From: Alphaproteobacteria bacterium
GTDB taxonomy: Bacteria; Pseudomonadota; Alphaproteobacteria; Reyranellales; Reyranellaceae
Direction of reading: 5' to 3'
Assembly (NCBI GenBank): GCA_947474005.1
Contig: CANJHI010000002.1
Location: forward strand, 1 to 64,000
Length of the DNA stretch: 64,000 bases
Made by a program: the position numbers and the translations under genes. A model generated the notes under the pieces. That model was not told where the DNA came from and did not search any database. It worked only from the letters and a program-made list of their open reading frames with translations. Position 1 is the stretch's first letter; each line of letters starts with the position of its first letter. Shown here one piece after another: positions 1-64,000 of the stretch.

Positions 1-615
1 GGGGACGGACTGGCGGCATCCCGCGCCCGGCATCCCCGCATGGCATCGCCCCGGCATGACCCGCGGCCGGCGGTTTTGCCAAACGGATCATCGGGAACGG
101 CGCCCGCCCGCAGTTCCTTGAGGCCTGGACGCGCAGTTCCAGGAGCTTCCGTCACAGAAAGCCGAGAACGTGTGCCTTGATCATGGATGGAATTGTCGAT
201 TCACTGGAGAGGTGAGGCTCGAGGGCCGTTTACTTCCCGGCCCTCTCGCTGCAAGGCTTTGAATTCTCGTGCTTCTTGTAGGTCGCCCCTGGGCACCATT
301 TCCTTTCAATGGGTTAGCGCCTAGTGCGCCAATCCCTCGGTAAGCGATGGACGCCCGCTGGCGCCATACGCATATACTTTCCCGTTCCGTCAGCATTCAC
401 GCAGCGATTGATCGTCCGGCTCATACTGCCGTAGGTGGTCGCGCGGGTTCTCGCTGACGGCCACGCCGAGGACCGTCGTGTGCCCATAGGCCTACACGAG
501 CAATCCGTGTCCCGAGGGGCTGGCGAAGTCGATCTGGACGACGAGGACATGCCGCTGCGACGGCATTATCGCAGTCGCGCGCCGCCGCCGCCGTGCGGTC
601 AATCCGTCGCCTGCA
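1..615. other. Region without a recognisable gene
   Basis: No frame in this stretch gives a convincing protein. The short open frames are arginine/serine-rich and look like GC-driven artefacts. On the minus strand around 370-560 one frame reads protein-like text (for example VLVVQIDFASPSGHGLL and TTVLGVAVSENPRDHL) but is broken by at least two stop codons. It may be the remnant of a decayed gene. I do not recognise the family. Confidence 0.4.
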
Positions 616-1593
616 TTATTCCACCGAGACGTTCGCCATCGCTGCCACGGCCTTCCAGGTCGCAGAGTCCTTGCGAAGGAAGACCGAAAATTGTTCCGGC
701 GTGTCGCCCACGACCTGCATCGCCTGATTGTCGAGCAACGACTTGACCGAGGGATCCTGCAGGGCCTTCACGAACTCCATGTTGAGCTTCTTGATGATAT
801 CCGGCGGCGTCTTGGCCGGCGCCAGGATGCCGTGCCAGGCCACCGCGTCGATCTCGGGATAGCCGCTCTCCGCCATGGTCGGAATCTGCGGAGCGACCGG
901 CGATCGCTGTGGGCTGGTCACGGCGAGCGCGGTCAGCCGGCCGGCGTTGATGTGCGGCAGCACGCTCACCGGATCGGCGAACACCATCGTCACCTGCCCG
1001 GCGACCAGATCGGCCACCGCGAGCGCCGTCCCGCGGTAGGGGATGTGGGTCATCTTGAGGCCGGCCTTGGCGCAGAACAGCTCGCTCACGAGGTGATTGG
1101 CGGCGCCGACGCCAGTGGTGCCGTAGTTCATCTTTCCCGGCTCGCGTTTGCCCAGCGCCACGAACTCCTGCAGCGTCTTGGCCGGCAGGGTGGGGTTCAC
1201 GACCAGCACGTAAGGGTAGGAATTCGTCATCGTGATCGGCGCAAAGTCCTTCGCCGGATCGTAGGGCAGCGACTTGTAGACGGCCGGATTGATCGAGATC
1301 GGCCCGGATTGGCCGAGCAGCAGCGTGTAGCCATCGGGCTCCACCTTGGCGACCAGCTCGGTGCCGACGATGGAACCGGCGCCGCCCTTGTTCTCGACCA
1401 CGATCGTCTGGCCGACGCTTTCGCCCACCTTGCGCGCCAGCACGCGGGCAACGGCGTCGGCGCCACCGCCCGGCGCATAGGGAACGATGATGCGGATCGG
1501 CCGCGTCGGATAGTCGGCGGCGAACGCCTGCTTCGCCAGAAGCGGTGCGGCGAGAGAGAAGGCCAGGATGGCGCGTCTTTGCATCATGCTCAT
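616..1593 (-). CDS. Tripartite tricarboxylate transporter (Bug/TctC) substrate-binding protein
   Basis: Periplasmic solute receptor of the Bug family, about 325 aa, the usual size. It has a Sec-type leader (MMQRRAILAFSLAAPLLA, cleavage near AFA-AD). The family fingerprints are present: YPTRPIRIIVPYAPGGGAD after the leader, the VENKGGAGS loop, a DGYTLL segment near residue 110, and IPYRGTALAVADL mid-protein. ATG at 1593 is chosen because GGGAG lies 9 nt upstream; a TTG at 1602 is possible. No TctA/TctB membrane genes are adjacent, so it is an orphan receptor, as is common for this family. Ligands are usually small carboxylates; here the ligand cannot be predicted. It is divergent from the PcaB-like lyase gene. 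Confidence 0.93.
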   Translation of the reverse strand: MSMMQRRAILAFSLAAPLLAKQAFAADYPTRPIRIIVPYAPGGGADAVARVLARKVGESVGQTIVVENKGGAGSIVGTELVAKVEPDGYTLLLGQSGPISINPAVYKSLPYDPAKDFAPITMTNSYPYVLVVNPTLPAKTLQEFVALGKREPGKMNYGTTGVGAANHLVSELFCAKAGLKMTHIPYRGTALAVADLVAGQVTMVFADPVSVLPHINAGRLTALAVTSPQRSPVAPQIPTMAESGYPEIDAVAWHGILAPAKTPPDIIKKLNMEFVKALQDPSVKSLLDNQAMQVVGDTPEQFSVFLRKDSATWKAVAAMANVSVE

Positions 1594-1694
1594 GTGGCCC
1601 AACTCCCAGTGTGTTCGTTTCTTCCTAATTTTTCCCAGCGAGGGTCGTTCCGCAATAGGGTATGGGTCGATCGTTTCGCAGAGGAGCAGATGTG

Positions 1695-3056
1695 ATGGCC
1701 GCCTTCCAGAGTTCCACGACGGTGCTGGACTCGATCCTGTTCCGCGATGCCTTCGGAACGCCCGGCATGCGCGCGGTCTTTTCCGATACGGCCTTCATCG
1801 GGCGCTGTGTCGAGGTCGAGGTGGCCCTCGCCAGGGCGGAAGCGCGCTGCGGCGTCATTCCGGCGGCGGCCGCGGAAGAGATCGCCCGGCGGAGCGACGC
1901 CACGGCCCTCGACTACGATCACCTGCGCCGCGAGACCGACATCGTGGGCTATCCGATCCTGCCGCTGGTCCATCAGCTCGCCAAGCAGTGCGGCGAATCG
2001 GGTCGCTTCGTCCATTGGGGCGCGACCACGCAGGACATCATGGACACCGCCGTCGTCCTCCAGCTGCGCGAGGGCCTGCGCATCGTGGGCGAAGACATCT
2101 CGGCCCTGCGCGGCATCCTGGCAAGTCTTGCGCAAAAACATCGCGACACGCCAATGGCGGGGCGTACTCATCTGCAGCACGCGCTGCCCATCACCTTCGG
2201 CTACAAGGTGGCGATCTGGCTCGCCATGTTCGACCGCCACGCCGAACGTCTCGAGCAGTTGAAGCCGCGCGTGCTGGTCGGCCAGTTCGCCGGCGCCGCC
2301 GGCACGCTGGCCTCGCTCGGCGACAAGGGCCTCGAGGTCCAGGCGGCCTTGTGTGCCGAACTCGGCCTCGCCGAGCCGGCCTCGACCTGGCACGTGGCCC
2401 GCGACGGCTTCGCCGAAGCCGTCAACTTCCTCGCCCTGGTCACCGGCTCGCTGGGCAAGATCGCGCTCGACGTGATGATCATGGCCTCGACCGAATTCGC
2501 CGAAGTCTACGAGCCCTTCGTCACCGGCCGCGGCGCCTCGTCGACCATGCCGCAGAAGCGCAACCCGATCTCTTCCGAGCTGATGCTGGCTGCCGGCAAG
2601 GCGGTGCGTCAGCATGCCGGGCTGATGCTCGACGCCATGGTGCAGGATTTCGAGCGCGCGACCGGCCCGTGGCATGCCGAATGGATGGCGGTGCCCGAGA
2701 GCTTCGTGCTGACCGCCGGCGCACTCCATCAAGCGAGAACGGCGCTGGGCGGCCTGATCGTCGACGAGCGCCGCATGGCCGCCAACCTCGCCATGTCGAA
2801 GGGCCTGATCGTGGCCGAGGCGGTAATGATGGGGCTGGCGCCATTCCTCGGCCGCCAGCAGGCGCACGATGTCGTCTATGCGGCCTGCCGGACGGTGGCG
2901 GAGAGCGGCGGCGAGCTGGCCGAGGCGTTGGCCAAGGTGCCCGAGATCACCAAGCATCTCGACCGGCCGGCGCTCGATCGCCTGACCGATCCCGCGAACT
3001 ATCTCGGCATGGCGCCGCGCATGGTCGACCGGGTGCTTGAAAGCTCCACCCGCTGA
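1695..3056 (+). CDS. PcaB-like lyase (3-carboxy-cis,cis-muconate cycloisomerase / adenylosuccinate lyase superfamily)
   Basis: About 453 aa, normal for the class II fumarase/aspartase superfamily. The superfamily signature SSTMPQKRNPIS is present near residue 280, together with the HWGATTQDIMDT substrate-binding segment and the GRTHLQHALPITFG segment carrying the usual conserved histidine. The sequence resembles PcaB, which cyclises carboxymuconate in protocatechuate breakdown, more than purine-pathway PurB. No other protocatechuate genes are nearby, so the substrate is uncertain. ATG 1695 has GAGGAG 8 nt upstream and is preferred to the in-frame start at 1662. It ends 4 nt from the convergent SDR gene. 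Confidence 0.85.
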   Translation: MAAFQSSTTVLDSILFRDAFGTPGMRAVFSDTAFIGRCVEVEVALARAEARCGVIPAAAAEEIARRSDATALDYDHLRRETDIVGYPILPLVHQLAKQCGESGRFVHWGATTQDIMDTAVVLQLREGLRIVGEDISALRGILASLAQKHRDTPMAGRTHLQHALPITFGYKVAIWLAMFDRHAERLEQLKPRVLVGQFAGAAGTLASLGDKGLEVQAALCAELGLAEPASTWHVARDGFAEAVNFLALVTGSLGKIALDVMIMASTEFAEVYEPFVTGRGASSTMPQKRNPISSELMLAAGKAVRQHAGLMLDAMVQDFERATGPWHAEWMAVPESFVLTAGALHQARTALGGLIVDERRMAANLAMSKGLIVAEAVMMGLAPFLGRQQAHDVVYAACRTVAESGGELAEALAKVPEITKHLDRPALDRLTDPANYLGMAPRMVDRVLESSTR

Positions 3057-3060
3057 AATC

Positions 3061-4032
3061 TCAGCGGCCGAGGCGCCAGCCGGCCTCTGCTTCGAAGCTT
3101 GCGAAGAAGTCGGGCTCGTAGGCACGCTCGGGGGCGGAGCGCACCCGGGCATCGAGCTGCTCGGCGTCGCGGCCGACCAGGATGCGCCAGCGTTCGTTCC
3201 TGACGCCGTCGAGAATGATGCGCGCGGCCTCGGCGGCCGACGTCGGCGCTTCCTCGAGGAAGCGCTTGGCGCGCTCCGCCACGATCTTGCGCACGTCGTC
3301 GTCTGACAGCGCCGTGGCGTCCCGGCCCATCGAGGCGATGCGCGCCCGAGCCTGGGCGATTTCCTTGGGCGTCATGACATCCGAATCGTTGCCACTCTGG
3401 ACCTTGCGCGAGTTGGCCACGATCGAGGTGCCGATGTGGCCCGGCATCACCACCGAACACTTGATGTGCGGGGCGTTGAGGCGGAGGTCGGTGATCAGCG
3501 CTTCGGTAAAACCCTTGACCGCGAATTTTGCCGCGGCATAAGCCGTCTGCGGGATGTGGGGCGCGATGGCTGCCCAAAAGCCGTTGACGCTGCTGGTGTT
3601 GACGATGTGGCCGGCGTCGGCCTTCTGCAGCAGCGGCATGAAGGCGCGTGTGCAGTTGTAGACGCCGCCCCAGCAGACGTTGAAGGTGCGCTCCCATTCG
3701 TCCTGGCCGTTGACGATGAGGCTGCCGCCACCGCCGATGCCGGCGTTGTTGAACAGCAGATGGATGCGGTCGGTGTCCTGGTCGCGCGCGACAGCATCGC
3801 GAAAGCCGCGCACCTGGACGGTGTCGGCGACGTCGGCCACGTGCGCGGTGATGCGCTGGCCCTGGCGCAGGCCGTCGACGCTGCAGAGGCGCCGCGTCTC
3901 TTCCATCGCGGCGGCGGAGACGTCGCAAAGCGCGAGGTTGCAGCCCTCGGCGATCAGCTGTCTCGCGAGCTCGCGGCCCATGCCGGTGCCGCCACCGGTG
4001 ATGACGGCGATCCTGCCTGCAAAATCTTTCAT
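3061..4032 (-). CDS. SDR family NAD(P)-dependent oxidoreductase
   Basis: Classical short-chain dehydrogenase, about 323 aa and therefore longer at the C-terminus than the 250-aa core. The Rossmann motif TGGGTGMG is at residues 13-20. NNAGIGGGG, the catalytic serine in NTSSVNG, and the YAAAK active-site tetrad follow. ATG 4032 has AGGGAGG about 8 nt upstream; an upstream in-frame start at 4065 would add 11 residues before the Rossmann strand and is less likely. The substrate is not predictable. It is divergent from the beta-lactamase gene, with about 85 bp between them. Confidence 0.9.
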   Translation of the reverse strand: MKDFAGRIAVITGGGTGMGRELARQLIAEGCNLALCDVSAAAMEETRRLCSVDGLRQGQRITAHVADVADTVQVRGFRDAVARDQDTDRIHLLFNNAGIGGGGSLIVNGQDEWERTFNVCWGGVYNCTRAFMPLLQKADAGHIVNTSSVNGFWAAIAPHIPQTAYAAAKFAVKGFTEALITDLRLNAPHIKCSVVMPGHIGTSIVANSRKVQSGNDSDVMTPKEIAQARARIASMGRDATALSDDDVRKIVAERAKRFLEEAPTSAAEAARIILDGVRNERWRILVGRDAEQLDARVRSAPERAYEPDFFASFEAEAGWRLGR

Positions 4033-4117
4033 TCGCGTCAGCCTCCCTGATCCCAAGGCGCTCACTCTATCGCCATATTCGCGAAATAGTCAGGTCTCGT
4101 GCCAACACGGAGAGAAC

Positions 4118-4987
4118 ATGGCTGTATCGATGACGCGTCGCGTGGTGCTTGGCGGATCGCTGCTTGGATCGCTACTCGGACTGCCGGCTTTCGCCGCCGA
4201 TGTCGCGTCGCGGCTCGCCGATCTCGAGCAACGGAACGGCGGCCGCCTCGGCGTGTCGGCGCTGGATACGAGGAACGGGCGCCAGCTCGGCTATCGCGCC
4301 GATGAACGCTTCCCGCTGTGCAGCACTTTCAAGTTTCTCGCCGCGGCATTTGTCCTGGCGCGTGTCGATCATGGCGAAGAACGGCTCGATCGCCGCGTCG
4401 TCTTTTCCGAGAGAGACCTCGTCACCTATTCGCCGGTGACCAAGGATCATGTCGGGGCGGGTGGCATGTCGATAGCGGAAATCTGCGATGCCGCGGTGAC
4501 GCTGAGCGACAACACGGCGGGCAACCTGTTGCTGGCGAGTTTCGGCGGCCCGGCGGCGTTGACGGCCTATCTGCGCACCATGGGCGACGGAATCACGCGC
4601 CTCGACCGCATCGAAACGGAGCTGAACGAGGGAACGCCCGGCGATCCGCGCGATACCACCTCGCCCGCCGCCATGCTGGGCACCATGCAGCGGCTCCTGA
4701 TCGGGGACGCGCTGTCGGCCACGTCGCGCGAGCAGCTCATTGGCTGGCTGGTGGCCAGCAAGACCGGCGCCAAGCGGCTGCGGGCCGGTCTGCCGGCCCA
4801 CTGGCGGATCGGCGACAAGACGGGCACCGGCGGCAACGGATCTGCCAACGACGTCGCCATCGCCTGGCCACCGGCGGGGGCGCCGATCCTCGTCACGGTC
4901 TACTTCACGGGCTCGACGATCTCGGACGAGGCGCGCAGTGCGGTGATCGCCGACGCCGGCCGGATCGTGGCGGTGAACCTCGCCTGA
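4118..4987 (+). CDS. bla: Class A (serine) beta-lactamase
   Basis: Periplasmic beta-lactam hydrolase, 289 aa. All class A active-site elements are present near Ambler positions: S69-T-F-K72 (nucleophile and general base), S130-D-N132, E166-T-E-L-N170 on the omega loop, and K234-T-G236. The N-terminus (TRRVVLGGSLLGSLLG) is a hydrophobic, twin-arginine-like leader cleaved near AFA-AD. A cysteine immediately precedes the active-site serine (L-C-S-T-F-K), as in several carbapenemases, but the partner cysteine after KTG is absent (KTGTGG), so that disulfide is not expected. ATG 4118 has GGAGAG just upstream. There is no mobile element or ampR-like regulator nearby; it looks like a resident chromosomal enzyme. 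Confidence 0.95.
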   Translation: MAVSMTRRVVLGGSLLGSLLGLPAFAADVASRLADLEQRNGGRLGVSALDTRNGRQLGYRADERFPLCSTFKFLAAAFVLARVDHGEERLDRRVVFSERDLVTYSPVTKDHVGAGGMSIAEICDAAVTLSDNTAGNLLLASFGGPAALTAYLRTMGDGITRLDRIETELNEGTPGDPRDTTSPAAMLGTMQRLLIGDALSATSREQLIGWLVASKTGAKRLRAGLPAHWRIGDKTGTGGNGSANDVAIAWPPAGAPILVTVYFTGSTISDEARSAVIADAGRIVAVNLA

Positions 4988-5002
4988 GGGTGAACGCAAT
5001 GC

Positions 5003-6103
5003 TTACGCGCGTTGGTCGGGCTGGTACCTCCGCATCACCGCCTGCAGGAGGTCGAGCGGCAGGGCGTGGATGGTGCGACCGTCCCGGCCGGACATGGTCT
5101 CGGCCATGCACATCGCGTTGAGGATCGCCTCTTCGGTTGCCTCGGCCGCCGCCCGGAAGAGGCTCGTCATCGCGTCGGGCGCGAGCATCTTCACGTCGCT
5201 GATCCTGTCGTTCTGGCCGATGTGATTGGCCGTCGAGAATGCGATGAAGATATCGCCACTTCCATTCGCGCCGATGCCGCCCACCCACGAGAGCCCTGTC
5301 GTGGCCCGGCGGGCGAGCCTCTGGCATTGGAGCGGAATGAGAGGCGCGTCGGTCGCCAGAACAACGATGATGGAACCTTCAGTGGCCGGCGGCGGAACCG
5401 CGCTCTTGCCCGAGCGGTGTGCCGGCACCACCTCCGGTCCGATTTCCCGGCCGACCGGCACGCCATCCACGCGCAGCAGATCGCGCGCGCCATAGTTCGC
5501 CTGCACCAGCGCGCCGACGGTATAGCGCTCGCCATTCTCGACGACGACGCGCGATGCCGTGCCGGTCCCGCCTTTGAACTCGTGACAGATCATGCCGGTG
5601 CCGCCGCCAACATTGCCTTCGGCGATGGCGCAGCCACCGACCGCGCTGTCGAACGCAGCAAACGCGTGCTCCTGCGTCAGGGGGAACCCTTGGATATCGC
5701 TCAGCCAGCCATCGTAGGTCTCGGCGACGACCGGCAGATGAAAGGCCTGCGAAGCGCCATCGCGAACCGCCAGGGCTGTGATGGCGTCACGGACGATGCC
5801 GACCTGATAGGTGTTGGTGATCCCGATCGGCGCGCCGAGCAGGCCCTGCTCGGCGAGCCACGGAAGGCCGGTCATTTCGCCGTTGCCATTGAAGGAGAAC
5901 GTGCCGGCGAAGACGTAGTCGGTCCAGATCTCCTGTCCGCGCGGCCAGATGGCGGTGATCCCCGTCCGGGCAATCCGCGGTCTATCCTGGACGACGGTCG
6001 AGTACCCCACCTTAACGCCCGCCACATCGGTAATGGCGTTGAATGGTCCGGGCGGCAGAGTTCCAACCTTGAGGCCGAGATCGCGCAGGCGTGCACGGGG
6101 CAT
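5003..6103 (-). CDS. P1 family peptidase (L-aminopeptidase/D-esterase, DmpA type)
   Basis: Ntn-fold autoprocessing aminopeptidase of the S58 family, 366 aa, matching DmpA length. The self-cleavage site is visible as T-E-G243-S244-I-I, where Ser244 becomes the N-terminal nucleophile of the beta subunit. The GNVGGGTGMICHEFKGG segment and NGNGEMTG, typical of the family, are also present. DmpA enzymes release N-terminal L-residues and D-amino-acid esters or amides. The start has GGGAG upstream. There is no signal peptide, so it is probably cytoplasmic. The downstream gene on the other strand is the beta-lactamase. Confidence 0.92.
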   Translation of the reverse strand: MPRARLRDLGLKVGTLPPGPFNAITDVAGVKVGYSTVVQDRPRIARTGITAIWPRGQEIWTDYVFAGTFSFNGNGEMTGLPWLAEQGLLGAPIGITNTYQVGIVRDAITALAVRDGASQAFHLPVVAETYDGWLSDIQGFPLTQEHAFAAFDSAVGGCAIAEGNVGGGTGMICHEFKGGTGTASRVVVENGERYTVGALVQANYGARDLLRVDGVPVGREIGPEVVPAHRSGKSAVPPPATEGSIIVVLATDAPLIPLQCQRLARRATTGLSWVGGIGANGSGDIFIAFSTANHIGQNDRISDVKMLAPDAMTSLFRAAAEATEEAILNAMCMAETMSGRDGRTIHALPLDLLQAVMRRYQPDQRA

Positions 6104-6143
6104 TCAAGCTCCCTGATTTATGAGAACGCTCTTCAGTGGAGGC

Positions 6144-7418
6144 TTAGATCGGCCGGCCGGGATGACGCGGCAGGAACGCCGTCAGCAGGCCGAGCACGAG
6201 CAGGAACGGCGTCACCTTGTAGACGGTGTCGATGCTGGTGAGATCGGCGAGCTGGCCCAGGGCCGCGGCGCCGAGGCCGCCCAGGCCGAAGGAGAAGCCG
6301 AAGAACATGCCGGCTACCAGCCCGACGCGGCCGGGCAGCAGCTCCTGGGCATAGACCAGGATGGCTGAGAAGGCCGAGGCCATGATCATCGCCACCGCGA
6401 CGGCGAGCACGCCGGTCCAGAACAGGCTGGCGTAGGGCAGCATCAGGGCGAAGGGCAGCGCGCCCACGATCGAGAACCACATCACCGGGATGCGGCCGAC
6501 CTTGTCGCCCACGATACCGCCGGCAATGGTGCCCATGACGATGCCGACCAGGAAGGCGAACAGGTAGAGCTGCGCGGTCTGCACCTCGACGCCGAATTTC
6601 GAGATCAGATAGAAGGTAAAGTAGCTGCCGAGGCTGGCGCTATAAACGTTCTTGGAGAACAGCAGCGCCACCAGGATCGCAATCGCGACCCCGACACGGC
6701 GGCGTGACAGCGGCGAGGCAGTGGTCGTCGTCGCGCTGGCTTTGCTGCGTGCGGCGGGCTTGGCGGCCGCCTTCGATTCGGCCCGGCGACGGCTGTACCA
6801 GCCGCCGACCTGGAACAGCACGGCCATGGCCACGAAAGCGGCGCCCGAGAACCACACGATGCTCTGCTGTCCGGCCGGGACGACGATGAAGGCCGCCAGC
6901 AACGGGCCCGCGGCGGAGCCCATGTTGCCGCCGACCTGAAACAGCGATTGCGCCAGGCCATAGCGACCGCCCGCCGCCATGCGGGCCACCCGCGAGGCCT
7001 CGGGATGAAACACCGAGGAGCCCATGCCGATCAGGGCGGCGGCGAACAGGATCAGCGGATAGGTGTTCGCCCGCGACATCAGCAGCAGGCCGACCAGGGT
7101 GAAGCCCATGCCGACCATCAGGGAATAGGGCTGGGGCTTGCGGTCCGTGTACATGCCCACGACCGGCTGCAGCATCGAAGCGGTGCACTGGAAGGCGAGC
7201 GTGATCAGGCCGATCTGGCCGAAACTCAGTGCGTATGAATCTTTGAGGATCGGATAGAGCGCCGGCACCAGCGACTGCATCATGTCGTTCAGCAGGTGGC
7301 AGAAGCTGAGCGAGAGGATGACCGCGAAGGTCGTGCTGTTGGCAGAAGCCGATATGGCAGCGGTGGTCGCCGGTGCCGCGGCGGGCGCGACGCCCGCCGC
7401 CATGGTGTTGTCACTCAT
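6144..7418 (-). CDS. MFS efflux transporter, fosmidomycin-resistance (Fsr) type
   Basis: Major facilitator with about 12 predicted membrane segments, 424 aa. Family text is clear: FCHLLNDMMQSLVPALYP in TM1, TDRKPQP in the loop 2-3 region, GSSVFHPEASRVAR after TM4 and QVGGNMGSAAGPLLAAF in TM5. A lysine- and serine-rich cytoplasmic loop of about 40 residues (SKAAAKPAARSKAS) joins the two halves. E. coli Fsr exports fosmidomycin; the natural substrate is unknown. It is likely an inner-membrane drug:proton antiporter. No strong ribosome-binding site is seen at 7418. Confidence 0.88.
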   Translation of the reverse strand: MSDNTMAAGVAPAAAPATTAAISASANSTTFAVILSLSFCHLLNDMMQSLVPALYPILKDSYALSFGQIGLITLAFQCTASMLQPVVGMYTDRKPQPYSLMVGMGFTLVGLLLMSRANTYPLILFAAALIGMGSSVFHPEASRVARMAAGGRYGLAQSLFQVGGNMGSAAGPLLAAFIVVPAGQQSIVWFSGAAFVAMAVLFQVGGWYSRRRAESKAAAKPAARSKASATTTTASPLSRRRVGVAIAILVALLFSKNVYSASLGSYFTFYLISKFGVEVQTAQLYLFAFLVGIVMGTIAGGIVGDKVGRIPVMWFSIVGALPFALMLPYASLFWTGVLAVAVAMIMASAFSAILVYAQELLPGRVGLVAGMFFGFSFGLGGLGAAALGQLADLTSIDTVYKVTPFLLVLGLLTAFLPRHPGRPI

Positions 7419-7515
7419 GGTCGCACCATATCAGCCAGCCATCCGCGGACCAACGCGCCGCGGGCAAGCCAGCAATGCAGTCGCCTACGCCGGCCCTCTT
7501 TACGCAGGCCCTCGT

Positions 7516-8241
7516 TTACGCAGGAACGGGCCGGGCGCGCTGGTTGTACATCATCTTGCGGATGCGGGCCTGTTCCTCGGGCGGCAGCTTGTCGCGTTCG
7601 ACCGAGAGATCGGCGCCGACGGCCATGCCCTTCTGCACTGCCGGGCGAGCCCCCAACTCCTCGAACCAGCGCTTGAAGTACTTGAATTCCTCGATGTCCT
7701 GGCCCTGGAACTTCCAGTTGATGGTCCACGGATAGCAGATCATGTCGGCGATCGTGTACTGGTCGCCGGCGAGATACTTGTGCTTGTGGAGCCGGTTGTT
7801 GAGCACGCCGTAGAGGCGGTTCACTTCGTCGGTGAAGCGGGTGATGGCGTATTTCTGGTCGCCTTCCTTCTCCTGATCGACGCGGCGGAAGTGGCCGCAC
7901 TCGCCGGACTTCGGTCCCTGGTTGGCCATCTGCCAGATCAGCCACTGGTTCACGTCGTAACGGGTGCGGACATCCTGCGGATAGAACTTCCCGCCCTTCT
8001 CGGCGATGTACATCATGATGGCGCCCGACTCGAAGATGATGATCGGCTTGCCGCCACCTGTCGGTGCGTGGTCGACCATCACCGGCATGCGGTGGTTGGG
8101 ATTCATCTCGAGGAATTCGTCCTTGAACTGATCGCCGCGTCCGATGTTCACGGGGACGATCTTGTAGGGCATGCCCAGTTCTTCGAGCAGGATGGTGACC
8201 TTCTTGCCGTTGGGCGTCGGCCAGTAATGCAGATCGATCAT
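7516..8241 (-). CDS. Glutathione S-transferase family protein (YfcG/Nu-class type)
   Basis: Cytoplasmic GST-fold protein, 241 aa. It has an N-terminal thioredoxin-like domain (IDLHYWPTPNGKKVTILLEE), the MNPNHRMPVMVD cis-Pro region, FESGAIMMYIAEK for glutathione binding, and a C-terminal helical domain with the N-capping LAGDQYTIADM motif. The TPNG(x)KV signature places it with the Nu-class disulfide-bond oxidoreductases such as E. coli YfcG. ATG 8241 is chosen over 8271 because GGAGGAACC directly precedes it. Confidence 0.92.
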   Translation of the reverse strand: MIDLHYWPTPNGKKVTILLEELGMPYKIVPVNIGRGDQFKDEFLEMNPNHRMPVMVDHAPTGGGKPIIIFESGAIMMYIAEKGGKFYPQDVRTRYDVNQWLIWQMANQGPKSGECGHFRRVDQEKEGDQKYAITRFTDEVNRLYGVLNNRLHKHKYLAGDQYTIADMICYPWTINWKFQGQDIEEFKYFKRWFEELGARPAVQKGMAVGADLSVERDKLPPEEQARIRKMMYNQRARPVPA

Positions 8242-8363
8242 GGTTCCTCCGGTGTAGGGGGCGTGAGCCACAGGCGCTAAGCGTCGGACGGTCGCCCCGG
8301 TTCGTCAATGGTGTATGCTGGCCGGCAACGAGAGGATTCGGCGAAAGGGTCCGGGAGGATCAT

Positions 8364-9422
8364 ATGTGGGTCAACAACGCCTGGTATGTCGCCGGCTGGT
8401 CGCATGACCTGGCGGCCGGCCGCATCGAGGCCCGCCTCGTCATCGAGCAGCCGCTGGCGCTCTACCGCAAGGCCGATGGCGAGGTCGTGGTGCTGGAGGA
8501 TCGCTGCTGCCACCGCTTCGCGCCGCTCTCCATGGGCCGGCTCGAACAGGACGACCTGCGCTGCATGTATCACGGGCTGAAGTTCGCGCCGGACGGACGC
8601 TGCGTGGAAATCCCCGGCCAGAAGCTCATTCCGCAAAGCGCCTTCGTGCGGCGCTATCCCGCTGTCGAGCGCGGCGGCTGGATCTGGGTCTGGATGGGCA
8701 ACGCGGCCCTGGCCGATCCGGCGTCGATCCCCGACTCGGTGCGGCTCGACGATCCCGCCTATTGCATGCAAAGCGGCCAGATGGACTACGCCGCGCACTA
8801 TCTTTTGATCGACGACAACCTGCTCGACCTCTCCCATCTGAGCTTCGCGCACGAGAAGACGCTGGGCCTCGACATGCCGCAATGGGCCGACGAGCGGCCG
8901 CGCATTCTGCCGCTGGAGCGGGGCTTGCGCGTAGAACGCTGGCTGCGTAGCCAGCCATCGCGGGGCTTCATGAAGCGTTGGGGCGAGGCGCTCGACCTGT
9001 GGAACAGCTACGACTTCCTGTTCCCCGGTATCTTCCTGCTGCGCACTTCCTTCTATCCGGTCGGAACGGCCGCGCGCTGCAAGGGCGCGCCGCCGTCGGA
9101 GCTGCCGCTCTTCCTGCGCTACGACGATCAGGCCGTGACGCCTATGAGCAATCGTACGTCGCGCTACTTCTACGCCGCCGGTGCGCGCAGCGCCGACATC
9201 GACCAGGATCGGGTCGGCCGGCTCTTTGCCGTCGTCGAGGCGGCCTTCAACGAGGACAAGGCGATCATCGAGGCGCAGCAGAAGTTGATCGATCTCGATC
9301 TCGCGCGCCGCATGCTGCCGACCAGTCTCGATGCCGGCCCGACGCAGTTCCGCAAGCTCGTGCAGACGCTGCTCGAGCATGATGGCCAGCCGGATCTTAT
9401 CCGACGTGACTCCACAGCCTGA
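8364..9422 (+). CDS. Rieske (2Fe-2S) ring-hydroxylating / O-demethylase-type oxygenase
   Basis: Terminal oxygenase component, 352 aa, similar in size and layout to vanillate O-demethylase VanA. The Rieske cluster ligands are C48-x-H50 and C67-x-x-H70 (RCMYHGLKF). The mononuclear iron site is D-N152-L-L-D155-L-S-H158-x4-H163 (DNLLDLSHLSFAH). An electron-transfer reductase (VanB-like) is not adjacent, so it must borrow one. It is followed after 18 nt by the molybdenum hydroxylase subunit and probably co-transcribed with it. The substrate is likely an aromatic ether or acid (inference). Confidence 0.9.
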   Translation: MWVNNAWYVAGWSHDLAAGRIEARLVIEQPLALYRKADGEVVVLEDRCCHRFAPLSMGRLEQDDLRCMYHGLKFAPDGRCVEIPGQKLIPQSAFVRRYPAVERGGWIWVWMGNAALADPASIPDSVRLDDPAYCMQSGQMDYAAHYLLIDDNLLDLSHLSFAHEKTLGLDMPQWADERPRILPLERGLRVERWLRSQPSRGFMKRWGEALDLWNSYDFLFPGIFLLRTSFYPVGTAARCKGAPPSELPLFLRYDDQAVTPMSNRTSRYFYAAGARSADIDQDRVGRLFAVVEAAFNEDKAIIEAQQKLIDLDLARRMLPTSLDAGPTQFRKLVQTLLEHDGQPDLIRRDSTA

Positions 9423-9440
9423 AGTGCGCGACAAAAGACC

Positions 9441-11752
<2,312 letters not shown>

Positions 11753-11756
<4 letters not shown>

Positions 11757-13378
11757 CTGACCGTCACCGGTGAGAAGTCGACGTACCAGCTCTTGGGATG
11801 CACGTAGCCTTTGACCTTGGCCGAGATGGCGTTCGGCCAGACGTCGTGGACGAACCAGACGAACACCGCCTGATCGACCATGAGCGTGTTGATCTTGGCT
11901 AAGACCTTGTCGAGCTCCTTCGGATCCGAGGTGCGCCGTGCTTCGGCCGCCAGCGCGTCGAACTCGGGATAGTTGATGTAGCCCCAGTTCGAGCCCTTGG
12001 GCGGGATCTGCTGGCTGTCGACGAAGCGCATGAAGGCGTTGTGCGGATCCATCGTGTTGTAGCTCGAGTTGATCGCATTGAACTGCGATCCCTCCGGTGA
12101 CTTGGCGCCGAGGCGCGCGAGGTTGACCAGCGCGTTCCAGTCCATCACCTGGAATTCGAGATCGACGCCGACCTCGGCGAATTGTTGCTGGATGAACTCG
12201 TTCATGATCAGCGGATACATCTGGCCCGAGCCCGAGGTCGAGATCGCGATCTTCATCTTGAGCTTCTTGGCCGGCCCATAGCCCGCCTCGGCCAGCAGCT
12301 TCTTGGCCTCGGCGGGATCGTACCTGATCTTGAAGGTCGGATTGCCGAACCACGGATGGTCGGTCGGCACGCAGCCGACGGCCGGCACGGCGAGGCCATT
12401 GAGCAGCTTCACCAGCGCGTCGCGATCGACCGCGAGGTTGAGCGCCTTGCGCACGCGGATGTCTGCGGTCGGTGCGCCGGGCAGCATGCTGAGCGCATAG
12501 GGCCACATGTGCGGGATGGCGTTGGTTTCGATCTTGCAGCCGGCGGCGCGCAGCCTGTCGAGCGCATCGGGCGCGGGCGATTCGATCCAGTCGACGCGGC
12601 CACTGAGAAGCGCTGCGGTGCGCGTCGAGGCATCGGGGATCGGCAGCACCACCATGCGCTCCATCTTGGGGATGCGGTCCTTGTTCCAATACTCGGTGTT
12701 GCGCTCGAGCTCGGCGCGCTCGCGCGGCGTCCACGCCTTCATTTTCCACGGGCCGGTGCCGGACGGCGACTTGCGATAGGCCTGCCAGTCCTTGCCAACC
12801 TTCTCGAAGTTGGCCGGACTCGCGATCGGGAAGCGATTGAGCAGCGAGGGCATCACGGTATCGACGCCCTTGGTCTGCAGCTCGACCTTGTAGTCGTCGA
12901 TCTTGCGATAGCCCACGAGCGGCCACAGCGCGGCGATCAGCATGCCGCGGCCAAGCCGGTCGAACGCGGGCGACTTGTCGTCGAGCGCGCGGTCGATGCT
13001 AAAAATCACCGCGTCAGCGTTGAAGGTCGAGCCGTCGTGGAATTTTACGCCCTGGCGCAGCTCGAAGATCCATTTCGTCGGATCGGCCGGGTCCTGATAC
13101 CACTTGGTGGCAAGGCCGGGCACCAACTTGGCGGGCTCGGTTGCGGAGCTCAGATCCCACATGATCAGCGGGTCGTAGAGCGTATAGCCCATGAAGCGGA
13201 TGCCTTCGGTGCCCTGGTCGGGCGCACCATCGGTGGCGGGAATGTCGCCCACCGTCATGGCGATGCGCAGCGTCTGTTGCTGCTGGGGTGCTTGGGCATT
13301 GGCGGGGGCGCCGCCGGGGACGGTGGCAGCAATAGGGATGGCGGCGCTGGCGAGAAGGGCGGCGCGACGGGTGAGCAT
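11753..13378 (-). CDS. ABC transporter substrate-binding protein, family 5 (DppA/OppA type)
   Basis: Secreted periplasmic receptor, 541 aa. It starts with a Sec-type leader (MLTRRAALLASAAIPIAA) and a Gln-rich linker, followed by the family core: LVPGLATKWYQDPADPTKW, FELRQGVKFHDGSTF, YRKSPSGTGPWKMK and RVRKALNLAVDRDAL. ATG 13378 has GGAGG about 9 nt upstream. The open frame continues far upstream only because of antisense GC codons. No permease or ATPase is beside it. It is divergent from the amidase genes, which suggests that it imports amides, peptides or carbamoyl compounds for them (inference). Confidence 0.92.
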
Positions 13379-13453
13379 GCGGAACCTCCAGAGTTCCGTT
13401 GCACGAAGCATGAAGCGCGCCAGCACTATGGCGGCATGCTTCTTGCTGCCATG

Positions 13454-14743
13454 ATGGCGACCATGGCCGCGCCGAATACGCTCACCGCCACCGAACTCGC
13501 CCGACAGATCGACTCCGGCGCCGTGACCGCCGAGGCCATCGTCCGCGCTCACCTCGACCGCATCGATCAACGCGACGGCGATGTGCTCGCCTGGTCGCAT
13601 CTCGCCCGCGACGCTGCCCTCGAACGCGCCAAGGTGCTCGATCGCGGTCCACGCAAGGGGGTGCTGCACGGCATACCGATGGGCGTGAAGGACATCATCG
13701 ATTCGCACGACCAGCCGACGACCTACGGCTCGCCGATCTACAAGACGCATCAGCCGCTCGCCGACGCCGCCACCATTGCGCTGGCCAGGGACGCCGGCGC
13801 GATCCTGCTGGGCAAGACGGTGACCACGGAGTTCGCCAACCGCTTCCCTGGCCCGACCAAGAACCCGCACAACCCCGCCCACACGCCGGGCGGCTCGTCG
13901 TCGGGCTCGGCCGCGGGCGTGGCCGACTACCAGATCGTGCTCGCCACCGGCACGCAGACCGGCGGCTCGGTGATCCGGCCGGCGGCCTTCTGCGGCGTCG
14001 TTGGTTACAAGCCGAGCTACGGCCACTTCCCGACGGCCGGCATGAAGGCCAACACCGAATGGCTCGACACGATCGGCGCCTATGCCCGCAGCGTCGAAGA
14101 CATCGCGCTGTTCCGCGCCGCCCTGATGGCGATCCCCTTTAAGCCGATCGGCAAGCTCGGCACGCCGCCGCGCATCGCCGTCTGCTTCACCCATCACCGC
14201 GACGAGCTTTCGCCCGAGGGCACCAAGGCGGTGAACGATGCGGCTGCCGCGCTCGCCAAGGCGGGCGCCCAGATGACGGAGATCGAGCTGCCGGCGCCGG
14301 TGCGTGACATGAGCGAGGGCCAGAAGACCCTGTCGGCCTTCGACGGTCCGCGCGCCCATGCCGACGAGGCGCGGCGTTTCCCGCATCTGCTGAGCGAGAG
14401 CCTCAAGAAGGACAAGCTCGAAGCCGGATCGAAGATCGACTACGCGACCTGGGTCGCTGCCCGCAAACTGGGCGACACCGGCCGCGCCGCCGTCGATGCG
14501 CTGTTCGACGACATCGACGTCATCCTGACGGCGCCGGCCAAGGGCGAGGCGCCGCTCGGGCTGGAACGAACCGGCGATGCAACGTTCAACCTGTTGTGGA
14601 CCTACCTCTGGATGCCGTGCGTGACGCTGCCGTTCGCCAAGGGCCCGGCCGGATTGCCCATCGGCATTCAACTGGTCGGCCGTCAGCATGAGGATGCCCG
14701 CCTGCTCGATATCGCTGCCTGGGTGAAGGGAGCGCTCGCATGA
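13454..14743 (+). CDS. Amidase (amidase-signature family), first of a tandem pair
   Basis: Amidohydrolase of about 429 aa with the full Ser-cisSer-Lys triad: K79 (GVKD), S148 (GGSSSGSAA) and S172 (GTQTGGSV), spaced 24 residues between the serines as in GatA. KTVTTEFANRFPGPT is a substrate-side segment shared with the following gene. GatB/GatC are not adjacent, so it is a catabolic amidase rather than an amidotransferase. Starts at 13436, 13451, 13454 and 13463 are all in frame and none has a strong ribosome-binding site; 13454 is a compromise. The stop overlaps the next ATG by 4 nt. Confidence 0.9.
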   Translation: MATMAAPNTLTATELARQIDSGAVTAEAIVRAHLDRIDQRDGDVLAWSHLARDAALERAKVLDRGPRKGVLHGIPMGVKDIIDSHDQPTTYGSPIYKTHQPLADAATIALARDAGAILLGKTVTTEFANRFPGPTKNPHNPAHTPGGSSSGSAAGVADYQIVLATGTQTGGSVIRPAAFCGVVGYKPSYGHFPTAGMKANTEWLDTIGAYARSVEDIALFRAALMAIPFKPIGKLGTPPRIAVCFTHHRDELSPEGTKAVNDAAAALAKAGAQMTEIELPAPVRDMSEGQKTLSAFDGPRAHADEARRFPHLLSESLKKDKLEAGSKIDYATWVAARKLGDTGRAAVDALFDDIDVILTAPAKGEAPLGLERTGDATFNLLWTYLWMPCVTLPFAKGPAGLPIGIQLVGRQHEDARLLDIAAWVKGALA

Positions 14744-16008
14744 AGCCGCTTTCCGCCACCGAAGCGGTTGCCGCCATCGAGGCGGGCACGCTCACCTCCG
14801 AAAGACTGGTGCGCGATTGCCTCGACCGCATCGCCGAGCGCGACTCCACCGTGAAGGCCTGGGCCTTTCTCGATCCGGCGCTGGCGATCGCCCAGGCGAA
14901 GGCGGCCGATGCCGCCAAGGGCGGAATTCTTCGCGGCATTCCCGTCGGCATCAAAGACATCATCGACACGTACGACATGCCGACCGGCCACAACTCGCCG
15001 ATCTTCGAAGGCAAGGTCCCGTTCGGCGATGCGGCCTGCGTGGCGCTCTGCCGGACGGCGAACGCCGTGATCCTGGGCAAGACGGTGACGACCGAGTTCG
15101 CCAATCGCCATCCCGGCCCGACCACCAACCCGCACAACCCCGCCCACACGCCGGGCGGCTCGTCGTCCGGTTCGGCCGCTGCGGTGGCCGACGGCCAGGT
15201 GCCGCTCGCCTTCGGCACGCAGACCGGCGGCTCGGTGATCCGGCCCGCGGCCTACTGTGGCGTGATCGGCTACAAACCGACCTACGGTGATTTCAACCGC
15301 GTCGGCATAAAGATGCAGTGCCACTCGGTCGACACGCTGGGCCTTATGGCACGCACGCTGGACGACATCGCGCTGTTCCGGGGCGCCGTGCTCAAGCTTC
15401 CGCCGGTCCATATCGAGCGCAAGGCGGGCGCACCGCGCATCGGCTTCTGCCGCACGCCGGTCTGGGACAAGGCGGAACCCGACACGGTGGCGCTGCTGGA
15501 CCGCGCCGCGACGCTGCTCTCGTCCAAGGGCGCCAGCATCGTGGATGTCGCTTTCGCGCCGGCCTACAAGGACATCATCGACGACCACGCCGCCATCACC
15601 GGCTGGGAGAGCGTGCGCAACTACGCCGACGAGCGGCTGCGCAATCCCGACAAGGTGAGCCGCGAGCTGATGGACGGGCCGATGAAGCGCGGCCTCGCCG
15701 TGCCGTTCGAACGCTATGCCGCGGCCCAGCGCCAGGCCGTCGGTTTCCGCGCCCATTTCGATTCCCTGTTCGACAAGGTCGACGTGCTGCTGACCGCCAG
15801 CGCTCCAGGCGAAGCGCCGGAGGGCATCGCTGCCACCGGAGATCCCGTCTTCAACTCGATCTGGACGCTCGCCCACACGCCCTGCGTTACTCTTCCCGCG
15901 GGCAAGGGCGCGAAGGGCCTGCCGCTCGGCCTTCAACTCGTCGGCCTGCGCCACGCCGACGACCGCCTGCTCTCCATCGCCGCATGGGTCGCGGCGCATT
16001 TGGATTGA
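14740..16008 (+). CDS. Amidase (amidase-signature family), second of a tandem pair
   Basis: 422-aa paralogue of the preceding amidase, translationally coupled to it by an ATGA overlap. The catalytic residues are K72 (GIKD), S141 (GGSSSGSAA) and S165 (GTQTGGSV). Long stretches such as TNPHNPAHTPGGSSSGSA are nearly identical to the upstream copy, pointing to tandem duplication. The C-terminal halves differ more, for example PVHIERKAGAPRIGFC here, so substrate ranges probably diverged. It likely forms an operon with the downstream carbamoylase, although an extragenic palindrome lies between them. Confidence 0.92.
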   Translation: MKPLSATEAVAAIEAGTLTSERLVRDCLDRIAERDSTVKAWAFLDPALAIAQAKAADAAKGGILRGIPVGIKDIIDTYDMPTGHNSPIFEGKVPFGDAACVALCRTANAVILGKTVTTEFANRHPGPTTNPHNPAHTPGGSSSGSAAAVADGQVPLAFGTQTGGSVIRPAAYCGVIGYKPTYGDFNRVGIKMQCHSVDTLGLMARTLDDIALFRGAVLKLPPVHIERKAGAPRIGFCRTPVWDKAEPDTVALLDRAATLLSSKGASIVDVAFAPAYKDIIDDHAAITGWESVRNYADERLRNPDKVSRELMDGPMKRGLAVPFERYAAAQRQAVGFRAHFDSLFDKVDVLLTASAPGEAPEGIAATGDPVFNSIWTLAHTPCVTLPAGKGAKGLPLGLQLVGLRHADDRLLSIAAWVAAHLD

Positions 16009-16046
16009 TGCGTGTTGCAGCCCACCAAAGGGCGGGGGTGACCCCG

Positions 16047-16150
16047 CCCGGATCGAGACGGTGCTTCGCACCTCCTCAGGGTGAGGTATTTGTGTTCTTA
16101 ATTCCTCATCCTGAGGAGCGGCCCGCAGGGACGCGTCTCGAAGGATGGGC
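16047..16150. repeat. Extragenic palindromic repeat (CCTCATCCTGAGGAGC type)
   Basis: Two facing copies of a CCTCA(C/T)CCTGAGGAG-like arm (about 16069-16089 and 16106-16121) sit between flanks carrying GAGACGGTGCTTCGCACC and GCGTCTCGAAGGATG. Elements of this type are widespread in intergenic regions of Bradyrhizobium-like alphaproteobacteria. It may act as a transcription attenuator or mRNA stabiliser between the amidase and carbamoylase genes. Confidence 0.6.
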
Positions 16151-16170
16151 CGCTGGTGAAGGTGCTCGAC

Positions 16171-17397
16171 ATGCCGAAGATCAACGGTGAACGTCTGCTC
16201 GCCGACCTGCGCCGCATCGCCGATTTTGGCCGCTATGAGACCGGCGTGCATCGCCCGCACCTCTCGCCGCAGGACGTCGAGAGCCGGCACTGGCTGGCGG
16301 GCCGCATGAAAGAGGCCGGTCTCGAACCGGTGATCGACGGCATCGGCACCGTGATCGGCAAGAGTCCCAAGACCGGGCCGCGCCTGCTGATGGGCTCGCA
16401 TTCCGACACCCAGCCGCGCGGCGGCTGGCTCGACGGCGTGATGGGCGTGATCTACGGCCTCGAAGTGGCCCGCGCGCTCGCCGAGGATCCCGAGACGGCG
16501 CATCTCGCCGTCGACGTCGCCTCGTGGGCCGACGAGGAGGGCCATTGGGGCCAGATGACCGGCAGCCGTTCGTTCGTCGGCTTGTTCTCCGAGGCCGACA
16601 TCGACAAGGCCAAGCACCGCGACGAGGGCACGCCGATGCGCGAGGCGCTGAAGGCCGCCGGCCTCGACAAGACGCCGCGCGAGCACCTGGAAGAGGGAAG
16701 GTACCGCGGCTATCTCGAGGCGCACATCGAGCAGGGCGGCCTCTTGGAAGCGAGCGGCAAGCGCATCGGCATCGTCACAGCGATCGTCGGCATCATGCAG
16801 TTCCGCCTCACCTTCGGCGGCATCCAGAACCATGCCGGCACGACACCCATGCCGATCCGCAAGGATGCCGGCGTGGCGATGATGCGGCTCTACAACGACG
16901 TGATGGACAAGTTTCCCGCGGTCTCCGGTCCGCGCAGCGTTTGGACCGTCGGCAAGATGTCGATCGAGCCCGGCGCGCCCGCGATCGTTCCCGGCAAGGC
17001 CGAGATGATCCTGCAGTTCCGCGATGCCGACACCAAGGTTCTGCAGGCCTTCGAGGCCAAGCTGATGGAGATCGTCGCCGATCACCAGAAGAAGGGTCCC
17101 TGCACCGTCGACTGCGTCAACCTCTCGCGCACCAAGCCGCTGCTGATGGACGAACGCTTCCTCGAGGCGATCGAGGAGTCGGCCGTCGTGCACGCGCCGG
17201 AGAAGCATGTCCGCATGCCGTCCGGCGCCGGCCACGATGCGCAGGTGATCGGGCTGAAAATCCCCGCCGCGATGATGTTCGTGCCCTCGATCGGCGGCAT
17301 CTCGCACCATTTCACCGAGAACACCGCCGATGAAGACATCGTGCTGGGCTGCCAGGTCTTCGCCGATGCCGCGGCGAAGATCCTGAAGGGGAACTGA
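16171..17397 (+). CDS. M20 family N-carbamoyl-L-amino-acid hydrolase / allantoate amidohydrolase-like
   Basis: Zinc-dependent amidohydrolase of about 408 aa. The dinuclear metal site is visible: GSHSDTQPRGGWLDGVMG (His, Asp), the DEEGHWG bridging Glu pair, AHIEQGGLLE (His) and the late ISHHFTEN histidine. GGIQNHAGTTPMP marks the dimerisation lid typical of carbamoylases and allantoate amidohydrolases. ATG 16171 is used; a GTG at 16156 is in frame and would add five residues. Location behind two amidases suggests stepwise hydrolysis of a cyclic or carbamoylated amide, for example a hydantoin or ureide (inference). Confidence 0.88.
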   Translation: MPKINGERLLADLRRIADFGRYETGVHRPHLSPQDVESRHWLAGRMKEAGLEPVIDGIGTVIGKSPKTGPRLLMGSHSDTQPRGGWLDGVMGVIYGLEVARALAEDPETAHLAVDVASWADEEGHWGQMTGSRSFVGLFSEADIDKAKHRDEGTPMREALKAAGLDKTPREHLEEGRYRGYLEAHIEQGGLLEASGKRIGIVTAIVGIMQFRLTFGGIQNHAGTTPMPIRKDAGVAMMRLYNDVMDKFPAVSGPRSVWTVGKMSIEPGAPAIVPGKAEMILQFRDADTKVLQAFEAKLMEIVADHQKKGPCTVDCVNLSRTKPLLMDERFLEAIEESAVVHAPEKHVRMPSGAGHDAQVIGLKIPAAMMFVPSIGGISHHFTENTADEDIVLGCQVFADAAAKILKGN

Positions 17398-17403
17398 CTC
17401 AGC

Positions 17404-17461
17404 GGACCGCGGGGCTCCAGCCCCGCTCAGGATCCTGAGCGGGGCTGGAGCCTCGCGGTCC
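17404..17461. repeat. 58-bp inverted repeat, dispersed-family copy 1
   Basis: Two 29-nt arms with a single mismatch and no loop, centred on CAGGATCCTG. The arms begin GGACCGCGGGGCTCCAGCCC. It lies 6 nt after the carbamoylase stop and between convergent genes, where it could serve as a bidirectional terminator. A close relative is present at 36468-36528. Confidence 0.85.
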
Positions 17462-17521
17462 GAAGACCAGATGCCTTGTTGAGGCTGCAACGGAGTCACG
17501 CTTCTTGCGCGGTTTCCGGAG

Positions 17522-18226
17522 TCACGCCGCAGCCGCTAAGCCCAGGTCTTCGCTGCACATTTCCGGCATGGCCGGTGCGGCGACAGGAGTCGCCGCCTGT
17601 CGAATTTTAAGACTCCGCTCGGCCAGTTCGGCCCTCAGCAGGATCAGCTTGCGCTGCTCGGCGCGGTCCTCGGCGCGGCGGCGATCGATATCGCGGCGGT
17701 TCTGGACGTGGATCAGCAGCCGCGTGTTGACCTTTCGCCGCTCGGCGATCTGCTTGCCGCGATAGAACACCGGCTGGATGTCGATCGTGTTGGCCTGGAG
17801 CGCGATGCTGTCGGCGGCCTCCGCCGCCTGGCGGGCGACGACAGTATCCCATTTGGCAGCGAAGCGCGGATCGCGGGCACGCCAGCGATAGAGCGTGCCG
17901 CGGTTGACGCCGGCGGCGGCGGCGGCCTCGGCGATCGTGGCATAGCGTGGCACCTGGCGCAGGAAGGCGGCCTGCTGGCGGCCGGGCGTGTTCAGGCGCT
18001 TCGGATTGGCGAGCGCGCGCTCCAGCGCCGGGGTGAGCTTGTCGACCGGCGCGCCGGTCGCCGCCTGCGGCTGCGGGCCGCCCGGCGGATTGTTCATTGG
18101 ATTGTAGGTCATCGGCTTGCGGGCCCAGTCTTCAAGCGCCTTCTCGGAGCGGCGGCGCGCCGATTCCTCGGCCAGTTCGGCCGGATCGCGTTCGGGGGTG
18201 CCTCGATGCCAGGGTTGGTTCGACAT
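17522..18226 (-). CDS. Hypothetical protein with terminase-small-subunit-like HTH
   Basis: 234 aa and not assigned to a named family with confidence. Residues about 100-140 hold a helix-turn-helix of the type seen in phage terminase small subunits and IS-like recruiters (YATIAEAAAAAGVNRGTLYRW followed by RDPRFAAKW). The N-terminus is proline/glycine-rich and disordered. A charged, arginine-rich coiled segment (NRRDIDRRRAEDRAEQRK) follows near residues 185-205. ATG 18226 has AAGGAAAC upstream. No other phage genes are present. Its upstream region, 18227-18310, is unusually AT-rich for the window. Confidence 0.6.
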   Translation of the reverse strand: MSNQPWHRGTPERDPAELAEESARRRSEKALEDWARKPMTYNPMNNPPGGPQPQAATGAPVDKLTPALERALANPKRLNTPGRQQAAFLRQVPRYATIAEAAAAAGVNRGTLYRWRARDPRFAAKWDTVVARQAAEAADSIALQANTIDIQPVFYRGKQIAERRKVNTRLLIHVQNRRDIDRRRAEDRAEQRKLILLRAELAERSLKIRQAATPVAAPAMPEMCSEDLGLAAAA

Positions 18227-18295
18227 GGTTCCAGTTTCCTTTCCGCCGGAAATCGCCGGCATGGATAGGATTTATAGGAACGTATGATAGGTGTC

Positions 18296-18307
18296 AATAG
18301 GCCTATT
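18296..18307. promoter_or_regulatory. 12-bp perfect palindrome upstream of the HTH gene
   Basis: AATAGGCCTATT lies in the AT-rich intergenic patch between the HTH-protein gene (minus strand) and the ABC_sub_bind receptor. It could be an operator for either gene. The evidence is only symmetry and position. Confidence 0.3.
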
Positions 18308-18470
18308 CGGTGGCGGACCGTCGGACCGTGCGGGCTTTGTGCCTGCACCACGCTCGCGTATGGTGATCTGCACTGCAAATGAAGGCCTGCATCGAAATAG
18401 GATTGGGATGAGACGACACGCCTTTATTGCCCTCCAGTCGACGACGGTTCGCCAGCCGACGACGGTTCTA

Positions 18471-19451
18471 ATGAGAAGGCGACGCTTCCTCGCCGTGGCA
18501 GGCGCCGCGGCGAGTGCTGCCTTTCCGGCGTACGCGCAACCTGCCGGCGCCACCCGCCACATCGCCGTGCTGCTGGGCGCCGCGGAAAGCGATCAGATCG
18601 GGCAGAGCGGGATCAGGAAGTTCCGTGAGGCACTCCGGGAACTGAACTGGATCGAGGGCCGCAACCTCCGCATCGATTTGCGCTGGGGCGGCGGCGACCT
18701 GGCGCGCATCCGCGTCCAGGCGGCTGAACTGGTGAGCCTGGCGCCCGAGGTGCTCTTCAGCACCAACACGCCGCCGACGCGGGCACTGCAGCAGGCGACG
18801 CGGACCATCCCCATCGTCTTCGCCGTTGTCTCCGATCCGGTGGGCGACGGTTTCGTCGCCAGCCTGTCGAAACCCGGCGGCAACATCACGGGCTTCAGCA
18901 ACATGGATGCCGCCATGGCCGGCAAGTGGATGCAACTCCTGAAGGAGATCACGCCCGACCTGCAGCGCATCGCCGTGATCTACAATCCCGAGACCGCGCC
19001 GCATTCGGTCTTCCTGCCGGCGCTCGAGGCGGCCGCGGCGCTGCTCGGCGTGACGCTGGTCCGCGCCGCGGTGCGCGAGCCGGCCGCCATCGACGCCACG
19101 ATCGCCGCCCTCGCCGGTAACGCCAGCCTCGCCGTCATGCCCGACGTCTTCACGACGCTCAATCGTACGGCGATCATCGCCGCGGCCGCGCGCCACCGCG
19201 TGCCGGCGGTCTATCCTTTCGCCTATCTCGCCGTCGAAGGCGGGCTGCTGTCCTACGGCCCCGACTCCGCCGACCAGTACTGGCGCGCCGCCGCCTATGT
19301 CGACCGCGTCCTCAAGGGCGCCAAGCCGGCCGACCTCCCGGTGCAGGCGCCGGCCAAGTTCGATTTCGTCGTCAACCTCAAGACCGCCCGCGCGCAGGGC
19401 ATCGCGCTGCCGCCGACGATCCTCGCCGCGGCCGACGAGGTAATCGAATGA
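18471..19451 (+). CDS. ABC transporter substrate-binding protein (ABC_sub_bind / TrpX-like)
   Basis: Periplasmic receptor of about 326 aa with leader MRRRRFLAVAGAAASAAFPAYAQ. The core matches the ABC_sub_bind family: FREALRELNWIEGRNL, RWGGGD, IPIVFAVVSDPVGDGFV, LSKPGGNITGFSN and a C-terminal RAQGIALPPTILA. These receptors are common as orphans in alphaproteobacteria, and the ligand is unknown. ATG 18471 gives a clean signal peptide. ATG 18408 is in frame and has AGGA upstream, but would bury the leader behind 21 residues. No permease or ATPase genes adjoin. Confidence 0.88.
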   Translation: MRRRRFLAVAGAAASAAFPAYAQPAGATRHIAVLLGAAESDQIGQSGIRKFREALRELNWIEGRNLRIDLRWGGGDLARIRVQAAELVSLAPEVLFSTNTPPTRALQQATRTIPIVFAVVSDPVGDGFVASLSKPGGNITGFSNMDAAMAGKWMQLLKEITPDLQRIAVIYNPETAPHSVFLPALEAAAALLGVTLVRAAVREPAAIDATIAALAGNASLAVMPDVFTTLNRTAIIAAAARHRVPAVYPFAYLAVEGGLLSYGPDSADQYWRAAAYVDRVLKGAKPADLPVQAPAKFDFVVNLKTARAQGIALPPTILAAADEVIE

Positions 19452-19576
19452 AGCGTCGCCTGTAGGCACATCCGTCGCTGGCCACTGACTCGCACTGCAG
19501 CAGGGTCGTGCCGAAAATCTGGAAATAAGGAAAAAATGTGGCATTTGCGGTGAGCGTCTTGATTTTTGATTGCATC

Positions 19577-19599
19577 AAGATATATCTTAGATATGTCTA
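19577..19599. promoter_or_regulatory. Candidate PadR-family operator
   Basis: Overlapping symmetric sequences AAGATATATCTT (19577-19588, perfect palindrome) and ATATCTTAGATAT (19582-19594, perfect arms around a central T), followed by TAGATATGTCTA. This is an island of A/T in GC-rich DNA, about 20-40 nt before the preferred start of the PadR gene, where autorepression would be expected. Confidence 0.6.
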
Positions 19600-19619
19600 A
19601 ACATACATCGAGGCACTCA

Positions 19620-20228
19620 ATGCACTCTTCTCATCATTCTCATGGTCGCGGTCATGGCCACGGCCGGCACGAGGACCATCCAGGGCACCATTTCGGCCCC
19701 CGCGGCGGCCGCCACGGCTTCGGGCATGGCGACTGGCGCGGGCCCGAAGAAGGCCGGGGCGGCCGCCGCCGCCGGGTCTTCGACTCCAACGAACTTCGCC
19801 TGGTCCTGCTGAAACTGATCGCCGACCAGCCGCGGCACGGCTACGAACTCATCCGCGCCATCGAGGATCTGACCGGCGGGTTTTACGTGCCGAGCCCCGG
19901 CGTCGTTTACCCGACGCTCACCCTGCTGCAGGACATGGGGCAGATCGAAGAGGCGGCTTCCGACGGCGCGCGCAAGGCGTTCGCGGTGACCGCCGACGGC
20001 AGCGCGCAACTGGCGGCCAAGAAAGACGAAATCGAGGCGCTGTTCGCCCGCCTCGCCGAACTCGCCACGCAGCGCGAACGCAGCGACGGCGGCCCGATCC
20101 GGCGCGCCATGCAGAACCTCAAGATGGTGCTGATCTCCCGCCTCGAAAGCGGCGAGGTCAAGACCGAGACGCTTCACCAGGTGGCCTCGATCCTCGACGA
20201 CGCCGCGCAGAAGATCGAGCGCCTGTGA
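19620..20228 (+). CDS. PadR family transcriptional regulator with His-rich N-terminus (YqjI-like)
   Basis: About 202 aa. Residues 1-40 are rich in His and Gly (SSHHSHGRGHGHGRHEDHPGHH), a likely metal-binding tail. The PadR winged helix follows: LRLVLLKLIADQPRHGYELI, YVPSPGVVYPTLTLLQDMG and the wing RKAFAVTADG. E. coli YqjI has the same architecture and represses the ferric reductase gene yqjH in response to nickel. Start: ATG 19620 has CGAGG 6 nt upstream; ATG 19593 and TTG 19566 are in frame but lack a site. It is followed after 7 nt by a DUF2218 gene. There is no yqjH homologue here. Confidence 0.85.
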   Translation: MHSSHHSHGRGHGHGRHEDHPGHHFGPRGGRHGFGHGDWRGPEEGRGGRRRRVFDSNELRLVLLKLIADQPRHGYELIRAIEDLTGGFYVPSPGVVYPTLTLLQDMGQIEEAASDGARKAFAVTADGSAQLAAKKDEIEALFARLAELATQRERSDGGPIRRAMQNLKMVLISRLESGEVKTETLHQVASILDDAAQKIERL

Positions 20229-20235
20229 GGATCAC

Positions 20236-20568
20236 ATGACCATCAACAGCCCCAACATCAGCCAGGCGAGCGTGCCGACCGCGCACGCCAGCCGCTACCT
20301 CCAGCAGCTTTGCAAGCACTGGAGCCACAACCTTGCCGTCGAATTCGACGAGACCACGGGCACGGTCACCTTCCCGCGCAATGCGCGGGGCGCCGACTGG
20401 CCGGGCGACGCGACCCTGGAGTTGCGGGCGCTCGACGGCGCGATCGAATGTCGCCTTGAAGCGAGTTCGCCCGGCCAGCTCGAGGGGCTCAAGGGGGCGG
20501 TCGCCCGCCACCTCGATCGGTTTGCCTTTCGCGAAGCGCCGCTGCCCTTCAACTGGCAGGACGCGTAG
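20236..20568 (+). CDS. DUF2218 family protein
   Basis: 110-aa cytoplasmic protein whose sequence fits the DUF2218 family: TAHASRYLQQLCKHWSHN, then GTVTFPRNARG and CRLEASSPGQLEGLK, ending in RFAFREAPLPFNW. DUF2218 genes are often found with siderophore-interacting ferric reductases. Here it sits 7 nt behind a YqjI-like regulator, which supports a metal (iron/nickel) homeostasis role. The biochemical function is unknown. Confidence 0.8.
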   Translation: MTINSPNISQASVPTAHASRYLQQLCKHWSHNLAVEFDETTGTVTFPRNARGADWPGDATLELRALDGAIECRLEASSPGQLEGLKGAVARHLDRFAFREAPLPFNWQDA

Positions 20569-20675
20569 CGGCTGCGTTTACACAACTTTACTTCGGCGAA
20601 ACGACAGTGAAACTGCTTGGGTTCATTCCAGGGGCAATAGGTGCGCGCGCGCATCATCCTGGGGAGTATGAATTA

Positions 20676-21782
20676 ATGAGCCTTCTCGACCGCCGCCATC
20701 TGTTGACCGTCCTCGGAGCCGGACTCGTGGCCACGCCTTTCCTGAGCATCCCCGCGCGCCGTGCCTTCGCCGCCGACGATTTCCAGCAGCGACTCGCCGT
20801 GGCCGAGCAGAGCGGCAAGGTGAGCGGCCTGGACGCATTGCTGGTCTCGAAGGGCGGCAAGCTGCTGTTCGAGCACTACGGAAAGGGCATCAACGAGGAT
20901 ATATCGCGCAACACCGGCGACACCGTCACCTTCGGGCCCGAGGTGCTGCACGATCTCCGGTCGGTGTCCAAGAGCGTGGTCGGTCTCGCCTATGGCATTG
21001 CCCTCGCCCAGGGCAAGGTGCCGCCGCCGGAGGCCAAGCTCTACGAGCAGTTCCCCGAATATGCCGACCTCGCCCGACAGCCCGGCCGCGACAAGATCAC
21101 GATCGCCCACGTGCTCAGCATGACGATGGGCCTCGAGTGGGACGAACTCACGGTTCCCTACGGCAGCGATCTGCGCAACAGCGAGATCGCGATGGAGGCG
21201 GCATCCGACCGCTTCCGCTTCATCCTCGGATTACCGATCGTGGGCGAGCCGGGCGCCAAGTGGACCTATTGCGGCGCCGCGACCGCCATCCTCGGACGGC
21301 TGATCGCCAAGGGCACGGGCGAGAAGCTGCCGGCCTATGCGCGGCGCGTGCTGTTCGATCCGATGGGCTTCGGCCCCAGCGAATGGGCGATCAGCGCCGA
21401 TGGCGAGCCGCGCGCCGCGTCGGGCTGCCGGCTGCTGCCGCGCGACATGCTGAAGCTGGGCGAGCTGGCACTCGCCGGCGGCGTCTGGCAGGGCCGGCAG
21501 GTCGTGCCCGCCGACTGGGTGAAGCGCATCACCACGCCCGTCATCAAGATCGAGGACGCGCGCAGCTACGGCTATCACTGGTACATCTATGACAGCATGG
21601 TCGATGGCCAGCGGCAGTACTGGTTCGGCGGCATCGGCTGGGGCGGCCAGAGACTCTATGTCTTTCCCGGACTCGACCTCGTCGTGGCGATGAATTGCGG
21701 CAACTACCGCAAGCCCGGCCGGGAGCAGAGCCGCGTCAATATAGCGGTCCTGACCGACGTGGTGTTCCCGGGCCTGGGTTGA
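20676..21782 (+). CDS. Secreted serine hydrolase, class C beta-lactamase-related
   Basis: 368-aa exported protein with leader LLTVLGAGLVATPFLSIPARRAFA. The SxxK nucleophile motif is S96-V-S-K99 (LRSVSKSVVG). A YCGAATAILG segment occupies the Tyr-x-Asn region and YWFGGIGWGGQRLYVFP the KTG-equivalent region. Enzymes of this group include esterases, D-aminopeptidases and 6-aminohexanoate-dimer-hydrolase-like (NylB) proteins; the layout here is closest to NylB-like hydrolases (moderate confidence). ATG 20676 has GGGGAG 9 nt upstream. Confidence 0.85.
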   Translation: MSLLDRRHLLTVLGAGLVATPFLSIPARRAFAADDFQQRLAVAEQSGKVSGLDALLVSKGGKLLFEHYGKGINEDISRNTGDTVTFGPEVLHDLRSVSKSVVGLAYGIALAQGKVPPPEAKLYEQFPEYADLARQPGRDKITIAHVLSMTMGLEWDELTVPYGSDLRNSEIAMEAASDRFRFILGLPIVGEPGAKWTYCGAATAILGRLIAKGTGEKLPAYARRVLFDPMGFGPSEWAISADGEPRAASGCRLLPRDMLKLGELALAGGVWQGRQVVPADWVKRITTPVIKIEDARSYGYHWYIYDSMVDGQRQYWFGGIGWGGQRLYVFPGLDLVVAMNCGNYRKPGREQSRVNIAVLTDVVFPGLG

Positions 21783-21895
21783 AGCAGGGCCGGCGCCACC
21801 CGTTGCGTGCGAGTCGCAAGGTACAAAGCGCCGTGAATATGCGATAGCTTCGCGTGAACCGGTGCTGTGTTGCCGGCCGACGTTTCGCGGAGCCC

Positions 21896-22279
21896 ATGCC
21901 GGTCCATCTCGACATCTCCCGTCTCGACCGACTTGTGATGGTCGTCGTCATTGGCGAGGCCACGGGCAGCGACTTTCTGGACCTGGCGCGTCAGTTCACG
22001 GAAGCCGACATGATTCACTATCGCAAGATCATCAATATCACGGCGGGAGTCCTGGCGATGGACGACGCTGAACTGGCGTCGGTTACCGCGCTCCTGCGGG
22101 CCGATCCCGGTGCGCCGGCCCGCGGGCCGCTGGCCTTCGTCGTCGATTCCGCGGGGAGCCCGGTCGCCGAAAAATTCGCCGAACTCACGACGGACGAGCG
22201 GCCAGTAAAGGTTTTCAACAGCCTCCACACCGCCCGGAGATGGCTCGACGAAATTTCGAGGATCCAACCGCGACGCTGA
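21896..22279 (+). CDS. SpoIIAA-like (STAS-related) hypothetical protein, copy 1
   Basis: About 127 aa; alpha/beta protein resembling the SpoIIAA-like family. It begins MPVHLDISRLDRLVMVVVIG, then ARQFTEADMIHYRKIINITAG, then RGPLAFVVDS and ERPVKVFNSLHTARRWLDE. The last segment resembles the helix that positions partner proteins in STAS folds. The function is unknown. An in-frame ATG at 21854 exists, but homology with the next gene begins at 21896. Confidence 0.65.
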   Translation: MPVHLDISRLDRLVMVVVIGEATGSDFLDLARQFTEADMIHYRKIINITAGVLAMDDAELASVTALLRADPGAPARGPLAFVVDSAGSPVAEKFAELTTDERPVKVFNSLHTARRWLDEISRIQPRR

Positions 22280-22361
22280 CGGTTGGAAGGGGAGCCAAAG
22301 CTCCGTAACATGGTGCCGAGCTATCGAGCGACATTCCTTCGAACGGGATTTTCCTGAGCCC

Positions 22362-22739
22362 ATGCCGATCCATCTCGCCATTTCCGATCTCGACCGACTC
22401 GTGATTGCCGCCGTCCTGGGCGAGGCCACACCCGAGGACATCATGGAGCTGGCACGCGAGTTCCTGAAGACCGGCCGGCAGGCCTACGGCAAGATCATCG
22501 ACACCACGGCGGGGAGTTCGCCGATCGACGAGAACCGGATGGCGGCCATTGCCGCCTTCATGCGCGCCGACCCCAAGGCCACGTCCCGCGGCCCGCTGGC
22601 CTTCGTCGTCGATCCCAAGCGCGGCGAGCAGGCCCATAAGTTCGCCGAGCTCACGAGCGAGGAGCGGCCGGTGAAGGTCTTCACCAGTCTCCGCGAAGCC
22701 CGCAAGTGGGTGCGCGAGAATACGAAGAGAGAGCCCTAG
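22362..22739 (+). CDS. SpoIIAA-like (STAS-related) hypothetical protein, copy 2
   Basis: 125 aa, clear tandem paralogue of the gene 83 nt upstream: MPIHLAISDLDRLVIAAVLG, YGKIIDTTAGSS, RGPLAFVVDPKRG and EERPVKVFTSLREARKWV. Even the nucleotides just before both starts are alike (GAGCCCATGCCG). Two copies in a row suggest either dosage or formation of a heteromeric complex (inference). Confidence 0.65.
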   Translation: MPIHLAISDLDRLVIAAVLGEATPEDIMELAREFLKTGRQAYGKIIDTTAGSSPIDENRMAAIAAFMRADPKATSRGPLAFVVDPKRGEQAHKFAELTSEERPVKVFTSLREARKWVRENTKREP

Positions 22740-22751
22740 CCCGGATCATTT

Positions 22752-22855
22752 GCTGGGGGCGCGCGGCTCTGCGGGCGGAGTAACCTCCGCGCTGAAGTGG
22801 CGCGATCATCTCTGTGATCAACGAAGACGCGCGACTGGAGTCGCGCGCCCCCAGC
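22752..22855. repeat. Complex extragenic palindromic element
   Basis: Outer 18-nt arms GCTGGGGGCGCGCGGCTC (22752-22769) and its near-perfect complement (22838-22855, one mismatch) enclose smaller hairpins: GCGGAG/CTCCGC near 22772-22790, GATCA/TGATC near 22804-22820, and GCGCGACT/AGTCGCGC at about 22829-22846. It lies between convergent genes and could terminate both. Confidence 0.75.
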
Positions 22856-22864
22856 GAAGCACTC

Positions 22865-23608
22865 TCACGCTGGCGTGTGCTTCTCCAGAAATGCGCCGAC
22901 GCGCTTGATCGACTCCGCCAGGAATTCAGGGCCGCGCCAGTCCTTCTGGACCACGATGTTGGGCGCGAGCGCTGCGATCTCGTCGCTGGTCGGGCCGGGA
23001 TGCGGCTTGTCGTTGCCGGGCTGCAGGAACAGCGGCGTCTTGCAGGCCTTCACGAAGTCGCGGGTGACGGAGAAGACGAAATCGTTGCCGAACATATTGT
23101 GGCCGAACCTGTCGATGGTCGACTGCGGGATCGCCGGATCGCGCGCCCGTACGGTCTCGCCATAGCCTTTTACCGCGGCGTCCCAGGTGTCGCGGTTCTC
23201 GTGCAGGCCGATCGGGTTCTGCAGCACCGCCGCCGCCACGCGGTCGGGCGCCTGCTCGATCGCCTCGAAGCAGTAGCTGCCGCCGATGCAGCCGCCCATG
23301 ACGTGGAACTTCCCGAATCCGAGATGATCGATCAGCGCCAGGTGATCGGCGGCGAGGGTGTGCCAGCCATGGTCGGGCTTCACGTCGGCCACCGACTTGC
23401 CGGCGTTGCGCTGGTCCATGGTGATCACGGTGAAGCGGTCGGCGAGTGCCGTGCGCGGGTCCATCCAGGTGCGCGGTACCCCGTCGGCCCCCGGGCCCCA
23501 AAACTCGATGTTCGAGCGCAAACCGCCCGGCGCATAGAGGAGAATGGGAAAGCCCTTGCCGTGAACCTCGTAGTAGATCTCCGCATCGGGTCGCTTCAGC
23601 ATCGGCAT
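22865..23608 (-). CDS. Alpha/beta hydrolase with cysteine in the nucleophile position
   Basis: 247-aa cytoplasmic alpha/beta-fold hydrolase. It carries the MDQRNAGKS strand-4 motif and a nucleophile elbow reading M-G-G-C107-I-G-G, where the usual serine of GxSxG is cysteine. A Cys nucleophile is known in dienelactone-hydrolase-like enzymes and in some perhydrolase/lyase relatives. ATG 23608 has GGAGAG upstream. It lies 13 nt upstream of and in line with the TctC receptor gene, so the two may be co-transcribed; the receptor would import the hydrolase's substrate (inference). Confidence 0.85.
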   Translation of the reverse strand: MPMLKRPDAEIYYEVHGKGFPILLYAPGGLRSNIEFWGPGADGVPRTWMDPRTALADRFTVITMDQRNAGKSVADVKPDHGWHTLAADHLALIDHLGFGKFHVMGGCIGGSYCFEAIEQAPDRVAAAVLQNPIGLHENRDTWDAAVKGYGETVRARDPAIPQSTIDRFGHNMFGNDFVFSVTRDFVKACKTPLFLQPGNDKPHPGPTSDEIAALAPNIVVQKDWRGPEFLAESIKRVGAFLEKHTPA

Positions 23609-23621
23609 GGTGATCTCTCCG

Positions 23622-24608
23622 TCAGTTGGCCGGTTTGTAGCCGATTTCGTCGATGATCGTCTTCCAGCGCGCGAAGTCGGTTGCCATGCGTTGGGAGAAC
23701 TGCGCCGGGGTCGAGGTCTCGACGTCGAGGCCGAGCTCGGTGAGCTTCCGGTCGACCTCGGGCAGTTTCAGCACGGCGCGCAACTCGTTACCCCAGGCGT
23801 CGATCAGCGCCGGCGGCGTCTTGGCCGGCGCGAAGAACACATACCAGCCCAGGATGTTGAGCTTGGGGTAGCCGAGCTGGGTGGCGGTCGGGATCTCCGG
23901 CGCCGAGGTCGTGGGCTTCAGGCCCGAGGTGAAGATCACCTTCACCTTGCCGGCGCGGTGATGTTCCAGGAAATCGGTGATGCCGCCGCAGCCCGCCGCG
24001 ATGTGGCCGCCCTGCAGGTCGGCCACCAGCGGTGCCGCGCCACGATAGGGCACCGGCTCGAGCGGGATACCGAACTCGCGGCCGGCCATGACACCGAAGA
24101 AGTGCGTGAAGGAGCCCAGCGCCGTCGTACCGAAGCTATGCCGAGTCGGGTTCTGCTTCAGCCAGGCGATGTATTCCGGCAACGTGTTGACGCTGATGGT
24201 GGGGGAGACACAGAAGGCGGTCTGCACCGTGCCGGCGAGCGTGATCGGCGCGATGTCGGTCATCGGATCGAACGGCACCGACGCCATGGTGAGCTTCTGC
24301 ACGATGGTGGCCGACGGCACGTAGGCGATGGCGGTGCCGTCGGGCGCCGAATTCTTCAGCGCCTCGACGGCGATGGTGCCCGAGGCGCCGCTCTTGTTGT
24401 CGATGATGATGTTGCGGCCGGTGCGCTGCTTCAGCGGCTCGGCCAGGAAGCGCGCCATCACGTCGGTGCCGCCGCCGGCCGGGAAGCCGACCAGGATTTT
24501 GAGCGGCTTGTCGGGCAGCGCTGAATCGGCGCGGCCCAGCGACGGCAGGGCGAGAACCGCGCCCGCGAGGGCGAAGGATGTGCGGCGGGTGATGGTTTTT
24601 GTTGTCAT
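23622..24608 (-). CDS. Bug/TctC family substrate-binding protein
   Basis: 328-aa secreted receptor with leader MTTKTITRRTSFALAGAVLA. The family core is SALPDKPLKILVGFPAGGGTD, the DNKSGASGT loop, PDGTAIAYVPSATIVQKL and VPYRGAAPLVADLQGG. GGAGG precedes the ATG. It is transcribed ahead of the Cys-type alpha/beta hydrolase gene. No TctAB permease is present. It is most similar within the window to the receptor at 29117-30100, with which it shares IAYVPSATIV/IAFIPSATMV and the F-G-T-T segment. Confidence 0.92.
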   Translation of the reverse strand: MTTKTITRRTSFALAGAVLALPSLGRADSALPDKPLKILVGFPAGGGTDVMARFLAEPLKQRTGRNIIIDNKSGASGTIAVEALKNSAPDGTAIAYVPSATIVQKLTMASVPFDPMTDIAPITLAGTVQTAFCVSPTISVNTLPEYIAWLKQNPTRHSFGTTALGSFTHFFGVMAGREFGIPLEPVPYRGAAPLVADLQGGHIAAGCGGITDFLEHHRAGKVKVIFTSGLKPTTSAPEIPTATQLGYPKLNILGWYVFFAPAKTPPALIDAWGNELRAVLKLPEVDRKLTELGLDVETSTPAQFSQRMATDFARWKTIIDEIGYKPAN

Positions 24609-24634
24609 TGTTTTTCCTCCCAGAACAAAGAGAT

Positions 24635-24705
24635 TGTCATCCCGAGCCGAAGGCGAGGGACCTTTCCTGTGGCCTTAAAGGTCCCTCACTGCGTTCGGGA
24701 TGACA
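24635..24705. repeat. Extragenic inverted repeat (TGTCATCCCGA type)
   Basis: Arms TGTCATCCCGAGCCGAAGGC... (24635-24665) and ...GCGTTCGGGATGACA (24677-24705) pair imperfectly, with AGGGACCTTT/AAAGGTCCCT as the inner stem. This is a common intergenic hairpin in alphaproteobacteria. It sits between the APH-type gene and the TctC gene, both on the minus strand, and may act as a terminator for the APH-type transcript. Confidence 0.7.
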
Positions 24706-24712
24706 GTGTGCG

Positions 24713-25768
24713 TCAACCCACGAGACTCCACGCCAGCTCGGCGCGTTCGCGGGCCGATTTGCTCATCTTGATCGACTCCGGGTTGGCCGCGTTGCCGTCG
24801 AGGCCGCGGCGGTAGACGCCCTGGGCGATGGCGGCGAGGCGAAACAGGGAGAAGGCGAGATAGAAGTTCCAGTGGGCGATCGACGCGCGGCCGACCCGGC
24901 GGCAGTAGGCGGCGACATAGTCGTTCTCGGTCGGCAGGCCGAGCTTGCCGAAATCGACGGTGGCGTAGCCGTGCGGCGGCTCGGTCAGGTGGTAGCCGAG
25001 ACAGTTGTAGGCGATGTCGCAAAGCGGGTGGCCGAGCGTCGACAACTCCCAGTCGAGCACCGCCACGATGCGCGGCTCGGTCGGATGGACGACGAGATTG
25101 CCCAGCCTGTAATCGCCATGGACGATGGTGGTCGGATCGCCATCGTCGGGAATGTTTTCCGGCAGCCAGGCCGAGAGCCTGTCCATCGCCGGGATATCCT
25201 CGGTCTTGAGCTCGGCATACTGCCGGCTCCAGCGCGATACCTGGCGGGCGACGTACTGGCCGGTGCGGCCATAGTCGCCGAGGCCCGCCTTCGCGAAATC
25301 GACCCTGTGCAGGCGCGCCAGCACGTCGTTCATGGAATCGAAGATCGCGGCGCGCTCGACCGGAGTCTGGTCGGGCATCGCCGGGTTGACCAGGATGCGG
25401 CCCTGCACGGCGTCCATGAGATAGAACATCTGGCCGATCACGGAATCATCGGCGCACAGCAGATGGGTCGGCGCCACCGGCACATCGGTCTTCGCCAGCG
25501 CCGAGATGACGCGGAATTCGCGATCGACCTGATGGGCCGAGGCCACGAGCTTGCCTGGCGGCTTCTTACGCAAGACAAAGTCGCGTTGGGCGCCGCCAGC
25601 CATTTCGGCCGAGACGAAGAAGGTCGGGTTGGAATGGCCTGAATCGAACTGCCGAACTTTCAGGTCCCCGCGATATCCGTCGAGGTGGTCCTTGAGATAG
25701 CGATCGAGCGACACCGCATCGAAGCGGTGCCGTTCCATCACGTCGACTGTGTTGGCGTAAGTTGGCAT
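24713..25768 (-). CDS. Phosphotransferase family protein (APH-fold, ACAD10-associated type)
   Basis: 351-aa kinase-fold protein. Motifs: FDSGHSNPTFFV (P-loop-like), FVLRKKPPGKL (ATP-binding Lys), the catalytic loop VHGDYRLGNLVVH and the DFG-equivalent VLDWELSTLGHPLCD. This sequence type is not an aminoglycoside resistance enzyme. It resembles the APH domain that accompanies acyl-CoA dehydrogenases (ACAD10/11), thought to phosphorylate 4-hydroxyacyl-CoAs. No acyl-CoA dehydrogenase is next to it. The start at 25768 lacks a clear ribosome-binding site; ATG 25738 is an alternative. Confidence 0.88.
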   Translation of the reverse strand: MPTYANTVDVMERHRFDAVSLDRYLKDHLDGYRGDLKVRQFDSGHSNPTFFVSAEMAGGAQRDFVLRKKPPGKLVASAHQVDREFRVISALAKTDVPVAPTHLLCADDSVIGQMFYLMDAVQGRILVNPAMPDQTPVERAAIFDSMNDVLARLHRVDFAKAGLGDYGRTGQYVARQVSRWSRQYAELKTEDIPAMDRLSAWLPENIPDDGDPTTIVHGDYRLGNLVVHPTEPRIVAVLDWELSTLGHPLCDIAYNCLGYHLTEPPHGYATVDFGKLGLPTENDYVAAYCRRVGRASIAHWNFYLAFSLFRLAAIAQGVYRRGLDGNAANPESIKMSKSARERAELAWSLVG

Positions 25769-25863
25769 GCGCGGGAGCCTAGGGCTCCCGCCGACCTCGC
25801 GGCAAACACGCGATCCCGCAGAGAGGAATCGGGCCCGCAGAGAGGGATCGGGTGTTTGCCGCC

Positions 25864-26292
25864 TTAGAAGGCGATCAGGACGCGCCGGTTGATCGGCTCG
25901 GCGACACCGGTCGACGCGCGGACGATCGGGCCGGAGTCGTCGCGGCCGACCAGCGCGATCGACGTCGGGGCGACACCCCAGAGCACCAGCTGGGCCTTTA
26001 CCGCCTCGGCATAGTCGGCGCGGCCGACGATCCGGACGAGGGGGGTCTTGTTGGCGCGCGCCGCCTGTGCGGCGGTACGGATCGTCGCGGCGGCCGTGGG
26101 CGAAACCTCGGCGCTGTTCGGCTCGAAGAAGACGACATAGCCGGGGCGCGGCGTCGCTGCGCTGGCGGTGGCCGGCGCCGCGGCGGCAAGGTTCTGGGCA
26201 TTGGCCTTTGTCAGGGCAGGCGCCAGCAGAACGACGCAACCGGCCAGCAGACCGGCGGTGAGAGCAGCGCGCGTATGGATATTGAGAAGCAT
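25864..26292 (-). CDS. Small secreted OmpA-like domain protein
   Basis: 142 aa. It has signal peptide MLLNIHTRAALTAGLLAG, an Ala-rich linker and then a short OmpA/MotB-like fold: YVVFFEPNSAEVSP, an Ala-rich helix, VRIVGRADYAEAVKAQLV and the ending GVAEPINRRVLIAF. The peptidoglycan-binding arginine (NRRV) is kept, but the second conserved segment is shorter than in canonical OmpA C-terminal domains. ATG 26292 has an excellent GGAGGTG. It probably binds peptidoglycan in the periplasm (family inference). Confidence 0.75.
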   Translation of the reverse strand: MLLNIHTRAALTAGLLAGCVVLLAPALTKANAQNLAAAAPATASAATPRPGYVVFFEPNSAEVSPTAAATIRTAAQAARANKTPLVRIVGRADYAEAVKAQLVLWGVAPTSIALVGRDDSGPIVRASTGVAEPINRRVLIAF

Positions 26293-26419
26293 GGAACACC
26301 TCCTTGTGGGGTTCGTATTGGAATAACGCCCGGTCGCTTCAGGGGTTTCCGCTGGTTCCCGGGTTATCCCCAGCAACCAATCGCCTCATTCCGCGTTGGT
26401 GCCGATCAGCGAGGTTGGG

Positions 26420-27616
26420 GTGGCCGAGAAAAATTTGACCGTGCGCGTGCCGACCGTCCACCTGCGTGGCGGCTCGGCGATCCGCCGCCCCCTGATCGTG
26501 CTGGCGGTGTGCGCCGTCGGCGTCGTGGGCTATCTCGCGCGCGACTTCCTCGTTCCCACCGCCGGTGCGATCGTGTTGGCGCTGATGCTGATGCCGGTCG
26601 CCAGTGCACTTGAGCGGATGCACGTCCCGAAGGTATTGGCCGCCGCCGGCTCGGTGTCGTTGCTGGCGCTTGTGCTGGCCGGCCTGCTGGCGCTGGCCGT
26701 TCCCTCGATCGCGGGCTGGATCGCCGATGCGCCGATCCTCACGTACCGGCTGGAGAAGAAGCTCGCGGGCGTGCGCGAGTCGATCGCGGCTGTCCAGAAG
26801 GTCACCAAGCAGGTCGAGGAAGCCACGACTCCCGCGGCGCCGGCAAGCCCGGCCGCTCCGACCGTCGAGAAGATCGTTGTGCAGGACGGCAAGACGCTGC
26901 TGGGTCAACTCGCCAGTACGACACCCGGCGTCCTGCTGCAGCTCGGCTATGCCGCCGTGCTGTCCTTCATGCTGCTGGTGCATCGCAACGATCACCGTCG
27001 CCAACTTCTGCGTGTCCCGCTGACGTTCGCCACGAGGGTGCGGTTGGCGCGCGTGATGCGCGATATCAACGAGCGGGTCGGCCACTACCTTTTTTCGCTG
27101 GCGGTCATCTATTCCTGCGTCGCGGCGATTTCGGCCGCGGTGCTCGCCCTGCTGGGCCTGCCCAATGCCATCATCTGGGGCTTCCTGATGGGCCTGGCCT
27201 CCTTCGTTCCGTTCGTGGGCGCACCGGTCCTGATCGCGCTGGTCGCCGCCGCGGCCCTCGTGACCTTCGACGACTGGACTCTCATCGTCGCGGCCCCGGC
27301 GGCGCTGACGCTCATCCATCTGGCCGAATCGCAGTTCATCACGCCCTTCTTCGTGAGCCGGCGCTGCGCGCTCAACACCGTGGGCGTATTCGTGGGCATT
27401 GCGTTGCTGGGCTGGATGTGGGGCGTCGTCGGCGCCATCGTGGCGGTGCCGCTCCTGATCCTGGTCAGCACCGTGGCGGCTCATCTGCCGTCGCTGCGTT
27501 GGCTCGAAGTGCTGCTGTCGGATGACCGGCCGGTGAGCGAACGGCTGGCGATCAAGCCGCCGCTCGCTTCAGTGACGCGTCAGACGCCGCGACGGCGGCG
27601 GGTTGCAACCAAGTAG
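26420..27616 (+). CDS. AI-2E family transporter (PerM/UPF0118 type)
   Basis: About 398-aa inner-membrane protein. Membrane helices occupy residues about 20-100, then a soluble segment (RLEKKLAGVRESIAAVQKV, followed by an Ala/Pro linker), and a C-terminal membrane half with NAIIWGFLMGLASFVPFVGA and the PFFVSRRCALNTVGVFV loop typical of the family. Substrates are ill-defined. Start is uncertain: GTG 26420 has GAGG 5 nt upstream, while TTG 26396 and GTG 26399 are also in frame. The 3' end overlaps the convergent small membrane gene by 37 nt. Confidence 0.82.
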   Translation: MAEKNLTVRVPTVHLRGGSAIRRPLIVLAVCAVGVVGYLARDFLVPTAGAIVLALMLMPVASALERMHVPKVLAAAGSVSLLALVLAGLLALAVPSIAGWIADAPILTYRLEKKLAGVRESIAAVQKVTKQVEEATTPAAPASPAAPTVEKIVVQDGKTLLGQLASTTPGVLLQLGYAAVLSFMLLVHRNDHRRQLLRVPLTFATRVRLARVMRDINERVGHYLFSLAVIYSCVAAISAAVLALLGLPNAIIWGFLMGLASFVPFVGAPVLIALVAAAALVTFDDWTLIVAAPAALTLIHLAESQFITPFFVSRRCALNTVGVFVGIALLGWMWGVVGAIVAVPLLILVSTVAAHLPSLRWLEVLLSDDRPVSERLAIKPPLASVTRQTPRRRRVATK

Positions 27617-27858
27617 AGCGCAAGGCCGGTCACGGCATAGAGGCCGCCGACAATCGCCCACGCTCCGGCGGGATCGAGGTGGCGTTGCAGGACGGTGAGG
27701 CCGGCGTAGCTGAAGCACAGCACGCCGACCGCGCCGGCCAGCACGGCGCCCAGGGTCAGCATCGCGCGCATCGCGATATCCGATGCGGCATTGCGCATGG
27801 TGCGCGCGGCCGCCGAGGCGACCGCGAGGCGGAGCAGGGGAGCTATCAAGGCAGTCAC
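27580..27858 (-). CDS. Small membrane protein (YqjE/phage-holin-like)
   Basis: About 92 aa with two hydrophobic helices (AMLTLGAVLAGAVGVLCFSY and AWAIVGGLYAVTGLALYLVA) and a basic C-terminus (TRRRRGV). Its size, topology and position immediately downstream of a YqjD-type gene recall the yqjD-yqjE arrangement of E. coli. A GTG at 27858 is used as start; a TTG at 27921 would overlap the upstream gene. The family assignment is tentative. Confidence 0.55.
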   Translation of the reverse strand: MTALIAPLLRLAVASAAARTMRNAASDIAMRAMLTLGAVLAGAVGVLCFSYAGLTVLQRHLDPAGAWAIVGGLYAVTGLALYLVATRRRRGV

Positions 27859-27892
27859 GCCGCTGGTGCTTTTCTTGCCCGATGCCGGCCGC

Positions 27893-28270
27893 CTAGCTCC
27901 GACGACAAAGGTACCCCGCAAGGAAGCCGATGCCGACGACGGTGGCCAGCGTGGCGAGCGGACGCTCCTTCACGGTCTCGACCAAGGCCTCGGTCGCGTC
28001 GTCGCGCAGCTTGGCCGACTTCGCCATCAGGGCCTTGGTGGTTTCCTTGGCGCTGTCGGAATAGTCGTCGAGGAAGGCCTGCGCCGTCTCGATGACCTCG
28101 TCGATGGTCTCCTTGCTCTTGGCCTGGATGTCGCTCAGCGCGCCGTTGAGGCCGTTGCTGGCGTCCTTCTCGATCGACGACGACAGCTTCTTGAGCTGGG
28201 CTTTCAGGACCGAGATTTCCTTGACCAGATCCTTGCTGCTGTTGGCCGTGGCCGTGCCGTTGGCGCGCAT
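27893..28270 (-). CDS. DUF883 (YqjD/ElaB-like) inner-membrane-anchored protein
   Basis: 125 aa. A long amphipathic helical region (LVKEISVLKAQLKKLSSSIE through KAKSAKLRDDATEALVE) precedes a C-terminal transmembrane helix (PLATLATVVGIGFLAGYL) ending in CRRS. E. coli YqjD and ElaB have this layout and tether ribosomes to the membrane in stationary phase. ATG 28270 has GGAGAG upstream. It is probably in one operon with the small membrane gene that follows. Confidence 0.85.
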   Translation of the reverse strand: MRANGTATANSSKDLVKEISVLKAQLKKLSSSIEKDASNGLNGALSDIQAKSKETIDEVIETAQAFLDDYSDSAKETTKALMAKSAKLRDDATEALVETVKERPLATLATVVGIGFLAGYLCRRS

Positions 28271-28332
28271 GTTCGCTCTCCGCTCCGGGGTGAATTACCC
28301 CCAGAGAACGCACGGTACTGCCGGAGGTTGCT

Positions 28333-29082
28333 TCAGCCGTCCCAGACGTTTTGTGGCATCGGCAGCCGCGCGAAGTCGGCCTCGACCAGGGGGCGGCTGT
28401 GCGTCTGGCCCTCGCGCTCGAGCAGCATCATGTATTGCCGGACATGCTGGCCGGAGTGCCAGGTCGTGCGCTCGAGCAATTCGTGCAGGCTTTGCGGGCC
28501 GTAGTAGGTGTCGAGCGAGCGCGCGCCCGAGGTGTCGCCTGCTGCCCACCAGTCGCGGAAGCGCTGGCGCACCTTGGTGCCATAGGCCACGAGAGTGGCG
28601 GTATCGGCGTCGGACGCCGGCTCCTCGCGGAACATCGCCTGGACCAGCGTGACGCCCTGGTTGGCGTCGAGGAAGGCGTCGACCACGCGGAAGAGATGGA
28701 AGCCCAGCGTGCGGTAGCTGCGCGGCCGGCCCGGCACATGGGTGTCGAGGCGGTCGTAGGGCATCAGCGGCAGGAGCTCGAGGGCGGCGGTCATGAACTT
28801 GTCGAGCCGGACCTGCAGTTCGGCCGGCGACAGTTCGGGGCCGGACTTCTCGTGGAGGCCGAGGAACTCGACGATCTGCTTGGTGCTCTGGCCAAAGGTG
28901 AATTTGTCGCCGCGCGACAGCACCGGCACCGAGCGGGCCCCGAGCTTCTGCAGCTCGGCCAGGCCGGCCGGATCTTCAAGAACATTGACGGAAACGAAGT
29001 CGATCCCACGGACCGATAGAAACTCTTTGAGTCTCAGGCAGCTGGTTCAACCCGGCTGCCAGAACACCTTGAACGGCGGCAT
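28333..29082 (-). CDS. Glutaredoxin-DinB-like protein with in-frame UGA at the redox cysteine (candidate selenoprotein)
   Basis: Read through one TGA, this is a 249-residue protein. An N-terminal glutaredoxin domain (MPPFKVFWQPG, then UGA at codon 12, then T-S-C15, LKEFL, FVSVNVLEDPAGLAEL, and the cis-Pro loop ARSVPVLSRGDKF at about 47-60) is joined to a C-terminal DinB-like helical domain (LMPYDRLDTHVPGRPRS, TWHSGQHVRQYMML). Family members normally read G-C-T-S-C, so the stop (29047-29049) replaces exactly the nucleophilic Cys, giving U-x-x-C. ATG 29082 has AGGGAG 7 nt upstream, and both sides of the TGA remain well-conserved coding sequence. If UGA is read as selenocysteine, it is a glutaredoxin selenoprotein; otherwise it is a nonsense-interrupted gene whose DinB half might restart at GTG 28929. 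Confidence 0.7.
29019..29035 (-). promoter_or_regulatory. SECIS-like mRNA hairpin after the in-frame UGA
   Basis: On the minus strand, GAGACTC-AAA-GAGTTTC forms a 7-bp stem (one G-U pair) with a triloop. The stem begins 12 nt after the UGA and the loop lies 18-21 nt after it, inside the range reported for bacterial SECIS elements. The lower CC/GG pairing (29038-29037 with 29014-29013) could extend it, leaving bulged uridines. The codons here (AGA, AAA, TTT, CTA) look atypical for the surrounding GC-rich genes. The loop lacks the guanine usual in canonical SECIS loops. Confidence 0.45.
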
Positions 29083-29116
29083 GCGATACTCCCTGTCGCG
29101 GGCTTCTTCGCGGACG

Positions 29117-30100
29117 TCAATTGATCGGGTTGACGCCGAGCGTGTCAAGAGTCGTCTTCCAGTCCTTGAGGTCCGTGGCGAGCCGTTCCGCCAGTTCGGC
29201 GGGCGTCGAGGTCTGCACCGAGAACCCCAGTTGCCGCAGCTGTTCCGAGACGTCCCTGGATTGGAGGACTTTCCTGAGCTCTACGGCCCAGGTTTCGACC
29301 AGCTGAGCCGACATGCCGGGCGGCGCGAAAAACCCATACCAGTTGGTCTGCTGCAGCTTGGGGACCCCCACTTCGGCCACGGTCGGCACCTGAGGGGCGA
29401 TCGCGAGACGTTTGGCGGCGGAGATCATCAGCACCTTGAGCCGGCCGCCGCGCTCGGGCACGAGAAAGGATGTGATGCCGCCGGTGCCGGCGGGGATGCG
29501 CCCCTTCTCGAGATCGCCGATCAGCGGCCGCGCGCCGCCATAGGCCACGGCTTCGAGCGGCACGCCGATCTCACGCCCCAACAGGGTGCCGAAATATTGC
29601 GTGAAGGAATCCGGCGTCGTGGTGCCGAAGCGGGCGCGCGTCGCATCGCCCTCCTTCAGCCAGGCGACATACTCGGCAAAGGTGGTGATGCCGATCTTGG
29701 GCGAGACGGCGAAGGCCGTCGGATAGGTGCCGGCAAGCGTCAGCGGCAGCAGGTCGGTCAGGGGATCGAAGGGGAAGCTTGCCTTGACGAGTTTCCCGAC
29801 CATGGTCGCGCTCGGTATGAAAGCGATGACGGAGCCGTCCGGTGTCGACTTCTTGAGGATCTCGCCAGCCGCCACACCAGAAGGGCCGGGCTTGTAGTCG
29901 ACGGCGACGGTCCGTGTGATCAGGCTCTGCAGGGCGCCGGCGACGATATGCACCATCGAGTCCGAGCCGCCGCTCGAGGGGTAGCCGACCAGGATGCGGA
30001 TCGGCTTGTGCGGCAGGCCCGCCTGGGCACGCGCAGTCGCCGGCGCTGCGAGCGCCGCGCTCGTTGCGAGCAGCAGCCGGCGGGTGAGTGCGTTTTTCAT
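29117..30100 (-). CDS. Bug/TctC family substrate-binding protein
   Basis: 327-aa secreted receptor with leader LTRRLLLATSAALAAPATARA. The core is LPHKPIRILVGYPSSGGSD, the KPGPSGVAAGE loop, PDGSVIAFIPSATMVGKL and VAYGGARPLIGDLEKG, and the protein ends DTLGVNPIN. It is an orphan receptor without TctAB. ATG 30100 is preferred over 30169 because it starts directly before the leader. It lies 35 nt upstream of the glutaredoxin-DinB gene on the same strand, so the two may share a transcript. Confidence 0.92.
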   Translation of the reverse strand: MKNALTRRLLLATSAALAAPATARAQAGLPHKPIRILVGYPSSGGSDSMVHIVAGALQSLITRTVAVDYKPGPSGVAAGEILKKSTPDGSVIAFIPSATMVGKLVKASFPFDPLTDLLPLTLAGTYPTAFAVSPKIGITTFAEYVAWLKEGDATRARFGTTTPDSFTQYFGTLLGREIGVPLEAVAYGGARPLIGDLEKGRIPAGTGGITSFLVPERGGRLKVLMISAAKRLAIAPQVPTVAEVGVPKLQQTNWYGFFAPPGMSAQLVETWAVELRKVLQSRDVSEQLRQLGFSVQTSTPAELAERLATDLKDWKTTLDTLGVNPIN

Positions 30101-30165
30101 TGTCCGTTCACGTACAAGATAACGCCCGGGATGACCAAAGGTCCCTTGGCTCTCAAGTTGGGCCT

Positions 30166-30549
30166 TCACGCCGGCTTGTGGCAGACGATGCAGACCTTGT
30201 TGCCGTCGGGATCGCGCAGATAGGCGCCGTAGTAGTTCGGGTGATAGTGGGCGCGAATGCCGGGCGCGCCCTCGTCCTTGCCGCCCGCCGCGATGCCGGC
30301 CTTGTAGGCTGCCTCGACGGCGGGGCGGTTCGCGGCCTCCAGGCCAACCGTGATGCCGTTGCCGGCCGTGGCCGTGTTCTTGTTGAGCGGTCGGACGATC
30401 CAGATCTGCGGCCGGCCCCCGGCCGGGCCGTAACCAAAGGCCTCGGGATAGTCGGCATGGCGGACCAGGCCGAGCGGCGTGAGCAGCTTGTCGTAAAAGC
30501 CCTTGGCCTTGGCAACGTCGTTGCTGCCGATGGTGACGTGGCTGAACAT
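30166..30549 (-). CDS. VOC family (glyoxalase-like) protein
   Basis: 127-aa two-module beta-alpha-beta-beta-beta metalloprotein. The N-terminal strand is MFSHVTIGSNDVAKAKGFYD, followed by GGRPQIWIVRPLN and a C-terminal HYHPNYYGAYLRDPDGNKV, the usual metal-site region. It may be a lyase, isomerase or dioxygenase; the substrate is not predictable. ATG 30549 has GGGAGAG upstream. It is the third gene of a minus-strand run (exporter, LLM oxidoreductase, VOC). Confidence 0.88.
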   Translation of the reverse strand: MFSHVTIGSNDVAKAKGFYDKLLTPLGLVRHADYPEAFGYGPAGGRPQIWIVRPLNKNTATAGNGITVGLEAANRPAVEAAYKAGIAAGGKDEGAPGIRAHYHPNYYGAYLRDPDGNKVCIVCHKPA

Positions 30550-30571
30550 GGTTTCTCTCCCTGATGGAAAG

Positions 30572-31897
30572 TTAGAGCCTGCTCGCGGGCCGGGCGAGGC
30601 CGAAATGTTCCCGCAGCGTACTGCCCTCATAAGCTGTTCGAAATAGCCCGCGCTTCTGCAACAGCGGGATCACCTCGGCCACGAACACGTCGAGCATCGA
30701 GGGCAGCACCGGCGGCATGACGTTGAAGCCGTCGGCCGCGCCATCGCTGAACCAGTCCTCGATCAGATCGGCGATCTGCTCCGGCGTGCCCGCGGTGGTG
30801 TAGTGGCCGCGCGCGCCGGCGAGATAGGCGAGGAGTTGCCGCAGCGTGAACTTCTCGCGCCGCACCAGCCCCACGATCACCTCGGTGCGGCTGCGCGCCG
30901 CCTCGACCGTGCCGGGATCGGGGAAATCCTCCGGCGCCAGCGGCCGGTCGAGCGGCAGGTGCGAGAAATCGTGGCCGCCGAAGCGGCCGCTCAGGCGCTT
31001 GCGTCCGATCTCCGGATCGGTGAGGTCGTTGAGCTCGCGCGCGGTGCGTTGCGCCTCGGCTTCGGTGGCGGCGATCACGGGACTGAGGCCGGGCAGGATC
31101 AGCGCCTGGTCGGGCGCGCGGCCCTCGGCCACCACGAGTCTTTTCAGGTCGGCGTAAAATTCCTGCGCCGTGGCTTTTTCCATCTGCGCCGTGAACACCG
31201 CCTCGGCATGCCGCGCGGCGAAGCGGCGGCCTGTTTCGGATGAGCCCGCCTGCACGAACACCGGCCGGCCCTGCGGCCCGCGCGGCATGTTGAGCGGGCC
31301 TGCCACGGCATAATGCTCGCCGGCATGATTGATCGGCCGGATGCGGTCGGCGCGCGCGTAGTGGCCGCCGGCGCGGTCGTCGAGCACGGCATCGTCGGTC
31401 CAGCTGTCCCACAGCGCCTTCACCACGGCCACGAACTCCTCGCCGCGGGCATAGCGGTCGGCGTGGCTCACCTGGCCCGCGCTGCCGTAGTTGCGTGCCG
31501 CCGCCGCCAGCCAGGAGGTCACGATGTTCCAGCCGACGCGCCCGCTGCTGATGTGATCGAGCGAGGCGAACTGGCGCGCAAGGTTGAATGGCTCGCTGTA
31601 GGTGGTGGAGGCCGTGGCGATCAGGCCGATGCGGCTGGTCGAGGCGGCCAGGGCGCCCAGTGCCGTGATCGGCTCCAGCCAGGTGGTGCCGGCCTGCGCC
31701 GCCGTGTCGGCAAGGGCCAGCTGATCGGCCAGGAAGATGGAATCGAACAGCCCCGCCTCGGCGCGCTGCGCCACGTCGCGATAGTAGGCGATGTCGCTCA
31801 GCGCCAGCGGCGAGGAGGCCGGATGCCGCCACGACGCCTCGTGGTGGCCGCGGCTCTGGATGAAGAGATTGAGGTGGAGCTGACGCGGACGCTTCAT
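30572..31897 (-). CDS. LLM class flavin-dependent monooxygenase (NtaA/SnaA/DszA type)
   Basis: 441-aa TIM-barrel luciferase-like oxygenase using FMNH2 from a separate reductase. Family text: LHLNLFIQSRGHHEASWRHP, FDSIFLADQLAL, ASTTYSEPFNLARQFASLDH, SSGRVGWNIVTSW (FMN phosphate site), PVFVQAGSSETGRRFAARHA and the C-terminal GFNVMPPVLP. NtaA/DszA enzymes oxidise nitrilotriacetate, sulfur heterocycles or alkyl sulfonates. No flavin reductase is nearby. ATG 31897 comes 4 nt after the stop of the fused ABC exporter, with AGGG upstream, so translation is coupled. Confidence 0.9.
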   Translation of the reverse strand: MKRPRQLHLNLFIQSRGHHEASWRHPASSPLALSDIAYYRDVAQRAEAGLFDSIFLADQLALADTAAQAGTTWLEPITALGALAASTSRIGLIATASTTYSEPFNLARQFASLDHISSGRVGWNIVTSWLAAAARNYGSAGQVSHADRYARGEEFVAVVKALWDSWTDDAVLDDRAGGHYARADRIRPINHAGEHYAVAGPLNMPRGPQGRPVFVQAGSSETGRRFAARHAEAVFTAQMEKATAQEFYADLKRLVVAEGRAPDQALILPGLSPVIAATEAEAQRTARELNDLTDPEIGRKRLSGRFGGHDFSHLPLDRPLAPEDFPDPGTVEAARSRTEVIVGLVRREKFTLRQLLAYLAGARGHYTTAGTPEQIADLIEDWFSDGAADGFNVMPPVLPSMLDVFVAEVIPLLQKRGLFRTAYEGSTLREHFGLARPASRL

Positions 31898-31901
31898 GCC
31901 C

Positions 31902-34900
31902 TCATTGTGCGGCCGGGGCGTACACCGCCGCAAGCTGGCGCGACACCAGGCGGGCATAGAGGCCGCCTTTCGCCAGGAGAGAAGCGTGCGTGCCGGTTTC
32001 GGCGACGCGGCCTTCGTCCAGCACCACGATCAGGTCGGCATCGCGCACCGTCGAGAGGCGATGGGCGATGACGATCGTCGTGCGGTCGGCCTGCAGGAGA
32101 TCGAGCGCGCGGCGGACGGCCTGCTCGTTCACCGCGTCGAGATGCGAGGTCGCCTCGTCGAGCACCAGGATCGGCGCGTCCTTCAGGAACGCCCGCGCAA
32201 TCGCGACGCGCTGGCGCTGGCCGCCGCTGAGGCTGGTGCCGCGCTCGCCGACCGGCGAGTCGAGCCCCTCGGGAAGAGCCGCGACGAGATCGGAGAGCGA
32301 GGCGTGCTGCACGGCGGCCAGCAGCTCGGCCTCCGAGGCCTCGGGCCGGGCGATCAGGATGTTGGCGCGGAGCGTATCGTTGAACAGATAGGTGTCCTGC
32401 GCCACCAGCGCGATCAGCCGGCGCAGCTCGTCGAGCTTGTAGTCGCGGAGATCGGCGCCATTCAAGGTGATGCGACCCGAATCGGGATCCCAGAAGCGCA
32501 TCAGGAGTTGCGCCGTCGTGGTCTTGCCGGCGCCAGAGGTGCCGACCAGCGCCACCGTCTTGCCGGCCGGGATGGCGAAGCTCACGGCCGACAGCGCGCG
32601 GCGCGACTGGCCGGGATAGGTGAAGTTCACCCCTTCGAGGGCGAGTGCCGCGGCGCCCTTGCGCGCCGGGACGCCCGGTCCGTCGCGGACGGGGATCGGC
32701 TCGTTGGCCAGCGCATAGACTCGGCGCGTAGCGCCCAAGGTATCCGCGAGCTGGCGGCCGATCTGGGCGATTTCCGAGACTGGCAGGAAGGCCGCCATCG
32801 CCAGGATGGTGAGGAGCGGCAGCAGGCCGGGATGGATCGCGCCCTGCGACGACAGCACGGCCCCCGTCACGACGACGGCCAGGCCGCCCAGTCCCGTCAG
32901 GATTTCGAGCACGGCATGCTGCATCGTGAGTTCGCTGAAGAACGGCAGGCGCAGCGAGATATGCCGCTGCGAGAGCGCGTCGAGCTTGGCGCCGCGTGAG
33001 GATTCCTGCTGGAAGGCCACGATCTCGCCCAGTCCCTGCACCGAATCGACGGCGAAGGCGCCGAGTTCGCCGGCCGCCTCGCGCGCCTGGCTGCCCAGCC
33101 TGTCGACTTTCTTGCGCATCAGGAACGGGCTGAGGCCGACGGCGAGCAGGAACGGCAGCAGCGCCAGCGCCAGCCAGCCATTGGCCCAGGCGAGTGCTGC
33201 CAGCACGACCGCCGGCACCAGCATCGCCACGAACGCCGGCGCCACGGTGTGGGCGAAGAAATATTCGACCAGCTCGATGTCGTGCGTGGCCAGCGCCATC
33301 AAGTCGCCGGTGCGGCGGCGCACGAGATAGGCGGGCGCCAGCGCATCGAGCTTGCGGAAGGCGTCGATGCGCATCTCGGCCAGCAGGCGGAAGGCCATGT
33401 CGTGCGCCATCCACGATTCCAGCCAGTGGAGAATACCCGAAACGGGCGCGATGATCGCGAGCGCGATGGCGTAGTCGGTGATCGGCTGGTGGTTTTTGAG
33501 CGCCAGCACGATCAGCGCCGACAGCACGCCGACACCGATGAAGGACAGGACGCGCAACACGCCGAGCCCAAAGGTGAGGGTGAGCTTGCCCTTCCACGGC
33601 AGGATCACCTTCATCAAGGTGCCCACGACCTGGTACCAGGTGAGGCCCTCGGCCTTGATGATGCCTTCGGTCACGGGTTTCACCGCGCCGCCCGGCGTGT
33701 CGGCCACTGTTTCGGTGCGCGCCGGCGGGAGGATCGAATCGAACGCGGCGGAGCCGTGCTGCTCGCGCGCCTGCTCAGCCATCAGCCCGGCATAGACGCC
33801 GCCCTGGCGCATCAGCGTGTCGTGCTTGCCCTGCTCGGCGACGCGCCCGCCGTCGAGGACGAGGATGCGGTCGCAATCGATGATGCTGGAAAGGCGATGG
33901 GCAAGGATCAGCGTCGTGCGGCCCTGCATCAGCCGGTCGAGCGCCTCCTGGATCACCGCCTCGTTCTCGGCATCGACGGCGGAGAGCGCCTCGTCGAGCA
34001 CCAGGATCGGCGTGTCGCGCAACAGTGCGCGGGCGATGGCGAGCCGCTGACGCTGGCCGCCCGAAAGTTTTATGCCTTTCTCGCCGATCGTCGTTCCGTA
34101 ACCTTGCGGCAAGCTTCGGATGAACTCGTGGATGTTGGCGGCGCGCGCCGCGTCCTCGAGTTCCTGCAGCGAGGCGTCGGGTTTGCCGAGGCGAATGTTC
34201 TCCTCGACCGTGCCGTGGAACAGGAACGTGTCCTGGTTGACGACGGAGATCAGCGAGCGGATCTGTGCGAAGGAAAGCGTGCGCAGGTCATGGCCGCCCA
34301 AGGTGATGCGGCCGCGATCTGGATCGTAGAAGCGCAGCAGCAGCCGCACGATCGACGACTTGCCGCCGCCCGAGGGGCCCACCAGCCCCAGCCGCTCGCC
34401 GGCCTCGGCGCGGAAGGAGAGGCCATCGTGCACGGTGCGGCGCGTGCCGGGGTAGGAGAAGCGCACATCCTCGAAGGCAATGGTGGGCGCCAGCGCCTTG
34501 TCGAGCGGGGCGGGGGCCGAATCGGCCACGCCCGGCTTGTCGTCGAGAATGCTGTAGATGCCCTGCGCCGCCGAGAGACCGACCATGCCCTGGTGCAGCA
34601 CGGACCTGAGCTCGCGCATCGGCCGGAAGATTTCGATGCCCAGCATCAGGATGATCAGCAGCGCCTGCAGCGACATGGTCCCGGCTTCGACGCGTGTGGC
34701 GCCGTAGATCAGCGCGGTGGCGGCGCCGCAGGCAATGGCCGTGTCGGTGATGCCGCGCGCCAGCGCGTTGGTGCCCAGCACCCACATGGTGCGGCGGAAA
34801 AGGTCATGCGCCTCGACCTCGAGCTTGTCGGCCCGCGTCTTGCCTTGGCCGAAGGCTTTTAGCGTCGCGAGACCCTGGATCGAATCGAGGAACTCCGCCG

Positions 34901-35483
34901 CGAAGGAGGCATAGGCCTTCTGTCGGCGCTGCGAGTTCTTGACGTCGAACTTGTGCCACAGGGCCGGCGCGAACAAAGCGATCAGCGCGAAGACCAGCAT
35001 CACCGTGGCCACCGGCAGGTCGATGAAGGCCACGACCGCGAAGATCAGCAGCGGCGAGAGCATCGCGATCAGGAACTGCGGCAGGAACTGGCCAAAGTAT
35101 GTTTCGAGCTGTTCGACGCCGTCGATCATCGACAGCGTGAGCGCGCCCGAGCGCTGGCGGCCGACCGTGCCCGGTCCAAGTGCTGCGATGCGGTCGTAGA
35201 TCGTGCGGCGGAGCATCTTCTGGACCCGCGCGGCGGTCTCGTGCGCCACCACGGCGCGCCAGTGCTCGGCCCAGCCGCGCAGCACCATGACGGCGGCGAT
35301 GGCGAGCACCGGCCCCTCCAGGCTCCAGATGTCCCGGCCGGTGAAGACCTGGCCGATCAGCCAGCCCAGCAGGCCGAGGCGGGCGATGCCGAGGCCGGTT
35401 GCTAAAAGGCCTATGGCCACAGCGCCGGCGATCCGCAGGCGCACACCTTTTGTGAAGACGAGGAGTCGGGGTTCGATATGCAT
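31902..35483 (-). CDS. Fused ABC exporter (TMD-NBD-TMD-NBD, CydDC-like)
   Basis: 1193 aa, about twice the size of a half-exporter. Residues about 1-310 are membrane helices. NBD1 (about 340-570) has Walker A GPSGGGKSS, signature LSGGQRQR and Walker B VLDEALSAVD. A second membrane block follows at about 630-930. NBD2 has GTSGAGKTT, LSGGQRQR and VLDEATSHLD. Both ATP sites look catalytically intact. Such single-chain exporters resemble a CydD-CydC fusion, but a heterocyst/lipid or drug exporter is equally possible. ATG 35483 has no strong ribosome-binding site. It is divergent from a LysR gene (65 bp apart) and coupled to an LLM monooxygenase. Confidence 0.88.
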   Translation of the reverse strand: MHIEPRLLVFTKGVRLRIAGAVAIGLLATGLGIARLGLLGWLIGQVFTGRDIWSLEGPVLAIAAVMVLRGWAEHWRAVVAHETAARVQKMLRRTIYDRIAALGPGTVGRQRSGALTLSMIDGVEQLETYFGQFLPQFLIAMLSPLLIFAVVAFIDLPVATVMLVFALIALFAPALWHKFDVKNSQRRQKAYASFAAEFLDSIQGLATLKAFGQGKTRADKLEVEAHDLFRRTMWVLGTNALARGITDTAIACGAATALIYGATRVEAGTMSLQALLIILMLGIEIFRPMRELRSVLHQGMVGLSAAQGIYSILDDKPGVADSAPAPLDKALAPTIAFEDVRFSYPGTRRTVHDGLSFRAEAGERLGLVGPSGGGKSSIVRLLLRFYDPDRGRITLGGHDLRTLSFAQIRSLISVVNQDTFLFHGTVEENIRLGKPDASLQELEDAARAANIHEFIRSLPQGYGTTIGEKGIKLSGGQRQRLAIARALLRDTPILVLDEALSAVDAENEAVIQEALDRLMQGRTTLILAHRLSSIIDCDRILVLDGGRVAEQGKHDTLMRQGGVYAGLMAEQAREQHGSAAFDSILPPARTETVADTPGGAVKPVTEGIIKAEGLTWYQVVGTLMKVILPWKGKLTLTFGLGVLRVLSFIGVGVLSALIVLALKNHQPITDYAIALAIIAPVSGILHWLESWMAHDMAFRLLAEMRIDAFRKLDALAPAYLVRRRTGDLMALATHDIELVEYFFAHTVAPAFVAMLVPAVVLAALAWANGWLALALLPFLLAVGLSPFLMRKKVDRLGSQAREAAGELGAFAVDSVQGLGEIVAFQQESSRGAKLDALSQRHISLRLPFFSELTMQHAVLEILTGLGGLAVVVTGAVLSSQGAIHPGLLPLLTILAMAAFLPVSEIAQIGRQLADTLGATRRVYALANEPIPVRDGPGVPARKGAAALALEGVNFTYPGQSRRALSAVSFAIPAGKTVALVGTSGAGKTTTAQLLMRFWDPDSGRITLNGADLRDYKLDELRRLIALVAQDTYLFNDTLRANILIARPEASEAELLAAVQHASLSDLVAALPEGLDSPVGERGTSLSGGQRQRVAIARAFLKDAPILVLDEATSHLDAVNEQAVRRALDLLQADRTTIVIAHRLSTVRDADLIVVLDEGRVAETGTHASLLAKGGLYARLVSRQLAAVYAPAAQ

Positions 35484-35529
35484 ACCCGCATGGTAGGCCG
35501 AACGCCAATATTCGTCAGTCCACAAATTG

Positions 35530-35556
35530 GAAAAACCCGTGTACATTTATGAACAT
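35530..35556. promoter_or_regulatory. Candidate LysR-type binding site between divergent genes
   Basis: TGTACATTTATGAACA, an imperfect dyad of the TN(x)A kind, lies at the start of the LysR gene in the 65-bp AT-rich gap shared with the fused ABC exporter. LysR regulators commonly bind such divergent gaps to control both genes. The call rests on position and partial symmetry only. Confidence 0.35.
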
Positions 35557-36448
35557 GGATATGAATGCCAACTGGGACGATCTCCGCGTGTTTCTGACGC
35601 TGGCGCGCGAAGGCACGCTGACGACGGCGGCCAAGGCGCTGGGCGTCAGCCATCCCACCGTCGCGCGCCGCGTGCAGGCGCTGGAGAAGCAGATCGGCGC
35701 CCGCCTGTTCGAGCGCCTGCCCGACCGCTTCGTGCCGACGCAGGCGGGCGAAGGCCTGCTGGCCGACACCGAGGCGATGGAGAAAGCGGCGCAATCCATC
35801 CACCGCCGGAGCGCAGGTCTCAGCGACACGGTGAGCGGCACCGTGCGGCTGTCGGCGGAGGAGGCGACCGCCGCGCTGATTGCGCGCTATTCCGCCGAGC
35901 TTAGAAGCAAGCTGCCGCAGATCGAATTCGAGGTGATCTCGAGCCATACGCTGGCCAACCTGTCGCGCCGCGAGGCCGATCTGCTGATCCGCGAACAGGT
36001 GCCGGAGATGGGCGGCATCGTGGCGCGCAAGCTGGGCCGCGTTGCCTTTGCGATCTATGCCGCGTGTGATTTTCCGGTGAAGCGATCCACCCCGGCGGCG
36101 CTGGCCGCGCTGCCGTGGGTCGGCTTCGACGACGATCACATCAGAATGTCGGGGCAGAGCTGGTTGCTGGATTTTCGCGGTGGACGCCGGCCGGAGATCC
36201 GCGGCAACAACTGGCTGGTCCTGCACGAGGCGACGCGTAACGGCGCCGGCCTCGCCGTGTTGCCGTGCTTTCTCGGCGATCCCGACCCGATGCTGCGCCG
36301 GATCGGCGGCATCATTTCCGACGTCTTCGCCGACCAATGGCTGCTGGTCCATCGCGACCTGCGTGCGCTGCCCCGGGTGCGCGCCGTCATGGACGCCGTC
36401 ATCGAGCTTTTCCAGCGCGAACGCCCGCTGCTCGAAGGCCGTTCATAG
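35549..36448 (+). CDS. LysR family transcriptional regulator
   Basis: 299 aa. The N-terminal winged helix (WDDLRVFLTLAREGTLTTAA, KALGVSHPTVARRVQALEKQ, LFERLPDRFVPTQAGE) is followed by a periplasmic-binding-protein-like effector domain. Divergent placement suggests that it controls the fused ABC exporter and LLM monooxygenase genes. ATGs at 35549, 35555 and 35561 are in frame and none has a strong Shine-Dalgarno. Confidence 0.92.
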   Translation: MNMDMNANWDDLRVFLTLAREGTLTTAAKALGVSHPTVARRVQALEKQIGARLFERLPDRFVPTQAGEGLLADTEAMEKAAQSIHRRSAGLSDTVSGTVRLSAEEATAALIARYSAELRSKLPQIEFEVISSHTLANLSRREADLLIREQVPEMGGIVARKLGRVAFAIYAACDFPVKRSTPAALAALPWVGFDDDHIRMSGQSWLLDFRGGRRPEIRGNNWLVLHEATRNGAGLAVLPCFLGDPDPMLRRIGGIISDVFADQWLLVHRDLRALPRVRAVMDAVIELFQRERPLLEGRS

Positions 36449-36467
36449 GCTGGGGCGCCTAAGAAAA

Positions 36468-36528
36468 GAGCGGGCCTGGAGGCCCGCGGTCCGAAGAATC
36501 AAAGGACCGCGGGCCTCCAGGCCCGCTC
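36468..36528. repeat. Perfect 25-bp inverted repeat, dispersed-family copy 2
   Basis: Arms 36468-36492 and 36504-36528 are perfect complements around an 11-nt loop (GAAGAATCAAA). The right arm reads GGACCGCGGGCCTCCAGGCC..., differing at only two positions from the arm at 17404. It lies between the LysR gene and the downstream serine hydrolase, both on the plus strand, and could terminate lysR transcription. Confidence 0.85.
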
Positions 36529-36568
36529 ATGGGCTATAGTCGAGCAAATCTTCCCGGGAGGAAGCTCG

Positions 36569-37816
36569 ATGAAAAGAATCGTCCTTGCGGTTGTCGTCGC
36601 GGCCGTTGCGACCGGGGCACACGCAGAATCGCCGATGGCCTTGCCGATGGCGGCGACGCCGGAGGAGGTTGGGCTTTCCTCGGCGCAGCTCAAGAAACTG
36701 GAAGCGGTGACCAAGCAGCATATCGACGACGGGCTGGTGCCCGGCGCGGTCATGCTGGTGGCGCGGCGCGGCAAGGTCGCGTGGCTCTCGGTGCAGGGCA
36801 AGCGCGACGCTTCGGCGCCCGATCCGATGAAGGCCGATTCGATCTTCCGCATCTATTCGATGACGAAGCCGATCGTGAGCATCGCGCTCATGCAGATGGT
36901 CGAAGAGGGCAAGCTGCAGGTGAGCGATCCCGTGGCCAAGTACCTGCCCGAGATCGGCAAGATGAAGGTCGGCACGGAGGTTGTCGTCGACGGCAAGCCA
37001 ACGCTGCGTCTCAGCGACCCGACGCGGGCGATGACGGTGCAGGACCTGCTGCGCCACACCGCGGGCCTCACCTACGGCAGCCGCGGTGCGTCGCTGATCA
37101 ACGCCTCCTATGCCGACGCCAGGATCGGTGACCGCAGCGCCACCAATGAGGAGATGGTCTCGCGGCTGTCAGGCCTGGCGCTGAAATTCAATCCGGGCGA
37201 CCGCTGGGAATACAGCGTCGCGGTCGACGTGCAGGGCCGCCTGATCGAGGTGATCGACGGCAAGAAGCTGGGCGAGGCGCTTCAGGCGCGCGTGCTGCAG
37301 CCGCTCGGCATGGCCGATTCAGGCTTCCAGGTGCCGGCCGACAAGCTCGCGCGCGCGGCCCAGCCCGGAGCGCGACCGGGTGGCTTGCCGATGACGCCGC
37401 GCTTTGCCGTGAACGACGGCGCCAAGTACGAATCGGGCGGCGGTGGCATGACCAGCACGATGGCCGACTACCTGCGGTTCACCTCGGCACTCGCCAACGG
37501 TGGCACGCTGCAGGGCAAGCGCATCATCGGCAAGAAGACGCTGGAGTTCATGACGGCGGACCACACGCTCAACCGGCCGGGCCGTCCGCTGGGTCTGGGC
37601 TTCGGCCTGGGCTTCGAGGTCCGCACGCGGACGGGCGATTCGGCTCTGCCCGGCACGGTCGGCGAATACGGCTGGGCCGGCAATGCCGGGACGTTGTTCT
37701 GGATCGACCCGAAGGAACAGCTCATCGCCATCTATATGGTGCAGGTGAGCGACCCCGACCGGATTGCGCTGCGCAACCAGTTCCGAACCATGGTGCAAGC
37801 CGCGATCATCGACTGA
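36569..37816 (+). CDS. Secreted serine hydrolase (class C beta-lactamase/EstB-like), tandem copy 1
   Basis: 415 aa with signal peptide MKRIVLAVVVAAVATGAHA. The nucleophile motif is S97-M-T-K100 (IYSMTKPIVS), followed by LLRHTAGLTYG, WEYSVAVDVQG (the Tyr-x-Val site) and GEYGWAGNAGT, where the KTG triad would lie. Members act as esterases, D-peptidases or lovastatin-type acyltransferases rather than as effective beta-lactamases. The start has GGGAGG. The following gene is a close duplicate. Confidence 0.9.
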   Translation: MKRIVLAVVVAAVATGAHAESPMALPMAATPEEVGLSSAQLKKLEAVTKQHIDDGLVPGAVMLVARRGKVAWLSVQGKRDASAPDPMKADSIFRIYSMTKPIVSIALMQMVEEGKLQVSDPVAKYLPEIGKMKVGTEVVVDGKPTLRLSDPTRAMTVQDLLRHTAGLTYGSRGASLINASYADARIGDRSATNEEMVSRLSGLALKFNPGDRWEYSVAVDVQGRLIEVIDGKKLGEALQARVLQPLGMADSGFQVPADKLARAAQPGARPGGLPMTPRFAVNDGAKYESGGGGMTSTMADYLRFTSALANGGTLQGKRIIGKKTLEFMTADHTLNRPGRPLGLGFGLGFEVRTRTGDSALPGTVGEYGWAGNAGTLFWIDPKEQLIAIYMVQVSDPDRIALRNQFRTMVQAAIID

Positions 37817-37844
37817 CACCGAAGAAAAATCAGGAGGAGCGCAC

Positions 37845-39095
37845 ATGAAGAGCCTCACGAGCGTGCTGTCGATCGCCGCACTGCTGGTCGCAGCAAGTGC
37901 GGCCTATGCCGAAACGCCGGCGCCCACGGCGGCCAAGCCGGAGGATGTCGGTCTTTCGTCGGTGCAGCTGAAACGCCTCGAAGCGGCAACCAAGCAGAAT
38001 ATCGACGACGGCCTGATGCCGGGCGCGGTCATGCTGGTGGCGCGGCGCGGCAAGGTCGCGTGGGTGTCCGTCCAGGGCAAGCGCGCACCCGATTCAGACG
38101 ATGCGATGAAGTTCGACTCGATCTTCCGCATCTATTCCATGACCAAGCCGATCGTCAGCCTCGTGCTGATGCAGCTTGTCGAGGAGGGCAGACTGCAGGT
38201 CAGCGATCCCGTCGCCAAGTACCTGCCCGAGATCGGCAAGATGAAGGTCGGCACCGAGGCCATCGTCGACGGCAAGCCGGTGCTGCGCCTAAGCGATCCC
38301 GAGCGCCAGATGACGGTGCAGGACCTGCTGCGCCACACCTCGGGCCTGACCTACGGCAATCGCGGCACCTCGCTCGTCAACAAGGCCTATATCGACGCCA
38401 AGGTCGGCGACCGCACCGCCACCAACGAGGAGATGGTGCAGCGCCTGTCCACCGTGCCGCTGTTGTTTCAGCCGGGCGCGCGCTGGGAATACAGCGTCGC
38501 CGTCGACGTCCAGGGCCGCCTGATCGAGGTCCTGACGGGCAAGAAGCTGGCCGAGGTGCTGACTGAGCGCATCTTCCAGCCGCTCGGCATGGTCGACACG
38601 TCGTTCCAGGTGCCGGCCGCCAAGCTCGCGCGAGCGGCCCAGCCCGGGCAGAAGCCCAACGGCCCGCCGATGACGCCGCGCTTCAAGGTCGATGACGGCG
38701 CCAAGTACGAATCGGGCGGCGGCGGGTTGCTCAGCACCACCGACGATTACCTCCGCTTCACCATGATGCTGGCCAACGGCGGGGCGTTCCAGAACAAGCG
38801 CCTCATCGGCAAGAAGACGCTGGAGTTCATGGCGGCCGACCACACCGGCACCCGTCCGGGCCGTCCCGACGGCTTCGGCTTCGGTCTGGGCTTCGAGGTC
38901 CACACGCGAATGGGCGATTCGGCGCTGATGGGATCGGTCGGCGAATACGGCTGGTCGGGTGCGGCCGGTACGACCTTCTGGGTGGATCCGAAGGAACAGC
39001 TCGTTGCCATCTACATGGTGCAGGCGAGCGAGGGCGACACGCGGTTCCTGCGCAACCAGTTCCGCACCATGGTGCAGGCCGCGATCATCGACTGA
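37845..39095 (+). CDS. Secreted serine hydrolase (class C beta-lactamase/EstB-like), tandem copy 2
   Basis: 416 aa, with leader VLSIAALLVAASAAYA and nucleophile S98-M-T-K101. Long blocks are identical or nearly so to the upstream gene (LQVSDPVAKYLPEIGKMKVG, WEYSVAVDVQGRLIEV, RNQFRTMVQAAIID), indicating fairly recent tandem duplication. It lies 28 nt downstream with its own CAGGAGGAG, so the two form an operon. Differences cluster in signal peptides and surface loops. Confidence 0.9.
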   Translation: MKSLTSVLSIAALLVAASAAYAETPAPTAAKPEDVGLSSVQLKRLEAATKQNIDDGLMPGAVMLVARRGKVAWVSVQGKRAPDSDDAMKFDSIFRIYSMTKPIVSLVLMQLVEEGRLQVSDPVAKYLPEIGKMKVGTEAIVDGKPVLRLSDPERQMTVQDLLRHTSGLTYGNRGTSLVNKAYIDAKVGDRTATNEEMVQRLSTVPLLFQPGARWEYSVAVDVQGRLIEVLTGKKLAEVLTERIFQPLGMVDTSFQVPAAKLARAAQPGQKPNGPPMTPRFKVDDGAKYESGGGGLLSTTDDYLRFTMMLANGGAFQNKRLIGKKTLEFMAADHTGTRPGRPDGFGFGLGFEVHTRMGDSALMGSVGEYGWSGAAGTTFWVDPKEQLVAIYMVQASEGDTRFLRNQFRTMVQAAIID

Positions 39096-39116
39096 CGTTC
39101 TTCTGGACCGCGGTCC

Positions 39117-40190
39117 CTAGACGGCCACCTGGCGGATGCCGCCGCGCGGGCGGCCGGCCTCGATCTCCTGCCACAGGATCTCGTGGCCCTCGGGCAGCGG
39201 GCGGTTGTTGCGCATGGTGAGCCAGAGGCGGAGCAGCATGCGGTCGTTCCCGGAGGACGCATCGTCCTCGAACGGCGTGCGGCCGTGGTAGGTGACGTGG
39301 CTGTTGATCAGCTGCAGGTCGCCGGGCTGCAAGGTCATCTCGAAACAGAGTTCCTCGGCCGTCTGCATCAGCAGATCGATCGCCTCGCGCTGGGCGTCGG
39401 TGAGCTTGGGCACGTCGGGCGCCATCTGGGCCGCCTCGATGAAGGTGAGCGAGTAGTGTGAGGTGAGCTTGCCGTCGCGCAGGCCGAAGATCGGCAGCGG
39501 GTAGGCGGTCTCGCGGGTCGTGGCTTCGCCGTCCTTCTTGGTGCCTTCCTCGCCGAAGCGGCTGCGCCAGTAGTCCTGGAACAGGAGTTCGAGCAGGTCG
39601 GGCCGCTTCGCCAGGATGGCGTTGTGGATGGCGGGCGTGCTGGCAAGCTTGCTGACCCCGCCGGCGCGCGCCTGGCGCACGCAGAGCAGGCCCACGACGT
39701 CGGTGCGGTCGGTGTGGAAACGAAGACCGCCGTTGGTCAGCGTGCGGGCGTAGGAGGAGAGGAAGGTCGATCCCTTGTCGTCCTTGGTCTCGCCGTAGGT
39801 GCGGCCGACGTGGGCGCCCTCGTCGCGGATCGCGCGCATCAGCTCGCCGCTCCGGTTCTGGAACACCGGCGTGCCGATATGCGTGCCGAGACCGAAGTAC
39901 ATCTGGCGCAGTTCGTCTTCGCTGTAAGCGTCGACCGGAATGCCGCGCAGCTTGATCATGCCGCAGCCGTTCTCGAGTTCGTCGGCGACGTCGTCGAGCA
40001 GGTCGCCGAGCATCGGCAGCACGAAATCCTCGCGCGTGATCTCCTGCCACGGCACGCCGCGCACCGATTTGACGGCCATGTCGAGTTCGTCGAGCGCCTC
40101 GGCCGGCAGGTCGCGGATCCAGCGTCGGGAGTCCTTGATGTCCTGGCCGAGCCAGACGGCCGGGCCGGCGAGGGGTGTGCGTGTTGTCAT
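39117..40190 (-). CDS. TauD/TfdA family Fe(II)/2-oxoglutarate dioxygenase
   Basis: 357-aa oxygenase. The facial triad is visible as H-T-D (RFHTDRTD) and the distal His in NSHVTYHGRTPF. The 2-oxoglutarate-binding Arg is in MLLRLWLTMRNNRPLP. The N-terminal region (MIKLRGIPVDAY) is typical of this subgroup. The gene is last in a minus-strand run behind a HutC-type regulator and an SsuABC-like importer, so its substrate is probably what that importer brings in (inference). There is no signal peptide. Confidence 0.88.
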   Translation of the reverse strand: MTTRTPLAGPAVWLGQDIKDSRRWIRDLPAEALDELDMAVKSVRGVPWQEITREDFVLPMLGDLLDDVADELENGCGMIKLRGIPVDAYSEDELRQMYFGLGTHIGTPVFQNRSGELMRAIRDEGAHVGRTYGETKDDKGSTFLSSYARTLTNGGLRFHTDRTDVVGLLCVRQARAGGVSKLASTPAIHNAILAKRPDLLELLFQDYWRSRFGEEGTKKDGEATTRETAYPLPIFGLRDGKLTSHYSLTFIEAAQMAPDVPKLTDAQREAIDLLMQTAEELCFEMTLQPGDLQLINSHVTYHGRTPFEDDASSGNDRMLLRLWLTMRNNRPLPEGHEILWQEIEAGRPRGGIRQVAV

Positions 40191-40247
40191 GGCGCCATTA
40201 TACCTCGCTGGCTGTACCTTTGCGCACCGTTTTTCGGCGGCTGGTCA

Positions 40248-40973
40248 TCAGCTAAATCTCTGATTTCCGACGGCATCGAACCGGCATCCCAGGCGGTAGC
40301 GCGATGAGGGGTGCAGGCAGCGCACCATCGTCACCGGCGTCGCGCGCGTCCAGGTGCGGCGCGTCAGCAGCAGGCATGGCTCCGATGCCGCAATCTGCAG
40401 GTGGCCTGCCTGTTCCGCCGTCGGCAGCACGGCGTCGACGACATGCTCGATCTCGTCGAACGGCACGTTCTGCACCAGGTAGTCGCCCGGCGGCGCGGCG
40501 TTGAAATCCCGCTCGAGGAAGGCCGGCACGACGTGCGGATTGACGTAGCGGTCCTCGAGCTGGACCGGAACCTCGTTCTCGAGATGAAGGCACACCGAGT
40601 GGAAGACCGACTCGGCGGCGCGCAGGCCCAGCCAGACAGCGATGTCGGGCGAGGCCGCTACCCGTTCGGTGGCGAGCAGCACGAAGCGATAATCGTGGCC
40701 GCGCTGGCGAACCTCGCGGCCGATGCTGGCGATGTGCAGCAGGGTCGATTGCGGCTTGTCCTCGGCCACGAAACTGCCGACGCCGGCCACCCGCACGATG
40801 CGGCCCTGCTGAACGAGATCGCGGAGCGCGCGATTGACGGTCATGCGCGACATGCCGAACTGCTGGACCAGCTCGTGCTCCGACGGCAGGCGGTGGCCGG
40901 GTGGCCATGAGCCGTCCTGGATGCGGCGGACGATATAGTCCTCGACCTGCTTATAAAGCGCCGTCGGTTCCAT
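40248..40973 (-). CDS. hutC: GntR/HutC family transcriptional regulator (copy 1)
   Basis: 241 aa. The winged helix occupies residues 1-70 (GSWPPGHRLPSEHELVQQFG, SRMTVNRALRDLVQQGRIVR), then a UTRA effector domain with VFHSVCLHLENEVPVQLEDR, YLVQNVPFDEIEHVVDAVLP and the C-terminal LLLTRRTW. The VQLEDRxVN segment is characteristic of HutC, the urocanate-responsive repressor of histidine utilisation. It starts 2 nt after the stop of the ABC ATPase gene. The hut catabolic genes lie 4-9 kb away. Confidence 0.88.
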   Translation of the reverse strand: MEPTALYKQVEDYIVRRIQDGSWPPGHRLPSEHELVQQFGMSRMTVNRALRDLVQQGRIVRVAGVGSFVAEDKPQSTLLHIASIGREVRQRGHDYRFVLLATERVAASPDIAVWLGLRAAESVFHSVCLHLENEVPVQLEDRYVNPHVVPAFLERDFNAAPPGDYLVQNVPFDEIEHVVDAVLPTAEQAGHLQIAASEPCLLLTRRTWTRATPVTMVRCLHPSSRYRLGCRFDAVGNQRFS

Positions 40974-40975
40974 GC

Positions 40976-41758
40976 TCAGTGATCCGCCGCCATTGCTTCG
41001 ACCCGGATTTCCTCGGTGAGCTGGGCCTTCAGCGCCATGAACTCCGGTGAGGTCTTGATGGTGTAGTGGCGGGGATGGGGAAAGTCGGCCGCCACCTCGG
41101 CCTTGATGCGGCCGGGCCGCGCGCTCATCACCACGACGCGGTTCGCCATGAAGATCGCTTCGTCGATATCGTGGGTGACGAAGATCACGGTCTTCTGCGC
41201 CTGCTCCCAGATGCCGAGCAGCAGTTCCTGCATCAGCACGCGCGTCTGGTTGTCGAGCGCGCCGAACGGCTCGTCGAGCAGCAGGATCTTGGGGTCGTTG
41301 GCCAGTGCCCGGGCGATCGCCACCCTCTGTTGCATGCCGCCGGAGAGCTGCTTGGGGTAATGCTCCTCGAAGCCGCGCAGGCCGACCTGGGCGATGAAGC
41401 GTTCGCTGATCTCGCGCTGCCCGGCCGCCGGCATGCCCTTCTCGCGCAGGCCGAAGCAGATGTTCTGGCGCACGGTCAGCCAGGGAAACAGCGTATAGCT
41501 CTGGAACACCACGCCGCGGTCGGCGCCGGCACCCGCGATCGGCGTTCCATCGAGCAGGATGTCGCCGGCAGTCGGAGTCTCCAGTCCGGCCACCAGCCGG
41601 AGCAGGGTGGACTTGCCGCAGCCCGAGGGGCCCAGCACGGTGATGAAGTCGTTGTCGGCAACGTCCAACGAGATCGGCTGCAATGCCTGCGTGGGCGGCA
41701 CGCCGCGATGCATGCCGGGGAAGGTCTTGGCCACCTTGCGGATGGACAGGCGGCTCAC
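40976..41758 (-). CDS. ABC transporter ATP-binding protein (SsuB/TauB/NrtD type)
   Basis: 260-aa cytoplasmic ATPase. Walker A is GPSGCGKSTLL, Q-loop VFQSYTLFPWLTV, signature LSGGMQQR, Walker B ILLLDEPFGALD and switch His in FVTHDIDEA. PFGALDNQTR is typical of the nitrate/sulfonate/taurine importers. It starts with GTG (41758), overlapping the permease stop by 4 nt, which supports tight coupling. It forms an importer with the next two upstream genes. Confidence 0.93.
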   Translation of the reverse strand: MSRLSIRKVAKTFPGMHRGVPPTQALQPISLDVADNDFITVLGPSGCGKSTLLRLVAGLETPTAGDILLDGTPIAGAGADRGVVFQSYTLFPWLTVRQNICFGLREKGMPAAGQREISERFIAQVGLRGFEEHYPKQLSGGMQQRVAIARALANDPKILLLDEPFGALDNQTRVLMQELLLGIWEQAQKTVIFVTHDIDEAIFMANRVVVMSARPGRIKAEVAADFPHPRHYTIKTSPEFMALKAQLTEEIRVEAMAADH

Positions 41759-42531
41759 CGCTGCAGGCTCCACGAGAACAGGTGCTGGTTGACCCTCTTG
41801 AACACGACGTCGGAGAGCAGGCCGACCAGGCCGATGACCACGATGCCGGCGATGATGTGGTCGGTCGCCATCAGCGCCTGGCTGTCGGTGATCATGTGGC
41901 CGATGCCCGAGGAGGCGCCGATCAACTCGGCCACGATGATGTAGGTCCAGCCCAGCCCCAGCACCTGGCGCAGCGCCTCGGCGATATCCGGCGCGGCGCC
42001 CGGCAGCACCACCCGGCGGATCACACCGCTGTCCCGGCAGCCCAGCGTATAGGCCGCCTCGACAAGATCGCGGCGCGTGCCGCTCACGATCATGGCGATC
42101 ATGAGCGTGAGCTGGAAGAAGCAGCCGATGAAAATCACCGTCAGCTTCTGGGCCTCGCCGATGCCGACCCACAGGATCAACAGCGGGATGAAGGCCGACG
42201 CCGGCAGGTAGCGGGCAAAGGAGACGAAGGGCTCGAAGAAAGCCTCGATCGGCTTATAGGTGCCCATCGCGATGCCGAGCGGCACCGCGATGACGGCGGC
42301 GAGCAGGAAGCCGCCGACGACGCGCCAGACCGTCATGCCGACATCGAGGCCGAACTTCTGGTTGGCGAAGAGGTCCCAGCCCGAGAGCAGCGTCTGCCAG
42401 GGCGACGCAAGGAAGTGCTTCGGCACCGCGCCGCTCCAGGTGAGCAGGGCCCATAGGGCGACGAAGCCCACGAAGAACGCCACGCCCAGAAGGATCCGGC
42501 TTTCCCGTGTGACGGGAACGAGCAGTTTCAT
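41755..42531 (-). CDS. ABC transporter permease (SsuC/TauC type)
   Basis: 258-aa inner-membrane protein with about six membrane segments. The cytoplasmic EAA loop reads EAAYTLGCRDSGVIRRVVLPG, as in sulfonate/taurine-type permeases. The region RYLPASAFIPLLILWVGIGE is also a family marker. It is overlapped by the ATPase gene and lies 54 nt after the binding-protein gene on the minus strand. Confidence 0.93.
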   Translation of the reverse strand: MKLLVPVTRESRILLGVAFFVGFVALWALLTWSGAVPKHFLASPWQTLLSGWDLFANQKFGLDVGMTVWRVVGGFLLAAVIAVPLGIAMGTYKPIEAFFEPFVSFARYLPASAFIPLLILWVGIGEAQKLTVIFIGCFFQLTLMIAMIVSGTRRDLVEAAYTLGCRDSGVIRRVVLPGAAPDIAEALRQVLGLGWTYIIVAELIGASSGIGHMITDSQALMATDHIIAGIVVIGLVGLLSDVVFKRVNQHLFSWSLQR

Positions 42532-42585
42532 GCGTCTTTCTTCTCAATCCTCCTCCCCCGATGACGGGGGAGGAGAAAGATTTCC

Positions 42586-43548
42586 CTAGTTCAGGTAGCT
42601 GGTGTCGAACAGCGTATCCATGTTGTCCGGCAGCGTCTTGATCACGCCGATTTCCAGCAGCAGCGCGGCGGCTTCCTTGTTGAAGGCCTGGATCTCGCCG
42701 CCGAAGAACTTCTTGTTGGCGTCGCGGTCGGCCCATTTGATCTTGGCCTGCGACTTCTCGAACTGCTCGGCCGTCTGCTTCACGTCGGCGCCCATGATGG
42801 TGAAGGCCTTTTCCTTGTCCTTGGCGATCATGTCCAACGCCTGGAAGTAGCTGTCGACCAGTGCCTTCACCGCCTTGGGGTTCTCCTTGATGAACTTCGG
42901 CGTGCAGCCGAACGAGTCGAACACCATCGGATACTGCAGCGAATCGGCGATCAGCTTGCCTGTCTCCGGCTTGTCGCGCACCAGGCTGAGATAGGGCTCG
43001 TAGGTGACGGCGGCGTCGAGATCGGTGCCCGTGACGAAGGCATTGGCGGCCGGTGCGGGCTCCAGGGTGACGAGCTTCACGTCTTTCAGCGACATGCCGT
43101 TCTTCTTCAGGATCCAGGCCAGCGTGAAGTGCGGATTGGTGCCAGGCGCCGAGGCGGCGACGGTCTTGCCCTTGAGGTCGGCGACCTTGGAGATGCTGTT
43201 GCGGGCGACGATGCCGTCCGAGCCCATGCCCTGGTCCATCTTGAAGAGCTGGGTGGTGGCGATGCCGTTGGTGTTCCACACGATCCAGGTCTCGACCGTG
43301 GTCGCGGCGCACTGCAGGTCGCCCGAGGCGATGGCCAGGTGGCGGTCCTTCTGCGGGATCTTCTTGATCGACACGTCGAGGCCGTTCGCCTTGTAGATGC
43401 CGGCCTCCTTGGCGAGCGTGATCGGCGCGAAGCCGGTCCAGCCGGAGATGCCGATGGCGACCTTGGTGTCCTGCGCTTGGGCGATCGACGCGCCGCCGGC
43501 GACGGCGGCTGCCGCAACGACGGCGGCGAATGCTGTGAACTTGGGCAT
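42586..43548 (-). CDS. ABC transporter substrate-binding protein (SsuA/TauA/NMT1-like)
   Basis: 320-aa periplasmic receptor with leader FAAVVAAAAVAGGASIAQAQ. The fold shows VAIGISGWTGFAPITLAKEA, DLQCAATTVETWIVW, DGIVARNSISKVADLKGKTV and SYFQALDMIAKDKEKAF. The ligand may be an imidazole or amine compound in view of the hut neighbours, but this family also takes sulfonates, nitrate and pyrimidine precursors. ATG 43548 has GGAGC upstream. Confidence 0.9.
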   Translation of the reverse strand: MPKFTAFAAVVAAAAVAGGASIAQAQDTKVAIGISGWTGFAPITLAKEAGIYKANGLDVSIKKIPQKDRHLAIASGDLQCAATTVETWIVWNTNGIATTQLFKMDQGMGSDGIVARNSISKVADLKGKTVAASAPGTNPHFTLAWILKKNGMSLKDVKLVTLEPAPAANAFVTGTDLDAAVTYEPYLSLVRDKPETGKLIADSLQYPMVFDSFGCTPKFIKENPKAVKALVDSYFQALDMIAKDKEKAFTIMGADVKQTAEQFEKSQAKIKWADRDANKKFFGGEIQAFNKEAAALLLEIGVIKTLPDNMDTLFDTSYLN

Positions 43549-43573
43549 GACGAAGCTCCGTTTGAGGTGAATA

Positions 43574-44383
43574 TTACGAGCGATAGACGACGGGAAAGAG
43601 CGGAGTATCGAGTGGCTCGCCGTCTTCGAGCCGGAGATCGGGGAAGGGCGGCGAGGTCCTGCCGGCGCGCTTGGCGAAGACCACATCATCGCCGACCCAG
43701 CGGGCGGAGAAGACGCGGCGCGCGCGTGGCGAGCGATTGGCGGGCGCGCCGTGCACGGTGCGGAAACTGAAGGCGATGGCATCGCCGGGCTCCATGTCCC
43801 AGCCGGCAATGTCGAGCTGGCCGCGCATCGCCTCGATGTCGGGCATGACCTCGAAATCGTCGTTCTCGTAGAGACGCGTGCCGTCGAAGCGCATCGGCCT
43901 GAAACCTTTGCCCCAGCGGTGCGAGCCGCTGATGCATTCCATCACGACATCGCGCGACACGGGATCGAGCGGAATCCAGAAGCTCACGCTCTGCTGGCCT
44001 TCGACGCAGTAGTAGGGCTGGTCCTGATGCCAGGGGGTGACGGTGCTGGTGCCTGGCTGTTTGACGAGCACATGATCGTGGAAGAAGCGCGCCGTCTTCG
44101 ACCGCATCAGCCGCGCCGCGACCTCGGCCGCATTCGATTCCAGAACGAACGCCTGGAATTGGGAGATGCGCTGCCAGTTGCACAAGTCCTGGAAGAAGGG
44201 CGCCGAGCCATCCGCCGGCCGCACCGTCCGCTCGAGCGGGCTGGGATCGGCCATCAGCGCATCGATGCCGGCCCGCAGCGTATCTATCCAAGGTGTGAAA
44301 ACCTGGCGCAGAACGACGACCCCATCCCGTTGGTAGGACGCCACATCTTCCTCTGTCGCCAGTGATCGGTCCGAACCGCTCAT
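43574..44383 (-). CDS. Phytanoyl-CoA dioxygenase (PhyH) family Fe(II)/2-oxoglutarate oxygenase
   Basis: 269 aa. The metal triad is H-Q-D in TPWHQDQPYYCVEG and the distal His in FRTVHGAPANRS. The 2-oxoglutarate Arg is likely in ARRVFSARWVGDD. Bacterial PhyH-like enzymes hydroxylate or cleave many small molecules, including quaternary amines, amino acids and sulfonates. It is the first gene of the leftward importer operon. GGAGGG precedes its ATG, and a hut-type operator lies 15 nt further upstream. Confidence 0.88.
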   Translation of the reverse strand: MSGSDRSLATEEDVASYQRDGVVVLRQVFTPWIDTLRAGIDALMADPSPLERTVRPADGSAPFFQDLCNWQRISQFQAFVLESNAAEVAARLMRSKTARFFHDHVLVKQPGTSTVTPWHQDQPYYCVEGQQSVSFWIPLDPVSRDVVMECISGSHRWGKGFRPMRFDGTRLYENDDFEVMPDIEAMRGQLDIAGWDMEPGDAIAFSFRTVHGAPANRSPRARRVFSARWVGDDVVFAKRAGRTSPPFPDLRLEDGEPLDTPLFPVVYRS

Positions 44384-44397
44384 GCCGCCCTCCGCAG

Positions 44398-44411
44398 CTT
44401 GTCTATACAGG
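44398..44411. promoter_or_regulatory. Candidate HutC-type operator upstream of the PhyH-importer operon
   Basis: CTTGTCTATACAGG, containing the dyad TGTCTATACA (reverse complement TGTATAGACA). HutC operators described in pseudomonads are TGTATATACA-like dyads. The site is 15 nt before the first ATG of the operon and near-identical to the site before hutI, which supports shared regulation. Confidence 0.6.
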
Positions 44412-44463
44412 ATAAGTCAGCACGAATTGTGCCAACTGGCAACGATTTGCGCGCCTTTCGGTC

Positions 44464-45192
44464 TCATGTCTGGGACGGCGTGAAGCGCGCGATCAATTCG
44501 TGAGCGTTGCCCGGATAGGTGAGACGGACGTGGGTGACGGGGATCTCGGCCCGCCAGGTCCGGCGTTCGACCACCAGGCAGGGCATTCCCGGCCGCGCGG
44601 CCAGGGCTGCCGCCGTCGAGGCGCTGGCGGCGACGGCGCGGATTTTGTGCTCGGCAGCGGTCCACGGCACGCTCTCCAGCAGCCATCCTCCGGGGGCCAG
44701 CGCCGAGAAATCCTCCTTGGCCGCCCGCGGTACGGCCGTGAGATTGATCAGCCGTTCTTCCAGACAGAAGACCTTCGTGCCGGCGAAATGCCGGCCGACC
44801 AGCGCCAGGACCCGCCCTGACGCGCCGACGCTGAGGCAAGCACGGTCGGCGCGCGTGCTCCTGCGCGCCGCGCGTTCGATCAGCGCGAACCGGTAGGGCA
44901 GGCCCAGCGCCAGTACCTCGGTCTTGATGTCGTGGATCTCCAGCACCGCCGCCTGGGAGTGCGGGCGCTTGACGAAGCTACCCGCCTTGCGGCGGCGTTC
45001 GACGAGGCCCGCCCGGACGAGTTTTCCCAAAACGCTGCTGACGGTCATGCGCGAGCAGTCGTAGCGGGCCGCCAGCTCATGCTCGGTGGCGATGCGGGCA
45101 CCCGGCAGCCATTCGCCCGACAGGATCTTGCCCTGAAGGTCGGCGAGAATGCGCTGATGGAGCGAGGCCGGTGGGATCGCTTTCCTGGTCAT
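44464..45192 (-). CDS. GntR/HutC-like transcriptional regulator (copy 2)
   Basis: 242 aa. The winged helix is [20 protein letters not shown] followed by [20 protein letters not shown]. The UTRA-type domain has [31 protein letters not shown] and CLVVERRTW. It parallels the other HutC-like gene 4 kb away but is clearly diverged. It is transcribed divergently from hutI, from a 49-bp gap containing a TGTATAGTCA dyad, so it is the likely local repressor. ATG 45192 has only a weak Shine-Dalgarno. Confidence 0.85.
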
Positions 45193-45215
45193 GAACCGTC
45201 CGAGTAGACAGGCGT

Positions 45216-45235
45216 TATTATGTATAGTCATAATA
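45216..45235. promoter_or_regulatory. Candidate HutC-type operator between the GntR gene and hutI
   Basis: A 7-bp perfect inverted repeat TATTATG...CATAATA around TATAGT. It includes TGTATAGTCA (45221-45230), which matches the site at 44400-44409 in 9 of 10 positions when that site is read in reverse complement. It ends 6 nt before the hutI ATG, so bound repressor would block initiation. Confidence 0.6.
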
Positions 45236-45241
45236 TGCCAC

Positions 45242-46447
45242 ATGCAATGTGATCGAATCTGGAAGGGCGCGCGCCTCGCCACAATGGCGGGGCAAGGCGG
45301 CGGCCTCGGCATCGTCGAGAGGGGCCTGATCGCCGCGCGCGGCGGCACCATCGTCTATGCCGGCCCGGAGGCCGAGGCGCTGTCCTTCACGGCGCCCGAT
45401 GTCGTCGATTGCGCCGGCCGCTGGATCACCCCGGGGCTGGTCGACTGCCACACGCACATCGTCCATGGCGGCAACCGGGCCCACGAATTCGAGCTGCGCC
45501 TGGCCGGCGCCACCTACGAGGAGCTCGCGCGGGCGGGCGGCGGAATCGTCTCGACCATGAAGGCAACGCGCGCCGCGAGCGAAGACGAGCTGATGGCTTC
45601 GGCGCTGCCGCGCGTCGACGCGCTGATGGCCGAGGGCGTCACGACCCTGGAGGTGAAGTCGGGCTACGGCCTCGATCGTGTTGCCGAAATGAAGTCACTG
45701 AAAGCGGCGCGCCGGTTGGGCGAGGTCCGGCCGCTGTCGGTGACGACGACCTTCCTCGGTGCCCATGCCATGCCGCCCGAAGCGGCAGGCGACAAGGATG
45801 CCTATATCTCTTCCGTCTGCCGCGACATGCTGCCGGCCGTCGCCGCATCAGGCTTGGCCGATGCGGTCGATGCCTTCTGCGACAATATCGGTTTTACCCC
45901 GGAGCAGGTCGCCCGCGTTTTCGAAGCGGCGAAGGCACACGGCCTGCCGGTAAAACTGCACGCCGAGCAACTTTCCAACCAGCACGGCGCGGCGCTGGCG
46001 GCCCGGTTCGGTGCGCTATCGGCGGATCACCTCGAGCACATCGACGAAGAAGGAGTTCTAGCCCTTGCCGGGGCCGGCACCGTGGCGGTGCTGCTGCCGG
46101 GCGCCTTTTACTTTGTGCGCGAGACGCTAAAATCGCCGGTCGAGATGATGCGCCGGCACGGCGTGCACATCGCGCTCGCCTCCGACAGCAATCCGGGCTC
46201 CTGCCCGCTCACCTCCCTGCTGCTGGCGATGAACATGGCCGCGACCCTGTTCCGTCTCACCGTCGACGAGTGCCTGGCGGGCGTCACCCGCGAAGCTGCC
46301 CGCGCGCTCGGCCGCCTCGACAGCGTCGGCACGCTCGAGGCCGGGAAATCCTGCGATCTCGCCATCTGGGAGATCGAGCGCCCGGCCGAACTGGTCTATC
46401 GCATGGGCTTCAATCCACTCCACAGCAGGGTCTGGCAGGGAAGATGA
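45242..46447 (+). CDS. hutI: Imidazolonepropionase
   Basis: 401-aa amidohydrolase converting 4-imidazolone-5-propanoate to N-formimino-L-glutamate, the third step of histidine degradation. Metal-site and substrate motifs: [55 protein letters not shown] and [13 protein letters not shown] 45242 leaves no room for a Shine-Dalgarno after the operator, so it may be leaderless; upstream in-frame starts would run through the operator. First gene of hutIHU-DUF1028. Confidence 0.95.
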
Positions 46448-46454
46448 GGGGACA

Positions 46455-47998
46455 ATGACGACGATCACCCTGACACCCGGCGCCGTTCCGCTCGCGGCAT
46501 GGCGCGAGATCTATCGCGGCGCATCGGCCGCCCTCGATCCCGCCAGTTACGCCGCCATCGAGAGGTCGGCAAAAGCGGTCGCTGCCATCATCGCCAAGGG
46601 TGCGCCGGTCTACGGCATCAATACGGGCTTCGGTAAACTGGCGAGCGTGCGGATCGAGGCGGCGGATCTCGGAACGCTGCAGCGGAACATCGTGCTGTCC
46701 CATGCCGCCGGTGTCGGCGAGCCGATGCCCGTCCCGGTCGCGCGATTGATGATCGCGCTCAAACTCGGAAGCCTGGCCCAGGGAGCATCGGGCGTGCAGG
46801 CCGCTACCGTCAGGCTGCTCGAAGCGCTGCTGGCCAAAGGCCTGACGCCGGTGATCCCCTGCCAGGGATCGGTCGGCGCCTCGGGCGATCTGGCACCGCT
46901 CGCCCATATGGCGGCGGCGATGATCGGAGTCGGTGACATTCTCGTCGGCGGGCAGCGCATGCCGGCGGCACAAGCACTCGCCGAGGCCGGGCTGAAACCT
47001 CTGGTGCTGGGCGCCAAGGAAGGCCTGGCGCTGCTGAACGGGACGCAGTTTTCGACGGCCTATGCGCTGGCCGGCCTGTTCGAAGCGGAGAACCTCTTCG
47101 GCGCCGCCCTGGTGACCGGCGCGCTCTCGACCGACGCGGCGCGCGGCTCCGATGCGCCGTTCGATCCGCGCATCCATCGCCTGCGCGGCCACAAGGGCCA
47201 GATCGAGGCGGCGGAGGCGCTGCGTCGCCTGATGGCGGGCTCGGCGATCCGCGCCTCGCATCTGGTCGGTGACGAGCGGGTTCAGGATCCATATTGCCTG
47301 CGTTGCCAGCCGCAGGTGATGGGTGCCGCGCTCGACATCCTGCGCCAGGCGGCGGCGACGCTCGCGACCGAGGCTAATGGCGTGACCGACAATCCGTTGA
47401 TCTTTGCCGAAACAGGCGAGGCTTTGTCGGGCGGCAACTTCCACGCCGAGCCGGTGGCGTTCGCGGCCGACATCATCGCGCTGGCGGTTTGCGAGATCGG
47501 CTCGCTGGCGGAACGGCGCGTGGCCATGCTGGTCGATCCGGCGCTGTCGGGCCTGCCGGCGTTCCTGACGCCAAAGCCCGGTCTCAATTCAGGCTTCATG
47601 ATCCCGCAGGTCACGGCCGCAGCCCTCGTCTCCGAGAACAAGCAGCGCGCCTATCCCGCCAGCGTCGATTCGATTCCCACGTCGGCCAACCAGGAAGATC
47701 ACGTCTCGATGGCGGCCCACGGCGCCCGGCGGTTGCTCGGGATGGTCGGCAATGCCTGTGGCGTGGTCGGCATAGAATTGCTGGCGGCAGCGCAGGGCTG
47801 CGACTTCCACCGCCCGCTGGCCACCAGCAAGCCGCTGGAAGCCGTGCGCGATCTGGTGCGCCGCGACGTGCCGCATCTCGACAACGATCGCCATTTCCAT
47901 CCGGATATCGAAAAGGCCATCGCGCTCGTCACCAGCGGCGCGATCGTCGACACAGTCGGGCGTGATGTATTGCCCGGAGTTGAAGGGGGAAGACTGTC

Positions 47999-48002
<4 letters not shown>
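46455..48002 (+). CDS. hutH: Histidine ammonia-lyase
   Basis: 515-aa lyase that removes ammonia from L-histidine to give trans-urocanate. The A142-S143-G144 triad that cyclises to the MIO cofactor is in [15 protein letters not shown], at the same numbering as in Pseudomonas Hut[28 protein letters not shown] and [17 protein letters not shown] are also diagnostic. AGGG lies 6 nt before the ATG. The stop overlaps the hutU start (ATGA). Confidence 0.97.
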
Positions 48003-49659
<1,657 letters not shown>

Positions 49660-49663
<4 letters not shown>

Positions 49664-50334
49664 CCTTCTCCCTCGTCGGGCGCTGCGCCAGGACCGGCAT
49701 GCTGGGCGCGGTCGTGACGACCTCGGCGATCTCCGTCGGCGCACGCTGTCCTTCGGCCCGCGCCGGCGTAGGCGCGGCGTTGACCCAGCATCGCACGGAC
49801 CCGCGGCTCGGGCCTCTCGCGCTCGATCTTCTGGCCAAAGGTCTTGCAGCTGGCGAGGCGATGCGGACCGTCGTGGCCGCCACGCCCCATCGCCATTGGC
49901 GCCAGCTTGCGCTGATCGATGCCGCGGGCCGCACCGCCGTCTATTCCGGCGCCAACGTCCGTGGCGAGAGGGGCGAGGCCGAGGGCAAGGATTGCGCGGC
50001 CATTGCCAACATCGTCCGTTCGGCAGCCCTGCCGGCCGCCATGGTGGCCGCCTTCGAGCAATCGCCCGGCCTGCCGCTGGCCCGCCGGCTCCTCGATGCA
50101 CTGGAGGCCGGTGAAACGGCGGGCGGCGAGCGGCAGCCCGTCGTCTCGGCGGCGCTGCTCGTGGTCGACAAGGAATCGTTCCCCTACGTCGACCTGCGCG
50201 TCGACGATCATGCGCAGCCCATTGCCGAACTCGGCCGCCTCTGGTCGATGTATGAGTCGGAGGCCGACGCCTACGTGGTGCGCGCCGTCGATCCGGAGCA
50301 GGCGGTACCGCCGCCGGGCATGAAGATCGCCTGA
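49660..50334 (+). CDS. DUF1028 family Ntn-hydrolase-like protein
   Basis: 224 aa. It starts [20 protein letters not shown] and contains [20 protein letters not shown], the strand layout expected of DUF1028 Ntn-fold proteins, ending in a short peptidoglycan-domain-like or linker tail. The biochemical role is unknown; the family is often found in amino-acid-catabolic operons. Its start overlaps the hutU stop by 4 nt, so it is part of the hut operon. HutF/HutG enzymes for formiminoglutamate are not in the window. Confidence 0.85.
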
Positions 50335-50335
50335 G

Positions 50336-50812
50336 CTAAAGCGTCTTGCGCATGTTGATCGAGGTCGGGTGGTCGAAGCCGGGATGGGCTTCGCGCGAGA
50401 TCTCGCGGTAGCCGAGTGACTGGAACAGGCGCTGGTTGTCGGGCAGGGCGATGCGCACGCCCAGGCGCACGCCGGGCAGGCCGCGGCGGCGGGCCTCGTC
50501 CTCGACGGCCGCGATCAGGCGCCCGGCGAGGCCGAGGCCACGTGCTTCGGGCAGGACGGCGAGGCGGCCGAAATAGAGGTCGCCTTCCAGCAGCTCCGTC
50601 ATCACGCAACCGATCATCGTGCCGTTCCGCTCCGCGACGATGGCGCCGGAGCCGTTGGCGAGCTGATCGACGATCGCGGCCGCCGTCTCGCGGAAGGCGC
50701 TCGATTCGGGCACGAGCTTGCCGCGGTATTGCGTGAAGGCGGCGGCGATCGTGGCCGCGATGGCGGGCGCGTCGGCAGCCGATGCCGTGCGCAGGACAAG
50801 AGTATCGCTCAT
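50336..50812 (-). CDS. GNAT family N-acetyltransferase
   Basis: 158 aa. The GNAT fold shows LRTASAADAPAIAATIAAAF at the start, YFGRLAVLPEARGLGLAGRL as motif A (acetyl-CoA pyrophosphate loop R/Q-x-x-G-x-A) and LFQSLGYREI near the end. The substrate is unknown. It is convergent with the hut operon, 1 nt after the DUF1028 stop, and divergent from the SDR gene. Confidence 0.9.
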   Translation of the reverse strand: MSDTLVLRTASAADAPAIAATIAAAFTQYRGKLVPESSAFRETAAAIVDQLANGSGAIVAERNGTMIGCVMTELLEGDLYFGRLAVLPEARGLGLAGRLIAAVEDEARRRGLPGVRLGVRIALPDNQRLFQSLGYREISREAHPGFDHPTSINMRKTL

Positions 50813-50857
50813 GCGATATTTCTGGCGTAGCCTCGGGCCAAAGACGAGAGGAAACGC

Positions 50858-51631
50858 ATGAAGGTCAAGGACAAGGTCTGCATCGTCACCGGCGCGGCGG
50901 GCGGCATCGGCGAGGCGATTGCGCGGCGCTATGCCCGGGAAGGCGCCAAGGGCGTGGTCGTGGCCGACATGGACGCCGGTCGCCTCGAGAAGGTGGCGAA
51001 AGACATCGGTGGGTTGGCTGTTGCCGGCGACATCGGAAAGGAGTCCGAGGTCAAGCGGCTGATCGCCGAGGCGGAAAAGAAATACGGCCCGGTCGACGTC
51101 TTCTTCTCCAACGCCGGCATCGGCCGCGGCGGCCACGAGGACGCCACCGACAAGGACTGGGCCGATTCGTGGGCGATCCATGTGATGGCCCATGTCTATG
51201 CCGCCCGTGCGCTGGTCCCCGGCATGCTGGAACGCAAGTCGGGCTATCTGCTGAACACGGCGAGTGCGGCGGGCCTGCTGGCGTCGATGGGCTCGGCGCC
51301 TTACGGCGTCACCAAGCATGCCGGCGTGGCGTTGGCCGAGCATCTCTCCATCCAGTACGGCGACCGCGGCATCGCGGTTTCGGTGCTCTGCCCGCAGGCG
51401 GTCGATACGAACATGCTGCGCATGGCGGGTGCCACCGCGGCGTCGGTCGACGGCGTGCTCAATACCGATGCGGTGGCCCAGACGGTGATCGAGGCGATGG
51501 ACGAGGAGCGGTTCCTGATCCTGACGCACCCTGAGGTGAAGGACTACATGGCGCGCAAGCTCGACCGCGACCGCTGGCTGCGCGGCATGCGCCGGCTGCG
51601 CGACAAGACCGGCGAGAAGGCGCGGGCCTAG
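50858..51631 (+). CDS. SDR family oxidoreductase
   Basis: 257-aa classical SDR. Rossmann motif CIVTGAAGGIGEAI, NNAG-equivalent SNAGIGRGG, Ser in NTASAAGLLAS and the active-site APYGVTKHAG (Tyr-x3-Lys). AVSVLCPQAVDTNML is the usual post-active-site stretch. Probably an operon with the DsbA-like and TSUP genes downstream (5-nt gap, then a 4-nt overlap). Confidence 0.92.
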   Translation: MKVKDKVCIVTGAAGGIGEAIARRYAREGAKGVVVADMDAGRLEKVAKDIGGLAVAGDIGKESEVKRLIAEAEKKYGPVDVFFSNAGIGRGGHEDATDKDWADSWAIHVMAHVYAARALVPGMLERKSGYLLNTASAAGLLASMGSAPYGVTKHAGVALAEHLSIQYGDRGIAVSVLCPQAVDTNMLRMAGATAASVDGVLNTDAVAQTVIEAMDEERFLILTHPEVKDYMARKLDRDRWLRGMRRLRDKTGEKARA

Positions 51632-51636
51632 TCGCC

Positions 51637-52224
51637 ATGGCGAAGACCGTCGATCTCTGGCTCGACTTGCGCAGTCCCTATTCCTTCCTCGCCAAGGATC
51701 CGGCCTACGCGCTGGAGAAGGAGCTTGATGTGACGCTGCGGCTGCGGCCGTTCGCGCTCAACCTCGCCGGCGTCGTCAATCTCAACGATCCGGCGGCGCT
51801 CGCCAACGGCCTGCGCAAGGTGAAGTATCTCTATGCCGATGCCCGTCGCTTCGCCGGTCCGCGCGGCATCACGCTCCTGGGGCCGAAGAAGATCTTCGAC
51901 CAGAAGCTTGTCCATCTCGCCTGGCTGTTCGCCGAGAAGAGCGGCAAGGATCGGGCACTGATCGACCTCGCCTACCCGCGCTTCTTCAAGCGCGAACTCG
52001 ATTACGAGGACCGCGGCGCGGTCGGGATGCTCCTGAAGGAGAGCGGCGTCGATCCGGCAGGCTTCGACGCCTTTGCGTCAGGCGAGGGACCAAAGGAACT
52101 GGCCGCGCATCAGCAGGAGGCCGAGGCACAGGGCGTGTTCGCGGTGCCGACCTTCGTCGTCGACGGTGAGCTATTCTGGGGTCAGGACCGCATCGACTTC
52201 GTGCGCGCCAAGCTTTCAGCGTGA
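51637..52224 (+). CDS. DsbA-family / 2-hydroxychromene-2-carboxylate isomerase-like protein
   Basis: 195-aa thioredoxin-fold protein with an inserted helical domain. The active-site loop is LRSPYSFLA, with Ser in place of the CxxC pair, as in kappa-class GSTs and 2-hydroxychromene-2-carboxylate isomerase. GVFAVPTFVVDGELFWGQDR carries the cis-Pro loop and ends like the family. It probably binds glutathione. No naphthalene-pathway genes are nearby, so the isomerase substrate is uncertain. Confidence 0.88.
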   Translation: MAKTVDLWLDLRSPYSFLAKDPAYALEKELDVTLRLRPFALNLAGVVNLNDPAALANGLRKVKYLYADARRFAGPRGITLLGPKKIFDQKLVHLAWLFAEKSGKDRALIDLAYPRFFKRELDYEDRGAVGMLLKESGVDPAGFDAFASGEGPKELAAHQQEAEAQGVFAVPTFVVDGELFWGQDRIDFVRAKLSA

Positions 52225-52985
52225 TCCCCTACATCTCCGCCTTGTTCGCCGGCATCGGCCTGTGGACCGCGATCGGCGTCACCCTGGTGGCGGGTCTGAT
52301 GCGCGGCTTCGCGGGCTTCGGCTCGGCCATGCTGATGGCGCCGATCTTCGCCATCCTGTTCGGCTCGGCCGACATGGTGGTGACGGTGGTCGCCATCGAG
52401 CTGGTGGTCTCGCTCCAACTCTTTCCGCAAGTCCGCCGCCACGCCGACTGGCGGCTGCTGACGCCGATGAGCCTCGCTGCCTGCGCCGCCATGCCGCTCG
52501 GCGTCTGGCTGTTGGCCAGCGTCGACAAGAACACCATCGTGACGGCTGTTTCGGCCGTCATCGTGGCCTTCGTCGTGCTGATGTGGACGGGCTGGAAGTA
52601 CACCGGCCGGCGCTCGACCATGGCGACCGTGACGGTCGGCGCCGTCTCGGGTGCGATGATGGCCACGACCAGCGTCGGCGGGCCGCCGGTCCTGCTCTAC
52701 CTGCTCTCGGGCAACGACCGGCCCGAGGTCAACCGGGCCAATATCGTCACCTATTACTTCCTGACGCAGTTCCTGCTGATCGTGATCGTGCTGGCGACCG
52801 GCGTCGCCGGCTGGGAGGCGCTGGCCCGCGCCGTCGTGCTGTTCCCGGTCATGGTGCTGGGTGCTTGGGCCGGCGGCCGGCTGTTCCATGGCCTCGCCAG
52901 CGAGCGGATCTACCGCAACGTGGCGCTCGCCATCCTGTTCGCCACCGGGATGTTCGGCCTGCTCAGGAACTGGCTGTTCGGCTAG
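52221..52985 (+). CDS. TSUP (TauE/SafE) family permease
   Basis: 254-aa membrane protein with about eight hydrophobic segments and the internal TSUP repeats: GLMRGFAGFGSAMLMAPIFA in the first half and SGAMMATTSVGGPPVLLYLL in the second. The family moves sulfite, sulfoacetate or other small anions. The GTG start overlaps the upstream stop (GTGA). It is convergent, with a 4-nt overlap, with a TauD-type gene, which hints at sulfonate metabolism. Confidence 0.9.
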   Translation: MIPYISALFAGIGLWTAIGVTLVAGLMRGFAGFGSAMLMAPIFAILFGSADMVVTVVAIELVVSLQLFPQVRRHADWRLLTPMSLAACAAMPLGVWLLASVDKNTIVTAVSAVIVAFVVLMWTGWKYTGRRSTMATVTVGAVSGAMMATTSVGGPPVLLYLLSGNDRPEVNRANIVTYYFLTQFLLIVIVLATGVAGWEALARAVVLFPVMVLGAWAGGRLFHGLASERIYRNVALAILFATGMFGLLRNWLFG

Positions 52986-53830
52986 GCCGCGCGCTGCTGT
53001 GCCGCCGCGTCCTGCATGATGGTCGTGCGCCAGTGGATGCGCTGCTCCTCGATCGGATAGCCGCCGGTCGCCGAGTGAAGCGCGCAACGGTTGTCCCAGA
53101 TCACGATGTCGCCAACCTGCCACTTGTGCCGGTACTGCGCCGTCGTCGCGGTCATGTGATCGGTGAGCTCGCCGATCAGCGCTTCGCTTTCGGCGCGGTC
53201 GAGGCCCTGGATGCCCAGGATATGGTAGGGATTGGCATAGAGCGACTTGCGGCCGGTCTCCTCGTGCGTGCGCACGATCGGATGGACCGCCGGCGGCCGA
53301 TTGCGGTCCTCGGGATCAAGCAGGTCGTTGCCGCGACGGCCGCGCCCGCCATAGGCATGCTCGGCCTTCAATCCCTCGAGGCGCTTCTTCAAGCCGTCGG
53401 GCAGCGTCTCGTAGGCTTCGTACATGCTGGCAAACAGCGTATCGCCGCCGGTCGAGGGAATGGCGATGCCGTAGAGCTGGGTGCCCTTGCAGATCTCGGT
53501 GTCCCAGGGCGAATCGGTGTGCCAGCCGCCGCCGCGATCATAGATCGTCTTGTCGATCTGGCCGTCGGGCTTGCGCGTGCCCAGCCCCATCACCGTGAGC
53601 TCCGGATACTCAGCATGCCGAGTCTTCTTCACGCGATGCGGTTTTAGCCGGCCGAAGCGGCGCGAGTAGGCGAGGAAGTCGTCGATGGTGAGCGTCTGGC
53701 CGCGAACGACCAGGACAACGCTGTCGAGCCAGGCGCCATAGAGTGCCTTCCAGTCGGCGTCGGACATGGTGCGGACATCGACGTCGCTGGCGATGGCGCC
53801 GATCTTGGGATGGGGCCGGTCGATTTTCAT
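52982..53830 (-). CDS. TauD/TfdA family Fe(II)/2-oxoglutarate dioxygenase
   Basis: 282 aa, the normal length for TauD. Metal triad: H-T-D in GGGWHTDSPW and the distal His in CALHSATGGYP, with the 2-oxoglutarate Arg in RIHWRTTIMQD. LKPHRVKKTRHAEYPE and IYDRGGGWHTD follow the taurine/2,4-D dioxygenase pattern. The substrate could be taurine, another sulfonate or an aryloxyacid. It is divergent from a TctC receptor gene (77 bp). Confidence 0.9.
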   Translation of the reverse strand: MKIDRPHPKIGAIASDVDVRTMSDADWKALYGAWLDSVVLVVRGQTLTIDDFLAYSRRFGRLKPHRVKKTRHAEYPELTVMGLGTRKPDGQIDKTIYDRGGGWHTDSPWDTEICKGTQLYGIAIPSTGGDTLFASMYEAYETLPDGLKKRLEGLKAEHAYGGRGRRGNDLLDPEDRNRPPAVHPIVRTHEETGRKSLYANPYHILGIQGLDRAESEALIGELTDHMTATTAQYRHKWQVGDIVIWDNRCALHSATGGYPIEEQRIHWRTTIMQDAAAQQRAA

Positions 53831-53907
53831 GGTGCAAGTCTACGCCTGCCGCGACGCTGGTAAAGAGCCGCGATCGGGCCCAGCATTGCCGCTGGGAGGA
53901 ACCACAA

Positions 53908-54876
53908 ATGCGTAAACTGGCGCTCTTCTTGTTGTGCATGCTCGCCGGCCTGCCGGCGCTGGCCCAGGAGGCCTATCCCAACCGCGCCATCACCCTCGTC
54001 ACGCCCTATCCGCCGGGCGGCGGTAGCGATTTCCTCACGCGCTTGCTGGCCGAGGCGCTACGTACGCGTCTCAAGGAGACCGTGGTCGTGCAGAACATCA
54101 GCGGTGCCGGCGGTGCGGTTGGCTCGATGCAGGCGGCCAAGGCCAAGCCCGATGGCTACACCTTGTTGGTCAACCACATCGGCATGTCGACCATCCCCCT
54201 GCTCTACAAGAAGTTCGAGTTCGACCCGCTGGCCGCCTACGAATTCATCGGCCTGTTCGCCGAGGCGCCGATGGTGATGCTGGCGCGCAAGGATTTCGCG
54301 CCGAAAAACTTCGCCGAGCTGGTGGCTTACGTGAAGGCCAATCGCGAGAAGGTCACCATGGCGTCGTCGGGCATGGGCAGTGCCACGCATCTTTGCGGCA
54401 TGCTGTTCCAGGAAGCACTCGGCGTGCCGCTGACCATGGTGCAGTACAAGGGCGCGGGGCCCGCCGTCATCGACGTGCGCTCGGGCCAGGTCGATCTCAT
54501 TTGCGATCTGCCGACGACCACTTCCAGCATGATTCGCAGCGGTGACCTGCGTGCCTACGTGCTGACCGCGCCCAAGCGCATGGCGTCGCTGCCCGATGTG
54601 CCGACCGCGGCGGAGGTGGGCATGCCCAGCCTCGACATCGGCGCATGGTACGGCCTTTACGCCCCCAAGGGCACACCGCAGCCGATCATCGAAATCCTGA
54701 ACAAGGCGCTGCGCTCGGTGGTGCAGGATGAGACCGTGGCGGTCCAACTCGACAAGATCGAGACCTACCTGCTGCCGCTCGACCAGGCGACACCCGAGGC
54801 GCACCGTCGCAAGCTCGCGTCGCAGATCGAGCTGTGGCGGCCGATCGTCGAGAAGGCCGGCATTCAAGCGGAATAG
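53908..54876 (+). CDS. Bug/TctC family substrate-binding protein
   Basis: 322-aa secreted receptor with leader MRKLALFLLCMLAGLPALA. The core is EAYPNRAITLVTPYPPGGGSD, VQNISGAGGAVGSMQAAKAK, PDGYTLLVNHIGMS and VQYKGAGPAVIDVRSGQ. It is the most divergent of the four in the window. GGGAGGA precedes the ATG. Divergent from the TauD-like oxygenase, so its ligand may be that enzyme's substrate (inference). Confidence 0.93.
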   Translation: MRKLALFLLCMLAGLPALAQEAYPNRAITLVTPYPPGGGSDFLTRLLAEALRTRLKETVVVQNISGAGGAVGSMQAAKAKPDGYTLLVNHIGMSTIPLLYKKFEFDPLAAYEFIGLFAEAPMVMLARKDFAPKNFAELVAYVKANREKVTMASSGMGSATHLCGMLFQEALGVPLTMVQYKGAGPAVIDVRSGQVDLICDLPTTTSSMIRSGDLRAYVLTAPKRMASLPDVPTAAEVGMPSLDIGAWYGLYAPKGTPQPIIEILNKALRSVVQDETVAVQLDKIETYLLPLDQATPEAHRRKLASQIELWRPIVEKAGIQAE

Positions 54877-54945
54877 GCAATCGCGGGGCGACGCGGTATT
54901 CTCGCGCTGCCGCCGTTGGAAGGTGGCATTTGCAGGGAGTAGCCG

Positions 54946-55230
54946 ATGCGGATGGTGGTTTTTGTCGTTGCCGTGCTGGCCGTGGCTTGGCCGGCCTCTG
55001 CGCAGACCGACGATTTCATGAAGGAGTGCATGGTCACTGCCTCGGAGAAGATGTGCTCCTGCATGTCGGCCCGGATTCCGGCCGAGCAGCGGGCCAATGC
55101 CATCGAGGGCCTGCGCAAGTCGAACGCCTCGGTGAGCGTCAGCGGCAACCTGCTCGATCCCAACACCCTCAACCAGAACCAGATGCAGGGCCTCAACGCC
55201 GTGGTCGCGGCGCAAGCCTATTGCATGTAG
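54946..55230 (+). CDS. Small secreted cysteine-containing hypothetical protein
   Basis: 94 aa. It has signal peptide MRMVVFVVAVLAVAWPASAQ, then a mature part with four cysteines (ECM, MCSCM, YCM) that could form two disulfides in the periplasm. No family is recognised. GGGAG lies about 8 nt before the ATG. It is between the TctC gene and the Dpp-like operon, with no obvious link to either. Confidence 0.7.
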   Translation: MRMVVFVVAVLAVAWPASAQTDDFMKECMVTASEKMCSCMSARIPAEQRANAIEGLRKSNASVSVSGNLLDPNTLNQNQMQGLNAVVAAQAYCM

Positions 55231-55358
55231 CGCGCGTTTTCCTCGGCCAACCGGATCGGTCGCGCCTGTTCAATCCCTCCTAGGCGGTGGCCGGTCGCCA
55301 CGCTATTCTCCCGCCCAGTAAGCGATGCCGGCAAACGGCGCGAGTTAGGGAGGAAGCG

Positions 55359-56897
55359 ATGGGTGTGATTTCCCGCAGGTTCGGATTGATGGTGGCGCTG
55401 GCAGCGGGCTTTGCTGCGGCACCTGCCCTGGCACAGGCGCCGGCTCCTGCGCCGGTGCGCGGTGGGTCGTTGACCATCGGGGTCGAAAGCGACTTCGAAG
55501 GGTTCGACCCGGTCAAGGCGGGTGTCTATTCCAATTCGACGGTGACGGCGGCCTCGCTGTTCTACGAGACGCTGATGCGGCTCGACGACAAGGGCAACCT
55601 TTTGCCGTCGCTCGCCCTGTCGATGACGCCCAACGAGGATGGCAGCGTCTGGGCCGCCAAAATCCGGCCCGGCGTCAAGTGGCACGACGGCACGCCGTTC
55701 ACCGCACAGGCGGTGGCCGACCACTTCAACCGTCTGCTCGACCCGGCAAACCGATTCGCCGGGCGCGCCTACCTCGCCATCGAGAAGGTCGAGGCGCCCG
55801 ACGAGCTGACCGCGGTGTTCAAGATGCGCGGCCCCAATGCGGCTCTGCCCAAGACGCTGGCGCAGCCCACCGTCACGACGCTGATCATCCCGGTGAAGCA
55901 GGCACTTGAGAAGGGTGCCGACTACAACCGTAATCCGATCGGGACCGGCCCGTTCGTGTTCAAGGAATGGCGTGCCGCCGACCGGCTAATCGCAGAGCGC
56001 AATCCCAACTACTGGGACAAGGACAAGCCCTACCTCGACCGCGTGATTGTGCGCCCGCTGCCCGATTCAGACGCCCGCTACGCCAGCCTCGTGAAGGGCG
56101 ACGTCCAGGTGATCTGGGAGGATCGTGCCGAGAACATCGTCAAGGCCAAGAAGGACAAGAACCTGGTCGTGCTGACCTGGGTCGGCAGCGGCGCGCTGGT
56201 CGTGCCGCTCAACACCGTCAAGGAGCCGCTCAACGACAAGCGCGTGCGCCAGGCCATCTCGATGGGGCTCAACCGCAAGGCCAATGCCGAAGTGCTGAGC
56301 CAAGGCCTGCGTCCGGTCTATGACGACCCCTACGGCCCGACGTCCGGCATCGAGTGCAAGGACAATGGCGCGCTGGGCTACAATCCGGAGAAGGCGAAGA
56401 AGCTGCTCGCCGACTACGGCAAGCCGGTCAAGCTGGTGCAGACCGTTACCGCCACGCCGCGGGGCCGCGAGGGCGCGCAGGTGTTCCAGGCCGACATGAA
56501 GAAGATCGGCATTGACGTCGAGATCAAGCCGGTCGACCAGACCCAGCTCGTCAAGGAGACGCTGGCGCGCGACTTCCAGATCACGGGCTGGCGCATCATC
56601 GACCTGGCCGACGTCGACCCGCAGATGTTCGCCAACTTCCACTCCAAGAGCCCGATCAACTTCTCCGGCTACAATAATGCCGAAGTCGACCGGCTTCTGC
56701 TGATCGGCCGCACCAGCCTCGACGAGAACAAGCGCAAGGCTGCCTACTGCGACCTGATCAAGATCCTCAACGACGACGTCGTGTGGCTGTGGACCGGCAG
56801 CAACATCGACTTCGCCATCACCCGGGCCAACGTGCGCGGCATTCCGGCGCTCCGCGGCGGCGCGGTGCAGGTCGAGGCGGCGTGGCTGGCGAAATAG
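55359..56897 (+). CDS. ABC transporter substrate-binding protein, family 5 (dipeptide/oligopeptide type)
   Basis: 512-aa secreted receptor with leader SRRFGLMVALAAGFAAAPALA. Core: GGSLTIGVESDFEGFDPVKA, AKIRPGVKWHDGTPFTAQAV, YNRNPIGTGPFVFKEW, RVRQAISMGLNRKANAEVL and ITGWRIIDLADVDPQMF. GGGAGGAAG precedes ATG 55359. First gene of a complete five-gene importer operon. It likely binds peptides or related cations. Confidence 0.95.
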   Translation: MGVISRRFGLMVALAAGFAAAPALAQAPAPAPVRGGSLTIGVESDFEGFDPVKAGVYSNSTVTAASLFYETLMRLDDKGNLLPSLALSMTPNEDGSVWAAKIRPGVKWHDGTPFTAQAVADHFNRLLDPANRFAGRAYLAIEKVEAPDELTAVFKMRGPNAALPKTLAQPTVTTLIIPVKQALEKGADYNRNPIGTGPFVFKEWRAADRLIAERNPNYWDKDKPYLDRVIVRPLPDSDARYASLVKGDVQVIWEDRAENIVKAKKDKNLVVLTWVGSGALVVPLNTVKEPLNDKRVRQAISMGLNRKANAEVLSQGLRPVYDDPYGPTSGIECKDNGALGYNPEKAKKLLADYGKPVKLVQTVTATPRGREGAQVFQADMKKIGIDVEIKPVDQTQLVKETLARDFQITGWRIIDLADVDPQMFANFHSKSPINFSGYNNAEVDRLLLIGRTSLDENKRKAAYCDLIKILNDDVVWLWTGSNIDFAITRANVRGIPALRGGAVQVEAAWLAK

Positions 56898-56933
56898 CGC
56901 GCCGCGCCGGGTAGCGTGACCTAGGGCGGCTTC

Positions 56934-57887
56934 ATGCATTGGCTGGCGCGGCAGGTGTTGCGGCTGGCAGTCGTGTTGTTCTGTGTCACGCTGCTCACCT
57001 TCCTGATCGTCAACATCCTGCCCGGCGACGTGGCGACCGCTATTCTCGGTGGCCTCGCCACGCCGGAGGACCTTGCTGGCCTCCGCGCCGACCTCGGCCT
57101 CGATCGGCCGATGCTGGTGCGCTACTTCGACTGGCTGGGCTCGGCGCTGTCGGGCGATCTCGGCCGCTCCCACCGCAGCGGCGAGCCGGTGGCGCAGGCG
57201 ATCGCCGATCGCCTGCCGGTGTCGCTCCAGCTCATGATCATGGCCCAGGTCATCGCCATCGGCATCGCCGTGCCGGCGGCGTTGCTCTCGGTGCGCCGGC
57301 CGGGCGGATTGTTCGACCGGTTGTCGGCGTCGACGGCGTTCGGCTTTCTCGCGACCCCTAGCTTCATGCTCGGCATCCTGCTGATCTACCTGTTCTCCGT
57401 GACCCTCGACCTGCTGCCGGCGACCGGCTTTTCGCCGATGTCCGAAGGCCTGTGGGCGAACCTCGAATCGATGATCCTGCCGGCGCTGTCGCTCGGCCTG
57501 ATCGAGTGGACGGTGCTGATGCGGGTGCTGCGCTCCGACCTGCTGACCACGCTCAAGGAGGACTTCATCCTGCTCGCGCGCGCCAAGGGCCTGCCGCCGT
57601 GGCGGGTGCTGCTGCAGCATGCGTTGCGCCCCTCGTCGTTCACGCTGATCACCGTGATCGGGCTCAACATCGGCGGCCTGATCGGCGGCGCGGTGATCGT
57701 CGAGCAGATCTTCGCGCTGCCCGGCGTTGGCCGGCTGCTGCTCGGCGGCATCTTCAATCGCGACCTGATCCTGGTGCAGGGCACGGTGTCGTTCATCGCT
57801 GCGGGTTTCGTGCTCGTCAATTTCCTGGTCGACATGCTCTACGCCGTGCTCGACCCGAGGGTCCGTCATGTCCGCTTCCGCAGTTAG
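56934..57887 (+). CDS. ABC transporter permease (DppB type)
   Basis: 317-aa inner-membrane protein with six membrane segments. It starts RQVLRLAVVLFCVTLLTFLI and has the DppB-type periplasmic patch LPGDVATAILGGLATPED and LGLDRPMLVRYFDWLGSAL. The EAA loop is LARAKGLPPWRVLLQHALRP. GVGRLLLGGIFNRDLILVQG and VDMLYAVLDPRVR follow. It overlaps the next gene by 20 nt. Confidence 0.95.
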   Translation: MHWLARQVLRLAVVLFCVTLLTFLIVNILPGDVATAILGGLATPEDLAGLRADLGLDRPMLVRYFDWLGSALSGDLGRSHRSGEPVAQAIADRLPVSLQLMIMAQVIAIGIAVPAALLSVRRPGGLFDRLSASTAFGFLATPSFMLGILLIYLFSVTLDLLPATGFSPMSEGLWANLESMILPALSLGLIEWTVLMRVLRSDLLTTLKEDFILLARAKGLPPWRVLLQHALRPSSFTLITVIGLNIGGLIGGAVIVEQIFALPGVGRLLLGGIFNRDLILVQGTVSFIAAGFVLVNFLVDMLYAVLDPRVRHVRFRS

Positions 57888-58725
57888 GCCCGCGACCGTC
57901 GCTCCGGTCGGCCGGCGGCTCAGCTGGGCAATCGTCCTGCCGCTCGCCTGGGTGGCGCTCGTGGCATTTCTCGCGGTCACGGCCGACTGGCTCCCGTTGC
58001 CCGATCCGGCGGCGCAGGAGCTGATCCTGCGGCGCAAGCCGCCCTCGACGACCTATCTGCTGGGAACGGACAATCTGGGCCGCGACATGCTGTCCCGCAT
58101 CATCTATGGCGGCCGCACCTCGCTGATCGTCGGTATCTGCGCGCCGTTCTTCGGCTTCCTGATCGGCGGCGCGATCGGCATGAGCGCCGGCTATTTCCGC
58201 GGCAAGGTCGACCTGCTGGCGGTAGGCTTCATCGACATCCTGCTGGCTTTTCCGACGCTGGTGCTGGCGCTCACCTTCGTCGCCTACCTGGGCCAGAGTC
58301 TGTTCAACGTCACCCTGGCGCTCGGCATCCTGTCGATTCCCGCCGCGGCGCGGGTGTCGCGGGCCAACACGATGGCATGGGCCAACCGCGACTTCGTGCT
58401 GGCCGCCCGCACCATCGGCGCCAGCAACTGGCGCATCCTGACGCGCGAGATCCTGCCCAATGTGCTGCCGGCGATGTTCGCCTTCTGGCTGGTCGCCGTC
58501 AGCGTGATCATCGTGGCCGAAGGCGCGCTGTCGTTCCTCGGCCTCGGCATCCCGGCGCCGCAGCCGAGCTGGGGCGGCATGATCGCCGATGGCCGCGAAG
58601 CGCTCGACGTGGCGCCGCACACCGCCTTGATCCCGGCGGCGGTGATGTTCCTTACCGTGCTGTCGCTCAATTTCCTGGGCGACATGGTGCGCAATCTGGT
58701 CGATCCGCGCAGGTCCTCCCTATGA
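57868..58725 (+). CDS. ABC transporter permease (DppC type)
   Basis: 285-aa second permease. After a short cytoplasmic start comes a membrane helix, then PPSTTYLLGTDNLGRDMLSR, the N-terminal OppC/DppC motif. The EAA loop is ARTIGASNWRILTREILPNV, with SFLGLGIPAPQPSWGGMIAD near the end, which is diagnostic. Pairs with the DppB-type subunit to form the channel. Confidence 0.95.
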   Translation: MSASAVRPATVAPVGRRLSWAIVLPLAWVALVAFLAVTADWLPLPDPAAQELILRRKPPSTTYLLGTDNLGRDMLSRIIYGGRTSLIVGICAPFFGFLIGGAIGMSAGYFRGKVDLLAVGFIDILLAFPTLVLALTFVAYLGQSLFNVTLALGILSIPAAARVSRANTMAWANRDFVLAARTIGASNWRILTREILPNVLPAMFAFWLVAVSVIIVAEGALSFLGLGIPAPQPSWGGMIADGREALDVAPHTALIPAAVMFLTVLSLNFLGDMVRNLVDPRRSSL

Positions 58726-58750
58726 GTGGGCAATCGTGGAGTAGTCAATC

Positions 58751-59770
58751 ATGAGCGGGGCTGTGAGCGGGGCCGTGAGTGGTGGGCCGCTCCTGTCGGT
58801 GCGTGATGCACGCGTGGGCTTCGGCACGGTGCGTGGCCTGCTGCGCGCCGTCGACGGCGTGTCGTTCGACCTCGAGGCCGGCCGCACGCTGGGCATCGTG
58901 GGTGAGTCGGGGTCGGGCAAGTCGGTGCTGGTGCGTTCGCTGATCGGGCTGGTGGGCTCCGGTTCCGGCGCCATCGTCGGCGGGGAGGTGCGGCTCGATG
59001 GCCAGGATGTGCGCGGCTTGTCGGCTAAAAATTTTCGCCAGCTGCTCGGCCGCGATATCGGCATCGTCTTTCAGGATCCGATGACCTCGCTCAACCCGGT
59101 GATGAAGATCGGCCGGCAGATCGGCGAGGGTCTGAGGCTAAATCGTGGGCTCAACGCCACTGCCGCGGCGCGACGGGCCGTCGAGCTGCTGGTCGAGGTC
59201 GGCATTCCCGAGCCTGAACGGCGCGCCAGCCAGTATCCCCACGAACTATCGGGCGGAATGCGCCAGCGCGTGGCGATCGCCATTGCCATCGCCTGCGAGC
59301 CCAAGCTGCTGATCGCCGACGAGCCGACGACGGCACTCGATGTCACCGTGCAGCGCCAGATCCTCGACCTGCTGCAGCGCGAGCAGCGCCAGCGCGGCAT
59401 GGCGATGATCCTGATCACCCATGATCTCGGCGTCGCCGCCGGCCGCGCCGACGACATCATGGTGATGTACGCCGGCCGTGCCGTCGAAATGGCGGCGACA
59501 CGCGAGATCTTCCGCGGGCCGCGCATGCCCTACACCGAGGCGCTGCTGCGCTCGCTGCCGCGGCTGAGCGACCCTACCCACACAAGGCTCTCCGCCATCC
59601 CCGGCCGTCCGCCCGACCTGGCGCGGCGCGGCACGGGCTGTTCCTTTGCGCCCCGCTGCACCTACCGCAGCGAGCGCTGCGAAGCCGAGGAGCCGGTGCT
59701 GAGCCGCGAGGGCGGTCGCGGCTTTGCCTGCTTCCATCCGCTGAACGCCAGCGCAGGGACCAGCGCATGA
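58751..59770 (+). CDS. ABC transporter ATP-binding protein (DppD type)
   Basis: 339-aa ATPase. Walker A GESGSGKSVLV, Q-loop VFQDPMTSLNPVM, signature LSGGMRQR, Walker B LLIADEPTTALD and switch His ITHDLGVAA. The C-terminal oligopeptide extension carries the Cys-rich CSFAPRCTYRSERC that binds a 4Fe-4S cluster in this subfamily. The N-terminus has a small Gly/Ser/Val repeat (MSGAVSGAVSGG). The stop overlaps the next ATG. Confidence 0.95.
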   Translation: MSGAVSGAVSGGPLLSVRDARVGFGTVRGLLRAVDGVSFDLEAGRTLGIVGESGSGKSVLVRSLIGLVGSGSGAIVGGEVRLDGQDVRGLSAKNFRQLLGRDIGIVFQDPMTSLNPVMKIGRQIGEGLRLNRGLNATAAARRAVELLVEVGIPEPERRASQYPHELSGGMRQRVAIAIAIACEPKLLIADEPTTALDVTVQRQILDLLQREQRQRGMAMILITHDLGVAAGRADDIMVMYAGRAVEMAATREIFRGPRMPYTEALLRSLPRLSDPTHTRLSAIPGRPPDLARRGTGCSFAPRCTYRSERCEAEEPVLSREGGRGFACFHPLNASAGTSA

Positions 59771-60726
59771 GCGACCTCCTGCGCATGACCGACCTCAACG
59801 TCGAATACCCGGTGGGCGGCGGCCGCCACGTCCATGCCGTGAGCGACGTCACGCTCGCGGTCCGCCAGGGCGAGACACTGGGACTGGTGGGCGAGTCCGG
59901 TTCGGGCAAGTCGTCGCTGGCGCGCGCGCTGCTGCAGCTGCCGCCGCCGCAGCGCGGCAGCGTGCTGTTCGACGGCAACGAGCTGACCCAGATGCGCGGC
60001 GAGGCGCTGCGCGCGGTGCGTCCTCGCCTGCAGATGATCTTCCAGGATCCGATCGCTTCGCTCAATCCGCGCCGCCGCGTGGCCGAGATCGTGGCCGAGC
60101 CGCTGGTCGTGTCGGGCGTGCGCGATCCGACTGAGCGCACCCGCCGCGTGCGCGCCGTCATGGAGGCAGTCGGCCTCGACCCCGACCTCGTGTGGACGCG
60201 GAGGCCGCACGAATTCTCCGGCGGCCAGTGCCAGCGCATCGCCATTGCACGCGCGCTGGTGCTCGAGCCCAAGCTGATCGTCTGCGACGAGCCTGTATCG
60301 GCGCTCGACGTCTCGATCCGCGCCCAGATTCTCAACCTGCTCGAGGACATGAAGGCGCGCTTTGGACTGACGTTGCTGTTCATCGCCCACGACCTCGCGG
60401 TGGTGAAGTCGGTGTCGGACCGCGTGGCGGTGATGTATCTCGGCAGGCTGTGCGAGGTCGCCGATTCGGCGTCGCTGTTCGCCACGCCCGCGCACCCCTA
60501 TACCGCCGCGCTGATGGCGGCGATCCCCGTGCCCGATCCCGACATCCCGCTGGGCGACACCAAGCTCAAGCCCGGCGACCCGCCGTCGCCGCTCGATCCG
60601 CCTTCGGGCTGCCGCTTCCGCACCCGCTGTCCGCATGCCGAGGCGCGCTGCACCACCGAGGTGCCCCCGCTGCGCGAGATCGCCGCCGGCCGTGAGGTGG
60701 CCTGCCACTTCCCATTGATCGGCTAA
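59767..60726 (+). CDS. ABC transporter ATP-binding protein (DppF type)
   Basis: 319-aa partner ATPase. Walker A GESGSGKSSLAR, Q-loop IFQDPIASLNPRR, signature FSGGQCQR, Walker B LIVCDEPVSALD and switch His IAHDLAVVK. The C-terminal extension has SGCRFRTRCPHAEARC. It completes a heterodimeric ATPase with the DppD-type subunit. Last gene of the operon; a hairpin terminator follows. Confidence 0.95.
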   Translation: MSDLLRMTDLNVEYPVGGGRHVHAVSDVTLAVRQGETLGLVGESGSGKSSLARALLQLPPPQRGSVLFDGNELTQMRGEALRAVRPRLQMIFQDPIASLNPRRRVAEIVAEPLVVSGVRDPTERTRRVRAVMEAVGLDPDLVWTRRPHEFSGGQCQRIAIARALVLEPKLIVCDEPVSALDVSIRAQILNLLEDMKARFGLTLLFIAHDLAVVKSVSDRVAVMYLGRLCEVADSASLFATPAHPYTAALMAAIPVPDPDIPLGDTKLKPGDPPSPLDPPSGCRFRTRCPHAEARCTTEVPPLREIAAGREVACHFPLIG

Positions 60727-60742
60727 ATGACGGCGGGCTGAA

Positions 60743-60776
60743 CGAAAAACGACGCGCATCGCTGCGCGCCGTTCTT
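60743..60776. terminator. Bidirectional Rho-independent terminator
   Basis: AACGACGCGCA (60748-60758), TCGC loop, TGCGCGCCGTT (60763-60773) forms an 11-bp stem with one mismatch. It is preceded by an A-run and followed by TCTTTC, so it can end the Dpp-type operon on the plus strand and the tRNA-Pro transcript on the minus strand. Confidence 0.8.
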
Positions 60777-60783
60777 TCGCCAT

Positions 60784-60860
60784 TGGTCGGAGCGAGAGGA
60801 TTCGAACCTCCGGCCCCTAGCTCCCGAAGCTAGTGCTCTACCAGGCTGAGCTACGCTCCG
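60784..60860 (-). tRNA. tRNA-Pro (anticodon CGG)
   Basis: 77 nt including an encoded 3' CCA. The acceptor stem is CGGAGCG/CGCTCCG and the D arm GTAGCTCAGCCTGGTAGAGC. The anticodon stem-loop CTAGC-TTCGGGA-GCTAG gives anticodon CGG, reading CCG proline codons. The T arm contains GGTTCGAATCC. All helices pair. It is flanked on its 3' side by a terminator. Confidence 0.95.
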
Positions 60861-60989
60861 TCAGATTTACGGACTCCGGCCCGCTGGCGAGGCGGGGTTA
60901 TAGCCGTGGCCCACCGGGGTCGCAAGTATGGTCGCGGGGGCCAGGATCAGCCGCTATAGTCGGCCTTTCGGGGACTTGCCGGGGGGCTC

Positions 60990-61814
60990 ATGGCGAAGAA
61001 GAAGCGGCTGAAAATCGCGCTGATCGGCTATGGCGCCATCAGCCAGATGCTGTTCGACGTCTTCCGCGAGAAGAAGCCTGCGATCGACATTGTCGGCATC
61101 CTGGTCCGGAAGGGCCGCGCCAAAGCGGTGCAGAAGAAGGTCGGCCGCAAGGCGGTCGTCGTCGAGACGCTGAAGGCGCTGCTCAAGCTTGAGCCCGATG
61201 TCGTGGTCGAGGCGGCGAGCCAGCAGGCGGTGCGCGACTGGGGCGAGACGATCCTCAGGAAGGGCTTCGATTTCATGGTGATCGCCACCGGCGCCTATGG
61301 CGACCCCAAGCTCTGGAAGACGCACATCAAGGCGGCGGAGAAGAGCGGGGCGCGGCTGCGACTGCCGTCGGGCGCGATCGCTGGGCTCGACGGGCTGCTC
61401 GCCATGCGCCTGGGCAAGCTCGAACGCGTCAAATACACCTCGATCAAGCCACCGCATGCCTGGACCGGCACGCCGGCCGAGACCGAGTTCGACCTGCCGT
61501 CGATCAAGGAGCCGACGGTGATCTTCCGCGGCAGCCCGGCCGATGCCGGCCGGCTCTATCCGAAGAACGCCAATCTCGCGGTGACGGTGGCGCTGTGCGG
61601 CGCCGGACTGAAGCGCACCGAGATCGAACTGGTGGCCGATCCCACTCTGCCGCCCGGCACCAACGCGAGCCGCCTGGAAGTGACGAGCGACTCAGGCGAG
61701 ATGACGATGCACCGCCTCGGCCGCGCTATGCCGGATAATCCCAAGACCGGTGTGCTGACCGCGCTCACCATGGCGGACGACCTGATGAAGATCGTCCGCT
61801 CTAGCGACTGGTAG
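60990..61814 (+). CDS. nadX: Aspartate dehydrogenase (NadX-like)
   Basis: 274-aa NAD(P)-dependent oxidoreductase that converts L-aspartate to iminoaspartate, a route to quinolinate and NAD. The Rossmann start is KIALIGYGAISQMLF. VVVEAASQQAVRDWG and LPSGAIAGLDGLLA follow. The C-terminal catalytic domain has TSIKPPHAWTGTPAE, LYPKNANLAVTVALCGAG and RAMPDNPKTGVLTA, as in NadX. The upstream 130 nt hold the tRNA and a short gap. No nadA/nadC is adjacent. Confidence 0.88.
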   Translation: MAKKKRLKIALIGYGAISQMLFDVFREKKPAIDIVGILVRKGRAKAVQKKVGRKAVVVETLKALLKLEPDVVVEAASQQAVRDWGETILRKGFDFMVIATGAYGDPKLWKTHIKAAEKSGARLRLPSGAIAGLDGLLAMRLGKLERVKYTSIKPPHAWTGTPAETEFDLPSIKEPTVIFRGSPADAGRLYPKNANLAVTVALCGAGLKRTEIELVADPTLPPGTNASRLEVTSDSGEMTMHRLGRAMPDNPKTGVLTALTMADDLMKIVRSSDW

Positions 61815-61821
61815 AAACGTC

Positions 61822-62349
61822 TCAGCGCGGGCCGGGGCCGCGCATGTGGTGGCCAGGGCCGCCTGCCGGCAGGCCCTGCGGGCGGTCGAGGATGGCCTTC
61901 TGCTCCGGTGACAGCACGCCATAGAGCGCCACGAGCGTGGGCTTCACCGTCTCGATCGAGGCGACGCGGGCCTTCATCGCTTCCTCTTCCATCGACAGGC
62001 GATCGACGTAGTTGGGACGCTCCTTCATCTCGGCCGGCAGGGTCGCGCAGCGGGCGCTGGCCTTGGTGCTGGCTTCGTCGGACGCCTTCTCGAAGGCGTT
62101 CCAGGCCGTCATCTGGTCGGGCTTCAGTTCCAGCCGGGCCTTGATGTAGGCGCGGTTGCCGATGCGGCGCGCGACCTGGTCCAGGCACATGTTCTTGGGC
62201 GAGAAGCTGCGGCCTGCGGCGCCGGCGACCGGCGGGGGAGCCTGGGCGATCTCCAGCATGTCGAAGTCGCTATCGCTGTCGAGCGCGAAGGCTGGGCTGG
62301 CGAAGGCAAAGCCTGCGGCAATAGCCAGGAGCAGGGGACGGAAGGACAT
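61822..62349 (-). CDS. Spy/CpxP-like LTxxQ-motif periplasmic protein
   Basis: 175 aa. Signal peptide FRPLLLAIAAGFAFASPAFA, then a helical mature part with two LTxxQ-related motifs (LELKPDQMTAW and GVLSPEQKAIL) and a Gly/His-rich end (GPGHHMRGPGPR). Relatives act as periplasmic chaperones or metal-stress sensors. ATG 62349 has GAGG 6 nt upstream. Two cysteines (MCLDQ, ARCATL) are conserved in alphaproteobacterial versions. Convergent with nadX. Confidence 0.8.
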   Translation of the reverse strand: MSFRPLLLAIAAGFAFASPAFALDSDSDFDMLEIAQAPPPVAGAAGRSFSPKNMCLDQVARRIGNRAYIKARLELKPDQMTAWNAFEKASDEASTKASARCATLPAEMKERPNYVDRLSMEEEAMKARVASIETVKPTLVALYGVLSPEQKAILDRPQGLPAGGPGHHMRGPGPR

Positions 62350-62426
62350 CGAATACCTCACCGAAATATGGAGTGTTCCGATGATACGGTCTGAGCGGGC
62401 CGAGTGTGCCCGGCGTATGTGTTAAG

Positions 62427-63992
62427 TTATGTAAAGTTCGGTCCCAAATTATTCACCCGAAGATCGGCCATCCAGCGCGCAAAGGCGTCGCGTTCGGCCT
62501 CGGTCATATGCAGGCCTTCCTTGGTCCGCCGCCACAGGACGTCCTCGGCCTCGACCGCCCATTCGTCGCGGATCAGGTAGCGGACTTCGAGCTCGTAGAG
62601 ATTTCCGCCGAAATGCCGGCCGAGATCGGCCACCGTCTTCACAGGCTCCAGCAGCTCGCCGAGGCCCGAACCGTGCCGGCGGGCCAGGACGCGGACCAGT
62701 TCGGTGGGCAGGCCGCGCTTGGTCTGGGCCGCGCCGTCGACGAAGCGGTCGAAGGCTTCCTCGAAGGTCGGCGCGTCGGCCAGTTCGCCGTCGAACACCG
62801 CCCGGGTCGCCGTCCAGTTGCCGCCCATGCGCGGGAAATAGGGTTTGAGGTCCCCGAGCGCATGCTCGGCGAGGCGGCGGTAGGTCGTGATCTTGCCGCC
62901 GAACACCGAGAGCAGCGGCGCGGTACCGCCATTCGGTCCATTGGGCGCACCATCCACTTCGAGGTGATAGTCGCGCGTCACCGACGAGGGATTGTCGTCG
63001 CCGTCATCGAACAGCGGGCGTACGCCGGAATAGGTCCAGACCACGTCTTCAGGCGTCACCGGTTTCTGCATGTAGTGGCCGGCGATCTCGCAGAGATAGG
63101 CGATCTCCTCTGGCGTGCAGACCGGCTTTTCGCCGAACTCCGAGGGAATGTCGGTGGTGCCGATCACCGTGAAGTCGCGCTCGTAGGGAATAATGAAGAC
63201 GATGCGGTTGTCGCTGTTCTGCAGGATGAAGGCGTGGTCGCCCTCGTGCAGGCGCGGCACCACGATGTGGCTGCCCTTGATCAGGCGCACGCGCTTGCTG
63301 GTGCGGATGGGGGTCTGCTCGTCGAGGAAATGTTTGACCCACGGACCGGCAGCGTTGACGAGGCCGCGCGCCTTGAGATGCACGGCCGAGCCGTCGGGCG
63401 CGGCGAGTTCGATGTGCCAGAGCTTGCCGTCGTCGCAGCGCCGGGCCGAGACGCAGCGATGGCGCGCAAAGATGCGGGCGCCCATCTCGCGCGCCGACTT
63501 CAGGTTGCAGATCACCAGGCGGGCGTCGTCGACCCAGGCGTCGGAATAGACGAAGCCCTTCTTGAACGACGGTTTTAGCCCTTCGCCGTACTTCGAGTTT
63601 GGCAGATCCACGGCCTCCGATTTGGGCAGGGTCATGTGCCAGTCGAGGTGGTCGTAGAGGAAGAGGCCGAGCCGGAGCATCCAGCGCGGGCGCAGGTGCG
63701 GTTCGTGCGGCAGGACAAAGCGCATCGGGAAGGCGAGGTGCGGCGCCTTGGCCAGCAGCACCTCGCGCTCCATCAGCGCCTCGCGGACCAGTCGGAACTC
63801 GTATTGCTCGAGGTAGCGGAGGCCGCCGTGGATCAGCTTGCTCGAGGCCGAGGAGGTGGCGCTGGCGAAATCGTTCATTTCGCAGAGCCCGACCTTCAGC
63901 GATCGCCCCACCGCGTCACAGGCAATGCCTGCGCCATTGATCCCGCCACCGACCACGAACAGGTCGAGCGGGGCGTCCTCCCTCGCTTCCAT
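62427..63992 (-). CDS. glpD: Glycerol-3-phosphate dehydrogenase (aerobic, FAD-dependent)
   Basis: 521-aa membrane-associated flavoenzyme oxidising sn-glycerol 3-phosphate to dihydroxyacetone phosphate and passing electrons to quinone. FAD-binding motif LFVVGGGINGAGIACDAVGR. SATSSASSKLIHGGLRYLEQ, the family signature, is followed by NAAGPWVKHF and FGGKITTYRRLAEHAL. The C-terminal domain ends with VEAEDVLWRRTKEGLHM. The ATG lies 8 nt from the window edge and appears to be the true start. Confidence 0.96.
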   Translation of the reverse strand: MEAREDAPLDLFVVGGGINGAGIACDAVGRSLKVGLCEMNDFASATSSASSKLIHGGLRYLEQYEFRLVREALMEREVLLAKAPHLAFPMRFVLPHEPHLRPRWMLRLGLFLYDHLDWHMTLPKSEAVDLPNSKYGEGLKPSFKKGFVYSDAWVDDARLVICNLKSAREMGARIFARHRCVSARRCDDGKLWHIELAAPDGSAVHLKARGLVNAAGPWVKHFLDEQTPIRTSKRVRLIKGSHIVVPRLHEGDHAFILQNSDNRIVFIIPYERDFTVIGTTDIPSEFGEKPVCTPEEIAYLCEIAGHYMQKPVTPEDVVWTYSGVRPLFDDGDDNPSSVTRDYHLEVDGAPNGPNGGTAPLLSVFGGKITTYRRLAEHALGDLKPYFPRMGGNWTATRAVFDGELADAPTFEEAFDRFVDGAAQTKRGLPTELVRVLARRHGSGLGELLEPVKTVADLGRHFGGNLYELEVRYLIRDEWAVEAEDVLWRRTKEGLHMTEAERDAFARWMADLRVNNLGPNFT

Positions 63993-64000
63993 GCCCGATC

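Follow-up and report, generated by a model that had tools for sequence, protein, structure and literature searches.

The window, a stretch of 64,000 nucleotides from a Reyranella-like genome (5.68 Mb in 316 contigs, 94% complete), shows on its minus strand a gene encoding a glutaredoxin domain followed by a DinB/YfiT-type domain, with a UGA codon in frame near its 5' end (Table 1). This codon, found in the N-terminal context MPPFKVFWQPG-U-TSC, is the sole in-frame stop ahead of the terminator. The start codon, the 249-residue frame and the single TGA had been given in a preliminary description of this DNA and were confirmed from the sequence and with Pfam. The AGGGAG ahead of the ATG was found as described there, and the TGA lies, as claimed, exactly at the first redox residue of the motif GUTSC, where some of the farther homologues have a Cys codon. 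Standard gene calling would cut the gene off at the UGA or lose the redox domain.

Two genes resembling TctC-type receptors of tripartite tricarboxylate transporters are located on the minus strand at 23622-24608 and 29117-30169, Pfam having been applied to the latter. This latter gene ends 34 nt ahead of the ATG of the glutaredoxin-DinB gene, and in some of the relatives it likewise lies immediately upstream. Genes encoding a TctC receptor, a DUF883-like protein, a holin-like protein, an AI-2E transporter and a glyoxalase recur as neighbours in Reyranella only, the glyoxalase-family gene being a frequent one, and no neighbour gene was found to recur outside Reyranella. The gene neighbourhood thus gives little clue to function.

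Table 1. Positions of the gene, its codons, domains and RNA hairpins in the window
Feature	Position	Strand	Remarks
Sec-glutaredoxin/DinB gene	28333..29082	minus	249 residues if the UGA is counted as Sec; stop codon TGA 28335-28333
Shine-Dalgarno-like AGGGAG	29089..29094	minus	6-nt spacer to ATG; read directly
Start codon ATG	29082-29080	minus	read directly
Codon 12, UGA in frame, inferred as Sec (U) in GUTSC	29047..29049	minus	TGA in all covering homologues of 73-94% identity; TGC/TGT in 11 farther ones
Cys15, resolving cysteine of UxxC	29038..29040	minus	invariant across Sec and Cys forms
UGA-proximal hairpin	29019..29035	minus	GAGACUC-AAA-GAGUUUC; UGA+15 to +31; kept mainly in Reyranella and near kin
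Candidate SECIS apical hairpin (distal)	28999..29017	minus	UGA+33 to +51; UCGGUCC-GUG-GGAUCGA at +34 to +50
Glutaredoxin domain, about residues 4-76	28855..29073	minus	PF00462; 7c10 profile; Foldseek
DinB/YfiT-type four-helix domain, about residues 84-223	28414..28833	minus	Foldseek; invariant His129, His209 and His213

The N-terminal part matches Pfam Glutaredoxin PF00462 with 40.4 bits (cut-off 22.9, residues 6-60) and contains the UxxC motif as U12-T-S-C15, the combination that defines a Sec glutaredoxin. It also matches the profile of cGrx1 (PDB 7c10) with an E-value of 5.4e-9. The C-terminal part scores 22.6 bits with DinB_2 PF12867 (residues 99-216), just below the cut-off of 24.8; of the homologues compared, two score 22.6 and 22.4 bits and a third shows no match. 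An AlphaFold2 model built with 26 homologues (pLDDT 85.5, pTM 0.73) shows the glutaredoxin domain and then a helical domain. With Foldseek, the first is similar to BC3987 and cGrx1 (TM(target) 0.87 for 7c10) and the second is most similar to 6iz2 DR0053 (E 4.3e-5, TM(target) 0.79), and also to YfiT 1rxq, mycothiol S-transferase 8f5v and maleylpyruvate isomerase 2nsf. The predicted structure supports the DinB fold independently of Pfam. His129, His209 and His213, the last two forming HxxxH, are invariant in the 34 Sec and Cys forms compared (34/34), which we take to be the pattern expected for a DinB-fold metal site. A four-helix bundle with a metal site of three histidines is one criterion of the DinB superfamily; the predicted bundle (Foldseek to 6iz2) and the three histidines, a putative metal site, agree with it.

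Conservation of the UGA codon and selenocysteine genes

Homologues of Reyranella and its close kin were gathered by two routes. In Reyranella and its nearest kin, all homologues covering the site show TGA at codon 12, and the same codon is TGA throughout the covering homologues in more than 30 species genomes of the Reyranella group and also in other families. In other alphaproteobacterial families (37-52% identity) the codon is either TGA or one for Cys, and [TS]SC follows in every case: TGA forms, with 44-52% identity, occur alongside 11 Cys forms (L105, L106, L110 and L114-L121), which are homologous over the full length and have 37-47% identity. A conserved UGA aligned with Cys in homologues is itself a criterion for a bacterial selenoprotein. 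Homologues are present in 32 of the 385 sampled genomes of the class, and in a phylum-wide sample of 398 genomes matches were found only in the window's genome and in one other of the genus.

A single early in-frame stop, taken in isolation, looks the same in a decaying gene that carries a nonsense mutation or a sequencing error. This explanation is refuted by the TGA conserved at the same codon across the Reyranella group and other families, and its probability is close to nil. It also disagrees with the frozen synonymous sites after the UGA (see below) and with the frame downstream, which is under purifying selection as judged from dN/dS in pairwise comparisons of the window gene with relatives (0.09-0.26 in the remainder of the glutaredoxin domain after the UGA and 0.15-0.33 in the C-terminal part). 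The preliminary description had considered a chance nonsense mutation unlikely and had named as checks the codon of relatives, further stops in them and the selA, selB, selC and selD genes. Its view is borne out, since TGA is kept in 73-94% identical homologues from many independent assemblies; near relatives have TGA and more distant ones also Cys codons, no scattered further stops were seen in relatives, and the four sel genes are all in the genome.

SelA, SelB, SelD and tRNA-Sec, the set that serves as a criterion for a bacterial selenoprotein, are thus complete in the host genome, with 571.6 bits for selA, 455.1 bits for selB, 303.3 bits for selD, and 71.4 bits with Rfam and anticodon UCA with ARAGORN for tRNA-Sec. 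One contig (L131, G000:C176:1-11000) contains, in this order, a gene encoding formate dehydrogenase alpha, further ORFs, selA, one ORF, selB and selC. The formate dehydrogenase alpha gene shows an in-frame UGA at the metal-binding position (QARI-U-HGPT), and the ORFs between it and selA look like genes for FdhE and the remaining Fdh subunits. Another contig (L123, G000:C181:10508-11401) carries a further N-terminal piece of a Sec formate dehydrogenase, in which the UGA stands in the same context; this piece may be a second copy, or may supply the 5' end that the C176 gene lacks, with a contig break between the two. Formate dehydrogenase is the sole other Sec user seen in the lineage. In the genus, selB is above the cut-off in 58 of the 61 sampled genomes; a match above the tRNA-Sec cut-off is likewise found in 58 of 61, a few of which may be tRNA-Ser, which scores on that model too.

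Outside the genus, selB was found in 14 of 15 genomes with a TGA form versus three of 13 with only Cys (stop-free) forms (Fisher p = 2.7e-4, computed on genomes that are not independent draws). No selB was seen in one TGA-form genome outside Reyranella (G048, 77% complete), and neither full-length selB nor tRNA-Sec in one within Reyranella (G019, 89% complete). One genome, G365, carries both a TGA copy (L099) and a stop-free copy (C25:5253-6002) of the glutaredoxin-DinB gene. Three genomes of the Reyranella group (G006, G008 and G024) contain selB but gave no homologue at E 1e-20; either the gene was lost there or the search missed it. In a tree that includes the SECIS columns, a branch with support 79 separates off the Sec forms; without these columns two changes are required, and a single origin of the Sec form is therefore not established.

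Hairpins downstream of the UGA codon

Among 52 distinct sequences from Reyranella and its near kin, same-residue codon identity past the UGA is 0.96-1.0 at codons +4 to +17, except for one Lys codon (0.71), while from codon +18 onward it is mostly about 0.3-0.9. This frozen stretch of 14 codons, which includes AGA and CTA, folds into two hairpins. Over 18 distinct sequences, which come from several families, 92% of the cells of the distal hairpin (+33/51 to +40/44) are paired; three of its pairs show changes on both sides, and its motif CCGUG is invariant. An average of 7.05 of its eight pairs are formed in 61 Sec forms versus 3.5 in the 11 Cys forms, in which the Ser-Val/Ile/Ala-Arg stretch encoded by the hairpin is swapped for unrelated residues. 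Bacterial SECIS elements are described at 16-37 nt from the UGA (PMC10778597) and commonly show a small apical loop with a guanosine (PMC1088965). The distal hairpin has such a small G-containing loop on a covarying stem, and its GUG loop starts 37 nt past the UGA, just at the upper limit of that range (PMC10778597).

The proximal hairpin is strongly kept in Reyranella and is 70% paired across families, with no compensatory change, so it may be an accessory of the Reyranella lineage. It is unlikely that this hairpin, and not the distal CCGUG one, is what SelB binds in the selenoprotein: its loop distance of 18 nt is close to the 19 nt at which the formate dehydrogenase element of the host genome shows a GU-containing loop, and its synonymous sites are frozen in Reyranella, but its pairing and covariation are below those of the distal hairpin and its loop has no G, unlike the common bacterial feature (PMC1088965). 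With the distal hairpin as the SECIS, two widely different spacings appear to occur in the host genome, with loops at 19 and 37 nt. A covariance model search of the host genome found no second strong copy of the glutaredoxin SECIS. The two weak matches, with E 0.08 and 0.7, extend over no more than the hairpin part; the CCGTG sites there show no UGA-SECIS arrangement, and both matches were attributed to chance.

UGA readthrough exists in bacteria, and an internal GTG start in the gene yields a DinB ORF of 198 aa. The UGA could accordingly be a true stop, giving a short peptide and an internally started DinB protein without redox function, or a site of regulatory readthrough where a near-cognate tRNA, for Trp or Cys, places one of the standard amino acids. 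Either case is very improbable: the glutaredoxin residues between the UGA and any internal start are conserved, the replacement codons at the UGA site are Cys only, the hairpin goes together with the TGA form and with selB, and the genome has a dedicated Sec system. UGA conservation, Sec machinery, SECIS, selB association and purifying selection together point to a genuine selenoprotein, and on this sequence evidence codon 12 is almost certainly decoded as Sec. The same interpretation in the preliminary description is supported by the Sec genes, the conserved TGA and the Cys-codon relatives, to which the SECIS-like hairpin is added.

Possible function and comparison with known families

In the proposed mechanism, SelB and Sec-tRNA-Sec would decode UGA codon 12 as Sec, with insertion directed by the SECIS hairpin that follows the codon closely within the gene, and the product would be a UxxC glutaredoxin joined to a three-histidine DinB/YfiT-type domain. 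The selenolate of U12 would attack its substrate, which may be a disulfide, a peroxide-like compound or an adduct of glutathione; the intermediate would be resolved by Cys15 or glutathione, and the DinB domain, as a putative metal binder, would position or activate the thiol or the substrate. Judging from these domains, the whole protein is probably a thiol-dependent reductase or transferase. Another division of labour, possible but rather doubtful, assigns the main activity to the DinB part, which would act much as maleylpyruvate isomerase does, as a glutathione-dependent isomerase or transferase, and leaves to the Sec-glutaredoxin only the recycling of the thiol. DinB-fold relatives in the PDB are, among others, a mycothiol-dependent maleylpyruvate isomerase and a mycothiol S-transferase solved with mycothiol and Zn, and a glyoxalase-family gene often adjoins the window gene in Reyranella; however, gene neighbours are not common to relatives outside Reyranella. 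A fuller reading, which we hold tentatively and at somewhat less than even chances, is that of an undescribed family in which glutaredoxin and metal-binding DinB domains are laid out like a glutathione transferase, with Sec as nucleophile and with a metal site, and in which the SECIS lies at an extreme distance from the UGA, the extra Reyranella hairpin perhaps bringing it within reach of SelB.

If the selenoprotein reading is correct, the lineage, otherwise seen with Sec formate dehydrogenase only, gains a redox enzyme dependent on Sec, and selenium is linked to the DinB thiol-transferase fold. The homologues would form a Sec/Cys exchange series in which the SECIS comes and goes with Sec, and the spacing would be a natural test of the maximal SECIS-UGA distance.

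Among known proteins, cGrx1 (PDB 7c10, 'Dithiol cGrx1'), presumably a clostridial enzyme with Sec in its native form, shows 32-33% identity over the glutaredoxin domain. Sec-containing glutaredoxins (PF00462, UxxC), listed as experimentally verified (PMC13188914 Table 1), share the fold, the UxxC active site, the UGA-coded Sec and the in-ORF SECIS; the alphaproteobacterial protein differs from them by its C-terminal DinB domain. The UXX-star families (NF041212, NF041211, NF047338 and NF041114) and the HUGP/GUXX-star fusion (NF045501) have in common with it a glutaredoxin-like fold and Sec at the first redox position, and one of them is a fusion; the protein described here differs in the second Cys of its UxxC motif and in DinB as the fusion partner. 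No NCBIfam model is above its cut-off, the best UXX-star score being 33.6 versus 66 bits. An inventory of 2026, which covers 119 families and subfamilies of prokaryotic selenoproteins, includes glutaredoxin UxxC, AhpF-N-like Grx, UXX-star and several fusions, and the DinB fusion is absent from it (PMC13188914). The earlier Sargasso Sea set contains ten Sec glutaredoxin sequences (PMC1088965). The selenoprotein literature searched makes no mention of a DinB fusion, and none was found linking Reyranella and selenoproteins in a relevant way. Sec glutaredoxins are therefore known, but the DinB-fused architecture, its spread in alphaproteobacteria and the distal SECIS appear undescribed in the sources compared. 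DinB/YfiT proteins (6iz2, 1rxq, 8f5v and 2nsf) share the predicted fold of the C-terminal part of the window protein, which has the invariant triad H129/H209/H213, but they are not selenoproteins and match only the DinB part, at about 12-22% identity. The Cys-form glutaredoxin-DinB homologues of other alphaproteobacteria, found without the SECIS hairpin and mostly in genomes without selB, show the same motif with Cys and the same His triad.
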